From assembly GCA_001799575.1 (NCBI GenBank), contig MGTT01000020.1:1-64000 (forward strand): a DNA stretch of 64,000 nucleotides. Direction: 5' to 3'. This document shows positions 1-64,000 of this stretch, one piece after another. The notes beneath the pieces are model-generated. The model was not told where the DNA came from. It worked only from the letters and a program-made list of their open reading frames with translations, and did not search any database. Position 1 is the first letter of the stretch, and every line of letters starts with the position of its first letter. The DNA comes from Elusimicrobia bacterium GWA2_56_46 (GTDB lineage: Bacteria > Elusimicrobiota > Elusimicrobia > Elusimicrobiales > UBA9959). The translations under genes and the position numbers were made by a program.

Positions 1-26
1 TAAACATTTTGAGGAGGTGCTGGCCC

Positions 27-434
27 ATGAGCCCAAAGAAACATCGCACTAGGCATGTAAGCGAAGCCGAAGCAAAATCCTATCTGAAGAAGGCTGAAGA
101 ATTTTATCAGACCATGCTGGAGTCCTACAGGCAACGCCGGTGGAACTCAGCTGGTCTGAATGGAGTCCACTGCGCCATATCCGCAACCGACGCGGCAATG
201 GGAATCAAAGCAAAGCTACGCTCCGCGGGCGAAAGCCATTATGAGGCGGTAGAATCGCTGAACCTTCACATAAAGCACGAGAATGTCGGCACCCAATCAA
301 CACGGCTTACGCGCATCCTTGGGCAAAAGAGCATCGTGGAATACGACTCCAGGGAATTCACCGAACGCGAAGCGTCGGACATCACAAAAGACGTGGGCCG
401 TTACTTGGATTGGGTTAAAACACTGTTTGAATAG
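27..434 (+). CDS. HEPN-like small alpha-helical protein
   Basis: ORF 9..434 with likely start at the second Met. The pattern SYLKKAEEFYQTMLES...GLNGVHCAISATDAAMG...F-TEREASDITKDVGRYLDWVKTLFE resembles HEPN-domain proteins. No partner nucleotidyltransferase is visible at the window edge. Confidence 0.55.
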   Translation: MSPKKHRTRHVSEAEAKSYLKKAEEFYQTMLESYRQRRWNSAGLNGVHCAISATDAAMGIKAKLRSAGESHYEAVESLNLHIKHENVGTQSTRLTRILGQKSIVEYDSREFTEREASDITKDVGRYLDWVKTLFE

Positions 435-610
435 AAAGCGACCCGCGGCCGCCGGCGGCGGCCGCGCCCTGTTATAATCCGGCCGATGTCCCAGTACAAA
501 CCGATAAGTTCTTTATTTACAGCTTTCAGCGCGGCGTATTGGGCAGAGCGAACCCGTGCTTTAATCTCAGTCAATAAAGCTCCGTAGTTTTTCAGCAGTT
601 TTCTCGTCAT
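401..610 (-). pseudogene. Truncated DUF1016/YhcG N-terminal fragment
   Basis: MTRKLLKNYGALLTEIKARVRSAQYAALKAVNKELIGLYWDIGRIIT matches the start of YhcG-type (DUF1016) proteins, then breaks into low-complexity GRGRRRRP. The catalytic domain is absent. An RBS-like GGGAGGGG precedes the ATG. Confidence 0.55.
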
Positions 611-747
611 AGCCCCTCCCCGTCAGGCATTGTCGCTTTCAGAATAGTCTACATCATGACCCCGGGTGGACTTCACCGCAGTTTTGCGTTACTAATGAAC
701 ACAACCTCTGCGTACTGTCGCTCAAAATGGCTATTTTTGGAAATAAA

Positions 748-772
748 AAAACCGGAGGGATAATCTCCGGTC
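748..772 (-). terminator. Rho-independent terminator
   Basis: On the minus strand, ACCGGAG-ATTATCC-CTCCGGT is followed by TTTTTTT. Confidence 0.6.
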
Positions 773-946
773 ACTCACCACCTCTCACCACAAAAAGTCA
801 AGATTCAAGACCTGACCCTCCGCCATCCTGGCCTCCGGTAACGCTCCGGCAGAGCGCGAGTGTTTCCGCAGTTCCCATACCCAAATATCCCAAGATCAGG
901 CTGGAGCAATCGCCTTAGCGACCGACTCGCCGCCACCAACCGCAAC

Positions 947-975
947 AAAAAAAGCGCCAGGCCGCTTTTCTACTA
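947..975 (-). terminator. Rho-independent terminator of the downstream-reading minus-strand gene
   Basis: On the minus strand, AAAAGCG-GCCTGG-CGCTTTTTTT lies 3' of the ORF ending at 1012. Confidence 0.6.
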
Positions 976-1011
976 TGAAAAGCAGCCCGGCACCTATCTT
1001 TGTTTGGAACT

Positions 1012-1692
1012 TCACCTTTGCCAGAGGTAGAAATAGCCTTCCAGCGAACCCCTGCGGTAAGCTACGCCGTCCGCACCTGCCACCGCAGTGGGCGGGAGAT
1101 TCAGCCGAACCACTGTATATTTCCCATCACTGCTCAAGCGAATTTCGCCTTCGCCATATCCTCCTCTAGAAAACATGTCCGGTACGCGGAACTTGTTGCT
1201 TTCCGGAGAAGTGCCCTCGCTTGTGCTTAAAAGATCAGCATTGACTGAGAGGGGCAGAGATATACTATATGAGAATCCTTTCGTCTGACGACCAGGCCAG
1301 AGTGGGCCCAGGTTGTCCGCTAATCTGGCTTCGCAACCGAATCCTAATTCCCCTTCTATCAGGTTCCCCTTTATTTCCCTGCCGACAAACAGACCGGCCG
1401 ACCGTCTGCCTGTGCAAAGCTTGCTTTGCGACATGGGCTTGCCTTTGTCGAACATTTCTTTCAGGGTATTGAAGCGGATTTCGGTTTCGCGCGAGTCCGT
1501 TGCCCTGGCCGGCGCGCCGACCTTGGCCGCGGCGCCTGCTTCTCCGCCGGATTCAGACAGCGCGTTGATCGCGGAATCGCTCGCGGGCGCATCCCTGAAG
1601 TCGGCCGGCCTGTTCGGCGTCCAGCGTCCGGCGGTGAAATAAACAGCCACTATCAGCAGCGCCGACAGAGCGACTGTGATTTTTGTTTTCAT
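1012..1692 (-). CDS. Hypothetical secreted or membrane-anchored protein
   Basis: 226-aa ORF with an N-terminal hydrophobic signal or anchor (MKTKITVALSALLIVAVYFTAG). It has a strong upstream promoter and a terminator. Confidence 0.7.
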   Translation of the reverse strand: MKTKITVALSALLIVAVYFTAGRWTPNRPADFRDAPASDSAINALSESGGEAGAAAKVGAPARATDSRETEIRFNTLKEMFDKGKPMSQSKLCTGRRSAGLFVGREIKGNLIEGELGFGCEARLADNLGPLWPGRQTKGFSYSISLPLSVNADLLSTSEGTSPESNKFRVPDMFSRGGYGEGEIRLSSDGKYTVVRLNLPPTAVAGADGVAYRRGSLEGYFYLWQR

Positions 1693-1759
1693 AAACTCCT
1701 CCTGTTCCTATAGTTGCATCCACCCCTAAACCACCGGGAGCGAATATCAGCTCAAACAA

Positions 1760-1788
1760 AGTATACCCCCCCCCCCGCGTTTTGTCAA
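1760..1788 (-). promoter_or_regulatory. Sigma70-type promoter with G11 homopolymer in the spacer
   Basis: On the minus strand: TTGACA (1788-1783), AAACGC plus G11 (17 nt), TATACT (1765-1760). Confidence 0.75.
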
Positions 1789-1903
1789 GGGCCGTTCGAA
1801 AAAAAATTTGCGGTTCAGACAGTGGGGAACGCAGCGGGGCCTTTTTTTAAGATTCAAGATCCCCTGCCAACTCCCCTTTAAGGCGGCGGAAGACCCCCAT
1901 GCC

Positions 1904-2058
1904 GGGCGACCATCAAGCGCGTAAGTTTAACGCGGGGTGACACCGGGCAGCCTTTTTGATCCGGCAGGCCGCCGACGGAACGCGAAAAGGCTGCCCGGTG
2001 GCAGGCCCCCGCTTTACTATCCTGCGGTTCACTAACCCAACGCCCATTAGCCCGACGT
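1904..2058 (+). repeat. Structured repeat element, copy A
   Basis: Shares conserved blocks with copies at 38544-38700 and 36903-37060 (minus). 15-bp perfect stem ACCGGGCAGCCTTTT/AAAAGGCTGCCCGGT (1942-1956/1985-1999), conserved loop GGCAGGCCGCCGAYGGAACGC and 3' CCCATTAGCCC. Confidence 0.8.
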
Positions 2059-2675
2059 TACTTACGGCCTCTCAGGAGCGCTTTGGTTATCTCGGCTACG
2101 TGCTTGCCCTGGAATTTGGCCAGATCAAGCTCGGCCGCCGAGGGCTGACGCGCGCCGTCCCCGCCCGCAATAGTGGTCGCGCCGTAGGGCGAACCGCCGG
2201 AAACCTCATCCGTTTTCATCAGGCCCTTCTGGCTGTACGGGAGACCCACTATGATCATACCGTGGTGCAGAAGCGTGGTGTGGAAACTGGTGATCGTGGT
2301 TTCCTGACCGCCGTGCTGCGTAGCGGTGGAAACAAATACGCTGCCCACTTTGCCGATAAGCCCCCCTTTCATCCAGAGCCCCCCCGTGGCATCCAGGAAG
2401 TTGCGCATCTGCGCCGCCATATTGCCGAACCTGGTCGGCGTTCCGAAAATAACGGCGTCGGCCGAGGCAAGATCGTCCACCGTCGCCGTCGGAATATGCG
2501 CGAATCTGGCCCTGGCGGCCTTGGCCCCGGCTTTTTCAAGCGCGGCCTCGGGAATAAGTTCCGCCACCTGCAGCAACTTGACCTCGGCGCCGGCCGACCT
2601 GGCCCCTTCCGCCACGGCCTCGGCCATTGCATAGACATGGCCGTATATGCTGTAGAATATAACGTTTATTTTCAT
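2058..2675 (-). CDS. wrbA: NAD(P)H:quinone oxidoreductase, flavodoxin family (WrbA)
   Basis: [41 protein letters not shown] and [12 protein letters not shown] are WrbA motifs. Confidence 0.95.
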
Positions 2676-2788
2676 TTTACCCCCCTGATAATCTCCACTA
2701 CCCCCGCGGAAACCAGATTAGACCATAAATCACCGCCGGCAATCAACCTCCTTAAAAGTCCACCGAAAATCGCCGTGGATATCTTATA

Positions 2789-4135
2789 ATGTCCTATAAG
2801 ATGGAAAAATTTCTGGACGGCGTCAACTCCGTGGTCTGGGGGCCGGCGATGCTGGCCCTTTTATTCGGCACGCATCTCTACCTCACTTTCCGCCTCAGGT
2901 TCATACAGCGCCACCTGTGGAAAGCCCTGAAGCTTTCGTTCCGGCGCGAAACCGAAGGCGCCGGGGATATAAGCCATTTCGGCGCCCTGATGACGGCCCT
3001 GGCGGCCACCATCGGCACGGGAAATATCGTGGGCGTCGCCACGGCCGTTTCCCTGGGCGGCCCCGGGGCGGTGCTGTGGATGTGGCTCACCGGCGTCTTC
3101 GGTATAGCCACCAAATACTCCGAAGCCCTGCTCGCGATAAAATACAGGGTGACGGCGGAAGATGGAACCATGGCCGGCGGCCCCATGTACGCGCTTGAAC
3201 GGGGCATGAACGCTCGGTGGCTGGGCCTTATCTTCGCGGCCATGACCGCGATAGCCGCGTTCGGCATAGGCAACATGGTGCAGGCCAATTCCATAGCCGG
3301 CCTGATGAAAGAAAGTTTTAATATCCCCCCCTGGGTCAGCGGCATAGTCGTAACGGCTCTGACGGCGCTGGTAATACTGGGCGGCATAAAATCCATCGCC
3401 AGAACCTGCGAGAAGCTGGTGCCTTTCATGGCGGTCTCCTATGTGCTGGGCTGCCTGGTATTGATGCTTTTCAAATTTGAGACCATCCCCGGCACTCTCG
3501 CCCTGATCTTTCAAAGCGCCTTTTCAGGCCAGGCGGCTTTGGGCGGCTTCGCCGGGGCCGGCATGAAAGAAGCAATGCGCTACGGCGTCGCGCGCGGGCT
3601 TTTCTCGAATGAATCGGGCATGGGCAGCGCCCCGATAGTGGCGGCCGCGGCCCGGACCAAAAACCCCGTGCGCCAGGCGCTGGTCTCTTCCACAGGCACT
3701 TTCTGGGACACGGTGGTGATCTGCGCCCTGACCGGCATCGTGCTGGTAAATTCCGGACACTGGGCCGAAGGATTGAAAGGGGCGGCGCTTACCAAAGCCG
3801 CTTTCTCCGATATCCCGTACGCCGGGCACACGATCCTGGTGGTCGGGCTTTTCACTTTCGTATTCTCCACTATCCTCGGCTGGTCTTATTACGGGGAAAA
3901 GGCCGTCGAGTATCTTTTCGGGACCGGCGCCGTCAAATATTATCTATGGCTCTGGGTGGCGGCCGTGATGCTGGGTTCAGTCGGCACCATGCCCTCGGTC
4001 TGGGCTTTCGCGGACATAGCCAACGCGGCCATGGCCATACCGAACCTGGTCTCGCTCCTCGCGCTGAACAAGGTTCTGGTTTCAGAGACGCGGAGATATC
4101 TCTGGGAAAACCGGCTTGAGGAGCTTGGTTCATGA
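2789..4135 (+). CDS. Sodium:alanine/glycine symporter (AGCS family)
   Basis: TIGTGNIVGVATA, GGPMYALERG and GLFSNESGMGSAPIVAAAA are AGCS signatures. Confidence 0.93.
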   Translation: MSYKMEKFLDGVNSVVWGPAMLALLFGTHLYLTFRLRFIQRHLWKALKLSFRRETEGAGDISHFGALMTALAATIGTGNIVGVATAVSLGGPGAVLWMWLTGVFGIATKYSEALLAIKYRVTAEDGTMAGGPMYALERGMNARWLGLIFAAMTAIAAFGIGNMVQANSIAGLMKESFNIPPWVSGIVVTALTALVILGGIKSIARTCEKLVPFMAVSYVLGCLVLMLFKFETIPGTLALIFQSAFSGQAALGGFAGAGMKEAMRYGVARGLFSNESGMGSAPIVAAAARTKNPVRQALVSSTGTFWDTVVICALTGIVLVNSGHWAEGLKGAALTKAAFSDIPYAGHTILVVGLFTFVFSTILGWSYYGEKAVEYLFGTGAVKYYLWLWVAAVMLGSVGTMPSVWAFADIANAAMAIPNLVSLLALNKVLVSETRRYLWENRLEELGS

Positions 4136-5367
4136 ATATTTCCAAATTCAAACTGCCGGCGCTCCTGTTTCTCGCGTTCGGAGCGGGCGCGGGCGCTTTC
4201 GCGTACGTAAAGTACAGGAATTTTTCCGACTATCTCATCGCGCGGATAAATTCGCAGGAAGATAAAAAACTGGGGCGCCGGATCAAATTTAAAAAAGTGG
4301 GGTTCTCCCCGCTTAAAGGCGTGGTGATAGACGGGCCCTGCGTGTCCCGCGCCCCGGATTTCTCAAAAGGGACTTTTTTCTGCGCCGAACAGGCCGTGAT
4401 CCGGCCCGATCTCGCGCAGCTGATGAGGAACCGCCTTTATTTCTCCAACATAGAACTGGAAAAGCCGGTGATAAAGATCCGGGAAACCGGCGGCCGATGG
4501 GATTTTGAAGACCTGCTGGCCCTTCTGCCCAGGACTTCAAAGGGACTGCATCTCACCTGGAACGCCAGGAAACTCACGCTCAAAAACGCGAAACTGGAAA
4601 TAGACGCCGCCGCCTCCGGCCGGAAGCCGGCCGGATCCATCGCGTTGGAAAACGTAAATCTCACCCTGCTGCACTACTCTTCCCTGGCCGGCAATTTCTC
4701 GCTGAACCTGGACGGCGGAGTTAAAACCATTTTTAACGGCCAGCTGCTCGCCGCGAATATTTCCCTGAGCACCGATCTTAACTTTGAATACGCGGGGCTC
4801 GCTTCGGCCTCCGGAAAAGCGGAATTCACCGACGCGGCCCTGGGCGCCTCGACCTTAAAAAAAGCCGCGCTGAACTGGAAATTGTTCGGCCTGAACAAGC
4901 CGGAGCCGGCAAAAAACTATGCCGCCGGACTTACGGCGGAAGAGTTATTTATCCCCGCCCAGAGCGGCGGCGCGGCGCAGGCGGTGAACGAGGCTATGCG
5001 GCTGCTGTCCTCGATACTGGGAAAAGAAACGCCGCGTGTGGAAGACATCCGGATGAAAAATCTGGCGCTTGATTTCACCTTAAACGACTCCGTCCTGAGC
5101 GTTAAGCGGCTGGATCTGGACGCGAATTTCCTGGAACTGCGCCACACGTACGAATTGAACGGCCCGGCCCGCGCTGTCAGTGCCGGCCTGGAGGCGCGTT
5201 TCGGAGGAAATAAACTTGCCCTCACCGCCAAAGGCCCCATGGACCGCCCCGAGATCCTGCCGGCGATGTCGGTGACGCTGAACCGCAAACTGCTGGAGGC
5301 GGTACGCGCCATAAACGCTTCGCTTCTGAAAATTTTCCCCATAACCACAGGAGAACCTAATGCCTAA
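4132..5367 (+). CDS. AsmA-like family protein
   Basis: N-terminal TM segment followed by GRRIKFKKVGFSPLKGVVIDGPCV..., typical of AsmA/DUF748-like proteins. Confidence 0.6.
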   Translation: MNISKFKLPALLFLAFGAGAGAFAYVKYRNFSDYLIARINSQEDKKLGRRIKFKKVGFSPLKGVVIDGPCVSRAPDFSKGTFFCAEQAVIRPDLAQLMRNRLYFSNIELEKPVIKIRETGGRWDFEDLLALLPRTSKGLHLTWNARKLTLKNAKLEIDAAASGRKPAGSIALENVNLTLLHYSSLAGNFSLNLDGGVKTIFNGQLLAANISLSTDLNFEYAGLASASGKAEFTDAALGASTLKKAALNWKLFGLNKPEPAKNYAAGLTAEELFIPAQSGGAAQAVNEAMRLLSSILGKETPRVEDIRMKNLALDFTLNDSVLSVKRLDLDANFLELRHTYELNGPARAVSAGLEARFGGNKLALTAKGPMDRPEILPAMSVTLNRKLLEAVRAINASLLKIFPITTGEPNA

Positions 5368-6724
5368 AAAAGTCATCATTATCGGCGGGGGGCCGGCCGG
5401 CTATCCGGCCGCTTTAAAACTGAAGGAATTGGGCGCCGAGCCGGTCATAGCCGAATCCTGGGATTTCGGCGGCGCCTGCCTGAACCGCGGCTGCATCCCC
5501 TCCAAATCCCTGCTCGACGTGGGCTACCGCGTCCACTCCATGGACGTGCTGAAAGGCCTTATGCGCGAGGGCCAGACCCTCGCTTTCACCCCGGAGATGC
5601 TCTCCTGGGACAAGATAAAGGCCCGCCGCGCCGCCGCCGTCGCGAAACTGCGGACCTCGCTCGAAAAACTTTTTCAGATGAAAAGGATAGAAATTGTGCG
5701 GGGCCGGGCGGAGTTTACCGGCGCGAACGAAGCGACCATAGCCACGGCCTCGGGGCCCGTGGTGAAAAATTTCGACTGCGCCGTGATCGCCTCCGGAACC
5801 AGGCCGTGGTTCCCCGCGCCCTTTGACGCTTTTAAAACGCAGTTGACAGATTCCGACAGGGTCTTCGACCTGCCGTCGCTGCCGCGGTCCATAGCCATAG
5901 TCGGCGGCGGCGTCATCGGCCTGGAATTCGCCTGCTTCTTTAACTCCCTGGGCGTACAGGTTTCGGTGGTGGAACTCATGCCGGACATCCTGGCCGGAGA
6001 GGACGAGACCGTGGCGCGGACCGTAAAAACCTCGTTCGAGAAACGCGGCATCAAGTTTTATCTGGGCAAAAAAACCTCGGCCGTGGAAATCTCCGGCGGG
6101 CTCAAAACCCTGGTGCTGGAAGACGGTTCCCGGATCTCGGCCGAGGAAACGCTGGTGGGCGCGGGCCGCTCCGCCGATCTCTCCGGCCTGGGCCTTGAGA
6201 AACTCGGCCTGAAGTGGGACCGCAAAGGCATAAGGGTAGACGCGCATATGCGCACCGGGTTGGAAAACATCTACGCCGCCGGCGACGTCAACGGCATTTC
6301 CCCGCTGGCGCATTCCGCCTCAAGGCAGGGCGAAATAGCGGCGGAGAATATTATGGGCGCGCAGCGGGTCTTTGACGGGGACATCGTGCCGAAATGTATT
6401 TATACCTGGCCGGAAGTGGGAACTGTGGGCCTCAACAAGGCGCAGGCCGAAGCCAAAGGACTGAATGTCAAAGCTTCTCGGGCTTATTTCCTCGGCAACG
6501 GCCGGGCCGTCACCCATGACGAGACCGAGGGCTTCGCCCAGATAGTTTATAACGCCGCCGACGAGACTATACTGGGCGGCCAGATCGTGGGCGGCGCGGC
6601 GACCGAGCTTATCCATGTGCTGGCCGTGGCAGTAAAATTCAAACTGAAGCGCTCCGAGATGCGCGAGATAATTTACGCGCACCCCACCACGGCCGAAGCG
6701 ATACACGAGGCGCTCCAAAAGTAG
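5360..6724 (+). CDS. lpdA: Dihydrolipoyl dehydrogenase
   Basis: GGGPAGYPAALKLKELG, GGACLNRGCIPSK, GAGRSADL and the C-terminal HAHPT-like YAHPTTAEA motif. Confidence 0.93.
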   Translation: MPKKVIIIGGGPAGYPAALKLKELGAEPVIAESWDFGGACLNRGCIPSKSLLDVGYRVHSMDVLKGLMREGQTLAFTPEMLSWDKIKARRAAAVAKLRTSLEKLFQMKRIEIVRGRAEFTGANEATIATASGPVVKNFDCAVIASGTRPWFPAPFDAFKTQLTDSDRVFDLPSLPRSIAIVGGGVIGLEFACFFNSLGVQVSVVELMPDILAGEDETVARTVKTSFEKRGIKFYLGKKTSAVEISGGLKTLVLEDGSRISAEETLVGAGRSADLSGLGLEKLGLKWDRKGIRVDAHMRTGLENIYAAGDVNGISPLAHSASRQGEIAAENIMGAQRVFDGDIVPKCIYTWPEVGTVGLNKAQAEAKGLNVKASRAYFLGNGRAVTHDETEGFAQIVYNAADETILGGQIVGGAATELIHVLAVAVKFKLKRSEMREIIYAHPTTAEAIHEALQK

Positions 6725-6756
6725 TGGCCAGTGATCAGTGGATAGTGGTAGGTGTG
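6724..6756 (+). repeat. Heptamer array (CAGTGGN type)
   Basis: GTGGCCA GTGATCA GTGGATA GTGGTAG in register, period 7. Confidence 0.65.
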
Positions 6757-6802
6757 TAGAGAGATTGTAAAGAGGCTCTTTCATCTACTGTACATTTCGC
6801 TT

Positions 6803-7588
6803 ATGGCTGTCAAAATTTTATCCTGGAACGTCAACGGATACCGGGCGGCGCTCGGCAAAGGCTTCAAAGAATTCCTTGAAACTTCGGGGGCGGACATAGC
6901 CGGCCTGCAGGAGGTCAAAGCGGCGCCGGAGCAGCTGGCCCCGGAGGACCTGGCTTTCGGGGATTACAAGTCGCACTGGTGTCCGGCCGAACGGAAAGGC
7001 TACAGCGGCGTGGCGGCTTTCTTTAAAGCCCCGCCCCTCTCCGTCTCCCGCGGGCTGGGGCTCGGCAAATACGACGTGGAAGGCCGCGTGATAACCCTGG
7101 AATATCCCGCTTTCCACCTCCTTAACGTCTATTTCCCCAACGGCGGGCAAGGCCCTGAAAGGCTGGCGTATAAACTGGATTTTTACGGGGCGTTCCTGGA
7201 ACACATCGAAACCCTGCGCAAGACCGGCAAGGCGGTGATCTTCTGCGGCGACGTCAACACCGCCCACCGGGAAATAGATCTGGCGCGGCCCAAAGAGAAC
7301 GTGAACAATTCCGGTTTCATGCCCGTAGAACGGGCCTGGCTGGACAAAATAACCGCTATGGGCTGGGTGGACACTTTCCGGCTTTTTCACGCCGAACCGG
7401 ATAATTACACCTGGTGGGATTACAAGACTAGAGCCCGCGAACGCAATGTGGGCTGGCGGATAGATTATTTTTTTATCAATGAGGAAAAGATGGGGCTCGT
7501 AAAAAACGCTTTCATCCTGCCCGAGATCCAGGGCTCCGACCACTGCCCGATAGGCATAGAGCTGGAGACGGGAAAGGATAAAGGATGA
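6803..7588 (+). CDS. xth: Exodeoxyribonuclease III
   Basis: MAVKILSWNVNGYRA...GLQEVKA...CGDVNTAHREIDLA...GSDHCPIGIEL. Confidence 0.92.
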   Translation: MAVKILSWNVNGYRAALGKGFKEFLETSGADIAGLQEVKAAPEQLAPEDLAFGDYKSHWCPAERKGYSGVAAFFKAPPLSVSRGLGLGKYDVEGRVITLEYPAFHLLNVYFPNGGQGPERLAYKLDFYGAFLEHIETLRKTGKAVIFCGDVNTAHREIDLARPKENVNNSGFMPVERAWLDKITAMGWVDTFRLFHAEPDNYTWWDYKTRARERNVGWRIDYFFINEEKMGLVKNAFILPEIQGSDHCPIGIELETGKDKG

Positions 7589-7608
7589 GGGATAAAGGCT
7601 AAAGGGCG
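7571..7608 (+). repeat. Heptamer array (AAAGGAT type) overlapping the xth stop codon
   Basis: AAAGGAT AAAGGAT GAGGGAT AAAGGCT AAAGGGC. Confidence 0.65.
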
Positions 7609-7616
7609 GACATTAT

Positions 7617-8174
7617 TTATACAGGTTTCACTAAATTGAAAAATTCGGCCCTGACACGGGTGTCTTTCCGGAAAACCCCCAGCGTGGAACTGGTGACGGC
7701 GTAGGAGGAAACATTCTTAACTCCGCGCATGGCCATGCACAGGTGTTGGGCTTCCAGCACCACGCCGACGCCTTTGGGCCTGAGCTTACCGTAGATCGCA
7801 TCGGCTATCTGCGCGGTCAGCCGTTCCTGAACCTGGAGGCGCCTGGCGAACGCCTCCACCAGCCGCGGGAGCTTGGAGAGCCCGACTATTTTCCCGTCGG
7901 GGATGTAGGCTATATGCGCCTTACCGAAAAAAGGCAGCATATGATGCTCGCAAAGGGAATAAAACGAGATATCTCTGACTACGACCATCTCTTTATAATC
8001 GGCTTTGAAAAAAGCCCCGTTAAAGATCTTATCTATATCCACACTGTAACCGGAGGTCATCTCGGCCAGGGCCCTGGCGACCCTGCCGGGCGTCCGCCTA
8101 AGCCCCTCCCTTTCCGGGTCTTCCCCGATCTCTTTAAGCAGTCCGTAAACATACTTCTCGGTTTTTGAACTCAT
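7617..8174 (-). CDS. folE: GTP cyclohydrolase I
   Basis: [47 protein letters not shown]. Confidence 0.95.
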
Positions 8175-8296
8175 AATTCTAATTTTACAATATTCGGCGC
8201 CGCCGCACCCATACAAGCCGGGGGATTCTTGCCCGATCGTTTATATTTTGTTAGATTATTTATGGTGACTCCACAACCAAAAACCCCGGAGGCAAA

Positions 8297-9406
8297 ATGA
8301 CTACCGCGACCCTTGTAAGGAAGACCGCCCTGAACGAAACCATGAGGAAAGCCGGGGGCAAGATGGTGGATTTTCACGGCTGGGAACTGCCCATCCAGTT
8401 CGAAGGCATACTGAAAGAACACGCCGCGGTGAGGAATTCAGCCGGCATCTTCGACGTTTCCCACATGGGCCAGATCTTCGTCACCGGCCCGGACAGCTTC
8501 AAACTCCTCCAGAAAACCAACGCCAACGACCTGCGCAAAGCGACCGTAGGCAAAGGCGTATACTCCCACCTGCTGAACGAAAAAGGCGGCCTGGTGGACG
8601 ACATCATCGCTTTCTGCCTGGCGCTCAACCGCTACCTGGTCATAGTCAACGCCACCACCAGCACGAAGGATTTCAACTGGCTTTCGGGCAAGGCCTCCGG
8701 GGCCAACGTAAAGGTGGAGAACAGGAGCGACGATTATTCCATGGTGGCCGTCCAGGGCCCCAGCGTCCCGAAGATGATGGAGGTGTTCGCCCCCGAAGCG
8801 GTGAAACTTCCCCGTTTCGGCATAGTGGAAAAGAAACTTTTCGGCGCGGACTGCTTCATCAGCCGCACCGGCTACACCGGAGAAGACGGCTTCGAGATCA
8901 CCGCCCCGCACGCCGTGATAACGGAGATCTGGAACAAAATGATGGAACTGGGCAAACCTTACGGCATCGTGCCCTGCGGTCTAGGCGCCCGCGACACTCT
9001 GCGCCTGGAGTCGGGGTATCTGCTTTACGGCCAGGACGTGGACGACGAGCACACCACCTATGAAGCCAATTACGGCTGGGTGGTCTGCCTGGAAAAGGGC
9101 GACTTCACCGCCAGAGACATCCTCCTTAAGCAGAAAGCCGGCGGCCTTAAACGCAGACTGACAGGCATAGTCCTCTCAGCCGCCGGCGTACCGCGGCCCG
9201 GCTGTAAAGTCTTTAAGGACGGGAAAGAGCTGGGCGAACTGGCCAGCGCCACCTATTCCCCCACCCTGAAGAAAGGAATAGGCGTAGGATATATGTCCAA
9301 TCCGAATTTAAAACCCGGGGAGGCCCTGGAAGTTGAGATCCACGGCAAGCGCGTCCCCGCGCAGGTAAGCAAAGTGCCGTTCCATAAAGGCACGGCTTTT
9401 AAATAA
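8297..9406 (+). CDS. gcvT: Glycine cleavage system aminomethyltransferase T
   Basis: FHGWELPIQF, FDVSHMGQI, ARDTLRLESGYLLYGQD. Confidence 0.97.
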   Translation: MTTATLVRKTALNETMRKAGGKMVDFHGWELPIQFEGILKEHAAVRNSAGIFDVSHMGQIFVTGPDSFKLLQKTNANDLRKATVGKGVYSHLLNEKGGLVDDIIAFCLALNRYLVIVNATTSTKDFNWLSGKASGANVKVENRSDDYSMVAVQGPSVPKMMEVFAPEAVKLPRFGIVEKKLFGADCFISRTGYTGEDGFEITAPHAVITEIWNKMMELGKPYGIVPCGLGARDTLRLESGYLLYGQDVDDEHTTYEANYGWVVCLEKGDFTARDILLKQKAGGLKRRLTGIVLSAAGVPRPGCKVFKDGKELGELASATYSPTLKKGIGVGYMSNPNLKPGEALEVEIHGKRVPAQVSKVPFHKGTAFK

Positions 9407-9419
9407 AGGAGATAATAAT

Positions 9420-9809
9420 ATGCCGAAACAAGAAGAAGTTAAGTACACAAAGACGCATGAATGGATATCCGTACAGGGAGAGGAGGCGACGGTGGGCCTC
9501 TCCGAACACGCCCAGCACGAGATGGGCGATATAGTGTTCGTAGAGCTGCCAAAACCGGCCAGGAACGTTGAGAAAGAAAAACCCTGCGCCGTGGTGGAAT
9601 CGGTAAAATCCGCTTTTGACATCTACGCCCCCGTTTCCGGCCAGATCTCGGCCCTGAACGACGAAGTGACGAAGGACCCGGCCCTGATCAACCAGTCCCC
9701 CATGGACAAAGCCTGGCTCTTCAAGATCAAACTCTCCGATGCCGCCCAGATCAAAGACCTCATGGACTGGAACGCATACCAGGAGTTCGTGAAACAGAAC
9801 GCGCATTAA
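9420..9809 (+). CDS. gcvH: Glycine cleavage system H protein
   Basis: YTKTHEWISV, GDIVFVELP, CAVVESVKSAFDIYAPVSG (lipoyl lysine). Confidence 0.97.
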   Translation: MPKQEEVKYTKTHEWISVQGEEATVGLSEHAQHEMGDIVFVELPKPARNVEKEKPCAVVESVKSAFDIYAPVSGQISALNDEVTKDPALINQSPMDKAWLFKIKLSDAAQIKDLMDWNAYQEFVKQNAH

Positions 9810-9810
9810 G

Positions 9811-9912
9811 GCAGGGTCGAGGGTAGAGGGTTCAGGGTTTAGGATAAGGAGTTCCTTGTTTCTGCACCCTCTCCCCTCTACCCTGAACCCTATACCCTGC
9901 TCAAGGAATTCC
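9811..9912. repeat. Inverted heptamer arrays (AGGGTTC type) forming a large dyad
   Basis: AGGGTAG AGGGTTC AGGGTTT array, centre AAGGAGTTCCTT, then ACCCTCT CCCCTCT ACCCTGA ACCCTAT ACCCTGC. Confidence 0.75.
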
Positions 9913-9916
9913 CCAT

Positions 9917-11251
9917 ATGTTCAGCGCCAACACCGAAAAAGACCGGGAGGAAATGCTTAAAGCGATCGGCGTTTCCTCCATCAGGGATCTGCTGAAACAG
10001 GTGCCAGGAAAATATCTTTACCCCGCTTTCGACCTGCCCGAAACCTCTCTCGACGAACAGCAGACCGCACGGCGCATGAAGGCCCTGGCCGCCCGGAATA
10101 CGGCCCCCTTAAGTTTCCTGGGGGCCGGAGCATACGAACGGTATATCCCGGCGGCGGTAAAGGCCCTGATCTCCAGGGGCGAATATCTCACCGCCTACAC
10201 CCCTTACCAGGCCGAAGCCAGCCAGGGAATTCTGCAGACGATCTATGAGTACCAGAGTTCTGTATGCGCCCTTTACGCCATGGACTGCGCCAACGCCTCC
10301 ATGTACGACGGAGCCAGCGCCTTCGGAGAGGCCGTGCGCGCCGCCGTGCGCATAACGGGAAAAAAGAAAATACTCTGCCAGGAAACTCTCAACCCGCAAT
10401 ATTTACAGACATTAAAAACCTATTTTGCCGACTCCGCCGAATACCAGTTCGTCACCGTGCCGCACAAGGACGGCCTGGTGGATCCGGAAAAGCTTTCCGC
10501 CCTCCTGAGCGGGGACACGGCCTGCGTGGCTTTCCAGACGCCTAATTTCTTCGGACTGCCGGAGGACGCGCCCGGGATCTCTGAAATGGCGCACAAAGCC
10601 GGCGCCCTGGTGGTGACGGCGGCCGACCCCGCCAGCCTGGGCCTGTTCGCACCTCCCGGTGAATACAGCGCGGACTTCGCCGTGGGAGAAGGCCAGAGCC
10701 TCGGCCTCCCCTTAAGCTACGGCGGCCCCTACCTGGGGATCTTCTCCTGTAAAAAAGAATATGTCCGGCAGATGCCGGGCAGGATAGCGGGCATGACCAG
10801 GGATAAGGACGGCAAGCGCGGCTTCGTGCTTACTCTCCAGGCGCGCGAGCAGCATATCCGGCGCGACAAGGCGGCCTCCAATATCTGCTCCAACGAGGCC
10901 CTCTGCGCTTTAAGCGCGACTATCTATCTGGCCCTGCTGGGCCCGGAGGGCCTGAAAGAGCTGGCGCTCGCCAACGCGCGGGCCGCGGCTTTTGCGGCCG
11001 GGAAACTTTCCGCGGTTAAAGGCGCGGCGCTGAAGTTCAAGGCGCCTTTTTTCAACGAGTTCGTACTGGAGGTCGGCGACGCCGCGCGGCTGAGGGAAAG
11101 GATCCTGGCTAAAGACCATATAGACATCGGTCTGCCGCTCAAAGACCTTTATCCGGCCCTCGGCCAGGGAGCGCTGCTCGTCTGCGCCACCGAGACCAAG
11201 ACCGAAGAAGACATACTCCGGCTTGAAAAAGCGCTGAGGGAAAACATATGA
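9917..11251 (+). CDS. gcvPA: Glycine dehydrogenase (decarboxylating) subunit 1
   Basis: FLGAGAYERYIPAAVKAL, TAYTPYQAEASQGILQ, GRIAGMTRDKDGKRGFVLTLQAREQHIRRDKAASNICSN. Confidence 0.97.
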   Translation: MFSANTEKDREEMLKAIGVSSIRDLLKQVPGKYLYPAFDLPETSLDEQQTARRMKALAARNTAPLSFLGAGAYERYIPAAVKALISRGEYLTAYTPYQAEASQGILQTIYEYQSSVCALYAMDCANASMYDGASAFGEAVRAAVRITGKKKILCQETLNPQYLQTLKTYFADSAEYQFVTVPHKDGLVDPEKLSALLSGDTACVAFQTPNFFGLPEDAPGISEMAHKAGALVVTAADPASLGLFAPPGEYSADFAVGEGQSLGLPLSYGGPYLGIFSCKKEYVRQMPGRIAGMTRDKDGKRGFVLTLQAREQHIRRDKAASNICSNEALCALSATIYLALLGPEGLKELALANARAAAFAAGKLSAVKGAALKFKAPFFNEFVLEVGDAARLRERILAKDHIDIGLPLKDLYPALGQGALLVCATETKTEEDILRLEKALRENI

Positions 11252-12699
11252 ACGACATCTCCCGATCGGACAACCGCTTAAGCATGGAAAAATCGGATCC
11301 CGGACGGCGCGGCATCCGATTTAAAAACACGCTTAAAGCCAAAGAGAACGTCCCCGCCGGACTGGCCAGGAAAACCGCCCCGAAACTCCCCGAGCTCTCG
11401 GAGTTCGACGTGGTACGTCATTACACGAAACTTTCCAAAATAAATTTTTCCGTGGACACCCACTTTTATCCGCTGGGCTCCTGCACCATGAAATACAACC
11501 CCAGGGTCAACGAGGAAGCGGCCGCTCTGGACGGATTTGCCGGCCTCCACCCGCTGGCCCACGATAACGCCGCTCAGGGCACTCTCGAAATGCTTTACGA
11601 CCTGGAAAAACGCCTTTGCGCGCTGACGGGCATGGACGCTTTCACGCTCCAGCCCGCCGCCGGGGCGCACAGCGAATTCACCGGCCTGCTGATAGCTAAA
11701 GCCTATTTCGCAAAAAAGGGCCAGGACGAACGGACGGAAATTATCTGCCCGGATTCGGCCCACGGCACCAACCCCGCCACGGCCGCCATGCTGGGCTTCA
11801 ACGCTATCAATATCAAATCCGGTCCCGACGGACGCGTGAATCCTGACGACCTCAAGGCGCACCTGGGAAATAAAACTGCGGTCCTGATGCTGACCGTGCC
11901 CAACACCCTCGGCCTGTTCGAGTCCCGTATCGAAGAGATAGTGGAAATGGCGCATAAAGCGGGCGCGCTGATCTACATGGACGGCGCCAATTTCAACGCC
12001 CTTATCGGCCTCGTAAAGCCCGGGGAGCTAGGCGTGGACATCATGCACATCAACGCCCATAAGACTTTTTCCACCCCTCACGGAGGAGGAGGGCCGGGCG
12101 CCGGAGGCATAGGCGTCAAAAAGCACCTGGAAGAATTCCTGCCGGTGCCCCGCATAAAAAAAGAAAGCGGAACCTATAAGACCGATTTCAGCTGCCCTGA
12201 TTCCATCGGCAAAGTGAAGGCTTTCTTCGGCAACGTGGGGGTGCTGGCGCGCGCTTACGCCTATCTGCTCATGCACTCCAAAAAAGAGCTGGGCGGGATA
12301 GCCGAGAACGCCATCCTCAACGCCAATTACATGAAAAGCCGGCTGCAGGAGGTTTACCCCTCTTATTCCAAAGATCACTGCATGCACGAATGCGTCCTGA
12401 CCCCGCCGTCGGAACTGACGGCCAAAGGTTTAAAAACGCTGGATATCGCCAAGCGGCTGCTGGACTACGGCTTTCACGCGCCCACGATCTATTTCCCGCT
12501 TATCGTGCATGAAGCCATAATGATAGAACCCACGGAAACGGAGTCCAAAGAAACCATGGATGCTTTTATTACCGCCATGCTGGAGATAAAGCGGGAGGGC
12601 GCCGCCGACCCGCAACTGTTGAAAGACGCGCCGCATACCATGCCGGTAAAGCGCCTGGACGAAGTCCAGGCGGCAAGGCAGCCGAACCTCAGATGGTAG
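11248..12699 (+). CDS. gcvPB: Glycine dehydrogenase (decarboxylating) subunit 2
   Basis: FYPLGSCTMKYNPR, PDSAHGTNPATAAMLG, MHINAHKTFSTPHGGGGPGAGGIGV. Confidence 0.97.
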   Translation: MNDISRSDNRLSMEKSDPGRRGIRFKNTLKAKENVPAGLARKTAPKLPELSEFDVVRHYTKLSKINFSVDTHFYPLGSCTMKYNPRVNEEAAALDGFAGLHPLAHDNAAQGTLEMLYDLEKRLCALTGMDAFTLQPAAGAHSEFTGLLIAKAYFAKKGQDERTEIICPDSAHGTNPATAAMLGFNAINIKSGPDGRVNPDDLKAHLGNKTAVLMLTVPNTLGLFESRIEEIVEMAHKAGALIYMDGANFNALIGLVKPGELGVDIMHINAHKTFSTPHGGGGPGAGGIGVKKHLEEFLPVPRIKKESGTYKTDFSCPDSIGKVKAFFGNVGVLARAYAYLLMHSKKELGGIAENAILNANYMKSRLQEVYPSYSKDHCMHECVLTPPSELTAKGLKTLDIAKRLLDYGFHAPTIYFPLIVHEAIMIEPTETESKETMDAFITAMLEIKREGAADPQLLKDAPHTMPVKRLDEVQAARQPNLRW

Positions 12700-13388
12700 C
12701 CTCAATTATTGAGTCTCCGCCTTTCGACGCCTATGAGCAGATGGCGGCTGACGAAGTCCTCTGCGACACTCTTCCTTCCCCTCACACTCTCCGCTTTTAC
12801 AACTGGAGCGGGCCCGGCGTGACTTTCGGTTACTCCCAGCGCATAGCCTCGGTCCGCGCCGGGATCGGGCCGGAAAAAGCCGCCCTGCCGCTGGTGCGCC
12901 GGCCGACCGGCGGCGGGATAGTCTTGCATGAGACCGACCTGACTTTCTCCTTTATTTTCCACCAGCCGGGGGTCTATTTTGAACCGGCCGGCACCTACGA
13001 CCGGCTGCACCGCGCCATCACCGGGGGCTACGCGCGGGCCGGAATCGGTTTTGAACTGCTGAACGAAAAAACCGCGGACTATAAAACGGAGAACCCGGTA
13101 ATGAATTGTTTCTCCAGGCCGGTAAATCTGGATATTTTGTATAATGGAAAAAAGGTGCTTGGCGGGGCGCTGCGCAAATTCGGGGACTATATGCTTTACC
13201 AGGCTTCTTTCCAGGCCCCGGACGCGAGGAGCAACGCCGATTTTCACAGGAACATCATCGCCGGCGCCCTGGGAACTGAATTCGGCCTCTCCTGGAACAA
13301 CACCGTCTTTTCGGAACGGGAAACGGCAAAGGTAAAAGCTCTCGCGCTCTCCAAATACGGCGCGAAAGAATGGAACGAGAGGATATAA
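12693..13388 (+). CDS. Lipoate-protein ligase A family protein
   Basis: YNWSGPGVTFGYSQR, VRRPTGGGIVLHETDLTFSF, NGKKVLGGALRKFGDYMLYQASF. Confidence 0.9.
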   Translation: MVASIIESPPFDAYEQMAADEVLCDTLPSPHTLRFYNWSGPGVTFGYSQRIASVRAGIGPEKAALPLVRRPTGGGIVLHETDLTFSFIFHQPGVYFEPAGTYDRLHRAITGGYARAGIGFELLNEKTADYKTENPVMNCFSRPVNLDILYNGKKVLGGALRKFGDYMLYQASFQAPDARSNADFHRNIIAGALGTEFGLSWNNTVFSERETAKVKALALSKYGAKEWNERI

Positions 13389-13390
13389 CG

Positions 13391-13470
13391 ACAGTGGCCA
13401 GTGGTCAGAGGGGAAGCAGAGAGCTTGCCATATCGTTGCTGACCACTCACCACTGTCCACTGACCGCTAA
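13391..13470. repeat. Inverted heptamer arrays (CAGTGGN type)
   Basis: CAGTGGC CAGTGGT CAGAGGG ... ACCACTC ACCACTG TCCACTG ACC. Confidence 0.7.
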
Positions 13471-13495
13471 GCGAGTCGTTGAAGGAGATAATCTT

Positions 13496-13726
13496 ATGAT
13501 AGCATTCGTACTATGCAAGCTGGTGGCGGGGCTTGAGCAGAAAGCCATCCAGCAGATAAAAAGCGTCAGGGGCGTGAAAGACGTATACATGACTTTCGGC
13601 GGCTGGGATGCTATCCTGGTGGCTGAATCCGACACTATAGACAAGTTGAGCGGCCTTGTCGTGCGCGAGGTCCGCGGCATACACGGCGTACAGACCACCG
13701 AAACGCTGGTGACCACAAACCTGTAG
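13496..13726 (+). CDS. Stand-alone Lrp/AsnC ligand-binding (RAM) domain protein
   Basis: MIAFVLCKLVAGLEQKAIQQIKSVRGVKDVYMTFGGWDAILVAES..., no HTH. AAGGAG RBS upstream. Confidence 0.85.
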   Translation: MIAFVLCKLVAGLEQKAIQQIKSVRGVKDVYMTFGGWDAILVAESDTIDKLSGLVVREVRGIHGVQTTETLVTTNL

Positions 13727-13779
13727 GACGCACAGGGGCGCCAGGCCGGCGCCGTTTAATATCAGCAGGGGGACGATGA

Positions 13780-14205
13780 ATGGAAAATTCCGGTTTTGCC
13801 AATCCCGCCGACAAACTCGTGCTCATAGTTGACGACGATGAATCGGTCAGGGAACTTATAGAGTTCGTGGTCAAAAAAGAAGGCTTCAGGGCGGAGAAAG
13901 CGGTGGACGGCGAGGAAGCCCTCCAGAAAGCGCGGCAGCTCTCTCCCGACATCATCCTCCTGGATCTCATGCTGCCTAAATTCGGCGGCTTTGAGATCCT
14001 GCGCGAGCTCCAGAGCGACGAAACCGTGAGTATCCCGATAGTCATCATCACGGGACGCTATACCGACCGCTCCACCTCCGACATGATAAAACAGGAGCCC
14101 AATGTCCGGGATTTTATAGAGAAGCCCGTAAAGCCGCAGATCCTGTCCGCCCTGCTGCATAAACTCCTTAAAACCCAGCCGCCGGTTAAGAAATCAGGAC
14201 AATGA
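13780..14205 (+). CDS. Response regulator receiver protein
   Basis: LVLIVDDDESVRELIE, PDIILLDLMLPKFGGFEILRELQ, IVIITGR, IEKPVKPQ. Confidence 0.92.
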   Translation: MENSGFANPADKLVLIVDDDESVRELIEFVVKKEGFRAEKAVDGEEALQKARQLSPDIILLDLMLPKFGGFEILRELQSDETVSIPIVIITGRYTDRSTSDMIKQEPNVRDFIEKPVKPQILSALLHKLLKTQPPVKKSGQ

Positions 14206-14215
14206 TACCGATCAA

Positions 14216-14713
14216 ATGTCCGCAAAATTCACGCACTTTCTTTTTTTCACCGGCGCTGTAATTTTTTTCTTTTCCGCCGCATATCTGGATCTGACTCTCC
14301 GGGCCAGGAGCGCTTACCTGGAGGGCGAAAAGTACATGGCCTGGGCCAAAGAACCGGCCCTGAAAAAGGATTTTTTTGAGAACACTTTTTCCGCCGGGCT
14401 CACGGCCCTGAAAAATGGAAGAATGGAAGAGGGCGGGCGTGGAGACGGCTTTGAAGACAAAAAAAACCTTCTCCTGGCCGAAAAAAATTTCAAAATAGGC
14501 GAAAGCTCGGCCAAATACGCCTATATCTGGTACAGGACGGCCGGAACGGATTTTTCTCCCCCCGTAACACACTGGGCCGGGCTGGCCCGCCAAAAGACGC
14601 CTGCGGCACTGGCGTTGTGGCGGGCCGAGCTTGCCTTGGAAGGAACCAGGTTCGACGACAATATGCTTGGAGTTGCAAGGCCGGAGCCGACCGCTAATCA
14701 CGTGCGTCAATGA
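14216..14713 (+). CDS. Hypothetical membrane-anchored protein
   Basis: 165-aa ORF in the same-strand gene run with one N-terminal TM segment. Confidence 0.55.
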   Translation: MSAKFTHFLFFTGAVIFFFSAAYLDLTLRARSAYLEGEKYMAWAKEPALKKDFFENTFSAGLTALKNGRMEEGGRGDGFEDKKNLLLAEKNFKIGESSAKYAYIWYRTAGTDFSPPVTHWAGLARQKTPAALALWRAELALEGTRFDDNMLGVARPEPTANHVRQ

Positions 14714-15408
14714 AAATCCTGACGGCCCTGGTAATCTCTCCGCTTACGGCAGCCGCGGTTTTCACTACCGCGGCCCTGGTTTTTTCCGCGCTTGCGAACC
14801 TCAGGGCCGCCCTCCCGTTCCTGCTCGGAGCGGCGCTTTACTGCCCCCTGCATTTTTACCTCCCCGGAAACCGTTTTTTATATGTCTTTGCCCACGAATT
14901 GAGCCATGCCCTGGCCGCCTTTCTCAGCGGGATCAAAGTACGGAAGATAAATATCGGGAAGAACGGAGGCTACGTGGCCATGAACGCCACCAACGCATTC
15001 ATCTCGCTGGCGCCCTACTTCATGCCTTTTTACGCCCTGGCGGCCGGACTGGCCTACGGATCGGCCTCTTTTTTCATGGACATGACCCCCTACAGGCCCC
15101 TGTTCACCGGCGCCGCCGGATTTTTCCTGGCGTTCCATCTGCTGCATACCGGAGACATCCTCACGGGCCCCGTGCAGAGCGATCTGAAAAAAGCAGGGGG
15201 CGTGCTGTTCTCCGTTTCCATGGTGCTGCTGCTCAACAGCCTGTGCCTGGCGCTGGCGCTGAAACTCATCTTTCCGGATCTTATCTCGCTCCGAAGCTAC
15301 GTTTCAAGCGTGTGGACCGGCACGGGAGCCATAGCCGACAGGCTCTTCACGGCGTTCTTATACCTCCTAAATACTGCTAGAATATACTTAGGAAGTCCGG
15401 CCCATTAG
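14710..15408 (+). CDS. Putative membrane metallopeptidase (M50-like)
   Basis: YVFAHELSHALAAFLSGIKV (HExxH motif) with multiple hydrophobic segments. Confidence 0.65.
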   Translation: MKILTALVISPLTAAAVFTTAALVFSALANLRAALPFLLGAALYCPLHFYLPGNRFLYVFAHELSHALAAFLSGIKVRKINIGKNGGYVAMNATNAFISLAPYFMPFYALAAGLAYGSASFFMDMTPYRPLFTGAAGFFLAFHLLHTGDILTGPVQSDLKKAGGVLFSVSMVLLLNSLCLALALKLIFPDLISLRSYVSSVWTGTGAIADRLFTAFLYLLNTARIYLGSPAH

Positions 15409-15414
15409 ATCGGG

Positions 15415-17631
15415 GTGCGACCCATGAGAACGGCCAAAACAAAAAAAATATTCAAGGCGGTGATCCTGAGAATAATCTTCCTCCCGCTGCTCTTCGCCCT
15501 TCTTTTCCTGGCGACGGGCCTCATCATCGTGAAGACCATGTTCAGCCAGCGGGATCTGGAATCCATCGTGACGGATCAGCTCCAGGTTTTTTTCAAAAGA
15601 CCGGTTCAGATAGAGTCCGCCAGGCTGTCCCTGACCGGGGACATAAAGATCAAAGGGCTCAAGGTGACGGAGCCGGGGCCGGAAGCCGTGAATTTCGTGA
15701 CCGCCGATTATATCTTCGCGACTTACCGGCTGGCCCCCCTTTTAAAACGCAGCATTGTCCTGGACAGCGTGGTCATGGTCTCGCCTAAAATAGAGCTGAT
15801 AAAACGCTCTTCCGGCAGCTGGAATTTTTCCGACATCCTTGAGGCTTATAAGCAGCCTTCCGGAAGAAAGAACCGTCTTAACAAGATAGACGCGGCCGAG
15901 ATCCGGGACGGAGTGATCACCCTCACTTATCCCGGGGAACAGGCCGCCTACTCTTTTGAGAACGTCAATCTCAACATCAAAGATTTCAAACCGGACAGCG
16001 ACACGCCGTTCTATCTTTCGGTATTTTTCAGGCGCAAAGCCCTGGGGCGGGATCTGGAGGGCCGGATTTACGCCGAAGGTTCCGTGAACTTCAGCGGTTT
16101 CAATCTGGAGCTGGCGGAAGTAAAGGATCTCTCGCTTACTTTTTCAGCCCTGAACAAGTCTTTCAAAGCCGAGGGCGGGATCAGGAACTTCAGGCGCCCG
16201 GAAATCCGGCTTGAGGCGCGCGCCGAAAGTTTTACCGCCGATGATCTGGCGCCGGTTTTCAAAAGCCCTTACGACTTCTCTATGCCGTCCTCCCGGTGGA
16301 CGCTGAAGGCCCGCATGGAGGAGGATAAGACCCTTAACCTTTCGGTAAAATCGGGCCCGCCGGATCTGAGGGCCGAGGGTTCCATAAAATTCGCCGGCGC
16401 CGCCGCCATTTACGATTTTTCTTTTTTCACCCCGCCTTTCAATCTGGCGGAACTCAACGACCTGGTTCCTGATCTCCCTCTGGCCGAGGCCTCCGGCATA
16501 GCCCAGGTCAAAGTAAGGGTCACCAATAAATCCGGCAGATTCGCCCTGTCCAAGGTCATCCTGACCTCCGACAAGGCCGGCTTCCTGTATAAAAATCTGC
16601 GCTTCAACGACCTAAATCTTTCCGCGCTTTTTTCCGAAAGTTTTAAGAACAACTACCTCAATGTCCAGGACGGCAAGCTGCTGATATCCGGATACAAACT
16701 CACCGGCCTGACCGTCAGAACGCAGCTCTCCCGGGACAAATTCACCGGCGAATACTCGGCCCGCTGGGGCGGGGATCCGATGAAAGGGCGCCTTGTCATC
16801 CTCAACCCCCTTACCGATAAGAAGACGGCGGATTTCACCGGTTATTCCAGGCGCCTGGACATCAAGGAGGGACGCGACTTCCTGCTGGAACTGAAGAAAG
16901 TGAAAACCCCGGACAAACGCCGCCGGCGCTATGAGTCTAAACTGGCCTGGCTTAAAACGGTCAAGAATTCCGTCCCCACCGGCTTCGCGGCTTTCCGCCT
17001 GCTGTATAAAGCCGATTTTCTCAGGCATGAATATTTCAACGCGCGGAACTTCTACCTGACCGCCAACCTCAGGAACATAGCGGGCCAGGTGGAAAAGCTC
17101 AAAGGCGACGTTTCCATCAAGTCCGGCGGCGGGACTTTCTACGACGTGCAGAAGACCTCGGAGCAGGACCGGATCTATTACATCTTCTCGCTCCCCGTCC
17201 TGACCATGTACCGGCTCAACCGCATGGGAGCGCTCAAGTTCGGCTATAAGCTGGACGACGTCAACTTCAATTCCATAGGCGGGGACTACACGCTGGGCTC
17301 CGGGAAGATAAATATCCGCAACTTCTACATGGCCGGCAGGGAATTTTCCATATACACCACCGGGACTCTGGACCTGACGAACGAGAATATTAAGTTAAAA
17401 GTTTATACAATATCGGATAAGTATTATTCCATGGGCAGTCTGCCGGAGACCCTTACCGACGCCAGCGGGAAACCGGCCCTCGCTTTCACGATAGAAGGCA
17501 GGATGAGCAAGCCGTCCATCACCATGATGAGTTCCAGGGAAGCGGGCGGAATAATAAGCGAAGCGATAAAGAAAGGCGTCGGGATAGATTCGGCTAAAAT
17601 AGATAAATTTGCGGCGGGAGGTACAAAGTAA
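15415..17631 (+). CDS. AsmA-family protein
   Basis: 738 aa, N-terminal TM, FKRPVQIESARLSLTGDIKIKGLKV...; C-terminal AsmA_2-like GSGKINIRNFYMAGREFSIYTTGTLDL. Confidence 0.7.
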   Translation: MRPMRTAKTKKIFKAVILRIIFLPLLFALLFLATGLIIVKTMFSQRDLESIVTDQLQVFFKRPVQIESARLSLTGDIKIKGLKVTEPGPEAVNFVTADYIFATYRLAPLLKRSIVLDSVVMVSPKIELIKRSSGSWNFSDILEAYKQPSGRKNRLNKIDAAEIRDGVITLTYPGEQAAYSFENVNLNIKDFKPDSDTPFYLSVFFRRKALGRDLEGRIYAEGSVNFSGFNLELAEVKDLSLTFSALNKSFKAEGGIRNFRRPEIRLEARAESFTADDLAPVFKSPYDFSMPSSRWTLKARMEEDKTLNLSVKSGPPDLRAEGSIKFAGAAAIYDFSFFTPPFNLAELNDLVPDLPLAEASGIAQVKVRVTNKSGRFALSKVILTSDKAGFLYKNLRFNDLNLSALFSESFKNNYLNVQDGKLLISGYKLTGLTVRTQLSRDKFTGEYSARWGGDPMKGRLVILNPLTDKKTADFTGYSRRLDIKEGRDFLLELKKVKTPDKRRRRYESKLAWLKTVKNSVPTGFAAFRLLYKADFLRHEYFNARNFYLTANLRNIAGQVEKLKGDVSIKSGGGTFYDVQKTSEQDRIYYIFSLPVLTMYRLNRMGALKFGYKLDDVNFNSIGGDYTLGSGKINIRNFYMAGREFSIYTTGTLDLTNENIKLKVYTISDKYYSMGSLPETLTDASGKPALAFTIEGRMSKPSITMMSSREAGGIISEAIKKGVGIDSAKIDKFAAGGTK

Positions 17632-18224
17632 TGTCTAAACTAGGAAAATTCGACGTTGTGGGGCTTCTCCAGGAGCATGGCGCTATTTTGAACGGGCATT
17701 TCCAGCTCCCGTCCGGCTTTCACACCCAGACCTACATCCAGACCTCGCTGCTGATGCAGTATCCCAACCTGGCGCAGAAAGTGGCCAAGGAAATGGCCTC
17801 CAAATTTTCCCAGGAGATAAACGTGGTGATCTCCCCCTCCATGGGGGCGGTGGTCATCGGCCAGGAAGTCGCCCGCGTCAAAAAAGCCCGGTCCATTTTC
17901 ACCGAACGCATAAACGGCGTAATGGTCCTTAAAAGGGATTTTAAGATAGCCGAGGGCGAGCGCGCGCTGATCGTGGACGACGTGCTGAATACCGGCCGCC
18001 TCTGCTCGGAGGCCATAAACCTGGCCCGGGGATACGGCGCCAAGGTCATAGGCGTCGTGGCGATAGTCGACCGCTCGACGGCCGACCTGACCCTCAACGT
18101 GCCGGTCAGAGGACTGATCTCTTATCCCCTGCAGCTTTTTACTCCGGATAACTGCCCGCTCTGCCGGCAGAAGATGCCTCTTACCATGCCCGGCTCCACG
18201 GTTCACCACGTACACCAGGAGTAG
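17631..18224 (+). CDS. pyrE: Orotate phosphoribosyltransferase
   Basis: GHFQLPSGFHTQTYIQ, ERALIVDDVLNTGRLC PRPP-binding motif. Confidence 0.9.
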   Translation: MSKLGKFDVVGLLQEHGAILNGHFQLPSGFHTQTYIQTSLLMQYPNLAQKVAKEMASKFSQEINVVISPSMGAVVIGQEVARVKKARSIFTERINGVMVLKRDFKIAEGERALIVDDVLNTGRLCSEAINLARGYGAKVIGVVAIVDRSTADLTLNVPVRGLISYPLQLFTPDNCPLCRQKMPLTMPGSTVHHVHQE

Positions 18225-18253
18225 GAGCGGCAAGGCTGACCCTTGCTGTTCCC

Positions 18254-19054
18254 GTGACCTGCGACAGCATTATGAAGACACGATTCATCGCCTTGCTTTC
18301 CGATTTCGGCACCAACGACCCTTTCGTGGCGTCGATGAAAGGGGTGCTGCTGTCCAGGGCGCCGAAACTGACGATCATAGATATCACTCATCAGATCCCG
18401 CCCCAGGACATCCAGACGGCCGCTTTCTATCTGATGGCGGCTATGCCGTATATGCCGAAAAACACCCTTTTCCTGACGGTGGTGGATCCTTTGGTCGGCA
18501 CCGGGCGGGGCATACTTTGGGCCAAAACAAAAAAACACCAGTTCATAGCCCCGGATAACGGCATCCTGAGCTGGGTGGAAGAACGCGAAAAGATCACAGA
18601 GGTTCGTTTCATAAACAACTCCGACCTTTTCCTGCCGCGCATCAGTTCCACCTTTCACGGCCGCGACATCATGGCGCCCGTGGCGGCAGCCATCGCCGGG
18701 GGCCTGCCTGAGAAAAAGATCGGGCCTTTATTGCGGGATTACAGAAAATTCCCCTATCCCCGCCCGGAAAAGGCCGGGAACCGGATCACCGGGACCGTCA
18801 TAGCCGTGGACCATTTCGGCAACGCCATAACCAATATCACGCAGCAGTACCTGAGCGCTAAATCCATTTTCACGGTCTCGGACAGAATACTTAAAGGCCT
18901 CAAACTCACCTACGCTTCCGTGCCAGAGGGAGAGCCGCTTGCCCTGATCGGCTCTTTCGGTTTTCTGGAGTTTTCCATCAGGAACGGGAATTTCGCCGGA
19001 GCTTTCGGGGTAAAAGAAGGCAGCGAAGTGGAAGCGATAACCTCGCTGGAGTAA
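18254..19054 (+). CDS. SAM hydroxide adenosyltransferase (DUF62 family)
   Basis: ALLSDFGTNDPFVASMKGVLL, VVDPLVGTGR, FIAPDNGILSWV, FHGRDIMAPVAAAIA, VDHFGNAITNI. Confidence 0.92.
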   Translation: MTCDSIMKTRFIALLSDFGTNDPFVASMKGVLLSRAPKLTIIDITHQIPPQDIQTAAFYLMAAMPYMPKNTLFLTVVDPLVGTGRGILWAKTKKHQFIAPDNGILSWVEEREKITEVRFINNSDLFLPRISSTFHGRDIMAPVAAAIAGGLPEKKIGPLLRDYRKFPYPRPEKAGNRITGTVIAVDHFGNAITNITQQYLSAKSIFTVSDRILKGLKLTYASVPEGEPLALIGSFGFLEFSIRNGNFAGAFGVKEGSEVEAITSLE

Positions 19055-19069
19055 AAAGGATCCCTCACT

Positions 19070-20260
19070 ATGCAAAAATCCGCCCTTAAAACGTTAAAAC
19101 TGAAATTCTCCGGCGAAAGACGGCTCCGCCAGGGGCATCCGTGGATCTTTTCCAACGAACTAGAAAAAATCGACAAGACCATACCAGCCGGAGAGCTCTG
19201 CGGCGTGCTGCTCAGTTCCGGCGCTCCGGCCGGGGTCGGTTTTTTCAATCCCCACAGCCTCATCGCGGTACGGCTCCTTAAAACCGGAACGCTGGAGCTG
19301 GAGGAAGATTTTGTGCCGGCCAGGCTTCGCCGGGCCATGGAGTACCGAAAGTCGCTGGGCATAACGGAAAGCGGCCGAATGTTCTTCGGCGAATCGGACG
19401 GCCTGCCGGGACTGGTGGTGGATAAATACGCGGACATCCTGGTGGCGGAGATAATTTCCGCCGGCGCGGAACTCCTTAAAGATGAGATAACCAAACATCT
19501 GCGCGCGCTCTATAAGCCCCGCGGCATCTACTACCGCAACACGCACGAGTTCCGCAAGCTCGAAGGCCTGAAACTCTACACGGAAACCGCCTACGGCGAC
19601 GTTCCGGCATCCATCCTGATAAACGAGAACGGACTTAAATACAACGTTCCCCTCACCTCCGGACAGAAGACCGGCTGGTATTTCGACCAGAGCGAGAACA
19701 GGGCTTTCCTGAAACCCTACTTCAAAGGGCGGAAAGTCCTTGACCTTTACACTTACCTGGGCGCTTTCGCCCTCACGGCCGCGGACGCGGGCGCCGAGAT
19801 GGTCTGGGGCGTGGATTCTTCCGCCGCCGCGGCGCAGGCCGCGGAAAAAAACGCCGCGCTTAACGGGCTTCAGGACAAGGTTATCTTCAGAAGAGAGGAC
19901 GCCGAGCGGGTGCTGAGCGGGCTTCAAAGCGGCGAAATGCCGGAGACCCCCGATTTCATACTGCTGGATCCGCCCAACTTCGTCCGGGGAAAGAAAAACC
20001 TGGTACAGGCGGCGAAACTGCTGGTGCGCCTTAACGCCGCCGCTATGGCGGGCCTGCCCCCGGGAGGCCTGCTGGCTTTCTCCTCCTGCTCGCACCACAT
20101 CTCCCGGGAAATATTCATGGACATCCTGAGCGAAGCCGCCGCCAAGGCCGGCCGCGCGGCGGTGCTCATGGAACTGCGCACCCAGGCCAAGGACCACCCC
20201 ATACTCCTAAATATGCCGGAGACGGAGTACCTGCACTTCGCGCTTGTCAAGATGTCATAA
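19070..20260 (+). CDS. Class I SAM-dependent rRNA (cytosine-C5) methyltransferase, RlmI-like
   Basis: RLRQGHPWIFSNELEK, GLPGLVVDKYAD, SGQKTGWYFDQSENR, VLDLYTYLGAFAL, LDPPNFV. Confidence 0.9.
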   Translation: MQKSALKTLKLKFSGERRLRQGHPWIFSNELEKIDKTIPAGELCGVLLSSGAPAGVGFFNPHSLIAVRLLKTGTLELEEDFVPARLRRAMEYRKSLGITESGRMFFGESDGLPGLVVDKYADILVAEIISAGAELLKDEITKHLRALYKPRGIYYRNTHEFRKLEGLKLYTETAYGDVPASILINENGLKYNVPLTSGQKTGWYFDQSENRAFLKPYFKGRKVLDLYTYLGAFALTAADAGAEMVWGVDSSAAAAQAAEKNAALNGLQDKVIFRREDAERVLSGLQSGEMPETPDFILLDPPNFVRGKKNLVQAAKLLVRLNAAAMAGLPPGGLLAFSSCSHHISREIFMDILSEAAAKAGRAAVLMELRTQAKDHPILLNMPETEYLHFALVKMS

Positions 20261-20327
20261 CACGCCATAATCCATACGCCATAGGCTTTTTAAAGAATTC
20301 CTTAAAAGCCTACGGCTTATGGCATAT
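20261..20327. repeat. Inverted heptamer arrays (GCCATAA type)
   Basis: GCCATAA TCCATAC GCCATAG GC, centre AAAGAATTCCTT, then GCCTACGGCTTATGGC. Confidence 0.7.
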
Positions 20328-20330
20328 CTT

Positions 20331-20702
20331 TTAGTACAGGATGCTTTTCACTACCTTGAGGATCTCTTCTTTCGTGGAAGGCTTGGTTATGTAGGTCTTG
20401 GCGCCGTAAATTATAGCGTGCTCTATCTCGGTAATACTCCCCTCTATGGTCAGCATGACGACCGGTATGGCCTTGGTGACAGGGTCGGCTTTCAATTTCC
20501 TGCAGGCCGTGAGCCCGTCCATCACCGGCATATGAATATCCAGCATAATGAGGGACGGGAGCTCTTTTTTCGCGAGCTCTACGGCCTCAAGGCCGTTCTC
20601 CGCTTCTATAACTTTATAGCCGGCCTGCTCCAGCAGCCCCGTGAGGATCTTAAGCATCTCATGGTCGTCGTCGGCGATGAGGATTTTACTAACCATGGAC
20701 AT
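20331..20702 (-). CDS. Response regulator receiver protein
   Basis: KILIADDDHEMLKILTGLLEQAGYKVIEAENG, LIMLDIHMPVMDGLTACRKLK. Confidence 0.93.
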   Translation of the reverse strand: MSMVSKILIADDDHEMLKILTGLLEQAGYKVIEAENGLEAVELAKKELPSLIMLDIHMPVMDGLTACRKLKADPVTKAIPVVMLTIEGSITEIEHAIIYGAKTYITKPSTKEEILKVVKSILY

Positions 20703-20721
20703 ATCTCTCCGTCAAAAAACG

Positions 20722-20794
20722 TGCCGCGAGTTGGGATCGAACCAACGACACCTGGTTTTTCAGACCAGTGCTCTACCACTGAGCTACCGCGGCA
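20722..20794 (-). tRNA. tRNA-Phe (GAA)
   Basis: Minus strand TGCCGCGGTAGCTCAGTGGTAGAGCACTGGTCTGAAAAACCAGGTGTCGTTGGTTCGATCCCAACTCGCGGCA folds as a cloverleaf with GAA anticodon. CCA is not encoded and a T-run follows. Confidence 0.95.
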
Positions 20795-20855
20795 TCTGTG
20801 GTATGACTGCAATATCAATATTAGCATTTTTTTGGAAAACTGTTAACGCTCCGCT

Positions 20856-22490
20856 TCAACTCACGTAAAATGTTACCCACCGGTGGGTTATCAACTCATC
20901 TAAAATGTTACCGAACGGTTTTACCGTCCGGGAGGCATCCAGATGACCCTTTCCGCCAAGAGGGAATACGTGATACAAATGCGCACTATCTATAAAAACG
21001 CGAACGGGAAGAAAGAAAAGAGCCGAATACTTGAGCAGGTCAGCCAGACACTCGCCTGCCACAGAAAACATGCCATCCGGGTGATCCGCAAGCCACCTGC
21101 GGAAGTGATCTGCCGCCTCCGTGACCCCATATACCCCAACCGGCTTATACGGATACTGGAGGAGGTCTGGATCGCAGCGCAACGGCCATGGTCAGTACGG
21201 CTGAAGGCAGCACTGCCGCTGTGGTTACCGCATATAAAGCAGAAATGGCCTCTAAGTTCCGAGGAGGAGCGGCTTTTGCTTAACATGAGCGCCGCCACCA
21301 TGGACAGACGGCTGGGACCGTATAAAACCCGCCTCAAGCGCAAGGTGTATGGCAAGACACGACCGGGCCGCTGGCTAAGGCAGGCAATACCTATCCAGAC
21401 AGAATCCTGGAACGTGCCAGAACCGGGGTGGCTGGAATCGGATACAGTCAGTCATTCCGGCCCCAACGCCTTCGGCACTTTCGCCTATAGCTTCAACCAG
21501 GTAGACCTGTTTTCTGGTTGGGTGGAATCGCTGGCCATCTTGGGGAAAAGCGCCGTAAATATTGTACTCGGCGCTGAAATAATGCGGCAAGCTATGCCAT
21601 TCAAGCAGAAAGGCGTGGATACCGATAACGGGGACGAATTTATAAATCATCCCATGAAACGGTATTGCGAGACCAATGACATCCAGCGGTTCCGCAGCCG
21701 CCCCAACAAAAAAGACGACCAGGCGCACATCGAGCAGAAAAACAGTACACACGTGCGGCAGCTTATCGGCTGGGACCGCTATGACACGGAAGAAGCGGTG
21801 GCGGCGATGAACGACCTTTATCGCAATGAGTGGCGCCTATTAACTAACATCTTCCTGCCGTCGGTAAAGCTGGCTAATAAAATACGCATAGGGTCCCGTA
21901 TCAAGCGTGTTTATGGAGAGGCGCAAACGCCTTTGGACAGGCTAAGGGATTCGGGGCTGGGCGACCGGGAGAAAATTGCAGCCCTATACGAGCAGCGCAA
22001 GACCATGAACCCGTTTGAGTTGTCCGAGATTGTTGAGGCCAAATTAATCCGAATATGGAAACTGTCCACACGGGTCAGGCCGAGCCGTGAAGTTCCAGCA
22101 GCGCGGATAAAGCCGAACTGGACACTTGAAATCGGGGATTATCCGCCGTACTGTGTTCCGCGGGTAAGTCAGGATGTAGCTAAAATGCGCAGCGGGCATC
22201 GCAAGGAAAGGATGTTGGGGACATTATGAATTATCAATGGAACGGGTGGCAGGGGAGCCGGATAAGCGGAACCGTCCGGAGGCCGAGCATACGAAGCGCG
22301 GAGGCCGAGGAACGGAGGCGCGGCCACGGTGTGGCCGACGCCGGTTCCGCGTTCCGGGCCCCTGACAGGCCCCGTGAACCCAGCACGGCAGTGCTCAACA
22401 TTATCAACAGTCATCCACAAAGAGAAAAAGAAGCAAAAAGAGAAAGGGGCATGACGACTATGGCTTGGGTAACATTCTTAGATGAGTTGA
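20856..22490 (+). mobile_element. Insertion sequence with DDE/integrase-core transposase
   Basis: Left end TCAACTCACGTAAAATGTTACC (20856) and an internal repeat TCAACTCATCTAAAATGTTACC (20891). The inverted right end is GGTAACATTCTTAGATGAGTTGA (to 22490). Confidence 0.85.
20943..22229 (+). CDS. Transposase, integrase catalytic core (ISNCY/IS481-like)
   Basis: WLESDTVSHSGPNAFGTFAYSFNQVDLFSGWVE, VDTDNGDEFINHPMKRYC, KKDDQAHIEQKNSTHVRQLIGWDRYD. Confidence 0.88.
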   Translation: MTLSAKREYVIQMRTIYKNANGKKEKSRILEQVSQTLACHRKHAIRVIRKPPAEVICRLRDPIYPNRLIRILEEVWIAAQRPWSVRLKAALPLWLPHIKQKWPLSSEEERLLLNMSAATMDRRLGPYKTRLKRKVYGKTRPGRWLRQAIPIQTESWNVPEPGWLESDTVSHSGPNAFGTFAYSFNQVDLFSGWVESLAILGKSAVNIVLGAEIMRQAMPFKQKGVDTDNGDEFINHPMKRYCETNDIQRFRSRPNKKDDQAHIEQKNSTHVRQLIGWDRYDTEEAVAAMNDLYRNEWRLLTNIFLPSVKLANKIRIGSRIKRVYGEAQTPLDRLRDSGLGDREKIAALYEQRKTMNPFELSEIVEAKLIRIWKLSTRVRPSREVPAARIKPNWTLEIGDYPPYCVPRVSQDVAKMRSGHRKERMLGTL

Positions 22491-22594
22491 CACGCGCTCC
22501 TAGTGGATTGACAACGGACGCGGCAATGTACCAGAATAGGAGTTAGCGGCGTAAGTTATAACGTTTGCGCTTTACTCGGAATTCAGGAGGCATC

Positions 22595-22813
22595 ATGTCG
22601 GAAAACAAAAGCGGTGAGATCTTATCGGCTTTCGTGCTCGGCGGGATAATCGGCGCGGCGCTCGGCATCCTTTTCGCCCCGGCAAAAGGCAAGGACACGC
22701 GCGAAAAGATCCACGACTGGGTGGAAGACACCACGGAAAAAGCCAAGGAAAAACTGGAAACGCTGGAAGAAGAGATCAAAAAAAGAAAAGAACAGATCCT
22801 GAAACACAACTGA
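22595..22813 (+). CDS. YtxH domain-containing protein
   Basis: LSAFVLGGIIGAALGILFAPAKGKDTREKIHDWVEDTTEKAKE. Confidence 0.85.
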   Translation: MSENKSGEILSAFVLGGIIGAALGILFAPAKGKDTREKIHDWVEDTTEKAKEKLETLEEEIKKRKEQILKHN

Positions 22814-22902
22814 AAAACAGTAACCAGTAGTTAGCCTGAATCCTGCAGTTGGAAGCGGTTTCCATAGGAAAATCAGGCGGACAGAATTATTCTGCAGGAT
22901 TC

Positions 22903-23010
22903 CCCGCGAAGCGGGCGGCGGGCCCAGCGCTATGCGCGCCTGGCCCGACGAGGTGTATGCCTCCCGGAGGGCGCCCGCTATGCGGGCGGAAAGTTGCAAC
23001 TGCAACTTTC
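22903..23010. repeat. Cluster of consecutive hairpins
   Basis: CCCGCgaaGCGGG, GGGCCcagCGCtatGCGcgcctGGCCC, CCTCCCGGAGG, CGCCCGCtatGCGGGCG and GAAAGTTGCAacTGCAACTTTC in ~110 bp. Confidence 0.65.
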
Positions 23011-23046
23011 AGGTTAGTAACCCGGCAACGATAGCCGAGCCGGACT

Positions 23047-24543
23047 TTATAACCCCGCGGCATTATTGTCGCGGGGTTTTTTGTCGAAAACGGGGCCCAG
23101 CAGCCAGCCAAGGGCGAAAGTCAGCAAAGTGCCTATCACTATCATCCAGCTCCAGCCCAGGGCGAGACGCCCCGTCTCGGAAAGATAAAGGGCCGCGCCC
23201 GCCGCCGCCGCGCTGACGAACATAGCCGCCACGTTGCCGTTATTGGCTCTCCGGCTGGTGAGCAGCCCCAGCAGGAACACGCCGAGCAGGCTGCCCGCGG
23301 TCACGCCGTTTACCTTGTAAGCCAGCCACAGCATCCCTTCCGCGCTGCGGCAGCTGTAGGCGATAAAAGCCAGTACTATGCCGAAAGCCGCCACGCTCAG
23401 GCGGGAAACCAGCAGATAATGCTTCTCCGTCCCGTTTTTTTTCAGGAGGGGGCGGTAAATATCGGTGACGAAAGAAGAAGAAAGAGAACTCAGCGGCGAA
23501 TCTATGCTCGCCATGATGACAGCCATCAGAACAATACCCTTAAGCCCTGCCGGCAGGACATGCGCGGTGAAATGAGAGAGGATCTTGTCGGAGTTGTCCG
23601 GCAGCGGCAGGGCCGGGTTCTGGCTGTAGAACACGAACAGCAGGGTCCCGACCGACAGATACAGCATCAGGAGCGGAATAGTCGCGAAAATGGTGAGGAT
23701 TATAGTTTTTTGACTGGCCTCCCTGGTCTCCAGCGTCAGCAGACGTTGCATAAGTTCCTGGTCGGTGCCGAATGCGGCCATGGAACCGAAAACTCCGTTA
23801 AGAACGGCTATCCACAACACATTGGGATCTTTCAGCCCCCACCCCAGGTTAAACAGCGAAAGCTTTCCGGCCTTGCCGGCGATCTCAGTTATCGCGCCCA
23901 GACCGCCGTTTATGTGGAGGTAAAGATAGGCCAGTGCCACGAACCCGGCCAGGAAAAAGGTAGCGGCCTCAAAAGCGCCCGTCCAGACCACGGCCTTTAT
24001 GCCGCCGAAGCCGATAAAAGCGACGCTTATAAATGTGAAAAAAGCCAGCGTGGCCGGCAGCGGCCACCCCATGATCACCGACACCGCCAGGGAAGCCGCG
24101 TAGAGCCTGAGACCGGAGGCGAAAAGCCTGGTGACGAAAAAGAAAAACGAGCCGGCGTACTGGGTGTTGGCCCCGAACCGGTGTTTGAGAAATTCATAGA
24201 TCGTGGTGCAGTTATATTTGTAGAAAGCCGGGATAAATAGATAGGCGATGATGATCCTGGCCGAAGCCGAACCGATGAAGAACTGCAGATATTGCCAGTT
24301 TTCCCTGAAACCGGCGGCCGGCACGCCCACAATGGTCATGGCGCTGATCTCCGTGGCCACGAATGACAGCGTGGCCGCCCAGACGGGGATCTTGCGCCGG
24401 GCGATAAAATAATCCTGGGTATCGGTTTCGTCCCGGCCCTTTACATAAGAGATCGCCAGCAGAACCACAACCGCCAGGGCCACCCAGGCGTAGTCCGCGA
24501 AACCCAGTGTCGTCAAGCGCTCAAGCGCCGCTGTTTCGTTCAT
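23047..24543 (-). CDS. Sodium:solute symporter (SSS family)
   Basis: ARRKIPVWAATLSFVATEISAMTIVGVPA; ~13 hydrophobic segments; GTDQELMQRLLT. Confidence 0.92.
   Translation of the reverse strand: MNETAALERLTTLGFADYAWVALAVVVLLAISYVKGRDETDTQDYFIARRKIPVWAATLSFVATEISAMTIVGVPAAGFRENWQYLQFFIGSASARIIIAYLFIPAFYKYNCTTIYEFLKHRFGANTQYAGSFFFFVTRLFASGLRLYAASLAVSVIMGWPLPATLAFFTFISVAFIGFGGIKAVVWTGAFEAATFFLAGFVALAYLYLHINGGLGAITEIAGKAGKLSLFNLGWGLKDPNVLWIAVLNGVFGSMAAFGTDQELMQRLLTLETREASQKTIILTIFATIPLLMLYLSVGTLLFVFYSQNPALPLPDNSDKILSHFTAHVLPAGLKGIVLMAVIMASIDSPLSSLSSSFVTDIYRPLLKKNGTEKHYLLVSRLSVAAFGIVLAFIAYSCRSAEGMLWLAYKVNGVTAGSLLGVFLLGLLTSRRANNGNVAAMFVSAAAAGAALYLSETGRLALGWSWMIVIGTLLTFALGWLLGPVFDKKPRDNNAAGL
23053..23082 (+). 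terminator. Rho-independent terminator
   Basis: CCCCGCGgcattattgtCGCGGGG TTTTTT. Confidence 0.8.
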
Positions 24544-24940
24544 GTTTCTTTATCTTTTTCCACTCTACCAGAACCTGTGCCGGGGTCGCCAGCTTCTTGC
24601 CGCCGAAAACGTGCGGATGGCGCCTGACGAGTTTGGCGTTTATGCCGCCGATAACGTCGGCGATGGAAAAACGGCCGGCCTTCCGGGCCAGGGCGCTATG
24701 GAAAACCACCTGCAAAAGTACGTCTCCGAGTTCCTCTTTGAGGTTTTCCCAGTCGTTCTTTTTCACGGCCGCCGCCACTTCCCCGGCCTCTTCTTTCAGG
24801 TATCTTAAAAGCGTTTTATGGGTCTGCCCGCGGTCCCAGGGGCAGCCGTTTTTCCCCAGCAGGATCTCCATGAGCTTAACCAGATCTTCAAAACGGCCGC
24901 TTTTTCCCAGCCTGGCCGCCTCGCCGCGCTTTTTGGTCAT
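24521..24940 (-). CDS. MazG family nucleotide pyrophosphohydrolase
   Basis: FEDLVKLMEILLGKNGCPWDRGQTHKTLLRYLKEEAGEVAAAV... ENLKEELGDVLLQVVFHS. Confidence 0.92.
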   Translation of the reverse strand: MTKKRGEAARLGKSGRFEDLVKLMEILLGKNGCPWDRGQTHKTLLRYLKEEAGEVAAAVKKNDWENLKEELGDVLLQVVFHSALARKAGRFSIADVIGGINAKLVRRHPHVFGGKKLATPAQVLVEWKKIKKHERNSGA

Positions 24941-24998
24941 ATCATCAAATCCGTCAAGTCAATAGACTTCAAAGACTTTAAAAGTATATAATTTTTTA

Positions 24999-25688
24999 AT
25001 GACCGGTACTGCGGAAAACCAGACCAGCGGCGTCCATAACGTTCTTGATAAAGGGTTTGTCCGGCTCGTGGATTTCATGGGCGGAGACCAGCGGGCCGTC
25101 GAATCCGCCAGGGTTTCTTTCGGTTCCGGGTCGAAAGGCGAAGAGAAAGACAAAAAACTGGTGGAATACCTCCTGGCCCACGGCCACCACTCTCCTTTCG
25201 AACACAGCGTTTTCCAGTTCCACGTCAAACTGCCGATTTTCGTGGCCCGGCAATGGATGCGGCACCGGGTAGCTTCTTACAATGAGGTGAGCGCCAGATA
25301 TACCGAAGTCCAGGAAGAATTTTATGTACCGGCCGAATTCCGCGTCCAGGATAAGATAAACCGGCAGGGCTCGGTGAAATCGGGGGCGCTGGACAACAAA
25401 CAGCTTCTGGAGATCTACGTTAAATCACTGGACGCCTCCTACGCGGCCTATCGCCGGCTGCTGGAAAGCGGCGTGGCGCGTGAGATGGCGCGCATGGTTT
25501 TGCCCGTGGCCCAGTACACCCAGTTCCACTGGACCGTGAACGCGCGCAGCCTTATGAATTTTCTGTCTCTCAGGATGGATTCCCACGCCCAGTCTGAGAT
25601 CAGGGAGTACGCCGGCGCCATAGCCGAGATATTCAAGGCCCGGATGCCCTGGACCTGGGAAGCTTTTTTAAAGACCAATAAAAAATGA
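24999..25688 (+). CDS. thyX: FAD-dependent thymidylate synthase
   Basis: RQWMRHRVASYNEVSARYTEV ThyX motif; LPVAQYTQFHWTVNARSLMNFLSLR. Confidence 0.96.
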   Translation: MTGTAENQTSGVHNVLDKGFVRLVDFMGGDQRAVESARVSFGSGSKGEEKDKKLVEYLLAHGHHSPFEHSVFQFHVKLPIFVARQWMRHRVASYNEVSARYTEVQEEFYVPAEFRVQDKINRQGSVKSGALDNKQLLEIYVKSLDASYAAYRRLLESGVAREMARMVLPVAQYTQFHWTVNARSLMNFLSLRMDSHAQSEIREYAGAIAEIFKARMPWTWEAFLKTNKK

Positions 25689-26662
25689 AAGATTCCCGCG
25701 CCGGATTTATGGAGCCAGCCGCAAAAGCCGTTCCCGGACTGCGGCCCGGGCTTTTGGCCTGCGCCTTTGCCGCGCTGCTCTTTCCCGTGCGTCCGGCGCC
25801 GGCGGCGGATCTTCCCCCGCCCGTGACCGTGGGCGAAATTGAGCGAACGATAAAAAAGGACGATCTCGAAGTCGTCACCAGGGTTACAGGGCTTGCCACG
25901 GCCCAGGATACCTACGACGTCTACGCGCCTTTCGACGGCCGCGTCGAAGACGTGATGGTCGAACTTTTCGACCTGGTAGGCGCGGACAGGACGCTGGCCC
26001 GCATGATCTCCACCGATATGGCGGCTCTGCTCGACTCCTCCGGCGAGGCGAACAAAAAACAGACCGAAGAACGCTGGCAGGACGTCTACGACTATTATCC
26101 GATAAAGCCGGAATTCCAGGGGATAGTGACAAACATCTACGCGGAACCCAGAACCAGGATCTCCAAAGGCGACCGGCTGTTCACGGTGGCGAAAAAAGTG
26201 GTCATCCTCGGCAGGAACACGGAAAAGCTTTACTCAGGCCTGGCCCCGGGCATGACCGCCGAACTGGCGTACGCCAAGGACAGCGAGATCAAACTGAAAA
26301 CCAGGCTGGTAAATTTCATGCCCCTGAAAGGCAGCCCTTATTTCAACCGCCTGTGGCTTGAAGTTTCGGCTCTCCAGAGCGGCCTCAGGATCGGCGGGCA
26401 GTTCGACGGCTACCTGCTCGTGGGCAGAAGCGAGAATACCCTGCTTGTCCCCAGAACCTCCCTTTTAGACAGATCCGGCAGGAAATACCTCATTCTGGAA
26501 GTGGAAACGGGACTTGTCACCGAAACCCAGACCGAGATCCTCAGGCCGGGCGCGCATTTTCTGGAACCAAAATATCCTTCGGGCTGGAAAGCGGACGCCG
26601 AAGAAACCAAACCGGCAAAAGCCGCGGGGGAATCCGATGGAAAAAACAAAAAAACCGACTAA
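25685..26662 (+). CDS. HlyD-like periplasmic adaptor/secretion protein
   Basis: Signal peptide, then VYAPFDGRVEDVMVELFDLVGADRTLARMIS, GIVTNIYAEPRTRISKGDRLFTVA. Confidence 0.65.
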   Translation: MKDSRAGFMEPAAKAVPGLRPGLLACAFAALLFPVRPAPAADLPPPVTVGEIERTIKKDDLEVVTRVTGLATAQDTYDVYAPFDGRVEDVMVELFDLVGADRTLARMISTDMAALLDSSGEANKKQTEERWQDVYDYYPIKPEFQGIVTNIYAEPRTRISKGDRLFTVAKKVVILGRNTEKLYSGLAPGMTAELAYAKDSEIKLKTRLVNFMPLKGSPYFNRLWLEVSALQSGLRIGGQFDGYLLVGRSENTLLVPRTSLLDRSGRKYLILEVETGLVTETQTEILRPGAHFLEPKYPSGWKADAEETKPAKAAGESDGKNKKTD

Positions 26663-27335
26663 TATCTTTTCAAGTTTTCTCTTCCTGAAGCTGGACGCCG
26701 CGTTCAGGCGGCTTATCTCCAATGAAAAGATAGCGGCCAAACAGGAGTTCGAGAACATGGTGGGCGCCTGCCAGGAGAAGGTTTTTCTCCGGACTTATAT
26801 GACCACCGGGCTCAGGGCCGACGCCGATATCCTCTTCTGGCGCGTTTCAGACAACCTGGAATATCTCCAGGACATCTGCGCCAAAACTTTCTCGGTGGGC
26901 GTAGGACGCTATTTCCACCCCGTCCATTCCTACCTGGGAGTCTACCACACGGACGAAACCGCCGCGCTGAAAAAAGATCTTGAGTTCGGCTTTCTCCCGA
27001 AGGACACTTTCGGCAGAAACAAATTCATGCTCCTCCACCCGGTTGTAAAATCGCACCTGTGGTACGAACTTTCCGAAGACGAGCGCAGGAAACTGCTCTC
27101 CGACCGGGCGGCGGTGATCTCCAAATACAGGGAGATCCAGGAGAATTTCTTTCAATCTTACGGGCTGGACGAGCAGGAAATGATAGTCACGCGCGAGGCG
27201 CGCCATCTGGACGAACTGATCTCGGCAACCAGGGAACTCCGGGAACAGCGGATCAAGAACTACACAGTGGTAGACAAACCGGTCTTCCTGTGCATAGGCC
27301 GGGATCTCAGGGAAATACTGGATGCGCTCAGTTAA
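26637..27335 (+). CDS. Chlorite dismutase/HemQ-family protein
   Basis: GRNKFMLLHPVVKSHLWYELSEDERRKLL...GLDEQEMIVTREARHLDELISATRELRE resembles the Cld fold family. Confidence 0.75.
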   Translation: MEKTKKPTNIFSSFLFLKLDAAFRRLISNEKIAAKQEFENMVGACQEKVFLRTYMTTGLRADADILFWRVSDNLEYLQDICAKTFSVGVGRYFHPVHSYLGVYHTDETAALKKDLEFGFLPKDTFGRNKFMLLHPVVKSHLWYELSEDERRKLLSDRAAVISKYREIQENFFQSYGLDEQEMIVTREARHLDELISATRELREQRIKNYTVVDKPVFLCIGRDLREILDALS

Positions 27336-27336
27336 C

Positions 27337-27412
27337 AGCAGGGTGTAGGGTAGAGGGTTCAGGGTAAAGAATTTCTTGTCTCTGCACCCTCCACCCTGAA
27401 CCCTAAACCCTG
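27337..27412. repeat. Inverted heptamer arrays (AGGGTTC type)
   Basis: AGGGTGT AGGGTAG AGGGTTC AGGG, centre AAAGAATTTCTT, then ACCCTCC ACCCTGA ACCCTAA ACCCTGA. Confidence 0.75.
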
Positions 27413-27431
27413 ATTTACAAGGAGACATTTT

Positions 27432-28640
27432 ATGAAAACTATCGGACTGATCATGGCCGGGGGCAAGGGCGAACGGCTGTACCCGCTCACCAAGGAACGT
27501 TCCAAACCGGCCGTGCCGTTCGGCGGCAAATACCGCATCATAGACTTCGTGCTTTCCAACTTCATCAATTCCGGCATCTACTCCAATTACGTGCTGGTGC
27601 AGTATATGTCGCAGTCGCTTATCGAGTATCTGCGCTCCACCTGGAACCTGGGCGGCATCACGAAAGAGCACTTCATCACCGTGGTTCCGCCGCAGATGCG
27701 CCTGGGCGAGATGTGGTACCGCGGCACCGCCGACGCCGTCAAGCAGAACCTGAACCTTATCAACGATTACAAACCGGATCTGGTGGCCATCTTCGGCGCC
27801 GACCATATTTACCGCATGGATATCCGCCAGATGATAGACTTTCACGTGGCGAACAGGGCGGACGTTACCGTCTCCGCCCTGACCGTACCCCTCAGGCAGG
27901 CCTCGCGCTTCGGCGCCCTGATGGTGGACGCCAGGAACCGGGTGAACGGCTTCGAGGAGAAACCGAAAAATCCCAAACCCATACCCGGCAACCCGAACGC
28001 GGCCTACGCCTCTATGGGCAACTACATTTTCAGCCACGACGCCCTGGTCAAGATCCTGCACGAGGAATCCGGGGAGAACGCGGCGCTGGATTTCGGCAAG
28101 ACGATCCTGCCCAACATCCACAAACGCTACCGCGTTTTCGCCTATAATTTCGACGCCCAGAAGCTGCCGGGCGTGAAGTCCTACGAGGAGAAGAATTACT
28201 GGCGCGACGTGGGCACCCTGGAGGCTTTCTGGCAGGCGCAGATGGATCTGCTGGGCGCCAAGCCCAAAATGGATCTGAATAACAAACTCTGGCCCATCCA
28301 GGGCTCCAAGCTTACCGCCGCCCCCACCAAGATCATAGAGTCCAATCTGTCGGACTGTCTGCTGGCCGACGGCTGCATCATCAATCAATCCTCCCTGAAG
28401 CGCTGCATTCTCTCCAGCGACGTCATCGTGCACGAAAAATGCCAGCTGGAAGACTGCATTATCATGGACGCCTGCGAGATAAAAGCCGGCTCGCGCCTTA
28501 AGAAAGTGATTATGGACCGGTTCAACACCCTGGAAGCGAAAGCGGCCATAGGCTTCAACCCGGACCAGGACGCCCAGCATTATTACATAGATCCCGACGG
28601 CATCGTAGTCATTCCGCGCGGCATCTCAAAGTGGCAATGA
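27432..28640 (+). CDS. glgC: Glucose-1-phosphate adenylyltransferase
   Basis: MAGGKGERLYPLTKERSKPAVPFGGKYRIIDFVLSNFINSGI, GTADAVKQNL, WRDVGTLEAFWQAQMDLL. Confidence 0.96.
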   Translation: MKTIGLIMAGGKGERLYPLTKERSKPAVPFGGKYRIIDFVLSNFINSGIYSNYVLVQYMSQSLIEYLRSTWNLGGITKEHFITVVPPQMRLGEMWYRGTADAVKQNLNLINDYKPDLVAIFGADHIYRMDIRQMIDFHVANRADVTVSALTVPLRQASRFGALMVDARNRVNGFEEKPKNPKPIPGNPNAAYASMGNYIFSHDALVKILHEESGENAALDFGKTILPNIHKRYRVFAYNFDAQKLPGVKSYEEKNYWRDVGTLEAFWQAQMDLLGAKPKMDLNNKLWPIQGSKLTAAPTKIIESNLSDCLLADGCIINQSSLKRCILSSDVIVHEKCQLEDCIIMDACEIKAGSRLKKVIMDRFNTLEAKAAIGFNPDQDAQHYYIDPDGIVVIPRGISKWQ

Positions 28641-29077
28641 CCGTAAACGTATTTTTCAGGGCGCGGGCCGGCGCGCGCGTGACAAGACTCCGGCCCCCGC
28701 TGAAAAAAGCCGTTATTTCCGCCCTCGGCGCCAAAAAGGCCGGAGGAGAGCTCAACCTGGTGCTGGTCGGAGACGCGGAGATAAAGCGGCTTAACAAAAC
28801 TTTCCTTTCGCATACCGGCGTCACCGACGTTCTGGCTTTCAGCCACCCCAGGCCGGTTTTCCCGCGCGGGCGCGAAACGCCGCCTTTCGGAGACGTTTAT
28901 ATCTGTCTTCCGCAGGCGCGGCGCCAGGCGGCAAAACTGGGCCACAGCCTGGAAACGGAACTGCTCATTCTGACGGTTCACGGAACGCTTCATCTCGCCG
29001 GAATGGACGACTCCTCCCCCTCCCGGCGCAGGGCAATGAACGAGAAAACCGTACGCATCCTCAAAAAACTAATATAA
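28637..29077 (+). CDS. ybeY: Endoribonuclease YbeY
   Basis: NLVLVGDAEIKRLNKTFLSHTGVTDVLAFSHP...ILTVHGTLHLAGMDD. Confidence 0.88.
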   Translation: MTVNVFFRARAGARVTRLRPPLKKAVISALGAKKAGGELNLVLVGDAEIKRLNKTFLSHTGVTDVLAFSHPRPVFPRGRETPPFGDVYICLPQARRQAAKLGHSLETELLILTVHGTLHLAGMDDSSPSRRRAMNEKTVRILKKLI

Positions 29078-29112
29078 TCCACCCCTCGTAATCTGGTAAA
29101 ATTATACTAATG

Positions 29113-29323
29113 TGCGGGGTGCGACAGATAAGGAAGCAATTCCTTCGTATTAAGGGAATTACCCCTTCGGGGGGGTCAGTGAAACGACTGAGCCTGGCGA
29201 AGGAAGCGAACGCGGAAGGGGGGCAGCGCCCCCCTCCGGGAGCACCGGCCCGATTTCCTCTAGAGGGCCGGCGGTAATCCGCCCCGCGCATTCGGCGCGG
29301 GGTGCGACAGTGGAGGCTCCAAC
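29113..29323 (+). promoter_or_regulatory. Highly structured 5' leader of leuS
   Basis: TATACT at 29103-29108, then hairpins at 29162-29172, 29176-29192, 29213-29237, 29245-29271 and 29283-29302. The sequence GCGGGGTGCGACAG is repeated at both ends. Confidence 0.6.
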
Positions 29324-31885
29324 GTGAGAACATCTGAGATCCCTGATTTTCATGAAGTGGATAAAAAACGCCAGGCGGCCTGGCAAAAGGCGGGGCTTTT
29401 CAAGACTCCCGCCAGGCCCGGCGCTAAAAAATTCTACTGCCTGGATATGTTTCCCTATCCTTCCGGCGACGGGCTGCATGTGGGGCATACCGAAGGTTAT
29501 ACCGCTTCAGACATCCTGTGCCGCTACAAGCGGATGCGGGGCTTCGACGTGCTGCACCCGATGGGCTGGGACGCTTTCGGCCTGCCGGCGGAGAACTACG
29601 CCATCAGCACCGGCGTGCACCCGGAGATAACCACAAAAAAGAACTGCGAAAATTTCAAGCGGCAGATAGACTCTCTGGGTTTCAGCTATGACTGGGACAA
29701 GGAACTCTATACAACTTCCCCCGACTATTACCGCTGGACACAGTGGATCTTCCTGCGGCTTTTCGAAAAGGGCCTGGCTTACGAGTCCACCATGCCCATC
29801 AACTGGTGTCCCAAATGTAAAACAGGCCTGGCTAACGAAGAAGTCTACCAGGGCCGCTGTGAGCGCTGCGAATCCCCTATCGAACGTAAAAAAATACGGC
29901 AGTGGATGCTGAAGATCACCGCCTACGCCGACCGCCTGCTGGAGGATCTGGAAGGCCTGGACTGGCCGCCGTCCACCATGCATATGCAGAAGAACTGGAT
30001 AGGCCGCTCCGAAGGCGCTGAAATAAAATTCGCGCTGGCCGGGTCGGACAAGACGCTTACGGTCTTCACCACCCGTCCCGATACTATCTACGGCGCCACC
30101 TATATGGTCCTTTCCCCGGAACATCCCCTGGTGCCGGAAATAACCGCCCCGGACCGGAAAGCCGCGATCGACGCCTATATAGCCGCGGCGGCCGGCAAAT
30201 CCGATATGGAACGCACCGAGCTGGAAAAGGATAAGACCGGCGTTTTCACCGGCGCTTACGCCCTGAACCCGCTCAACGGCGCCAGGATCCCGGTGTGGAT
30301 AGCGGATTATGTTCTGACGACCTACGGCACCGGCGCCATCATGGCCGTTCCGGCCCACGACGAACGGGACTGGGATTTTGCCAAAAAATACGACCTCCCG
30401 GTGATCCAGGTCGTCGCCCTGGAGCGGAGCGAGTCACAAGTCACAACTCACAAGTCACAAGCCGGAGGGGGTTCCCTGGGAACCATGGATAAGCCTTTCT
30501 GCGAAGAGGGTGTCGCGATAAATTCGGAACTGATAAACGGCCTCAAGACCCCCGAAGCCGTAAAAAAAATAACGGCCTGGCTGGAAGAAAAGAATATAGG
30601 CGGAGCTAAAGTCAATTTCAAACTGAGGGACTGGGTCTTCTCCCGCCAGCGCTACTGGGGAGAGCCGATCCCGCTGATCCACTGCGGAACATGCGGAGTC
30701 GTACCGGTTCCCGAAGACCAGCTGCCGGTCCTGCTCCCGAAAGTGGAAAAGTACCTGCCGACCGGAACCGGAGAATCGCCGCTGGCCGGTGTCGAGGCCT
30801 GGGTCGCCGTTAAGTGCCCCAGGTGCGGAGGCCCGGGCCGGCGCGAGACCAACACCATGCCGCAGTGGGCCGGCTCCTGCTGGTATTACCTGCGCTTCAT
30901 AGATCCAAAGAACCCGAAAGTTTTCATAGATCCCGCGGCCGAGAAAGCCTGGATGCCGGTGGATCTGTATATCGGCGGCGCGGAACACGCCGTCCTGCAT
31001 CTTTTATACGCGCGGTTCTGGCACAAAGTCCTTTACGACCTGGGCCATGTTTCCGCCAAAGAACCTTTTAAAAAAATGGTGCACCAGGGAATGATCCTCT
31101 CCTACTCCTACCGGGACTCAAAGGGCGTCTACCGCGGCTATGACGAGCTGGAGATCCGCGAAGCCGGCCTGGCCTTCACCAAAGACGGGGAAGAAATAAA
31201 GCCCGTAGTCGAGAAAATGTCGAAGTCCAAAAAGAGCGTCATCAACCCCGATGAGATAGTTAAGCGTTACGGGGCCGACGCTTTCCGCATGTACGAGATG
31301 TTCATGGGTCCGCTGGAAGATTCCAAACCGTGGGACATGCGCGGCATAGAAGGCATCCACCGCTTTTTGAGGCGAGTCTGGGTCTGGGCCGCCGGGCCCG
31401 CTTCAGGCCCTGAAGCGGCGGAAGACGAAGAACTGAAGCTCCTGCGCCACCAGACCATAGCCAAAGTCACGGAAGACCTGGAAAACCTGAAGTTCAACAC
31501 CGCCATCTCGGCGCTGATGATCTATCTCAACAAACTCAATGAAAAAGGGGCGCGGACGCGCCAGGATCTGGAAGTTTTCCTGACGCTCCTGCATCCTTTG
31601 GCTCCGCACATCACCGACGAACTCTGGGAAATGGCCGGAAGCGGAGAAAGTCTCATGGCCAGGCCCTGGCCGGAGGCCGACCAAGCGATACTCTCCTCCA
31701 GACGGCTTGAAATACCGGTGCAGATTAACGGAAAGGTCAAAACCAGGATCTACGCGGGAGAGGGCGCGGACGCGAAGACGCTGGAGAAAGCGGCGCTTGA
31801 AAGCGCCGCCGCGCATCTGCAGGGCAAGACCGTGGTAAAGGTCATCGTAGTGCCGGACAGGCTGGTAAGTATAGTGGCAAAATAG
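29324..31885 (+). CDS. leuS: Leucyl-tRNA synthetase
   Basis: FPYPSGDGLHVGHTEGYTASDI, MGWDAFGLPAENYAI, KMSKSKKSVINPDEIV. Confidence 0.98.
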   Translation: MRTSEIPDFHEVDKKRQAAWQKAGLFKTPARPGAKKFYCLDMFPYPSGDGLHVGHTEGYTASDILCRYKRMRGFDVLHPMGWDAFGLPAENYAISTGVHPEITTKKNCENFKRQIDSLGFSYDWDKELYTTSPDYYRWTQWIFLRLFEKGLAYESTMPINWCPKCKTGLANEEVYQGRCERCESPIERKKIRQWMLKITAYADRLLEDLEGLDWPPSTMHMQKNWIGRSEGAEIKFALAGSDKTLTVFTTRPDTIYGATYMVLSPEHPLVPEITAPDRKAAIDAYIAAAAGKSDMERTELEKDKTGVFTGAYALNPLNGARIPVWIADYVLTTYGTGAIMAVPAHDERDWDFAKKYDLPVIQVVALERSESQVTTHKSQAGGGSLGTMDKPFCEEGVAINSELINGLKTPEAVKKITAWLEEKNIGGAKVNFKLRDWVFSRQRYWGEPIPLIHCGTCGVVPVPEDQLPVLLPKVEKYLPTGTGESPLAGVEAWVAVKCPRCGGPGRRETNTMPQWAGSCWYYLRFIDPKNPKVFIDPAAEKAWMPVDLYIGGAEHAVLHLLYARFWHKVLYDLGHVSAKEPFKKMVHQGMILSYSYRDSKGVYRGYDELEIREAGLAFTKDGEEIKPVVEKMSKSKKSVINPDEIVKRYGADAFRMYEMFMGPLEDSKPWDMRGIEGIHRFLRRVWVWAAGPASGPEAAEDEELKLLRHQTIAKVTEDLENLKFNTAISALMIYLNKLNEKGARTRQDLEVFLTLLHPLAPHITDELWEMAGSGESLMARPWPEADQAILSSRRLEIPVQINGKVKTRIYAGEGADAKTLEKAALESAAAHLQGKTVVKVIVVPDRLVSIVAK
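30431..30461 (+). repeat. In-frame heptamer array (AGTCACA type) inside leuS
   Basis: GTCACAA GTCACAA CTCACAA GTCACAA, encoding SESQVTTHKSQAG. Confidence 0.75.
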
Positions 31886-31895
31886 GGGGGTTTTT

Positions 31896-32486
31896 ATGAA
31901 CATTAAAAAGTATATTCTGCCGGCGGCCGTCCTGGGACTGCTCGCCGCGTGCTCCACTTCGGAAATAACGTACCGGCCCGCAGAGCAGAAGCTGCCGCAG
32001 CACATAAAACGCATTTCGATAAGGCCTTTCGCCAATAAGACCCATCAGTTCGGCCTTGAAGAAAAGATCACGCTCAAGACCATAGACGAATTCCTGAAGA
32101 ACGGGGAATACGCCGTCTCTCCGGAGAATTCGGCCCAGGGCGTCATTGTGGGAGAGATAAACCACTACATCCTCACGCCCATCCAGTACGACGTCAATCT
32201 GGTGCCCACGGTCTATAAACTCAACGTGATAGTCTCCGTGAGCTTCCTTGACAAGAGCGCCAACCGTTACCTTTGGGAGGAACCGGCGCTGCAGGCCGTA
32301 AAGATGTATTCCGCCTCCACGCTGCCCGGGGGCATGACGGAAGAGGCCGCCCGCGAATCCCTCTGGGAGATCCTGGCCAAGGACATCGTCAAGCGCACGG
32401 TGGAAGGCTTCGGCTCGGCCACCAGCGCCAGCCAGAAAAAGATCCCGCAGAATATGCCGCCGGCGGCGGAAAATCCCGCGCCCTGA
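31896..32486 (+). CDS. lptE: LptE-like LPS-assembly lipoprotein
   Basis: Lipobox-like LGLLAACS; conserved position between leuS and holA; IKRISIRPFANKTHQFGLEEKIT. Confidence 0.8.
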   Translation: MNIKKYILPAAVLGLLAACSTSEITYRPAEQKLPQHIKRISIRPFANKTHQFGLEEKITLKTIDEFLKNGEYAVSPENSAQGVIVGEINHYILTPIQYDVNLVPTVYKLNVIVSVSFLDKSANRYLWEEPALQAVKMYSASTLPGGMTEEAARESLWEILAKDIVKRTVEGFGSATSASQKKIPQNMPPAAENPAP

Positions 32487-32487
32487 T

Positions 32488-33501
32488 ATGACCGACCTAT
32501 CCCCGGCGGATCTGATCAGGGAATGGGCCGGAGGAAAAATCCGACCCGTCTGCTGTCTCACCGGCGAGGAACGCTCTTTCAAGGACGACGCCGTAAAAAA
32601 ACTCCTGGCCGCCTTCAAAACCGACGCTTTCAACTTTTCGGAATACGACGCCGAGACCGCCGATATCGATGATCTCATAAGCGCCGCCATGACCCCCAGC
32701 CTGCTGGCCGGCACGCGCCTCATCCTGCTGAAAGGCGCCGAGAAACTGAAGAAAGAGCCGGCCGCGGCGCTTGCCGCCTATCTGAAAAACCCCTCCGAGG
32801 CCGCCATGCTGGTCCTCCTGCTGGATAAAAAGACCGACGCGGCGGAGCTCCTCATAAAAAGCCTGTCCGCCTCGGCCGCGGCGGCTCATTTCGCCCCCCT
32901 GGAAGGAGCCGAAGGCGTGAGCTACGCGAGAGAACTGGTGGAAAAGGAAGGCCTGCGCGCTTCCGGCGCGGCCCTGGAACTGCTGACGGAGATGTGCTCC
33001 TCCGACGCCGCGACCCTGAAGCAGGAAGTCGCCAAACTTTCCGCCTGGCGGCACGGCAGCAAAAAGCAGCTGGAACCGGAAGATATAATGGAGTCCGCCG
33101 GTTATTCCAGAACCCTGAATCCGTTCGAGTTCTCGAACGCGGTGACCGCGAAAAACGGGCCGCTCGCCTGCGAAATAGCCGACAAAATGATGAGCGAGGG
33201 CGCCGAGCCGGTGGGCATAGTCATAAATACCGCTTATATCATCGAGAAATTACTGAAAGTGAAAAAAACCGCCGCGGGCCCGGCGGGGAGCCGGGACGGC
33301 CTGGACTCCAGCGCCGCTTACTCCCTGGGGATGAATCCCGGTTATTACCACCGGCTCCTGGGCGCGGCCGGCGCTTTCCCGCTTGAAAAACTTTTGCGGC
33401 TCCTCAACCGCTGCCTGGAAGTGGAAGCGCTGCTTAAATCTTCCTCCGGCAGGGATCCGAAACTTCTGGTAAGACAATTGATCTTTGAAATAACCAGATA
33501 A
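32488..33501 (+). CDS. holA: DNA polymerase III subunit delta
   Basis: VCCLTGEERSFKDDAVKKLL, TPSLLAGTRLILLKGAEKLKKE, SDAATLKQEVAKLSAW. Confidence 0.88.
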   Translation: MTDLSPADLIREWAGGKIRPVCCLTGEERSFKDDAVKKLLAAFKTDAFNFSEYDAETADIDDLISAAMTPSLLAGTRLILLKGAEKLKKEPAAALAAYLKNPSEAAMLVLLLDKKTDAAELLIKSLSASAAAAHFAPLEGAEGVSYARELVEKEGLRASGAALELLTEMCSSDAATLKQEVAKLSAWRHGSKKQLEPEDIMESAGYSRTLNPFEFSNAVTAKNGPLACEIADKMMSEGAEPVGIVINTAYIIEKLLKVKKTAAGPAGSRDGLDSSAAYSLGMNPGYYHRLLGAAGAFPLEKLLRLLNRCLEVEALLKSSSGRDPKLLVRQLIFEITR

Positions 33502-33507
33502 AGAGCG

Positions 33508-33623
33508 ACGCCATAGGCCGTAAGCCATATGCAGAGGGGATGCCATAAGCTTTACGCCAAAAACCATAAACTCGTAAGGGAATTCCTTAAAAGCTTATGG
33601 CCTAAGGCTTATGGCCTATGGCA
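33508..33623. repeat. Inverted heptamer arrays (GCCATAA type)
   Basis: GCCATAG GCCGTAA GCCATAT ... centre AAGGGAATTCCTT ... GGCCTAA GGCTTAT GGCCTAT GGC. Confidence 0.7.
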
Positions 33624-33638
33624 GTCATGCTCAATCGA

Positions 33639-33935
33639 TTATTTTACGGAAGGATTATTCGCGATACTTTTGATGCGCAGAGCCAGCCGTGATTTCTTCC
33701 TCGCGGCCGCTTTCCAGTGGACGGTGCCGGTCTTGGCGGCCTTATCCAGGAGGGCATAGACCTTGGGCAGAAGCTTCTGCGCGTTCTCTATGTCCTTTTT
33801 AGCGACCAAAAGGCCGAATTCTTTGGCGGCGTCGTGGATCCTGGTCTTCACACCCCTGTTCTTGGAGGCGAGCTTCTCGGATTTGCGCCACGCTTTGATA
33901 CCGCTGGTATGCCGTCCGGTCTTAAGTTTAGCCAT
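33639..33935 (-). CDS. rpsT: 30S ribosomal protein S20
   Basis: VKTRIHDAAKEFGLL...ALLDKAAKTGTVHWKAAARKKSRLALRI. Confidence 0.95.
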   Translation of the reverse strand: MAKLKTGRHTSGIKAWRKSEKLASKNRGVKTRIHDAAKEFGLLVAKKDIENAQKLLPKVYALLDKAAKTGTVHWKAAARKKSRLALRIKSIANNPSVK

Positions 33936-33956
33936 ATTGGTATAGTCTATTATTTT

Positions 33957-35519
33957 ATGCGAGAGAAATCAACACCCCCTCCACCCCACTCCTCGTTCCT
34001 GGAAAACCTCCGGGCTCTCAGTTCCGCGACCCTGCTGACCAAGGTGCTGGGCTACGCGCGCGACGCCGGGCTTGTGGCCGTCTTCGGGGGCGGGGCGCTG
34101 ACCGACGCTTACTACGCGGCTTTCCGCATCCTGAACGTCTTCAGGCGGACGGTGGGCGAAGGCGCGGTAAACGCCGGCTTCATCCCGGCGCTGGAAAAGG
34201 AAAAAGCGGTCTCAAGCGCACACGGCGCGGTTTTTTTCAGCGCCGCCTGGACGCTGGTATTTTTTGTCTCGCTGGCGCTGGCGTCCCTGGGCGCTATTTT
34301 CCGCCACGACCTGGTAAGACTCACCTCCTACGGCTTTACCGCGCGGCCCGAACAATTCCTCCTGACGGCGGCGGTGACCGCCATCCTGATGCCTCACCTT
34401 ATCTTTGTGAATGTTTCGGCGCTGTTCCAGTCGGCGCTCAACGCGGCGGGAAAGTTCTTCCTCCCCGCCCTGGCCCCGGCGGCTTTCTCGCTTTCCATCA
34501 TCGCCTACCTGCTCTTTATGGCCGGCTCCGGCGGCGCGGGCCTGGCCGACAATGTAAAGATCATGGGCCTGGCCGGCGCGGCTTCGCTCTCCGGCCTTAT
34601 CCAGGTGCTTATCCTGCTGCCGATGCTTAAAAAGGCGGGTTATGGTCTCGCTTTATCCAACCCGTTCAAAAACGCCGCCGTCTCCCGGTCCCTGCTTCTG
34701 GCAGCGCCCGCCGCCGCGGCCATGGCGCAGGACCAGATCGCGCTTTTCGTTAACACCATGTTCGCGAGTTTTCTGGAGCCCGGCTCCATCACCGCGATCT
34801 ATAACGCCGCGCGCGTGATCCAGTTCCCCGTTTCTCTTTTCGCCGCCGCGGCCGCCTCCGTGACGCTGCCTGAACTTTCAAGACATTCGGCGGACAACGA
34901 GCCGGAGAGGTTCGGGGCGGTTCTCGGCGGGGCCTTTAAAACCACCGCCCTTATCATCATTCCCGCCGCGCTGGGCCTCATGGCCCTGAGCCTGCCCATC
35001 TGCCGGACGCTGTTCGAACACGGCCGCTTCACGCGCGAACAGAGCGGCCTCACGGCGGGGGTGCTTTTCTACCTGTCGCTCGGCCTGGCGGGCTTTGGCG
35101 TGAACAAGCTGGCGGCTTCCGCCTGTTACGGAGCGGGCGACGTGAAAACCCCAGTCAAAATAGTCCTGTTCCAGACCGCCCTGAACGCCGCCCTCTGTTT
35201 CCCGCTCATGCGGGCCATGGGCGCCGAAGGCCTGGCCCTGGCCACCGCCCTCAGTTCCCTGGCGGCCGCGGCGCTGTTCATCAGGGCGGCAAAAATCAGG
35301 GGAGCTTTTTACCGCGTAGAACCCGGCTTTTATCTTAAAACCCTGGCGGCTTCGGCGCTGATGTGCGCGTTCTGTCTCGGCGCCACGCGCCTGCTCTCGG
35401 ACGTTCACCCCGCGTACACGGTGGCCCTGGCGGTGCCGGGCGGCATCGCGATATATTTCGGAGCGCTTAAAATTTTACGATTGGAAGAGCGTAAACTCCT
35501 CACCGGCGGACGGTTCTGA
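33957..35519 (+). CDS. murJ: Lipid II flippase MurJ
   Basis: LTKVLGYARDAGLVAVFGGGALTDAYYAAFRILNVFRRTVGEGAVNAGFIPAL; multiple TM segments. Confidence 0.93.
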   Translation: MREKSTPPPPHSSFLENLRALSSATLLTKVLGYARDAGLVAVFGGGALTDAYYAAFRILNVFRRTVGEGAVNAGFIPALEKEKAVSSAHGAVFFSAAWTLVFFVSLALASLGAIFRHDLVRLTSYGFTARPEQFLLTAAVTAILMPHLIFVNVSALFQSALNAAGKFFLPALAPAAFSLSIIAYLLFMAGSGGAGLADNVKIMGLAGAASLSGLIQVLILLPMLKKAGYGLALSNPFKNAAVSRSLLLAAPAAAAMAQDQIALFVNTMFASFLEPGSITAIYNAARVIQFPVSLFAAAAASVTLPELSRHSADNEPERFGAVLGGAFKTTALIIIPAALGLMALSLPICRTLFEHGRFTREQSGLTAGVLFYLSLGLAGFGVNKLAASACYGAGDVKTPVKIVLFQTALNAALCFPLMRAMGAEGLALATALSSLAAAALFIRAAKIRGAFYRVEPGFYLKTLAASALMCAFCLGATRLLSDVHPAYTVALAVPGGIAIYFGALKILRLEERKLLTGGRF

Positions 35520-35520
35520 T

Positions 35521-36831
35521 ATGGATCTAAGCCACCTCCCCTCCCGGCCCGGCGTCTACCTGATGCGCGACGAAGCCGCCAACATAATATACATCGGCAA
35601 GGCCAAAGACCTGCGCAAACGCGTGGGACAGTACTTCATGACCGGCGCCGGAAAGCGGGACGCAAAGATCCCGAACCTGACGGCTCTCATCAGGCAGATA
35701 GACTACATCGCCGCCGCCAGCGAACGCGAGGCCCTGCTGCTGGAAAGGGAACTGATCGGGCGGTATCAGCCCTTTTTCAACGTCCTCTGGAAAGACGCCA
35801 AAAGCTATCCCTACGTAAAGATAACGAAAGAAGAATTTCCCAGGATCTTCTTTACCCGGAAAAAGACAGCCGACGGCGGCCTGTATTTCGGCCCTTACCC
35901 GAAAGTCGAGCCCCTCAAGAACCTGCTGCGCTACCTTTGGCGCATCAACTTCATAAATCTGCGCCGCTGCCGCTGGGACTTTCCCGGGACAAAACCGCTG
36001 GAGCCTAAAAGAATCAACGCCTGTCTCTATTACCACACGGGGCAATGTCCCGCCCCCTGCGCCGGTAAGATCTCGCCCGCCGGATACCGCAGGCTGGCCG
36101 GGCGGACAGCGGATTTTTTCAGGGGCGACTTCGGCAGGCTCCTGAAAGAATTCAGGGCCGGAATGGCGGCCAGTTCGAAGGCGCTGGACTATGAGAAAGC
36201 GGGCAACTACAGGGATTTTATCGGGGCGATAGAGCACATGGCCGAAAGGGTGCGGATAAGGGAATTCAGGAAAGACCTGGTGGAAAAAGAAATCTCAAAG
36301 ACCGGCGCCGTCACGGCGCTGATGAAAGACCTCGGCCTGCCGAAGCCTCCGGCGCATATCGAGGCTTTCGACACTTCCAGCATGCACGGCGCCCACGCCG
36401 CGGCCGCCTCGGTCTGTTTTATAGACGGCCTGAAGAACGCGGTTCATTACCGGCGCTACAAGATGCGTTTTGAGAACGCTCCGGGCGGTTCCGACGATAT
36501 CGCGATGATAAAGGAAACCGTCAAAAGGCGTCTGTCGCATTTTGTTAAAAGCGGGGAGTCTCTGCCGGATCTGCTGCTTATCGACGGCGGGAAAGGGCAG
36601 TTGGCCGGAGCCATGGGCGCCATGAGGGAACTGAAGCTGAAAGTCCCCGTCATAGCCCTGGCCAAGAAACTGGAAGAAATATACGTCCCCTTTAAACCCC
36701 ATCCGGTGCGCCTGGAGCCCGGCCATCCGGGTCTCCTGCTCCTTGAGGCCATCCGCGACGAAGTCCACCGCTTCGGAGTCACCTACCACAGAAAACTCCG
36801 GGACAAAGAAATCTTAAACTACGAAGAATAA
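35521..36831 (+). CDS. uvrC: UvrC-family excinuclease subunit, lacking the C-terminal (HhH)2 region
   Basis: PSRPGVYLMRDEAANIIYIGKAKDLRKRVGQYF (GIY-YIG), ACLYYHTGQCPAPCAG, IEAFDTSSMHG...DLLLIDGGKGQL. Ends at TYHRKLRDKEILNYEE. Confidence 0.9.
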   Translation: MDLSHLPSRPGVYLMRDEAANIIYIGKAKDLRKRVGQYFMTGAGKRDAKIPNLTALIRQIDYIAAASEREALLLERELIGRYQPFFNVLWKDAKSYPYVKITKEEFPRIFFTRKKTADGGLYFGPYPKVEPLKNLLRYLWRINFINLRRCRWDFPGTKPLEPKRINACLYYHTGQCPAPCAGKISPAGYRRLAGRTADFFRGDFGRLLKEFRAGMAASSKALDYEKAGNYRDFIGAIEHMAERVRIREFRKDLVEKEISKTGAVTALMKDLGLPKPPAHIEAFDTSSMHGAHAAAASVCFIDGLKNAVHYRRYKMRFENAPGGSDDIAMIKETVKRRLSHFVKSGESLPDLLLIDGGKGQLAGAMGAMRELKLKVPVIALAKKLEEIYVPFKPHPVRLEPGHPGLLLLEAIRDEVHRFGVTYHRKLRDKEILNYEE

Positions 36832-36841
36832 AGCAACGTAG

Positions 36842-36897
36842 GGGCAAAGATGCCAGGCTTATTTTTCAGCAGAAAAATGTGCCTGGCTCCTTTGCCA
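36842..36897. repeat. Inverted hairpin repeat D1
   Basis: GCAAAGATGCCAGGCTTATTTTTCAGCAGAAAAATGTGCCTGGCTCCTTTGCC. The reverse complement recurs at 38703-38757 with one visible difference. Confidence 0.9.
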
Positions 36898-36902
36898 AAA
36901 TA

Positions 36903-37060
36903 CGAGGCTAATGAACTTTGCGCTATATAGTGACCCGGCGGCTGCCAGTTCGGGGTCCTGTCGGGGTCGTGCCTTTCCGCTGCCCTCGGCGACCTGCGGG
37001 ACGAAAAGGCACGGCCCCGCCACCCCAACGATACCCGCCGGCACCACTTCACTATTCCCT
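36903..37060 (-). repeat. Structured repeat element, copy C
   Basis: Minus strand GGGGTGGCGGGGCCGTGCCTTTTCGTCCCGCAGGTCGCCGAGGGCAGCGGAAAGGCACGACCCCGACAGGACCCCGAAC...CATTAGCC aligns with copies A and B. 15-bp stem with one mismatch (36962-36976/37005-37019). Confidence 0.75.
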
Positions 37061-37357
37061 TATCCTATCCTAATCCTGAAATTATTAAAAAATATAATAT
37101 ATTCCCACCCTTTTGATGGTACGGCGAATTTACCCACCCATCGGTCGCCGCCAAACTTATAAAAATTTGCGCTATAACCAGAATTTAGGGCATAATACCA
37201 TAGGTTAGGCATATCAACCCACATAAGGAAAATCCTTTTGGCAAAGACAATGCGGTGGGTCTCAAAACTCGCGTTCGAATCCGTCAGCCCATAGAGAACC
37301 ACAACGGAAAACAGCAGTATTTCATGAAATTTAAATTCTAAATATGTGGATTATTAT

Positions 37358-38497
37358 ATGAAAATTCAATTGGCGGCCAAATCCATCATTCCTTCGGTCT
37401 ATAAAATACCCGGCGGGCATAATATTTTTGAATTAATGCTGCAGGGGATTGTGGTTCAAAATGAGGATAAGGCGCCGGCAGTTGTTGAAGAGTTGATTTT
37501 CTCCCTCTACAGAGGAAATGATTTGTATGAGCAAAGAATACTGGGGGGGAAGAATTTGCGTCAAAGCATAAAAAATAGAAGCGAAAATATTAAAAAAGGG
37601 CTTATAAATTTCCCTCAAGCATTAAATATTGCTTTTTCAAAAAATATTCCCTCCCATATCAAGGTGTCAAATAATTGTTCCCTTAAGAGCGGCGAAAGTA
37701 TATTTGCAGGCATATTTGTTTCGCTTCTGGACTATGTTCCGAATAAGATAGCTGTTACCGTCATTTTTAATCAAACAAATAAAACATGCCGGGTTGAAAG
37801 ATCGTTTTTATTGAGAGAGTATAAATGTAAAAACAAATATATTTTGCCGCTTAAAGGTGCCGTCGCTTGCTTATGCGGACCGGCTGAAGGTTTAAGCCAT
37901 CACCGGTCTCTAACGTCCCAGGAATTCGCGTTTGATTTTGTTCCATTGAGCGATGATTTTAAAATGTTGTTCAAATCAGGTAGTTCAAAAAATAAGAATT
38001 TTCACGCTTTTAATAAAAAAGTCATAGCTCCTGCCGCGGGCACCATTGTTTTTGCCCGGGATGGAATCGTTGAAAATGATCAGTTTGGCGTTTGTCCGCC
38101 CACAACCAGGGAAAAGATAGCCAAACATGGATTTTTGCACGCTATCTCCGGCAATATCGTTATTATTGATCATGGGCGCAATGAATATAGTTTTATGGCG
38201 CATTTGTCAAACGGATCTGTAAGAGTTGTCGAAGGACAAAAGGTCGCTCAGGGCCATGTGGTCGGACTACTCGGGAACACCGGAAATTCAACCGCGCCGC
38301 ATTTGCATTATCATCTTATGGATGGCCCTGATTTTTTAACAGCCAGATCGCTTCCGATCCAATTTTCCAATATTATAATTTCTCCCTGGATCGAAGAGTT
38401 TAACAGGTTGACCAGACAATTAAAAAAGGTTCACGCATCCGATGTTATGGAATATGATCTGAATGGTTTGGTTGACCCGATAGTTATGGCTTATTAA
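37358..38497 (+). CDS. M23 family metallopeptidase (LytM-like)
   Basis: GNIVIIDHGRNEYSFMAHLSNGSVRVVEGQKVAQGHVVGLLGNTGNSTAPHLHYHLMDGP. AT-rich relative to its neighbours. Confidence 0.88.
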   Translation: MKIQLAAKSIIPSVYKIPGGHNIFELMLQGIVVQNEDKAPAVVEELIFSLYRGNDLYEQRILGGKNLRQSIKNRSENIKKGLINFPQALNIAFSKNIPSHIKVSNNCSLKSGESIFAGIFVSLLDYVPNKIAVTVIFNQTNKTCRVERSFLLREYKCKNKYILPLKGAVACLCGPAEGLSHHRSLTSQEFAFDFVPLSDDFKMLFKSGSSKNKNFHAFNKKVIAPAAGTIVFARDGIVENDQFGVCPPTTREKIAKHGFLHAISGNIVIIDHGRNEYSFMAHLSNGSVRVVEGQKVAQGHVVGLLGNTGNSTAPHLHYHLMDGPDFLTARSLPIQFSNIIISPWIEEFNRLTRQLKKVHASDVMEYDLNGLVDPIVMAY

Positions 38498-38543
38498 GGC
38501 CGGAACAAATATTATTAGTTTAAGAAGTGCCGGAACTATTGCT

Positions 38544-38700
38544 GAACGATCATCAAGTGCGTAAGCAAAATAAGGGGTGCCGGGGTGAGGCCTTTTTGAC
38601 CCAGCAGGCCGCCGATGGAACGCAAAAAGGCCTCACCCCGGCAGGACCCCGATTTTGCAATCCTGCGGTGCTATTACATAAAACCCATTAGCCCCACACT
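38544..38700 (+). repeat. Structured repeat element, copy B
   Basis: 20-bp perfect stem GCCGGGGTGAGGCCTTTTTG/CAAAAAGGCCTCACCCCGGC (38579-38598/38623-38642); shares CATCAAGYGCGTAAG, GCAGGCCGCCGAYGGAACGC, TCCTGCGGT and CCCATTAGCCC with copy A. Confidence 0.8.
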
Positions 38701-38702
38701 TT

Positions 38703-38757
38703 GGCAAAGGAGCCAGGCACATTTTTCTGCTGAAAAATAAGCCTGGCACCTTTGCCC
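38703..38757. repeat. Inverted hairpin repeat D2
   Basis: GGCAAAGGAGCCAGGCACATTTTTCTGCTGAAAAATAAGCCTGGCACCTTTGCC, reverse complement of D1 with one visible difference. Confidence 0.9.
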
Positions 38758-38773
38758 GGAGATTACCTTATCT

Positions 38774-39094
38774 ATGAAAAAAGATATTAGGGAACTGATG
38801 AAGAAGTATACGCCGTTCCAACGGGCGGTTTGGATGGCTTGCATGGCTATACCAAAAGGGCAGACACGCAGTTACGGCTGGATAGCAAAACGCATCGGCC
38901 GGCCGGGGGCGGCCAGGGCGGTGGGCGCGGCCCTCGGCAAAAACCCTTTTGCCCCCCTCGTGCCCTGCCACCGGGTCATAAGATCCGACGGAACTTTAGG
39001 CGGCTTTTCGGCCCCGGGCGGGCTAAAAGCCAAAATAAAACTCCTGAAAAAAGAACAAGCAATCCGAATTCCGAATCGGAATTCGGAGGGATGA
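38774..39094 (+). CDS. MGMT/ATL-type DNA-binding domain protein
   Basis: YTPFQRAVWMACMAIPKGQTRSYGWIAKRIG...NPFAPLVPCHRVIRSDGTLGGFS (PCHRV retained). Confidence 0.92.
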   Translation: MKKDIRELMKKYTPFQRAVWMACMAIPKGQTRSYGWIAKRIGRPGAARAVGAALGKNPFAPLVPCHRVIRSDGTLGGFSAPGGLKAKIKLLKKEQAIRIPNRNSEG

Positions 39095-39230
39095 GGGATG
39101 AGGGATGAGGGATGAGGGATGAAAGTCAGCAATCAAAATGGTTAATGTATCTGCCTTTAGCCTTTAGCCTTTAGCCTTTAGCCTTTAGCCTTTAGCCTTT
39201 AGCCTTTAGCCTTTAGCCTTTAGCCTTTTC
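39061..39230. repeat. Two adjacent heptamer arrays (GAGGGAT x~5; GCCTTTA x~11)
   Basis: GAGGGATGAGGGATGAGGGATGAGGGAT (39086-39121) and GCCTTTA tandem run (39153-39229). Confidence 0.95.
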
Positions 39231-40419
39231 CCGCCAGTTCGCCCATGCTGAACATCGGCATGAACATGGCTATGACTATGGCCCCGATCACGACCCCCAT
39301 GACCACCATGATCAGCGGCTCTATCATTGAGGTCAGACCCTTAACCGCGGTATCCACTTCCTGGTCGTAAAAATCGGCGATCTTATTGAGCATATTGTCC
39401 AGGCCGCCGGTCTCTTCGCCCACGCTGATCATCTGTATAACCATGGGAGGAAAAATATCCGCTTTCTTGAGCGGGTCGGAGATCCGGCCGCCCTCCTTGA
39501 TGGAATCGCGGCTCTTATAGATGGCCCGCTCTATGATCTTGTTGCCGGAAGTCTTGGCCACGGTTTCCAGCCCCTGCAGGATGGGAACGCCGGACTTTAT
39601 CAGCGTGCCAAGCGTGCGCGTAAACTTAGCTATCGCCACCTTTTTCAGCAGAATACCGAACACGGGAAGCTTGAGCGAAATATCATCAAGCTTTTCCTGG
39701 CCCTTTTCGGTCTTGATATATTTCTTCACTCCCCAGACGCCGCCGCCGACGGCCGCCAGGATATAGACGATATTACCGCGGATCGTATCGGACAGGAGTA
39801 TGATCATCCTGGTCGGGAACGGAAGTTCCGCCCCGAAGCCGCTGAAAATGTCTTTAAAAACCGGAATGATGAAAACTATAAGGAAAACGGTTATCAGGAA
39901 CGCGACGCCGCCGACCACGGTCGGGTACATCAGCGCGCTTTTCACTTTGGCTTTCAGGGCCTCGGAAGCTTCAAGAAAACCGGACAGGCGCTCCAGAATA
40001 GTGTCCAGGATGCCGCCGACTTCTCCGGCCTTGATCATGGAAACGTAAAGTTCGGTGAAAGCCTGGGGATGCTTCCTCATGGCGTCGGCGATGGAAAGGC
40101 CGGATTCTATGTCCGTGCGCAGTCCGGACACAACGGTTTTGAAAGCGGGATTCTCGGCCTGGGCTTCCAGGATGTTAAGCCCCTGGACTATAGGTATTCC
40201 CGCCGACACCAGGGTGGAGAGCTGCCGGGAGAAAACAACCACATCCTTGGTGTCGACTTTGGGCTTGAAAAACGGGGATTTTTTGGCTTTCTGCCGTATT
40301 TCAACAACCGTCAGCCGCTGCTCGCGCAGACGCGCGATAGCGGCTTTCTGGTCGGCCGCCTCCACCAGGCCCTCCAGCAGTTTTCCGCTCGCCTCTTTTG
40401 CTTTATATGCGAATTGCAT
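39220..40419 (-). CDS. pilC: Type IV pilus/type II secretion inner-membrane protein PilC/GspF
   Basis: VVVFSRQLSTLVSAGIPIVQGLNILE, GVPILQGLETVAKTSGN, MIQMISVGEETGGLDNMLNKIADFYDQEVD. Confidence 0.94.
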   Translation of the reverse strand: MQFAYKAKEASGKLLEGLVEAADQKAAIARLREQRLTVVEIRQKAKKSPFFKPKVDTKDVVVFSRQLSTLVSAGIPIVQGLNILEAQAENPAFKTVVSGLRTDIESGLSIADAMRKHPQAFTELYVSMIKAGEVGGILDTILERLSGFLEASEALKAKVKSALMYPTVVGGVAFLITVFLIVFIIPVFKDIFSGFGAELPFPTRMIILLSDTIRGNIVYILAAVGGGVWGVKKYIKTEKGQEKLDDISLKLPVFGILLKKVAIAKFTRTLGTLIKSGVPILQGLETVAKTSGNKIIERAIYKSRDSIKEGGRISDPLKKADIFPPMVIQMISVGEETGGLDNMLNKIADFYDQEVDTAVKGLTSMIEPLIMVVMGVVIGAIVIAMFMPMFSMGELAGKG

Positions 40420-40420
40420 A

Positions 40421-41524
40421 TCAACTTGTAACCGAAAGCGTCTTCTGAAGCAGTTTCTTTAGGTCTTCCGGATCCGAGGAACGGGTCACGGCCTCCTGAT
40501 AACTTATCTTCTGCCTCTTGTAAAGATCCACCAGCGCCTGGTTCATCGTCACCATGCCGTACTTGCCGCCGGTCTGAATGACGGTGTTGATCTGCTCCAC
40601 TTTCTGCTCGCGTATAAGGTTTTTTACGGCCGCGGTGGCCAGCATTACCTCGCAGGCGAGCACCCGGCCGGTGCCGGAGGCCGCGCTGAGAAGCTGCTGG
40701 GCGAAAACGGCCTGCAGCACGAAAGAAAGCTGCACGCGGATCTGCTCCTGCTGGTGCGGCGGGAACACGTCTATGATGCGGTTGATGGTCTGCGCCGCGT
40801 CCGAAGTATGAAGGGTCGCGAAAACCAGGTGGCCCGTTTCCGCTATATTCAGGGCCGCGCCGATGGTCTCAAGATCTCGCATTTCGCCCACCAGAATGAC
40901 ATTGGGATCCTGCCGGAGCACGTGCCTCAGAGCGGCGCCGAAGGTCTCGGTATCGGAGCCGACTTCGCGCTGATTGACGATGCTCTTCTTGTGCGTATGC
41001 ACGTACTCTATAGGATCCTCTATGGTGATAATGTGATAATTACGGTTCTCGTTGAGGTAATCTATCATGGAAGCCAAAGTCGTGGATTTACCCGAGCCGG
41101 TGGGGCCGGTAATGAGGATGAGTCCCTTGGTCAGTTTCATCAGCTCGTAGACGACCGGCGGAAGATTCAGCTCTTCAAAAGTCTTGTATTTGCCGGGGAT
41201 GGAACGGATGGCAGCGCCCACCACGCCGCGCTGGCGGTAAGCGTTCATCCTGAGACGGCCCATCCCTTTGATGCCGAAAGCGAAGTCAAGCTCGTTGGTG
41301 GCCTCGAAGCGCTGGCGCTGGGCATCCGTCATCAGCGAAAAAACCAGGGTCTGGCACATATCCGGAGTGAGCTTCTCAAAGGGCGTGGGCACCAGATCAC
41401 CGTCCACGCGCAGCATGGGAGGCGCGCCGGCGGTGAGATGGATGTCCGAGGCGTTTTTCTCGTGCATCATGATGAAAAGCTCGCTCATTGTTACCATAAA
41501 ATCTCCTAAACAACCAGTGGCCAC
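40421..41524 (-). CDS. pilT: Twitching motility ATPase PilT
   Basis: KNASDIHLTAGAPPMLRVDGDL, LITGPTGSGKSTTLASMIDYLN, AETGHLVFATLHTSDAAQTINRIID. Confidence 0.96.
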   Translation of the reverse strand: MATGCLGDFMVTMSELFIMMHEKNASDIHLTAGAPPMLRVDGDLVPTPFEKLTPDMCQTLVFSLMTDAQRQRFEATNELDFAFGIKGMGRLRMNAYRQRGVVGAAIRSIPGKYKTFEELNLPPVVYELMKLTKGLILITGPTGSGKSTTLASMIDYLNENRNYHIITIEDPIEYVHTHKKSIVNQREVGSDTETFGAALRHVLRQDPNVILVGEMRDLETIGAALNIAETGHLVFATLHTSDAAQTINRIIDVFPPHQQEQIRVQLSFVLQAVFAQQLLSAASGTGRVLACEVMLATAAVKNLIREQKVEQINTVIQTGGKYGMVTMNQALVDLYKRQKISYQEAVTRSSDPEDLKKLLQKTLSVTS

Positions 41525-41548
41525 TGAAAAAGTTGCAAAGCAACTTTT

Positions 41549-43321
41549 TTAATCCACGTCCGACGCCGTTACCCTTATGACCTCTTCGACGGTGGTCATA
41601 CCCGCGAAAAGTTTTCTGATGGCGGATTCCCTTAAAGTGATCATTCCGTTCTTGCGCGCGGCATCCTTGATCTTTGAAACATGCGCTTTCTCTATGATGA
41701 GGCCGCGGAGAACGTCATTGACCTCAAGGATCTCGTGTATGCCCGCGCGGCCCTTGTAGCCGGTCTGCGCGCAGGCATCGCAGCCCTTGCCTCTCGACAG
41801 GACTAGTTTACCATTTTTAAGATTATTTTCAATAAAGGGTTTGGACACTCCCAGGCCCAGCATAAGCTCCGGCTTCACCTCGTAAGTTTCCTTGCAGTTC
41901 TTGCAGATCGAGCGAACCAGGCGCTGAGCCACCACCATCAGAAGCGTGGAGGACGTCAGGAATGGCTCGACGCCCATCATGCCTATGCGGGTTATGGCTC
42001 CCGGAGCGTCGTTGGTATGCAGCGTGGAGAAGACCAGGTGGCCGGTCATGGCCGCGTTGATGGCGGTGGCCATGGTCTCGAAGTCGCGGATCTCTCCCAC
42101 CATGATGATGTCCGGATCCTGGCGCAGGAAAGACCTCAGGCCCGAGGCGAATGTCAGTCCGACGTCGGCGTTGACGCCGACCTGGTTGATCCCCTCAAGC
42201 TGGTATTCTATCGGATCCTCGATAGTGACGATGTTGATGTCGGGCTCGTTCATGGTGGCCAAAGCCGAATAAAGCGTGGTGGACTTTCCGGAACCGGTGG
42301 GGCCGGTCACAAGAACGATGCCGTGCGGCGCCTTCAGGGCTTTGGAGAACATAGCCAGGTTTTCCGGCTCAAAACCCAGGTCGTCGAGTTTGAGCTTCAG
42401 CCCGGACGAATCCAGAATACGCATTACGATCTTCTCGCCGGGGCCGCACGGCAGGATGGAGATGCGCAGGTCTATCTCGTGTTCGTCGATCTTAAGTTTG
42501 GCGCGGCCGTCCTGGGGCGTGCGCCGCTCGGAAATATCCAGAGACGACATGATCTTGATGCGGCTGACTATCGCGTTGTGGAATTTTTTCGGAGGCGAAG
42601 GCTGGAGATGAAGCACACCGTCTATGCGGAACCGCACCTTGGTGTCCTTATAAGTGGGCTCGATGTGGATATCGGAAGCGTGCGCGCGGATGGCGGAGGA
42701 GATGATAAGATTCACCATCTGGATGATCGGGGCGGCCTCCCCTTTCTGCTCCAGCGAGATAAGATCGTCCCCGGCGGCGTTGGGGTCTTCCTCTTTTACC
42801 AGCGATACGTCGGTGGTTCCGCCGGTGGTCAGCCTGAGGATATCATCCAGGGCCTGCTTGGAGGATTTGGCGCCGTAATATTTATCCAGCGCGGCCGCTA
42901 TATCGACCTCGGAACCGAAAACCGCTTTCACTTCATACCCGGTCATCATCTTCAGATCGTCCAGGACCACGATATTAAGCGGATCCTCCATGGCGACCTT
43001 AAGTTTGTTCTCCGTTCTCTCCACGGCTATAAGATTATAGCGGCGGGCGATATTTTCCGGGATGACTTTCACGACCTCCGCATTCAGCTCTTTCGCCGCC
43101 AGATCCACGAATTCGATGCCGAACTGTTTGCTCAAAAATTCCAGAAGCGCCCGCTCCTGTATGAACTTTTTGTGCAGGAGAACCTGGCCGAGTTTTCCGC
43201 CCCCGGAACGCTGCAGTTCCAGGGCCTCATTGAGCTGCTGGGACGTGATGAGGCCGGAGGAGACTAGCATCTCCCCGATCCTTTTTGAAATATTTATCGA
43301 GAGTCCTTTTTCTCCGGACAT
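41549..43321 (-). CDS. pilB: Type IV pilus assembly ATPase PilB (GspE family)
   Basis: LVTGPTGSGKSTTLYSALATMN, AAMTGHLVFSTLHTNDAPGAITRI, CKNCKETYEV...CDACAQTGYKGRAGIHEIL. Confidence 0.95.
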   Translation of the reverse strand: MSGEKGLSINISKRIGEMLVSSGLITSQQLNEALELQRSGGGKLGQVLLHKKFIQERALLEFLSKQFGIEFVDLAAKELNAEVVKVIPENIARRYNLIAVERTENKLKVAMEDPLNIVVLDDLKMMTGYEVKAVFGSEVDIAAALDKYYGAKSSKQALDDILRLTTGGTTDVSLVKEEDPNAAGDDLISLEQKGEAAPIIQMVNLIISSAIRAHASDIHIEPTYKDTKVRFRIDGVLHLQPSPPKKFHNAIVSRIKIMSSLDISERRTPQDGRAKLKIDEHEIDLRISILPCGPGEKIVMRILDSSGLKLKLDDLGFEPENLAMFSKALKAPHGIVLVTGPTGSGKSTTLYSALATMNEPDINIVTIEDPIEYQLEGINQVGVNADVGLTFASGLRSFLRQDPDIIMVGEIRDFETMATAINAAMTGHLVFSTLHTNDAPGAITRIGMMGVEPFLTSSTLLMVVAQRLVRSICKNCKETYEVKPELMLGLGVSKPFIENNLKNGKLVLSRGKGCDACAQTGYKGRAGIHEILEVNDVLRGLIIEKAHVSKIKDAARKNGMITLRESAIRKLFAGMTTVEEVIRVTASDVD

Positions 43322-43402
43322 AAATTAAAGGGAATAGGTGCCAGGGTAGACAGAAGCTCCATGGAAGCCCGGCCGCCGGACTGATGAGAACCCGGCTTCC
43401 GG

Positions 43403-44944
43403 TCAGCTTTTGAATTTGCTGACCTGCTCCTGGAGCTTGTCCGCCTGGCCGGTCAGGGTGACGGCGGTATTGGCTATCTGCATCACCGCCGCCGTCTGTT
43501 CTTCCGCGCCGGCCGTAACCTCTTGCGCGGAGGCCGCGGTTTCTTCGGCCACGGCCGCAATCTGCTCCACTTGTCTGCTGATCCCTCTGACGGAGTCGGC
43601 CATTTCGCCGTAGCCGGCCTGCATCTTGGCGACCAGTTCCAGGACGGCTTTCGTCTCTTCTATGGATTTAGCCGACGCGGCAACCACGCCGGTCGTGTCG
43701 CCCTGTATTTCTTTGATAATGCCGGCTATTTTTTCAGCCGACTGGCTGGAAGACTCGGCCAGTTTGCGCACTTCGTCCGCGACCACGGCGAAGCCGCGGC
43801 CGGCCTCGCCGGCGCGCGCGGCCTCGATGGCGGCGTTGAGCGCCAGGAGGTTGGTCTGGTCGGAGATCTTGGTTATCAGCCCCACGATCTCGGAGATCTC
43901 CTGGGAGCGCTGGCTGAGAGTGTTGATGGAGCTGCCCGTCTCCTCGATGGTCTTTTGCACTCCCTGGAAACCGGTGTTCACCCGCTCTATATCGGCGCTT
44001 CCGGCCTCCACGGATTTATTCGCGCTTTGCACCAGAATGGTGATCTCCTGGGTGCTTTTGGCCACCTGGCTCGTGGCGGCCGCTATCTGCTGGACGGAGT
44101 GTTGTATTTGCGTCATGCTCTGGGACGCCTGGGTGGTTGTTTTAGCCACCGAACCGACCGACGCCCTGGTACTGCCGGCCAGCGACGTGACTCCGGAGAT
44201 CAGGGTTTTCAGGTTGGACGACATGGCGTTGAAAGTCAGGCCGAGCTGGCCTATCTCATCGTCGCTTTTTATCGCCATAGCCTCGTGGGTGAGATCGCCC
44301 TCGGCAATCTGCTTAAGCGCGGCCATGACGTTGCCCAGGGGCACGGTGATGGATTTTTTTACGCTGCGGTAATATGCCGCGCCGCCGAGGAGCAGCGCGA
44401 GTATTCCGACCAGCGCGGAGACGACGATAGTTTTCAGAACGGCTTCCGAGATCGCATCCGTTTTGAAAGCTATCACCAGGGAACCGACCTTGTTTTCGGA
44501 TACCATGACGGGGGTGGCGGCCATAAATACATTTTTGTTCTTTTCATCGCGCATCACCACAAACTTGTCCGCTTCTATCAACTTGGCGGCGACTCCTGTT
44601 TGGGAAAGATCTTTTTCTTTCATGTCATTGTCGCTGGAGGCCACGCATTTGCGCTCATTGTTGAGGAGGCAGGCGAACTTGATATCGCGATCGGAATTTT
44701 TGAGTTCTGCCAGGAACGAGGCAAGTTTATCCCATTCCCCCACCAGCATTGGATCGGCCGACGCGTGAGCGACGCTTGTGGCCATAGCTTTCGCCTTGTT
44801 TTGCTGGCTGGCTACCAACTGGCTCCGGCTGACCAGAATGCTTGCCGTCGCTATAGCGAAGATGACCAGTACGGTCGCCACAGCGAAGTAAAAAACTATT
44901 TTCCGGTTTATTCCGCCACTTGATGCGATGCCTTGTTCGGCCAT
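43403..44944 (-). CDS. Methyl-accepting chemotaxis protein
   Basis: HAMP segment, then [40 protein letters not shown]. Confidence 0.95.
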
Positions 44945-45047
44945 ATTTATCCTCTCTCCTCTTAAACAATCGCGCACGGAACCGCGGCACCGGACAACAT
45001 CCGGCGCCGCGTGATCCTTACGCCACCCTTACGCTGCCGCCCGCTTT

Positions 45048-46214
45048 CTACTTCTTAAGGTCGCCCCAGTTCCTGATTTCCAGAAAGTTCCCGTTTTTAT
45101 AGTGCGTGAGATAGACATTGTCGCTGCCTTCGTGATCCTGCGCCCCGTAGCTGAACAGAAGCCCAGTGCCCAACTGGCGTTCTTTTATGGTCTCGATGGC
45201 GGCAATATATCCCGCCCGCGTCAGGTCTTTGCCGGCGCGCTTAAGACCCTCCAGCGCTATTTTTCCGTTGACGTAGCCTTCCAGACTGCCGAAAGAGAGG
45301 GGCGACTTGGGGAAATATTTTACCATCGCCGCGCGATATTCCGACACCACGGACAGCGTCTTCTCGGCGTAGGGCGGCATGACCTGGCTTACTATCAGGC
45401 CGTTCGTATTGCCGTTGAGCTCTTTGGCCAGTTCCTCCGGCCCCACGAACGAAACCGTATAAAACAGCGTTTTAGCCAGGCCCTGGGCTTTGGCGTCCTT
45501 AACGAATTTGGCCAGAGGCGAATATGTTCCCGCCATAACCACCACCTCAGGCGCGGCGGCCTTTACCTTTTCCAGCCCTTCCTCTGTTTTGACGGTATTC
45601 CTTTCGTAGCTGCCCAGCGCTACAGGCGCCAGGCCGTGTTTTTTGAGGGCGGCCTCGGCGCCTTTCTTGACCGCCTCGCCGAACCCGTCGTACTGGTAGA
45701 AGATCGCGACTTTTTTAACGCCCAGGTTTTTGACCACAGCGTCGATGAAAGCTTCGGTCTCCTTTGCGTAGGAAGCCCGCACATTGATTATGTAGGGGTT
45801 GAACGGCGTTCTGAGCGCGTCAGCTCCGGTGAAAAAGCCGGTCGCCGGCACTTTAGCCCCGATCCACACCGGCATGGCCTTGACCGCCGTCGGCGTTCCC
45901 ACGTAATTGGCGAGCATGAATACTTTGTTCTCGTTGATCAATTTCTGGGTGTTGATGACGCAGTTCACCGGCTCGTAGCCATCGTTTAAGGCGATGAGCT
46001 TTATCTTGCGCCCGTTCACGCCGCCCTTTTCGTTGGCCGAATTGATCAGGGCGGTGAACCCGCGGTTCACTTCCTGGCCCAGGAACGCGGCCGGGCCTTC
46101 CAGCGCCAGGGAAGAGCCTATCGTTATTTCAGTATCGGTGACGCCGGGCTCGGCCGCGTGCAGCGCAACCGGCAGCAGACTTACGGCAAGAACTAGTCCA
46201 CAGAGTTTCTTCAT
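45048..46214 (-). CDS. ABC-type branched-chain amino acid substrate-binding protein (LivK-like)
   Basis: Signal peptide, then TDTEITIGSSLALEGPAAFLGQEVNRGFTALINSANEKGGVNGRKIKLIALNDGYEP. Confidence 0.92.
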   Translation of the reverse strand: MKKLCGLVLAVSLLPVALHAAEPGVTDTEITIGSSLALEGPAAFLGQEVNRGFTALINSANEKGGVNGRKIKLIALNDGYEPVNCVINTQKLINENKVFMLANYVGTPTAVKAMPVWIGAKVPATGFFTGADALRTPFNPYIINVRASYAKETEAFIDAVVKNLGVKKVAIFYQYDGFGEAVKKGAEAALKKHGLAPVALGSYERNTVKTEEGLEKVKAAAPEVVVMAGTYSPLAKFVKDAKAQGLAKTLFYTVSFVGPEELAKELNGNTNGLIVSQVMPPYAEKTLSVVSEYRAAMVKYFPKSPLSFGSLEGYVNGKIALEGLKRAGKDLTRAGYIAAIETIKERQLGTGLLFSYGAQDHEGSDNVYLTHYKNGNFLEIRNWGDLKK

Positions 46215-46307
46215 TGAGTGTTTCCCTCCGGAGCAATGATTATGTTTCCCGAAAACCGCGCGAAACCGCCGCGGGCGCGCAGCCGAACGCGCCGTAAGCT
46301 CCCTGGC

Positions 46308-47177
46308 TCAATAAGGCACGCCGGTTTTCTCCAGCGTCTTTTTAAGCATATCGAAGTCGCTCTCTTTCGCGGGGACGAAGCCCTCTACTTTGCCCGGCAA
46401 TTGGGCCGAGAGCAGCATAGCCTTGGGAAGGTTCAAGAAAGCTTTCCTCACTTTTTCGGCCGTCTCCGGCTTTACGCCCGCTCCCGCCGAGAGCACCCAG
46501 GCCGGATATTTAGGCGTTTCCGCCAGCACGCGAAGCTGTTTGACGTCCACCTGATCTTTCATCACCTCCAGCATACCGTTCCTGACGGTGCCGAAGTCGG
46601 CCAGTTTGTTCAGCACGGAACCGACTACTTTCTCCTGCTTATTGCCGGGCGATTCCGTAAGCTGGCAGTCTTTCCACATGTCTATACCGTTGTCCATGGC
46701 GTAGGCCTGCTGGAAGATGAAGCCCGCGGCCGAGGTCTTTCCGGTTATCCACCCCTTCTTGCCTTTTATGTCGGCGAGACTCTTTATTTTGTCGTTGTCC
46801 GCGCGGATCACAAAAAGGCCGTAGAAATCGTTGCTGCCTTTGGCGGTCATGGCTATGGCGAACGCTTTGTGGCCGGCCTCGCGGTCTTTCGGCTTATAGG
46901 CCGATTGGACATAAATCACCGGATTGGAATAGGCGAAATCCACCGCTCCGTCCTGGCACATTTTGGTGAACTCGTCGAAATCCTTGGCGTACTTCTGGAC
47001 GAATTTCAGACCGGTGGATTTTTCCAGTTGTTTCAGGAGCGGCTGCCACATGGCCGCCATCTTCTCCACCGACACCTGGGGCAGCATGGCGAAAGTGACC
47101 TCCTGCGCCGAAAGACGGCCCGCACAGAGCGACTGATTTGCCGCCAATGCCAACGCTAACGCTATTATTTTTTTCAT
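46308..47177 (-). CDS. PhnD-like phosphate/phosphonate substrate-binding protein
   Basis: VTFAMLPQVSVEKMAAMWQPLLKQLEKSTGLKFVQKYAKDFDEFTKMCQDGAVDFAYSNPVIYVQ. Confidence 0.88.
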   Translation of the reverse strand: MKKIIALALALAANQSLCAGRLSAQEVTFAMLPQVSVEKMAAMWQPLLKQLEKSTGLKFVQKYAKDFDEFTKMCQDGAVDFAYSNPVIYVQSAYKPKDREAGHKAFAIAMTAKGSNDFYGLFVIRADNDKIKSLADIKGKKGWITGKTSAAGFIFQQAYAMDNGIDMWKDCQLTESPGNKQEKVVGSVLNKLADFGTVRNGMLEVMKDQVDVKQLRVLAETPKYPAWVLSAGAGVKPETAEKVRKAFLNLPKAMLLSAQLPGKVEGFVPAKESDFDMLKKTLEKTGVPY

Positions 47178-47361
47178 TTACTCAACCTCCCTTATAGATT
47201 ACCCACCGCCGGCCCGCACGCTTATATCCGCGCAACGACCCGGCTACCGCACCGATCCTGGGAACGTGTAGAACGCTTCCCCCGTACATATATATATTAT
47301 TATGTAACAATTACGCCGGGAAATCAATTCATAATTTTCCCGGCCCCCTATACCCTGGTGT

Positions 47362-49434
47362 TTAAAACAATTCCTCGTCCGATTCCTGCGCCATTATGTA
47401 CTTTACTTTTTCATTGGCTTCGGGGGTAATGGCCTCGAAACCGGTGGGTTCTTCCTGGGCCGGGCCCGCTGCGGGCCCGTCCGGCAGAGGCAGGAGAGCT
47501 ATGCCGCGGGGCTTGGAGGCTTTTGAAGAATGAGCCCGGCTCCTTTTTGGGGTTTTAGGCGCGGATACGACCTTGACGGCCGCCTTGGACGAAAAATCCA
47601 GCAGGTCGATAGCGTTATTATTGATGCCGCGCACTATGAGGTTTTTAGGGACATCCACCTCGAACTGATAAATGAGAGGATCCTGCTTGGGCCGGAGAAG
47701 CCGGTACTGCACCACAAAGATATCCCCATGCAGGATAGTGGCCGACCACTCCTCGTTGGAACCGCCTGCGGAACCGGACAAAAACGAATTGGCGAACCAG
47801 CCGGCCACGGAGCCGCGGCCGCCGGAAAGTTTGTAGTTTTTCACGATCTCAAGCGCCTTGCGGGTGTTCTCGTTGGGAACGGTTTCAGCGGCGGGCTTGA
47901 CGGGCGTGGCGGCGAACGGCGGAGTTTCGTCCGGCGCGCCCGAACCACCGGGAGCTCCGGCCGCGGGAAGCGCTGACCCGGTTTTGCCGGTCTGGGGGCC
48001 CAGCTGCGTGGAGAAAGAAGCTTTCTTGGACTTACCGCCGCCGTTAAAGTTCATCATGGAAAATTCCGAAACGCTGACGCCTGTCCCAAGGAAAAAATAC
48101 CCAAGCCCGCCGGCCGCAACGGCGGCGAAAACAACCAGGGTGGCGAGGAACGCCGCCTTGCCGCGGCCTTTGTTTTCCGGCGGCGTATTTTTGCCCGCTT
48201 CTTCTTTCCGCTTCTGCGGAGAGCCAGGTATCTGTTCTATCCTCTCTTTGGCAACGGTCTCTCCCCGCGCCGGGAAAGGACTGTACACCGGTTCCGGATT
48301 TAAAGCCGCCACCGGCCGATTTTGCGACGGAGACGGGGAAGCCGGCCGTTGGGAGGCCTGCGCCTCGGCGCTCTGCCAGGCGTTCTGAGGCAGGGGGGCG
48401 GAAGACTGGACGCGGGGCGCGGTATGCGGAACCTGGGGCGCAGGCTGCGGGGTATGGGGCGCAAGATCCGGTATGCGCCCGCTTTCCGAAAGCCGCTTTG
48501 GCGGCACGGTGAAATCATGATCCGCCCCGCCATCCGCCTGCTCCGCCTTGGCGGTACTTTCGGATCCGGAAAGAGGCTGGGCTGTTCCAAACGTCCGGTC
48601 AGTCTCAAGCGCGGGCTTCGGAAGCGCTTCGGGCGCGGGTTCGGCCGGAAACAAAACGGGCCGCTCATCTTTTGCTCCGGCGCTCTCACCCGGGGTTTCC
48701 GGGGGCCGCGGTTCCATGGAAGCCTTGTCGGGAGAGGCGTTACCGCCGGCGGGCAAGGAGGCCGCCGGGCCGCGGCCCAGGCTTTTGAACTTACGGCTGG
48801 CAAGGGCGCCTCCCTCTCCTTTTTGCTCTTCGGCGGCCGCGGGCCGTAACTGTTCAGGGAGCATCTCATGCTCCCGCGATCCCTTCAGTTTTTCCTCCAG
48901 TTCCGAGATGCGCTCCCTGTTTTTCAGCTCTTCGGCTTCCTTGGCCCGGATCTTTTCAAGGAGCAGATTTTTCTCCCACCGCGCGGCCTCCAGTTCCTCC
49001 TGGATCTTGGAAAGCCGGAGATCAAAACGATCCAGCGTCTCATAGTCCGGCGCGGTTATGGTTTCAACCGGGATCTCGGACTCTTTGCCAGCGCCCAGAA
49101 TATTGTCAATGGTATTCAGCAGATTCTCATACCCGCAGGGCTGGTCGTTCCGCGCCCCGTAAAAGGAAGCGGAGGAATCTGAAGAAAAACCGGTCTCCAG
49201 TTCATATATGCCCCCCAGGCCTCCGGACCGGGCGGAGATCACGCCCCCGACTCCTACGCTCAGGGCCTCGGAGATCTCCGCGACCCGCTCGGCCGCCTGC
49301 CAGTCTCCGGGGCTGTCCCCCGTGGAAGTCTCAGGGCATACAAGACTTCCCTGGCTGAAAGCCGGCATACACAGAAGTTCGGCGGGCGCGTAAGGGCCCA
49401 GGATATTGCCTTCAGAGTAGAACCAGTATTTCAT
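47362..49434 (-). CDS. GYF_2/DUF4339-like domain protein with coiled coil, Pro-rich linker and TM
   Basis: MKYWFYSEGNILGPYAPAELLCMPAFSQGSLVCPE..., a Pro/Ala-rich stretch, then AAFLATLVVFAAVAAGGLGYFFLG. Confidence 0.65.
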   Translation of the reverse strand: MKYWFYSEGNILGPYAPAELLCMPAFSQGSLVCPETSTGDSPGDWQAAERVAEISEALSVGVGGVISARSGGLGGIYELETGFSSDSSASFYGARNDQPCGYENLLNTIDNILGAGKESEIPVETITAPDYETLDRFDLRLSKIQEELEAARWEKNLLLEKIRAKEAEELKNRERISELEEKLKGSREHEMLPEQLRPAAAEEQKGEGGALASRKFKSLGRGPAASLPAGGNASPDKASMEPRPPETPGESAGAKDERPVLFPAEPAPEALPKPALETDRTFGTAQPLSGSESTAKAEQADGGADHDFTVPPKRLSESGRIPDLAPHTPQPAPQVPHTAPRVQSSAPLPQNAWQSAEAQASQRPASPSPSQNRPVAALNPEPVYSPFPARGETVAKERIEQIPGSPQKRKEEAGKNTPPENKGRGKAAFLATLVVFAAVAAGGLGYFFLGTGVSVSEFSMMNFNGGGKSKKASFSTQLGPQTGKTGSALPAAGAPGGSGAPDETPPFAATPVKPAAETVPNENTRKALEIVKNYKLSGGRGSVAGWFANSFLSGSAGGSNEEWSATILHGDIFVVQYRLLRPKQDPLIYQFEVDVPKNLIVRGINNNAIDLLDFSSKAAVKVVSAPKTPKRSRAHSSKASKPRGIALLPLPDGPAAGPAQEEPTGFEAITPEANEKVKYIMAQESDEELF

Positions 49435-49558
49435 AAGCGCAAAAGCCGCTAAGTAAGGAAACTCCTTACCCTTATTCTACAAACAGCATATAGAGGATTT
49501 TGTACAAAGATATGGCTAAATTGTTACAGGCGGAACGGATGAGGTGCCCTCAATCCGC

Positions 49559-51013
49559 TTAAATGAGCGTAGCGGCGTGGGCCAGCCGCTTCAGGCTCTC
49601 TTCCCGGCCAAGATACTCGATCATCCTGAACAGGGTGGGGCCTTCGGTGCGGCCGGAGACAGCCACCCTCACCGGGTGGAAAACGGCGCCGGCTTTGAAA
49701 CCGCCGGCTTTGGCAAAAGCGCGTGTGGCGGCTTCTATCTCCGCTTCCTTAAATACGTTCAAAGACGCGTAAGCGCCTTTCACGCCCTCCAGTATTTTCC
49801 CGGCATCGGGGGTTTTAAGCGTTTTCTCCACGGCTTTAGGGTCGTATTCCACTTCCGTGAAGAAAAATTTTATCAGACCCGGGATCTCGCTCAGGAGTTT
49901 ATACTTTTCCTGCTCCAGCGCCACGATATCCGCCAGCGGGGCCCGGCCTTTCTCCACCGGCAGGCCGGCTTCTTTTATATACGGCAGGGCCAGTTCCAGA
50001 AGCGCCTCTTTGGAGTAACCGCGGATATATTCCCCGTTCATCCAGTTCAGCTTTACGGGATCGAAAATAGCGGGGCTCTTCTGGCAGCCTTTGAGGTCGA
50101 ACTTTTCCTCCAGTTCCCCCTCTTTGAAGATCTGCTGGCTGTCCACGGTGGACCAGCCCAGGAGCGCCAGGTAGTTGCGCATGGTCTGGGGCAGATAGCC
50201 CTGGTTCCGGTATTCGCCCACGCTGGTGGCGCCGTGCCGTTTGGAGAGGCGGGTGCCGTCGGGCCCGAGGATCATGGAGAGGTGGGCCAGCTCCGGGATC
50301 TTCCACCCGAGCGCCGTATAAAGATTTATCTGCAGCGGGGTGTTGGAAATATGATCGTCGCCCCTGATAACGTGGGTTATCTCCATCAGGTGGTCGTCTA
50401 TTACACAGGCGAAGTTATAAGTCGGGTAGCCCGACGCCTTTATCATGATGAAATCGTAAAGCAGTTTGTTCTCGAACTTCACGTCTTTGTGGATGAGGTC
50501 GTTCCAGGCGGTAACGCCGTCGTCCGGCATCCTGAAGCGTATGACGGGCTTGCGGCCCTGAGCCTCGAATTCTTTCTTCCGCGCGGCCGTCAGGTTCCGG
50601 CAGAGGCCCTCGTATTTAGGCGGACGTTTTTCAAGCTGGGCCTTCTTGCGCATCTCGTCCAGCTCGGCCGGGGTGCAGTAGCACTCATAAGCTTTACCGC
50701 TTTTAAGCAGTTCTTCGGAATATTTTTTATAAACGCCCGCGGCTTCGCGCGCGCTCTGCACGTAGGGCCCGAAAGGGCCTTTCTCCGAGCCGTCCGGCAT
50801 GGCGCCCTCGTCCCAGTTCAGGCCGAGCCATTTCATGCTCTCGAAAATAGATTTTACGGATTCGCCCGTGGACCGGAGTTCGTCGGTGTCTTCTATCCTG
50901 AGGATAAAAGTGCCGCCGTATTTTTTGGCGAAGAGGTAGTTAAAAAGCGCCGTCCGTGCGCCGCCGATATGGAGGTGCCCGGTGGGCGAGGGTGCGAACC
51001 TTACTCTGTTCAT
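49559..51013 (-). CDS. gltX: Glutamyl-tRNA synthetase
   Basis: RFAPSPTGHLHIGGARTALFNYLFA, TRLSKRHGATSV. Confidence 0.97.
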   Translation of the reverse strand: MNRVRFAPSPTGHLHIGGARTALFNYLFAKKYGGTFILRIEDTDELRSTGESVKSIFESMKWLGLNWDEGAMPDGSEKGPFGPYVQSAREAAGVYKKYSEELLKSGKAYECYCTPAELDEMRKKAQLEKRPPKYEGLCRNLTAARKKEFEAQGRKPVIRFRMPDDGVTAWNDLIHKDVKFENKLLYDFIMIKASGYPTYNFACVIDDHLMEITHVIRGDDHISNTPLQINLYTALGWKIPELAHLSMILGPDGTRLSKRHGATSVGEYRNQGYLPQTMRNYLALLGWSTVDSQQIFKEGELEEKFDLKGCQKSPAIFDPVKLNWMNGEYIRGYSKEALLELALPYIKEAGLPVEKGRAPLADIVALEQEKYKLLSEIPGLIKFFFTEVEYDPKAVEKTLKTPDAGKILEGVKGAYASLNVFKEAEIEAATRAFAKAGGFKAGAVFHPVRVAVSGRTEGPTLFRMIEYLGREESLKRLAHAATLI

Positions 51014-51026
51014 GGGACTATATCCT

Positions 51027-51938
51027 TTAGACGATCGACAGGGATTTGACGTATTTTTTATAGCGGTCGTGCATATCGGGTTTGCTGAGCCTGCCCACCC
51101 TTTTTACGCTGAAATCTTCCACGCTGAAAGAAGACATCACCGTGCCATAGGACATTGCGCGTTTCAGAACATTGATATTCCGCCAGTCCGGGGACGCGGC
51201 CAGATAACCCATGAACCCCCCGGCAAAAGTATCTCCCGCGCCGGTCGGATCCACGACCTTCTCTATCGGATGGGCGGGCATGGCGAGGACTTCGCCGCCA
51301 TAGAACAGCATGGAACCGCTGTCCCCTCTTTTGATCACTATCGCCTGAGGCCCCATCCCGGTCAGGATCCTGGCGGCCTTTATAAGGTTATGCTCTTTCG
51401 TCAGCTGGCGGGCTTCCTCCTCGTTCACAAAAAGAAGGTTGACCCTGGATAAAAGCCTTATAAGGGATTTTCTCTTCAGGGAGATCCAGTAATTCATGGT
51501 ATCGCAGGCCACGAGCCGCGGCTTTCCCATCTGCTTGAGCACTTCCCATTGGAGATCCGGGTCGATATTGGCCAGGAACAGAACCCCGCATTCGGTGTGG
51601 TCGCAGTTGAGTTTGGGTTTAAAATGCTCGAAAACGTTAAGGTGCGTGGCGATGGTGGTGGCGTTCTTAAAATCCCGGTCGTACCGGCCTTTCCAGTGGA
51701 AAGTCTTTCCGGGCAGTATTTCCATGCCCTCCAGGCAGATGTTGCGGCGCTTGAGGAAGCGGCGGAAAGAGCCGGGGAAGTCCTCGCCCACCACGCCCAC
51801 CATCCTTACCGGGGCGAACTGCGAAGCGGACATGGAAAAATGCACCGCCGAGCCTCCGAGACCCCTGTTCGTCCGCCCGTGAATGGTCTCCACGGAATCC
51901 AGCGCCACCGAACCGACGACCAGAATCGTATTTTTCAT
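51027..51938 (-). CDS. PfkB-family sugar/nucleoside kinase
   Basis: GLGGSAVHFSMSASQF and PTGAGDTFAGGFMGYLA. Confidence 0.92.
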   Translation of the reverse strand: MKNTILVVGSVALDSVETIHGRTNRGLGGSAVHFSMSASQFAPVRMVGVVGEDFPGSFRRFLKRRNICLEGMEILPGKTFHWKGRYDRDFKNATTIATHLNVFEHFKPKLNCDHTECGVLFLANIDPDLQWEVLKQMGKPRLVACDTMNYWISLKRKSLIRLLSRVNLLFVNEEEARQLTKEHNLIKAARILTGMGPQAIVIKRGDSGSMLFYGGEVLAMPAHPIEKVVDPTGAGDTFAGGFMGYLAASPDWRNINVLKRAMSYGTVMSSFSVEDFSVKRVGRLSKPDMHDRYKKYVKSLSIV

Positions 51939-52023
51939 AAATTATATTTTTATCCTTTTTAACAAAAGAAACCGCGGGTCAACCCTGACTATAATACCAA
52001 AAATAAAAAGAACTCGGAAAGAA

Positions 52024-52056
52024 AAAAGGGCCCTCCGGCGGCGGAAGGCCCTTTTA
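52024..52056. terminator. Bidirectional-looking terminator hairpin
   Basis: AAGGGCCctccggcggcggaAGGCCCTTTT, with TTTTTT on the minus strand. Confidence 0.7.
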
Positions 52057-52070
52057 TCGTCAAACCTGTT

Positions 52071-53190
52071 TTATTGGACAGGCGGCGCGGGCGACGGCTG
52101 GACAGGGGGCCGCGCAGTGGGCGCATGGCTCCGGCTGCCCATCCTGGTCATCCACACGGCGCCCAGTCCCATCATCGTCCCGGAAAAGAGCAGCAGGAAC
52201 CCGATAAGCGAAAGAATTCCGCCGACGAAGGGAATAAGCTTGCCGAAGAACAACAGCCCGGCCATAAGGGCATAGCCCGCGGCCACTTTGCCCGGCAGAC
52301 CGGAAGGGCCGGTCTTTTTTATGCCCTCAAAGAACCTGCCCTGCAGCACTACGCTGAACGCGCTGAGCCCCAGCACGCAGGCGGCCCCGTAAAGAATAAG
52401 CGCGAACGGAACCAGCGGTATCCCCAGAATGGAAACGACCATCATAAGCAGGCCCGGGAAAAAAACCACCACCATCAAAGCGCCCGCGCCGCACGCCCGC
52501 CACATCTCGCCGGAAATGACGGCCGCCGCGTTCTCCACGTTTTTTGGGAAGAAGACGGCGGGCAGCAGCAGAAGTATCGCGCCTGTGGCCAGTATGGAAA
52601 AGAAAACCAGCAGCCCGAGGCCTATAAGCCCGCCTATAAGCCAGGGCGCCGCGCCTCTCTCCTGATCGCCGTCATAGCGCGCCATCCTGAGGACGCGCGG
52701 CAGCACCGTACGCACCATGCGCATATCGAAATTATTGACTTCCCCTCTGTGCACGGTCTTTTCACCTTTAACCACCAGGCCGCCAAGCGCCGAGATATCG
52801 CCGTCAACCTCCCCCGCGCCGGAAAGTTCGACGCCTCCACCCACACTGGAAACATCTCCCCCGACTTTGCCGCTTATCGCGACCGGGCCGCCCACACTGG
52901 CGACATCGCCCTCTACCCGGCCCGGGATATAGACCGAGCCGCCGATAGACACAAGATCCCCGGTAACCTCGCCATTGACCGTGACCGAAGCGCCGCCAAC
53001 GGAAACCGCGGCTCCATTAAGCACCCCGTTAACAGTGATGGATTTATCTGTGGCCACATCGCCGCTCATAGTCTGACCTTTTTCTATCACCACGTCCTCA
53101 TGACGTAGGTCTCCGCGCCGCGCGTGCGCCGCCGAACCGAAACAACCCAGGGCCGCCGCAAACAACACGTACTTGCTTATACTTTTCATT
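52071..53190 (-). CDS. Bactofilin/polymer-forming-like membrane protein
   Basis: Signal peptide; repeats VNGEVTGDLVSIGGSVYIPGRVEGDVASVGGPVAISGKVGGDVSSVGGGVEL; C-terminal TM helices. Confidence 0.75.
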
Positions 53191-53656
53191 TTTCCTCCAG
53201 TTGAACGACTACGCGGCCGCTCTTTGAAAGCGCCGCTATCGCCGCGGAACAAAGCAGCGCCGCCGCCGCCGTTTCATGCCAGGCCGGCAGGTCGGCCGCC
53301 GCCGCGGACAGAAGTCCGGACGCGAACTTCAGCGCCGCCGCCGCTTTTACCACGACCAGCGCCGCGCGGGCCGCCAGCAGGTTAAGCGCCTGCGAGAAAC
53401 CGCCCGGCTGTATGAACAGGGCCGCTATATCCGCCAGATTCACATAAACCAGTCTGGCCGAAACGAACAAAAGCGCGGCCCCCCAGACCACGACTATCAA
53501 ACCCGACGCCGTCAGGACACGCTCCTGCCAGGGCAACGGCGTCTCAACCGCCGCGATCTCCGCCATTACCCTGGCGGCGAATCCGGCCGGCGACTTACTA
53601 TAAGGAATGGCCGCTATAGCGCGGGCTATAAGCCTGTCTGTATTGCCGGTATCCAT
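53186..53656 (-). CDS. Putative membrane anti-sigma-like protein
   Basis: Directly downstream of the ECF sigma gene; TM segments; no clear domain match by eye. Confidence 0.45.
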   Translation of the reverse strand: MDTGNTDRLIARAIAAIPYSKSPAGFAARVMAEIAAVETPLPWQERVLTASGLIVVVWGAALLFVSARLVYVNLADIAALFIQPGGFSQALNLLAARAALVVVKAAAALKFASGLLSAAAADLPAWHETAAAALLCSAAIAALSKSGRVVVQLEEK

Positions 53657-53670
53657 ATTCTCAGTCCTCT

Positions 53671-54294
53671 CTAGTTAATACGCCCAAATCCCCCAAACGG
53701 TTGCACCATCATTCGGAAAACCAGGAAAACCCCTCTATATCCACAACATCCCTCATCCCTCATCCCTCTCTTCACAAGTTCCCTTCCGCGGAACAGCCTG
53801 GCCTTTACCGTGCCTTCCGGCGCGCCGATCACGCGCGCTATTTCTGCCGGCCCCATATCTTCGCGGTAAGCCAGCAGCAGCGCTTCGCTGTATAAAGGCG
53901 GCAGCGAACCGAGAATGGCCTCTATACGGGCGGTGTCTATGGAATCGGCGACGCTGTCCTCTACGCTCCGCGCGGGATCCGGCAGCTCGTGGAAATCTTC
54001 TTCGTCCATGGAAACGGTCTTATTGCCGGCGCGCAGAACGTCCATGCAGACGTTATGGGCGATACGGAACAGCCAGGAAGAAAAAGGATAAACCGGATTA
54101 TAAGAAGAAAGGCCGCGAAAAGCTTTTACGAAAGCCTCCTGCGCCGCGTCCTCCGCCGTATGCGGATCTTTCAGGAGGCGCAGGGCAAAACTATAGATCC
54201 TGTCCTGATAAATTTCCAGAATGCCCGCAAAAGCGGAATTATCCCCCCCAAGGCAGCGGCGGACCAGTTCTATGTCGGTTTCACCCATTATCAT
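53671..54294 (-). CDS. RNA polymerase sigma factor, ECF subfamily
   Basis: YSFALRLLKDPHTAEDAAQEAFVKAFRGLSSY, PFSSWLFRIAHNVCMDVLR, LLAYREDMGPAEIARVIGAPEGTVKARLFRGRELV. Confidence 0.94.
   Translation of the reverse strand: MIMGETDIELVRRCLGGDNSAFAGILEIYQDRIYSFALRLLKDPHTAEDAAQEAFVKAFRGLSSYNPVYPFSSWLFRIAHNVCMDVLRAGNKTVSMDEEDFHELPDPARSVEDSVADSIDTARIEAILGSLPPLYSEALLLAYREDMGPAEIARVIGAPEGTVKARLFRGRELVKRGMRDEGCCGYRGVFLVFRMMVQPFGGFGRIN
53748..53770. repeat. Heptamer array (ATCCCTC type) in the 3' end of the sigma factor gene
   Basis: ATCCCTC ATCCCTC ATCCCTC, translated on the minus strand as GMRDEG. Confidence 0.65.
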
Positions 54295-54321
54295 TAATAC
54301 GCGTCAACCCCGGTTTCGGTT

Positions 54322-57189
54322 TCATTCCACCCACTGGCGGCCGCAGAGGGTTTTGAACGGGCAGTTGGCGCAGGCCGCTTCATCCGGTGCGGGACTGAAA
54401 GACAGATCCGGCGCCAGGATCTCTTCCAGCAGGGCAACGATAGTCTGCCGATATACTCCGAAGATGGCGGCTTTGTCGGGCACCTTTTTGTATCTTTCCT
54501 TAAAAAGGGTTTCTTCCGTTATCTGTTCCTGGCCCAGCAGCATAAGCGAGGCGTCCATGTTGCGGATGTCAGCGCCCTTATTCCCCCCCAGATAGGCCAG
54601 GATATAAAAAGGCAGCTGGGTGGATTTCAATGTTTTCGCCCAGTCTTCCCTCAGACCTAAGTCGAATCGCTGCCAGTTAGGCACGCGCGCCAGCGCGCCG
54701 GTCTTATAATCCAGAATGTGGACGCAATTTCCCCGCTGATCTATGCGGTCGGCCCGGCCTTTGAGCTTGATAAGACCGTATTTTGTGGGCAGTTCGGCCG
54801 AGAGCGGAACTTCACAACCCAGGATGGTCATGTCTTTCAGATTATCCCGGTGATAGTCCAGAATTTCAGCCAGACGCTTCTCCACCTGCCGCTTTATCAG
54901 ATACTCATAGCCTGAATTATGGCCTTTCATGCCGGCATCGAAGACCCGGCCCGCCGTCTCAAGTATAAGTTCGTAGTCCTTTTCCTCTATCTTCAACGGC
55001 TTGCCGGCGCGGGGCCCGAAGAAGTTTTCCAGGATCCCGTGCACGATGGCGCCTATATCGCGCTGTTCTATGTCGTCGGAGAGCTCGTCCTTCTCCCGCA
55101 GGCGCAGCGCGTACTGGTAATAGAACCGCAGACCGCAATTCAGGTAAGTATCTATAGCCGACGGAGAAAATTCCCGCTCTTTCAGCGCGGCTATAAGCTC
55201 CGGCGTTTTGGCTATGGGCTTCGGCTCGGCCTGGGAGAAATTGATCCGCAGATGGACTTCGCTCTCCCTGGGTATTTTATTTTTACGCTCCAGATCCCAG
55301 ATCAGTTTTTCCACGAATGGGCTGCGCTCTTTGTCGGCGCTGTCTTTGTAGAAAATATGGGCCTCGGCCGCGCCGGAGATCAGCGCGTTGAAATAATAGC
55401 GCGAAAGCCGCTCGCGCGTCTTATAAGTGGACAACCCCAGGCTTTCGCGCACGAAGTGCGAGAGGATGGTGTCCTCCTTGCGGGAGGCGGGCAGGAGGTC
55501 GGAGTTGGCGTCCAGAAAATAGACCCGGTCGAACCTGAGGCCGCGTGTCTCAAGCGAGCCCAGCACCTGCAGGCCTTTCAGCGGCGTGCCGGGGAACGGA
55601 TAATTTACTCCCCGTATGAAAGTTTTGAAGAACCTGAAATAACCCGCCGCACCGGAAAAACTTTCCCCGGCCAGGCGCGAGTTCTTCAGTTCTATGATAT
55701 GTTCCATGGCTTTTTCAACGAAAGGCGCCCAGTAGGGGTGCAGCGGCGCGGTGCTGTTCCCGGAGATCTGGGAGATAAAATCCAGCAGCTTGCCGGCGAA
55801 GTCGGAGATATTCTTTATGTTTTCAAAAGGGACTATAAGGGTTTCGTGTATGGCGGCAAGATGCGCCTTGATCTCGGCGGGGCCCAGCTCTTCTCCGTAA
55901 TCCTTCAACTTGGCGGCGGCCGCCGCCAGCAGCTCCGCGTCGTCCTCTATCTCCTTGAGCGTAATATACTTGTTCACGCGGCTGGAGAGATGCTCCTCGA
56001 TGGTCTGAAAAATTATCCTGCCCGGCTCCGCAGCCCTGTGACTTGTGACTTGTGACCTGTGACCTTTATTAATGGAAGCAAAGTATATGTTCTTTACGTA
56101 CGGGTGAAACACGAAATTGAGGTAGTTGGGCGCGAAGTAACCCGCGTCGCCTTTTTTATCCAGCAGGTCGCCCAAAGCGTCCAGCAGCGCGTAAACCGGA
56201 GTATCGGACAGCGGATAGCCCATGGAAATATTATGATCTCCCGCCCCCGGCAGGACGTTTTCGATCAGAGGGAACAAAGTCCGGGCGTCAGGCAGAACTA
56301 TCACATCGTGACTCGTGACTGGTGACTGGCGGCTCGTATTGAGAACCTGGCTCAGCTTGAAAATTTCCCCGTGCGTATCGGAAGCCTTGTAAAAACACAG
56401 CTTATTTCCCTGACTGTTACCGGTTACCGGATACCGACTACCGGATACCGGTAACGGCAATTCCAGGAACTGGAATTGCTCCTCCAGCCCCGGCCCCGCT
56501 TCCAGCAAAAGATGCGCGCCGCGGGCGGATAAATGTTTTAAGACGGCTTTCTCGGCATTGGTAAGGGCGAAGAAACCGGCGAAAATTATATTCTCGTACC
56601 GCTTATGGTCGAACTTCCCTATTTCGCCCGCCACACGGGCGTATTTCATGGAGCGCGTCAGCAGATTTTCTTTTTCCAGCTCCGTGTAAAAATCCCCGTA
56701 GAGACGGCTGAAACTTTCCAGTTTCTTTATGAAAGAGGCGGAACGCAGGTCCTCGGGCAGCATGGAATCATAGCCGGACAGGTCCTTTCGGGTTTTCAGT
56801 TCTATCTTCAGTTCTTCGAAGTCGCCGGTAAGCTTCAGCGCCCAGGGCAGAAAGGAATCCAGCGTGAGTTCTTCAGGATCGCGCGCGATTATATGGCAGA
56901 GCTCTTTTTTAAGACGGCCATAAAGCACTTCGGCCAGATCCAGCGCGGACGCCTCAACCCCTTTTATGCCCAGCTCTCCGGCCGCCAGGTCTATGAATCC
57001 GTCCATGGAAACGATAACCGGCGCGCGCAGCGCCCCGCCGCGCTTCTCCGCCAGGTACTTGCGCAAAAAATGCCCCGGCCGCTTCCCCGGAAAAATCACG
57101 ATATTATCCGCCAAAGATTTGGCTGAAAGCAGGAGATCCCCCGCTTTTTCCACCAGATTTTCTTCAGGACCGATAATCTCAACTTTCAA
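54322..57189 (-). CDS. AddB-like PD-(D/E)XK nuclease/inactivated helicase
   Basis: GAIVHGILENFF, CVHILDYKTGAL; cysteines NCGLRFYYQ and CANCPFKTLCG consistent with an Fe-S staple. Confidence 0.85.
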   Translation of the reverse strand: MKVEIIGPEENLVEKAGDLLLSAKSLADNIVIFPGKRPGHFLRKYLAEKRGGALRAPVIVSMDGFIDLAAGELGIKGVEASALDLAEVLYGRLKKELCHIIARDPEELTLDSFLPWALKLTGDFEELKIELKTRKDLSGYDSMLPEDLRSASFIKKLESFSRLYGDFYTELEKENLLTRSMKYARVAGEIGKFDHKRYENIIFAGFFALTNAEKAVLKHLSARGAHLLLEAGPGLEEQFQFLELPLPVSGSRYPVTGNSQGNKLCFYKASDTHGEIFKLSQVLNTSRQSPVTSHDVIVLPDARTLFPLIENVLPGAGDHNISMGYPLSDTPVYALLDALGDLLDKKGDAGYFAPNYLNFVFHPYVKNIYFASINKGHRSQVTSHRAAEPGRIIFQTIEEHLSSRVNKYITLKEIEDDAELLAAAAAKLKDYGEELGPAEIKAHLAAIHETLIVPFENIKNISDFAGKLLDFISQISGNSTAPLHPYWAPFVEKAMEHIIELKNSRLAGESFSGAAGYFRFFKTFIRGVNYPFPGTPLKGLQVLGSLETRGLRFDRVYFLDANSDLLPASRKEDTILSHFVRESLGLSTYKTRERLSRYYFNALISGAAEAHIFYKDSADKERSPFVEKLIWDLERKNKIPRESEVHLRINFSQAEPKPIAKTPELIAALKEREFSPSAIDTYLNCGLRFYYQYALRLREKDELSDDIEQRDIGAIVHGILENFFGPRAGKPLKIEEKDYELILETAGRVFDAGMKGHNSGYEYLIKRQVEKRLAEILDYHRDNLKDMTILGCEVPLSAELPTKYGLIKLKGRADRIDQRGNCVHILDYKTGALARVPNWQRFDLGLREDWAKTLKSTQLPFYILAYLGGNKGADIRNMDASLMLLGQEQITEETLFKERYKKVPDKAAIFGVYRQTIVALLEEILAPDLSFSPAPDEAACANCPFKTLCGRQWVE
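56037..56064 (-). repeat. In-frame heptamer array in the AddB-like gene
   Basis: TGTGACT TGTGACT TGTGACC TGTGACC (plus strand), encoding GHRSQVTSHRA. Confidence 0.7.
56307..56336 (-). repeat. In-frame heptamer array in the AddB-like gene
   Basis: GTGACTC GTGACTG GTGACTG GCGGC, encoding SRQSPVTSHD. Confidence 0.65.
56415..56458 (-). repeat. In-frame heptamer array (ATACCGG type) in the AddB-like gene
   Basis: TTACCGG TTACCGG ATACCGA CTACCGG ATACCGG TAACGG. Confidence 0.7.
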
Positions 57190-59026
57190 GCAGGCGCTCC
57201 TTTATGGCGTCCAGGAAAATTTGGCCGTATTTTTCCAGCTTATGCTCGCCTATGCCTTTTATGACGCGCAGATCGTCCGGGGTTTGCGGCTTAGAGGCGG
57301 CCATTTCTATCAGCACGCTGTCATGAAAGATGACATAGGGCGGTATGCCCGCCTTATCCGCCATCTCGCGGCGCAAAGCGCGCAATTTCTCGAATAATTC
57401 CTCATCCCCCTCCAAAAAGGCAGCCGCCGCCTTTTTTAAGGCTTTGGGTTTTTTCTTGCCTTTTACTTTCGGCGGGACCGGGGAGCCAAGGCGCACCGTG
57501 CCCCGGCCGTTGCACAGGCCGCGGCCGGCGGCGGTGATGCGCAGCAGGGGATATTCCCCGTCTTCCGTAACTTCAAGGAACTCCTGCACCACAAGCTGGT
57601 CTATCCAGGAGCGGATGGAGGCCTCGCCGGCCTCTTTAAGCAGGCCGAAAACTTTAAGCTGGTCGTGGCCGTTGGCGGTCATGCGGTCGTTTACGCGGCC
57701 AAGGAGCAGGTTCACCACATAGCCCGTGCCGTAGCGGCCTTCGGCGCGCCAGGCCGCGCTTAAAACTTTTTTGGCGGTCAGCAGGGCCTCATCGTCCGGC
57801 AGACCTTTCGTCTCGCCCAGGCAGACATCGCAGTTACAGCAGTTTTCTCCGTTCCCCCCGGCCGCGGGGTACGGCGCGCCGAAATGTTCTGTCAGCAGGC
57901 GATGGCGGCACAGCGGGGACACGGCGTAACGGCCTATTTCGCGCAGTTGGCGTTCTATGGCGTGCTCGCGTTCGGGGGCAAGCTGGGCGTCTTTTTTCGC
58001 CAGATACCTGTGCGTGGCCAGATCCGACGCGGCGAAAAAAAGCGCGCACTCGGCGGGAAGGCCGTCACGTCCGGCGCGGCCGGATTCCTGCTGGTAATGT
58101 TCCACCGAGCGCGGCGTATTGGCGTGGATCACGTAACGGACATTGGAACGGTCTATGCCCATGCCGAAAGCTATGGTGGCTACGATTACATCAAGCCGCT
58201 CGTTCACGAAATCGTCTTGCGCCCGCCGCCGATCTTCGGCGCTCAGACCGGCATGGTAAGGCGCGCTGGAAACGCCTTCTTCCTTAAGTTTCGCGGCCAG
58301 ACGCTCCACATCTTTGCGGGTTTGCGCGTAGACTATGCCGCCCTCGCCTGGGTGGCGGCGCACCACCTCAAGCACCTGTTTGGACTGGTCACGGCGCGGG
58401 AAAGCACGGTAAATAAGGTTGGGGCGGTCCGGATGGCCTATAAGTATTTCCGGCGAACGCAGACCAAGCTGGGCGCGGATGTCGTTCTGCACCACGGGGG
58501 TTGCGGTGGCGGTAAGGGCCATGCGGGCGGCTTTCGGGAACCGGTCCAGCGCTTCCGTCAGACGGCGGTATTCGGGGCGGAATTCATGCCCCCAGTGGGA
58601 GACGCAGTGCGCCTCATCCACGGCCGCAAGTATCAGTCGGCCGGAGATGTCGTTCAGGATATCGCCGGCAAGCAGGCGTTCGGGGCTCACATAAAGCAGT
58701 TGGGTTTTGCCTTCGGCCAGCCGCTGCCAGGCCGCGCCGCGGTGGGCGGCTTTCAAATTAGAATGAAGCGCGTCGGCTTCGATGCCGGCCTCGCGCGCGG
58801 CCGCCACCTGGTCGTCCATCAGTGCGATAAGCGGGGAAACCACAAGCACAAGGCCCTTGCCCATAGCGGCGGGAAGCTGGTAGCACAGGCTCTTGCCGCC
58901 GCCGGTGGGCAGCACCACAAGGCAGTCCCGCCCGGCCAGCGCGGCTTCGATGGCCTCTTTCTGCAGCGGCTTAAAGGTATCATACCCCCACCGCTTTTTT
59001 AAAATCTCTTCAGGTGTCAGTTGCAT
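57179..59026 (-). CDS. recQ: ATP-dependent DNA helicase RecQ
   Basis: LVVLPTGGGKSLCYQLPA, DEAHCVSHWGHEFRPEYRRL, QQESGRAGRDGLPAECALFF, C-terminal HRDC. Confidence 0.95.
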   Translation of the reverse strand: MQLTPEEILKKRWGYDTFKPLQKEAIEAALAGRDCLVVLPTGGGKSLCYQLPAAMGKGLVLVVSPLIALMDDQVAAAREAGIEADALHSNLKAAHRGAAWQRLAEGKTQLLYVSPERLLAGDILNDISGRLILAAVDEAHCVSHWGHEFRPEYRRLTEALDRFPKAARMALTATATPVVQNDIRAQLGLRSPEILIGHPDRPNLIYRAFPRRDQSKQVLEVVRRHPGEGGIVYAQTRKDVERLAAKLKEEGVSSAPYHAGLSAEDRRRAQDDFVNERLDVIVATIAFGMGIDRSNVRYVIHANTPRSVEHYQQESGRAGRDGLPAECALFFAASDLATHRYLAKKDAQLAPEREHAIERQLREIGRYAVSPLCRHRLLTEHFGAPYPAAGGNGENCCNCDVCLGETKGLPDDEALLTAKKVLSAAWRAEGRYGTGYVVNLLLGRVNDRMTANGHDQLKVFGLLKEAGEASIRSWIDQLVVQEFLEVTEDGEYPLLRITAAGRGLCNGRGTVRLGSPVPPKVKGKKKPKALKKAAAAFLEGDEELFEKLRALRREMADKAGIPPYVIFHDSVLIEMAASKPQTPDDLRVIKGIGEHKLEKYGQIFLDAIKERLLES

Positions 59027-59074
59027 TTGTTTATACTGTTGCAAATTTTGCAACAGTTGTTTTCCGCTTTCACA

Positions 59075-62000
59075 CTATGAAGCATTAACCTCCGTCACTT
59101 TGCCGAGATCCACATAGGCCAGCGCGCCTTTTGCGGGTTTGGCGTAAACTTCGGAGATTATGGCCAGGTAATTCTTCATCTGGGGGGCGTACTTTCCGGT
59201 ATTTTCGCCGCCGGTCTTAAAATCGATCACGGTCACAAGATCCTTGTCTATTATCACGCGATCCATGCGGAACAGGGCGCCGGTTTTATCTATGAATTCC
59301 GCCTCAGTCAATATTTCTCTGCCTTTCTCATCCTTAAACCAGGGCCGTACTTCCGGCAGGTTGAGAAAATCAGCCAAAGTTTTCACGATCTTAGCTTCGT
59401 TAAACTTAAAAGGATATTTAGGAGCGAAGATCGAATATAACTCCTTTAGTCTGGAGCCCGGATTCTCCGCCTGTGACTTGTGACCTGTGTCTTGTGACCC
59501 GTAACCTGCCGACGCGGCATACGCCAGCATCTCGTGGACAAGCTCCCCCTCTGCCGTTTCAAAGAAACTTGTATAAGTGGGCTTCAGCGCTTCAAAGCGG
59601 ATCTCCGGGCGTACGCCGGCCGGGAGTATCTCCACGGCCTTTGAAGGTTTGCGGTCTCCGGGTTCGCGGGCATCGGGTTTGCCGGCCTCGGAAGTTTCAA
59701 AAAGATCCAGAAGCCCGGCTTCTTTTGCGGCGGTTTTACGGACTTTTTTAATTATCAGATTATAAAGCTCGTGCCGGGCGCGCGTGGAAATGACATACAG
59801 GACGTTCAGATCCTGGATCTTCTCATCCGCCTTCTTGTTTTCGTAAACCGGCCTGAGCCTGGCCGACACTTCGGCCGCGGACTTGGTGATGTGATAGACG
59901 TGTATTTCCCCGTCTTTTTCCTCGAAATACATGGGGTCGTTCCGATCGTGTTCGTCATACATCAAATTTATGACCACGGAAAAACCCAGGCCCTTGGACT
60001 TATGGAAAGTCATCACGCGCACCGCGTCCAGGTATTCCGGCAGGGCTATGGCGAAAACCGCGGCCTTGTCCTCGTCCGTGCCGGAGGCGTATTCGATGAA
60101 CGAGCGGGGGCTGGCGGCGCCTTCGGCCCCGAGCGAGGCGGCCGCGTCCAGAAAACGGGCCAGGAAAGCTGCCTCGTACGGAAAATTCTCGAACAGTTTA
60201 AAGCTGCCGTAAATAAGCGAGACCAGTTCGTAAAGCGGCAGATGGCCCACCTTGCGGAACGGTTCGTCCAGATATTTGTTCCAATACTCCTTATATTTCG
60301 GGTGATTGCGGAATTCCGCATACAGCAGCCCTGTGCCTTGTGTCTTGCGGCCTGTGTCCTGCGTCTTGCGGCCGATGCGCGATTGGAAAATAAAATCGCG
60401 CATCTCTCCGCGCGCAAGGCCGGTCAGGGCCGTGAAGATATCGCCGGTGATAAAAGCGGCGAAAGAAAGGTCGTCGGACGGGGTTTCCAGGAACCTGAGA
60501 TAGGCGAGAAGCTCCGCCACCACCTTGCGCTTCCTTATATCCAGCGAACCCAGCGACGCCGCGGGAATGCCGGCTTCGGTAAGCCATTCCACCACCGGCT
60601 CTATGCGTTTGTTCTTTTCCACCAGGATAGCTATCTCATTGAGCGGATAGCGCTCCAGCGCTCCGCGCACGGCCCTGAGCAGCGATTCTTTCTGCCGATC
60701 CGGCTCGGACAGGTCTTCCAGCTCCAGGATCTCGGTTTTAACATAACCGTGTTTCAGGCGTTCCGGACGAACGGACTGCGAATATGACGTAAGTTCCGTA
60801 AGATCTTCGCCTATAAGCTCCGGCGAGTTCTTGAGTTTTTCCCTGAAAAGGCCGTTAACGTAATTTAGAATTTCGCCGTCGGAACGGTAATTTACCGGCA
60901 GGTTTATGAGCTTAAGCCCGTCCTCCAGCGGTTCGAGGGAAATATGTGCGGTGTCCGGGACGCCGGTTTCGGCCAGATCCAGAAAACCGCGCATTATTTT
61001 ATAATCTGCGTTACGGAACATATAAATGGCCTGCTTTATGTCCCCCACCACGAAAAGGGAGCCGGTCTTTGAAAGAGATTCCTCCACCAGCGGGCGGATA
61101 ACGTCCCACTGCAGGCGGTTGGTGTCCTGGAACTCGTCTATCATAAAATGGCTTATGCGTTCGCCAAGTTTCAGGTATAACTCCGGCACATTGCCGGCAT
61201 TCACGTAGGCCGAAAGTTTTTTAGCTATATCGTTGATGTGGATGACGTCGGTCTTGCCGTGCTTTGCGCGCTCAAGCTCCGCCTTGAAGCGGCCGTACAT
61301 GCCGACGTAAGGGTGATAATAGGCCGCGGCGTTCAGTTCGGCGAGCCCTATGACCATGCCGCCCAGATTTTCCATATCGGCTTCCCAGCCGGCCGGAAAA
61401 TTCTTCTTTTTGACGCCGTTCAGTATGCCGTAGGTGAAGCTGTAGGAGGCCAGAAAATCGGTCAGCGTCCCGCTCTCTATGGCCGCGACGGAGCTTTCCT
61501 TGAAAAGTTCCGGTCTGGCGTAGCGCTGCCTGACAACGGCGCATTCCTTAAGCACCTCGCCGAATTTAGCTTTCAGGAGGGCCTCGGAATCTCCCGGCGG
61601 GGAGGCTATTACGCCCTCGGTCCGGCCTTCCTGGTTCAGGAAACTGTTGAAGTTCTCTTTGACGCGTTCGGCCGGGTTCCAGGGATAGGAACCGGTCTTG
61701 GGCAGCACCGCCAGGAACTTGTCCACGGTTTCGGCCGGGAGATCGGGCTTGCCTATGCGGGCAAACATGGAATAAAGGGCCAGGTCTATCAGGAGATCAT
61801 AGGCCATGGTGATCTCCGGGTTGAGCGGAAGTTTTAGCTCGTCCACGGAAGCGGCCATAACCCTGGCGAGAAAACTGTCTATGGTCTGTACGTGGAAGTC
61901 CGAATAATCTGCGATGACGCGCTCCACCAGGACGGCGGCCCGCTTATGGATCTCTTCGCGCGAAAGCGAGACCAGCCCAAGCGTCTCGTCCATTTTTCCG

Positions 62001-62257
62001 CAATTCTTATCCAGCGCCAGTTCTTTAAGCCATTTAAGTATGCGGACCTTCATCTCTTTGGCGGCGTTATTGGTGAAAGTGACGGCCAGGATGTTCTGGA
62101 GGCTGTTGCCTGGGACTTTGTTGGACAGGAGGAACTGGACGTACCGCTGGGCCAGGGTATAGGTTTTGCCTGAGCCGGCGGAGGCGCTGATAAGGAGCGC
62201 GTGCGGGAACTTAAGGTCCGTGTCCTTATCAAGAATGGGTTTATTACTTTCTGTCAT
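59075..62257 (-). CDS. AddA/UvrD-like helicase-nuclease
   Basis: ALLISASAGSGKTYTLAQRYVQFLL, VTFTNNAAKEMKVRI, MIDEFQDTNRLQW, C-terminal nuclease VIDFKTGG. Confidence 0.9.
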   Translation of the reverse strand: MTESNKPILDKDTDLKFPHALLISASAGSGKTYTLAQRYVQFLLSNKVPGNSLQNILAVTFTNNAAKEMKVRILKWLKELALDKNCGKMDETLGLVSLSREEIHKRAAVLVERVIADYSDFHVQTIDSFLARVMAASVDELKLPLNPEITMAYDLLIDLALYSMFARIGKPDLPAETVDKFLAVLPKTGSYPWNPAERVKENFNSFLNQEGRTEGVIASPPGDSEALLKAKFGEVLKECAVVRQRYARPELFKESSVAAIESGTLTDFLASYSFTYGILNGVKKKNFPAGWEADMENLGGMVIGLAELNAAAYYHPYVGMYGRFKAELERAKHGKTDVIHINDIAKKLSAYVNAGNVPELYLKLGERISHFMIDEFQDTNRLQWDVIRPLVEESLSKTGSLFVVGDIKQAIYMFRNADYKIMRGFLDLAETGVPDTAHISLEPLEDGLKLINLPVNYRSDGEILNYVNGLFREKLKNSPELIGEDLTELTSYSQSVRPERLKHGYVKTEILELEDLSEPDRQKESLLRAVRGALERYPLNEIAILVEKNKRIEPVVEWLTEAGIPAASLGSLDIRKRKVVAELLAYLRFLETPSDDLSFAAFITGDIFTALTGLARGEMRDFIFQSRIGRKTQDTGRKTQGTGLLYAEFRNHPKYKEYWNKYLDEPFRKVGHLPLYELVSLIYGSFKLFENFPYEAAFLARFLDAAASLGAEGAASPRSFIEYASGTDEDKAAVFAIALPEYLDAVRVMTFHKSKGLGFSVVINLMYDEHDRNDPMYFEEKDGEIHVYHITKSAAEVSARLRPVYENKKADEKIQDLNVLYVISTRARHELYNLIIKKVRKTAAKEAGLLDLFETSEAGKPDAREPGDRKPSKAVEILPAGVRPEIRFEALKPTYTSFFETAEGELVHEMLAYAASAGYGSQDTGHKSQAENPGSRLKELYSIFAPKYPFKFNEAKIVKTLADFLNLPEVRPWFKDEKGREILTEAEFIDKTGALFRMDRVIIDKDLVTVIDFKTGGENTGKYAPQMKNYLAIISEVYAKPAKGALAYVDLGKVTEVNAS
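59471..59510 (-). repeat. In-frame heptamer array in the AddA-like gene
   Basis: GTGACTT GTGACCT GTGTCTT GTGACCC GTAACCT, encoding GYGSQDTGHKSQAE. Confidence 0.7.
60329..60376 (-). repeat. In-frame heptamer array in the AddA-like gene
   Basis: CTGTGCC TTGTGTC TTGCGGC CTGTGTC CTGCGTC TTGCGGC, encoding RKTQDTGRKTQGTG. Confidence 0.7.
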
Positions 62258-62317
62258 ATAAAAAGGAGCCAGGCTCCTTTTGACGCAAGCGCGGTCATCG
62301 CAAAAATTGAAAAGCTT

Positions 62318-63688
62318 TTACTCAGGGCCGGTATTTTTTTCAGTCAGTTCGGCGGGGAGCGTTTTTTTGGTTTTTGCGCCCAGCTCCCTCAGATTCTCAA
62401 AGCGCCTGACCAGGTTGCCGGCGCCGTCGGTCAGCTTGTTCATGGCGTCGTCGCACGACCTGTGGGCGCTCTCCACGCTCTTTGACACGCTCTTAAAGTC
62501 TTCCACGAAACCGGCGAATTTATCGTAAAGCGCGCCGGCCTGCCGGGCTATCTCCATCGCATTATGGCTCTGCTTTTCCTGGTCCCAGATATGGGCGACC
62601 GTCCGGAACACGGGCAGAATGGTGGACGGGGTCACGATCATGATCTTTTTCTCCAGCGCGAATTTTAAAAGATTCTTGCCGTCCTTCCTGGCTTCCTCCA
62701 GCGCCAGCAGGTAAGCGGCTTCGAGCGGCATGAACATAAGCACGAAGTCCAGGCTGTTTATGCCGTGCAGGCTCTGGTAATCCTTGGAACTTAAGCCTTT
62801 TATATGGTTCTCCACCGCCTCAAGATGCCGGGCGGCGGCCCCGGCCCTTGCCGCGTCGTCCGAAGTGTTGAAATATTCAGAATAAGCCGTCAGGTTGACC
62901 TTGGAGTCCACGACCAGGTCTTTTTTGGAGGGCATCTTCACTATTATGTCGGGCTGCTTATCTTCTTTTTCCTCGCCCGCTTCCATAAATTTTTTCTGCA
63001 CCAGGAAATGTTCGCCCTGCTTCAGCCCCATCAGTTCCAGCGTTTCCTGCAGGACTACTTCGCCCCAGACGCCCTGAAATTTGGCTTTGCCCTTCAAAGC
63101 GTTGGTGAGGTTATTAGTGTCCTGCGTGACCTTATTATTGAGCTCGGTGAGGGTCTTTATCTGCTCCATCAGCGAAGCGGAGTGCCTGGAATCCTCGCTG
63201 TGGATCTGGTTTACGCGGGTCTCGAAAGCGATGAGTTTTTCCTTAAGCGGCGTCAGGACGGCCGCCATGCTCTCTCGACCCTGCTCAGAAAACTTTCTGG
63301 TCTTCTCTTCCAGGATCCTGTTGGCGAGGTTCTCAAAATCCGAGGACATTTTCTTCTGGAGAGACTCAAATTCCGTTTTTTCCTCAGCCCACCTTTTGGA
63401 AGCGGCGGACAGCTCAGCCTTCCTGGAGGCCAAATCCGAGTCCAGGCGCCTTACTTCCGCGCGCTCCGAAGCGAACTCTTTTTCTAATTTTTCAAGCGTC
63501 CCCTTGAGCATAGAGGCGGACTCCTGCGCTTTCGCTTTTTCTATAGCGAAACGGTCTTTTTCAGCCCTGAGCGCCTCCGCTTCCGCTGGGCCAAGCCCCG
63601 CCCCGCCGCTGATAAATTTATATTTCGCGTAGAACCAGACCGCCAGACCGCCCAGCAGCGCCCCCGCCAGAAATTTAAACACGTCCAT
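62318..63688 (-). CDS. rmuC: DNA recombination protein RmuC
   Basis: GVWGEVVLQETLELMGLKQGEHF, VDSKVNLTAYSEYFN, FVLMFMPLEAAYLLAL. Confidence 0.93.
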   Translation of the reverse strand: MDVFKFLAGALLGGLAVWFYAKYKFISGGAGLGPAEAEALRAEKDRFAIEKAKAQESASMLKGTLEKLEKEFASERAEVRRLDSDLASRKAELSAASKRWAEEKTEFESLQKKMSSDFENLANRILEEKTRKFSEQGRESMAAVLTPLKEKLIAFETRVNQIHSEDSRHSASLMEQIKTLTELNNKVTQDTNNLTNALKGKAKFQGVWGEVVLQETLELMGLKQGEHFLVQKKFMEAGEEKEDKQPDIIVKMPSKKDLVVDSKVNLTAYSEYFNTSDDAARAGAAARHLEAVENHIKGLSSKDYQSLHGINSLDFVLMFMPLEAAYLLALEEARKDGKNLLKFALEKKIMIVTPSTILPVFRTVAHIWDQEKQSHNAMEIARQAGALYDKFAGFVEDFKSVSKSVESAHRSCDDAMNKLTDGAGNLVRRFENLRELGAKTKKTLPAELTEKNTGPE

Positions 63689-64000
63689 ATATCCTCCGAT
63701 CATCTCATCCCGTAGAGACCTTCACCGAAAAGTCTTCCATTTTACCGAAGGTGTAGCCCCCGACCCGAAGCGCCGGAACGGCCGCTAAATACTCCGCCAG
63801 GATAACGATTTTGACCGCCAAACCGGACATTCCCGAGGCTTGCGGCGTGTATCATGCCCCTATATTGTAGAAAATTAAGGACGGGACGCCCTTAGTTAAT
63901 TAGCCAAATTGTCCGGCCTAGGAGCCTGTCCGACATAAGGAATTTTGGCTGCAATTGCCGGTTTTTGCCTGCGCCTTTGCGCCGCTCAACTCACAGTCTC

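Follow-up and report, generated by a model that had tools for sequence, protein, structure and literature searches.

A candidate multi-gene system of phase-variable poly-G spacer promoters before exported-protein genes in an Elusimicrobiota genome

A sigma-70-type promoter with eleven consecutive G residues in its -35/-10 spacer was identified in a 64,000-nt stretch of Elusimicrobiota DNA (the window). We consider it likely that this is a slippage-driven, phase-variable promoter, one of several that would together set the expression of a family of exported proteins. The original prediction of a single candidate phase-variable promoter has gained support from four paralogous copies with near-identical flanks and differing tract lengths, from promoters of other lengths in other species, from apparently decayed tracts at paralogs and from the restriction of such promoters to one exported-protein family, a single site excepted. 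These comparisons call for extending the prediction from one gene to a system of four promoters before paralogous exported proteins.

Window promoter and gene

The promoter, TTGACAAAACGCGGGGGGGGGGGTATACT, was read directly from the minus strand of the window (1788-1760), and agrees exactly with the predicted TTGACA-AAACGC-G11-TATACT with a 17-nt spacer. The -35 hexamer TTGACA (1783-1788) has six of six matches and the -10 hexamer TATACT (1760-1765) five of six; with 11 of 12 matches overall, the promoter ranks first among the sigma-70-type sites in the first 20 kb. The spacer is made up of a non-G part, AAACGC (1777-1782), which is the same in one paralogous copy (C30) and similar in two others (C28 and C19), and of the G run GGGGGGGGGGG (1766-1776), which lies between AAACGC and TATACT, takes up 11 of the 17 spacer bases and is the proposed slippage switch; the paralogs carry G11, G12 and G13. 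As in promoters of the porA type, the homopolymer is part of the spacer between recognisable -35 and -10 hexamers, is long enough to slip (at least about 8) and leaves a spacing near the optimum of 16-19 nt. The conserved, T-rich 5′ flank AAATTTTTTTTCGAACGGCCC (1789-1809) is a possible UP element, and transcription would, by promoter geometry only, start 7-8 nt past the -10 hexamer (1752-1753). The promoter is real and most likely functional.

A leader of about 60 nt with the ribosome binding site AGGAGG (1698-1703, minus strand) leads to the open reading frame (ORF) 1692-1012 on the same strand, which encodes 226 amino acids. An intrinsic terminator with a 19-bp stem and a T run (952-995, minus strand) begins 16 nt past the stop codon, and the region 940-1012 has a folding energy of -41.2 kcal/mol. 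As read from the sequence, promoter, leader, AGGAGG, ORF and terminator form a complete single-gene unit. A separate strong hairpin (-47.9 kcal/mol, 16-bp outer arms; 1930-2010, minus strand) sits between a flavodoxin-like ORF (2675-2058) and the G11 promoter, and is possibly the terminator of that ORF.

The promoter had been said to face a secreted or membrane protein; the ORF lies directly downstream and its product has an N-terminal signal anchor. The further suggestion that this product is a surface antigen is no more than a guess. The anchor and a PADFRDA motif are followed by an orphan C-terminal domain. The protein matches the module profile of the exported-protein family described below with E = 6.4e-23, the profile itself including the window sequence. 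It is the most divergent of eight aligned members, with 18-29 % identity to the others within the N-terminal module, and has all six invariant module positions (M1, L9, P29, D31, R33 and D34). No relative of its C-terminal 152 amino acids was found in 235 genomes of the class, and the C-terminal domain matched no Pfam family. A lipobox cysteine was not found, the N-terminal 80 residues being free of cysteine. An AlphaFold model of the protein alone had a mean pLDDT of 37.6, too low for use.

Paralogous promoters in the source genome

Pattern searches were carried out over the whole source genome (G000; Elusimicrobiota, 2.66 Mb, 98.8 % complete). Exactly four runs of at least 11 G were found, and each of them fills a TTGACA...TATACT spacer: in the window (C20; G11, 17-nt spacer), C30 (G11, 17 nt), C19 (G12, 18 nt) and C28 (G13, 19 nt). 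Between the window and C30, a 50-nt segment made up of the 21-nt flank and the 29-nt core is identical; the sequences diverge immediately before and after it, and 5′ leader and coding region differ. C19 shares 8 nt of the window flank; C28 keeps 16 nt of it yet has two extra G's. An identical core in differing surroundings suggests that the promoter was kept, or was shared by conversion, with tract length as its variable part. The exact 14-mer CGGCCCTTGACAAA occurs four times in the genome, solely at the four family promoters, and a promoter carried by a dispersed repeat was rejected for this reason.

The G11 tract is the sole G/C run longer than 7 in the window, which has 56 % G+C. By composition, 2.66 Mb should contain about 3 G runs of at least 11 if bases are independent and about 6 under a first-order model, so the tract by itself is unremarkable; its place is remarkable. 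The perfect pattern TTGACA-N15-19-TATAMT occurs 27 times in the genome, against 4 times for a reversed control pattern, so most of these sites are real promoters, four of them with a poly-G spacer. The probability that four randomly placed tracts would all fall into such spacers is about 1e-16, estimated as (27 × 17 / 5.3 Mb) to the fourth power, which counts as one or a few events and not as four because the promoter copies are related. G runs of at least 9 are scarcer than expected (17 seen, about 40-70 expected), and none of those with exactly 9 or 10 G lies within a TTGACA...TATAMT spacer. Directly 5′ of an ATG there is a G9 run (GGGGGGGGGTATGATC; G000:C17:53644-53652), possibly a ribosome-site tract able to slip.

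Tract length differs between paralogs and between species; the source genome is read from one consensus assembly, in which a homopolymer count may be off by one. Strain variants were also sought: no copy was present in the viral contigs searched, and a second strain was looked for and not found.

Exported-protein family and related genomes

All four poly-G promoters precede members of one exported-protein family, whose genes are scattered over the genome and not clustered. The constant N-terminal module, M.NWKKY.LAAVVVTAAGFAY...SHRNIP.DFRDAVADN, is made up of a signal anchor and, behind it, a conserved juxtamembrane motif (..PxDFRDA..). The C-terminal regions differ; partners of the module include FGE-sulfatase, clostripain, peptidase M23, MlaC and many orphans. 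In the source genome the FGE-sulfatase domain is found behind the poly-G promoters C28 and C30 and in C11, which has a decayed tract. A diversity-generating retroelement was considered on account of the FGE-sulfatase/C-lectin fold in the paralogs and was rejected, as the genome holds no reverse transcriptase: RVT_1 (PF00078) had no match in this 98.8 % complete assembly.

Of 59 genomes in the same taxonomic family, 33 contain the N-terminal module at E ≤ 0.001; beyond that family, a single genome has it at E ≤ 1e-5. A cluster of about 17 genes with a ..SDLRDAVADN.. module was observed on one contig of another genome (G042:C34:201062-226727, 201-227 kb); their C-termini differ (MlaC, FGE-sulfatase, orphans) and their promoters are mostly not G-rich.

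The strict poly-G pattern was present in 4 of 342 Elusimicrobiota genomes, all within one taxonomic family, and every site in the phylum but one lies at a member of the exported-protein family. Promoters before family members in other genomes carry G11 (G012:C146, 16-nt spacer), G10 (G054, 16 nt), G11 (G058, 18 nt) and G12C (G056, 17 nt). Together, the source genome and its relatives provide eight copies with tracts of 10-13 G and spacers of 16-19 nt. The exception is a second poly-G promoter in G012 (G012:C257:12211-12238; G8, 16-nt spacer), whose downstream gene encodes a right-handed beta-helix protein that is secreted and does not belong to the family.

A promoter could be recognised within 200 nt in 48 of the 97 family members examined; 8 of these 48 have a run of at least 10 G and 6 more have 6-9 G. 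A pure tract of at least 10 is absent from the remaining 40 of 48, so the switch is no family-wide necessity. Other family members have the interrupted tracts GGGGGGGGGAGGG, GGGGTGGGGGGG, GGGGAGGGTGG and GGCGGCGGGGG, which read like former homopolymers split by point changes. In the source genome an interrupted tract, GGGAGGGGGGC, is found at C26; this one, GGGGGGGGGAGGG and GGGGTGGGGGGG look like locked descendants of homopolymers. In close members the non-pure spacers have a mean G content of 52 %; the mean for the other 22 perfect promoters in the source genome is 25 % (Mann-Whitney, p about 1e-5 with relatedness ignored, a value that is too small because the family members are related). 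The C14 member has TTGACAAAACACGGG, followed by an N gap right after the spacer GGG; this 16-N assembly gap (G000:C14:6587-6660) starts inside the G-rich spacer and ends in the coding region.

Poly-G spacers in other phyla

A scan with TTGACA-N3-12-G8-TATAMT, one genome per species, returned at least 115 stretches. Among the matches listed, most were from gut Clostridia, Bacilli and Saccharibacteria, with Streptococcus also represented, and they stood chiefly at secreted or lipoprotein genes. The 121 poly-G promoters among these matches had spacers of 14 (4 promoters), 15 (13), 16 (19), 17 (6), 18 (31), 19 (38) and 20 nt (10); spacers of 11-13 nt, although permitted by the pattern, were absent from the matches listed. 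A 17-nt spacer is therefore rare among them (6 of 121), whereas 17 nt is the commonest spacing of the non-G promoters in these loci. This dip is absent from the small Elusimicrobiota set.

By a crude hydrophobicity measure applied to ORFs of at least 150 amino acids, a strongly hydrophobic N-terminus was found, among the matches listed, in 64 of 85 downstream ORFs and in 126 of 577 other ORFs (odds ratio 11; the comparison ORFs include spurious ones), which makes exported proteins behind poly-G spacers a recurrent bacterial theme. It is possible, as a tentative proposal, that the window site belongs to a bacteria-wide, largely undescribed class of poly-G-spacer switches at exported-protein genes of uncultured lineages (Elusimicrobiota, gut Clostridia, Bacilli, Saccharibacteria), in which G-tract geometry or a prevailing OFF state would shift the usual spacer off 17 nt and which in Elusimicrobiota would run a combinatorial, modular exported-protein family.

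Mechanism and alternative explanations

In the proposed mechanism, the number of G's in the spacer tract would determine how strong this sigma-70-type promoter is. Slipped-strand mispairing at replication would add or remove G's and move the spacer within about 16-19 nt, and transcription of the monocistronic gene 1692-1012 would go up or down heritably and reversibly. With the same module before the three paralogs C19, C28 and C30, and with tracts that slip independently, four promoters would allow up to 16 on/off combinations; the population would be a mixture of cells with different subsets of exported proteins that share an anchor and differ in their C-termini. The window promoter and C30 (17 nt) are predicted to be strong, C19 intermediate and C28 weak. 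This prediction assumes the usual 17-nt optimum, an assumption made somewhat doubtful by the scarcity of 17-nt spacers in other phyla. Slippage within the population, its effect on transcription, export and a benefit are what we infer; the paralog differences could stem from slow divergence rather than fast switching.

The best-surviving alternative, which we regard as improbable, is an ordinary fixed promoter whose G-rich spacer was inherited and has no role in switching, the length differences being neutral drift of an unstable tract. It accords with the passage of the G-rich spacer through the family by descent, and with paralogs that have interrupted or non-G spacers, keep good -35 and -10 hexamers and presumably work. 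Long pure tracts should, however, erode under this explanation; runs of at least 9 G are indeed scarce, yet the four longest are all at these promoters, and the layout recurs in other species, as it does at exported proteins of other phyla, where it seems to have arisen independently.

Less probable still is a tuning of the promoter in which slippage plays no part and the G tract acts as a structural or binding element (G-quadruplex, A-form-like DNA or regulator site). Runs of G have an unusual helical geometry, and the scarcity of 17-nt spacers in other phyla (6, against 19, 31 and 38 of 16, 18 and 19 nt among the matches listed) would suit such an element; the lack of that dip in the small Elusimicrobiota set speaks against it. 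A binding site would also tend to hold its length, whereas near-identical copies differ by one or two bases, as slippage predicts. An assembly or sequencing artefact, with the true tract shorter, longer or collapsed between paralogs, is scarcely credible: the C14 gap begins in a tract and contig ends are close to two of the copies, but four copies with unique flanks, and those of other species, have tracts of 10-13 each, so that only the exact count could err.

Comparison with known systems

The appeal of the original prediction to homopolymeric spacer promoters established in Neisseria is backed by the porA case of Neisseria meningitidis, in which, according to PMC3899988, citing van der Ende 1995, one G more or less in the spacer changes transcription. 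Like the window promoter, porA has its poly-G tract inside the -35/-10 spacer. It is a single porin gene of a pathogen in which switching was measured; here the genes form a paralog family, encode unrelated proteins and are candidates for switching.

The Vlp system has several paralogs with their own homopolymer promoters, a conserved N-terminus, divergent C-termini and combinatorial expression; its tract is poly-A and its products are repeat-containing lipoproteins from clustered genes. The likeness lies in the four paralogs of the source genome, each under its own homopolymer promoter, and in the constant export module with divergent C-termini; the differences are poly-G, scattered genes and a window protein without a lipobox cysteine. 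The Vlp system of Mycoplasma hyorhinis is named in PMC3899988 and PMC11868660. Because of the missing lipobox, the different base and the scattered genes, the Elusimicrobiota system was not filed as a Vlp system; it appears to combine a porA-like mechanism with a Vlp-like layout.

In Bordetella fim promoters the activator site and the -10 hexamer flank the tract, whereas the window tract occupies the spacer that follows a perfect -35 hexamer. As at the window promoter, a homopolymer tract lies in a promoter for an exported product: PMC3899988 cites fim as a case in which exported structures have a promoter with a C/G homopolymer whose length controls transcription. Cutibacterium (Propionibacterium) acnes has intergenic G/C tracts; for at least one of these, a position within a promoter spacer has been inferred and an association with an expression difference is described (PMC4746626). 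That location is shared with the window promoter; C. acnes differs in phylum and in that varied genes are concerned, and its tract lengths follow clades, which indicates slow change (PMC4746626).

Conclusions

In a full-text literature search, four papers mentioned both Elusimicrobiota and phase variation, and none of them joined the two in title or abstract. The promoters described here would be a known kind of switch in a phylum for which no report was found in the literature searched. Tract lengths at the four loci can be counted directly, without culture, in existing metagenome reads, so switching is testable from such reads. If switching is true, there would be a contingency-locus system in the little-studied phylum Elusimicrobiota: a multi-gene bet-hedging family of uncultured bacteria, with a common promoter module and interchangeable exported domains.
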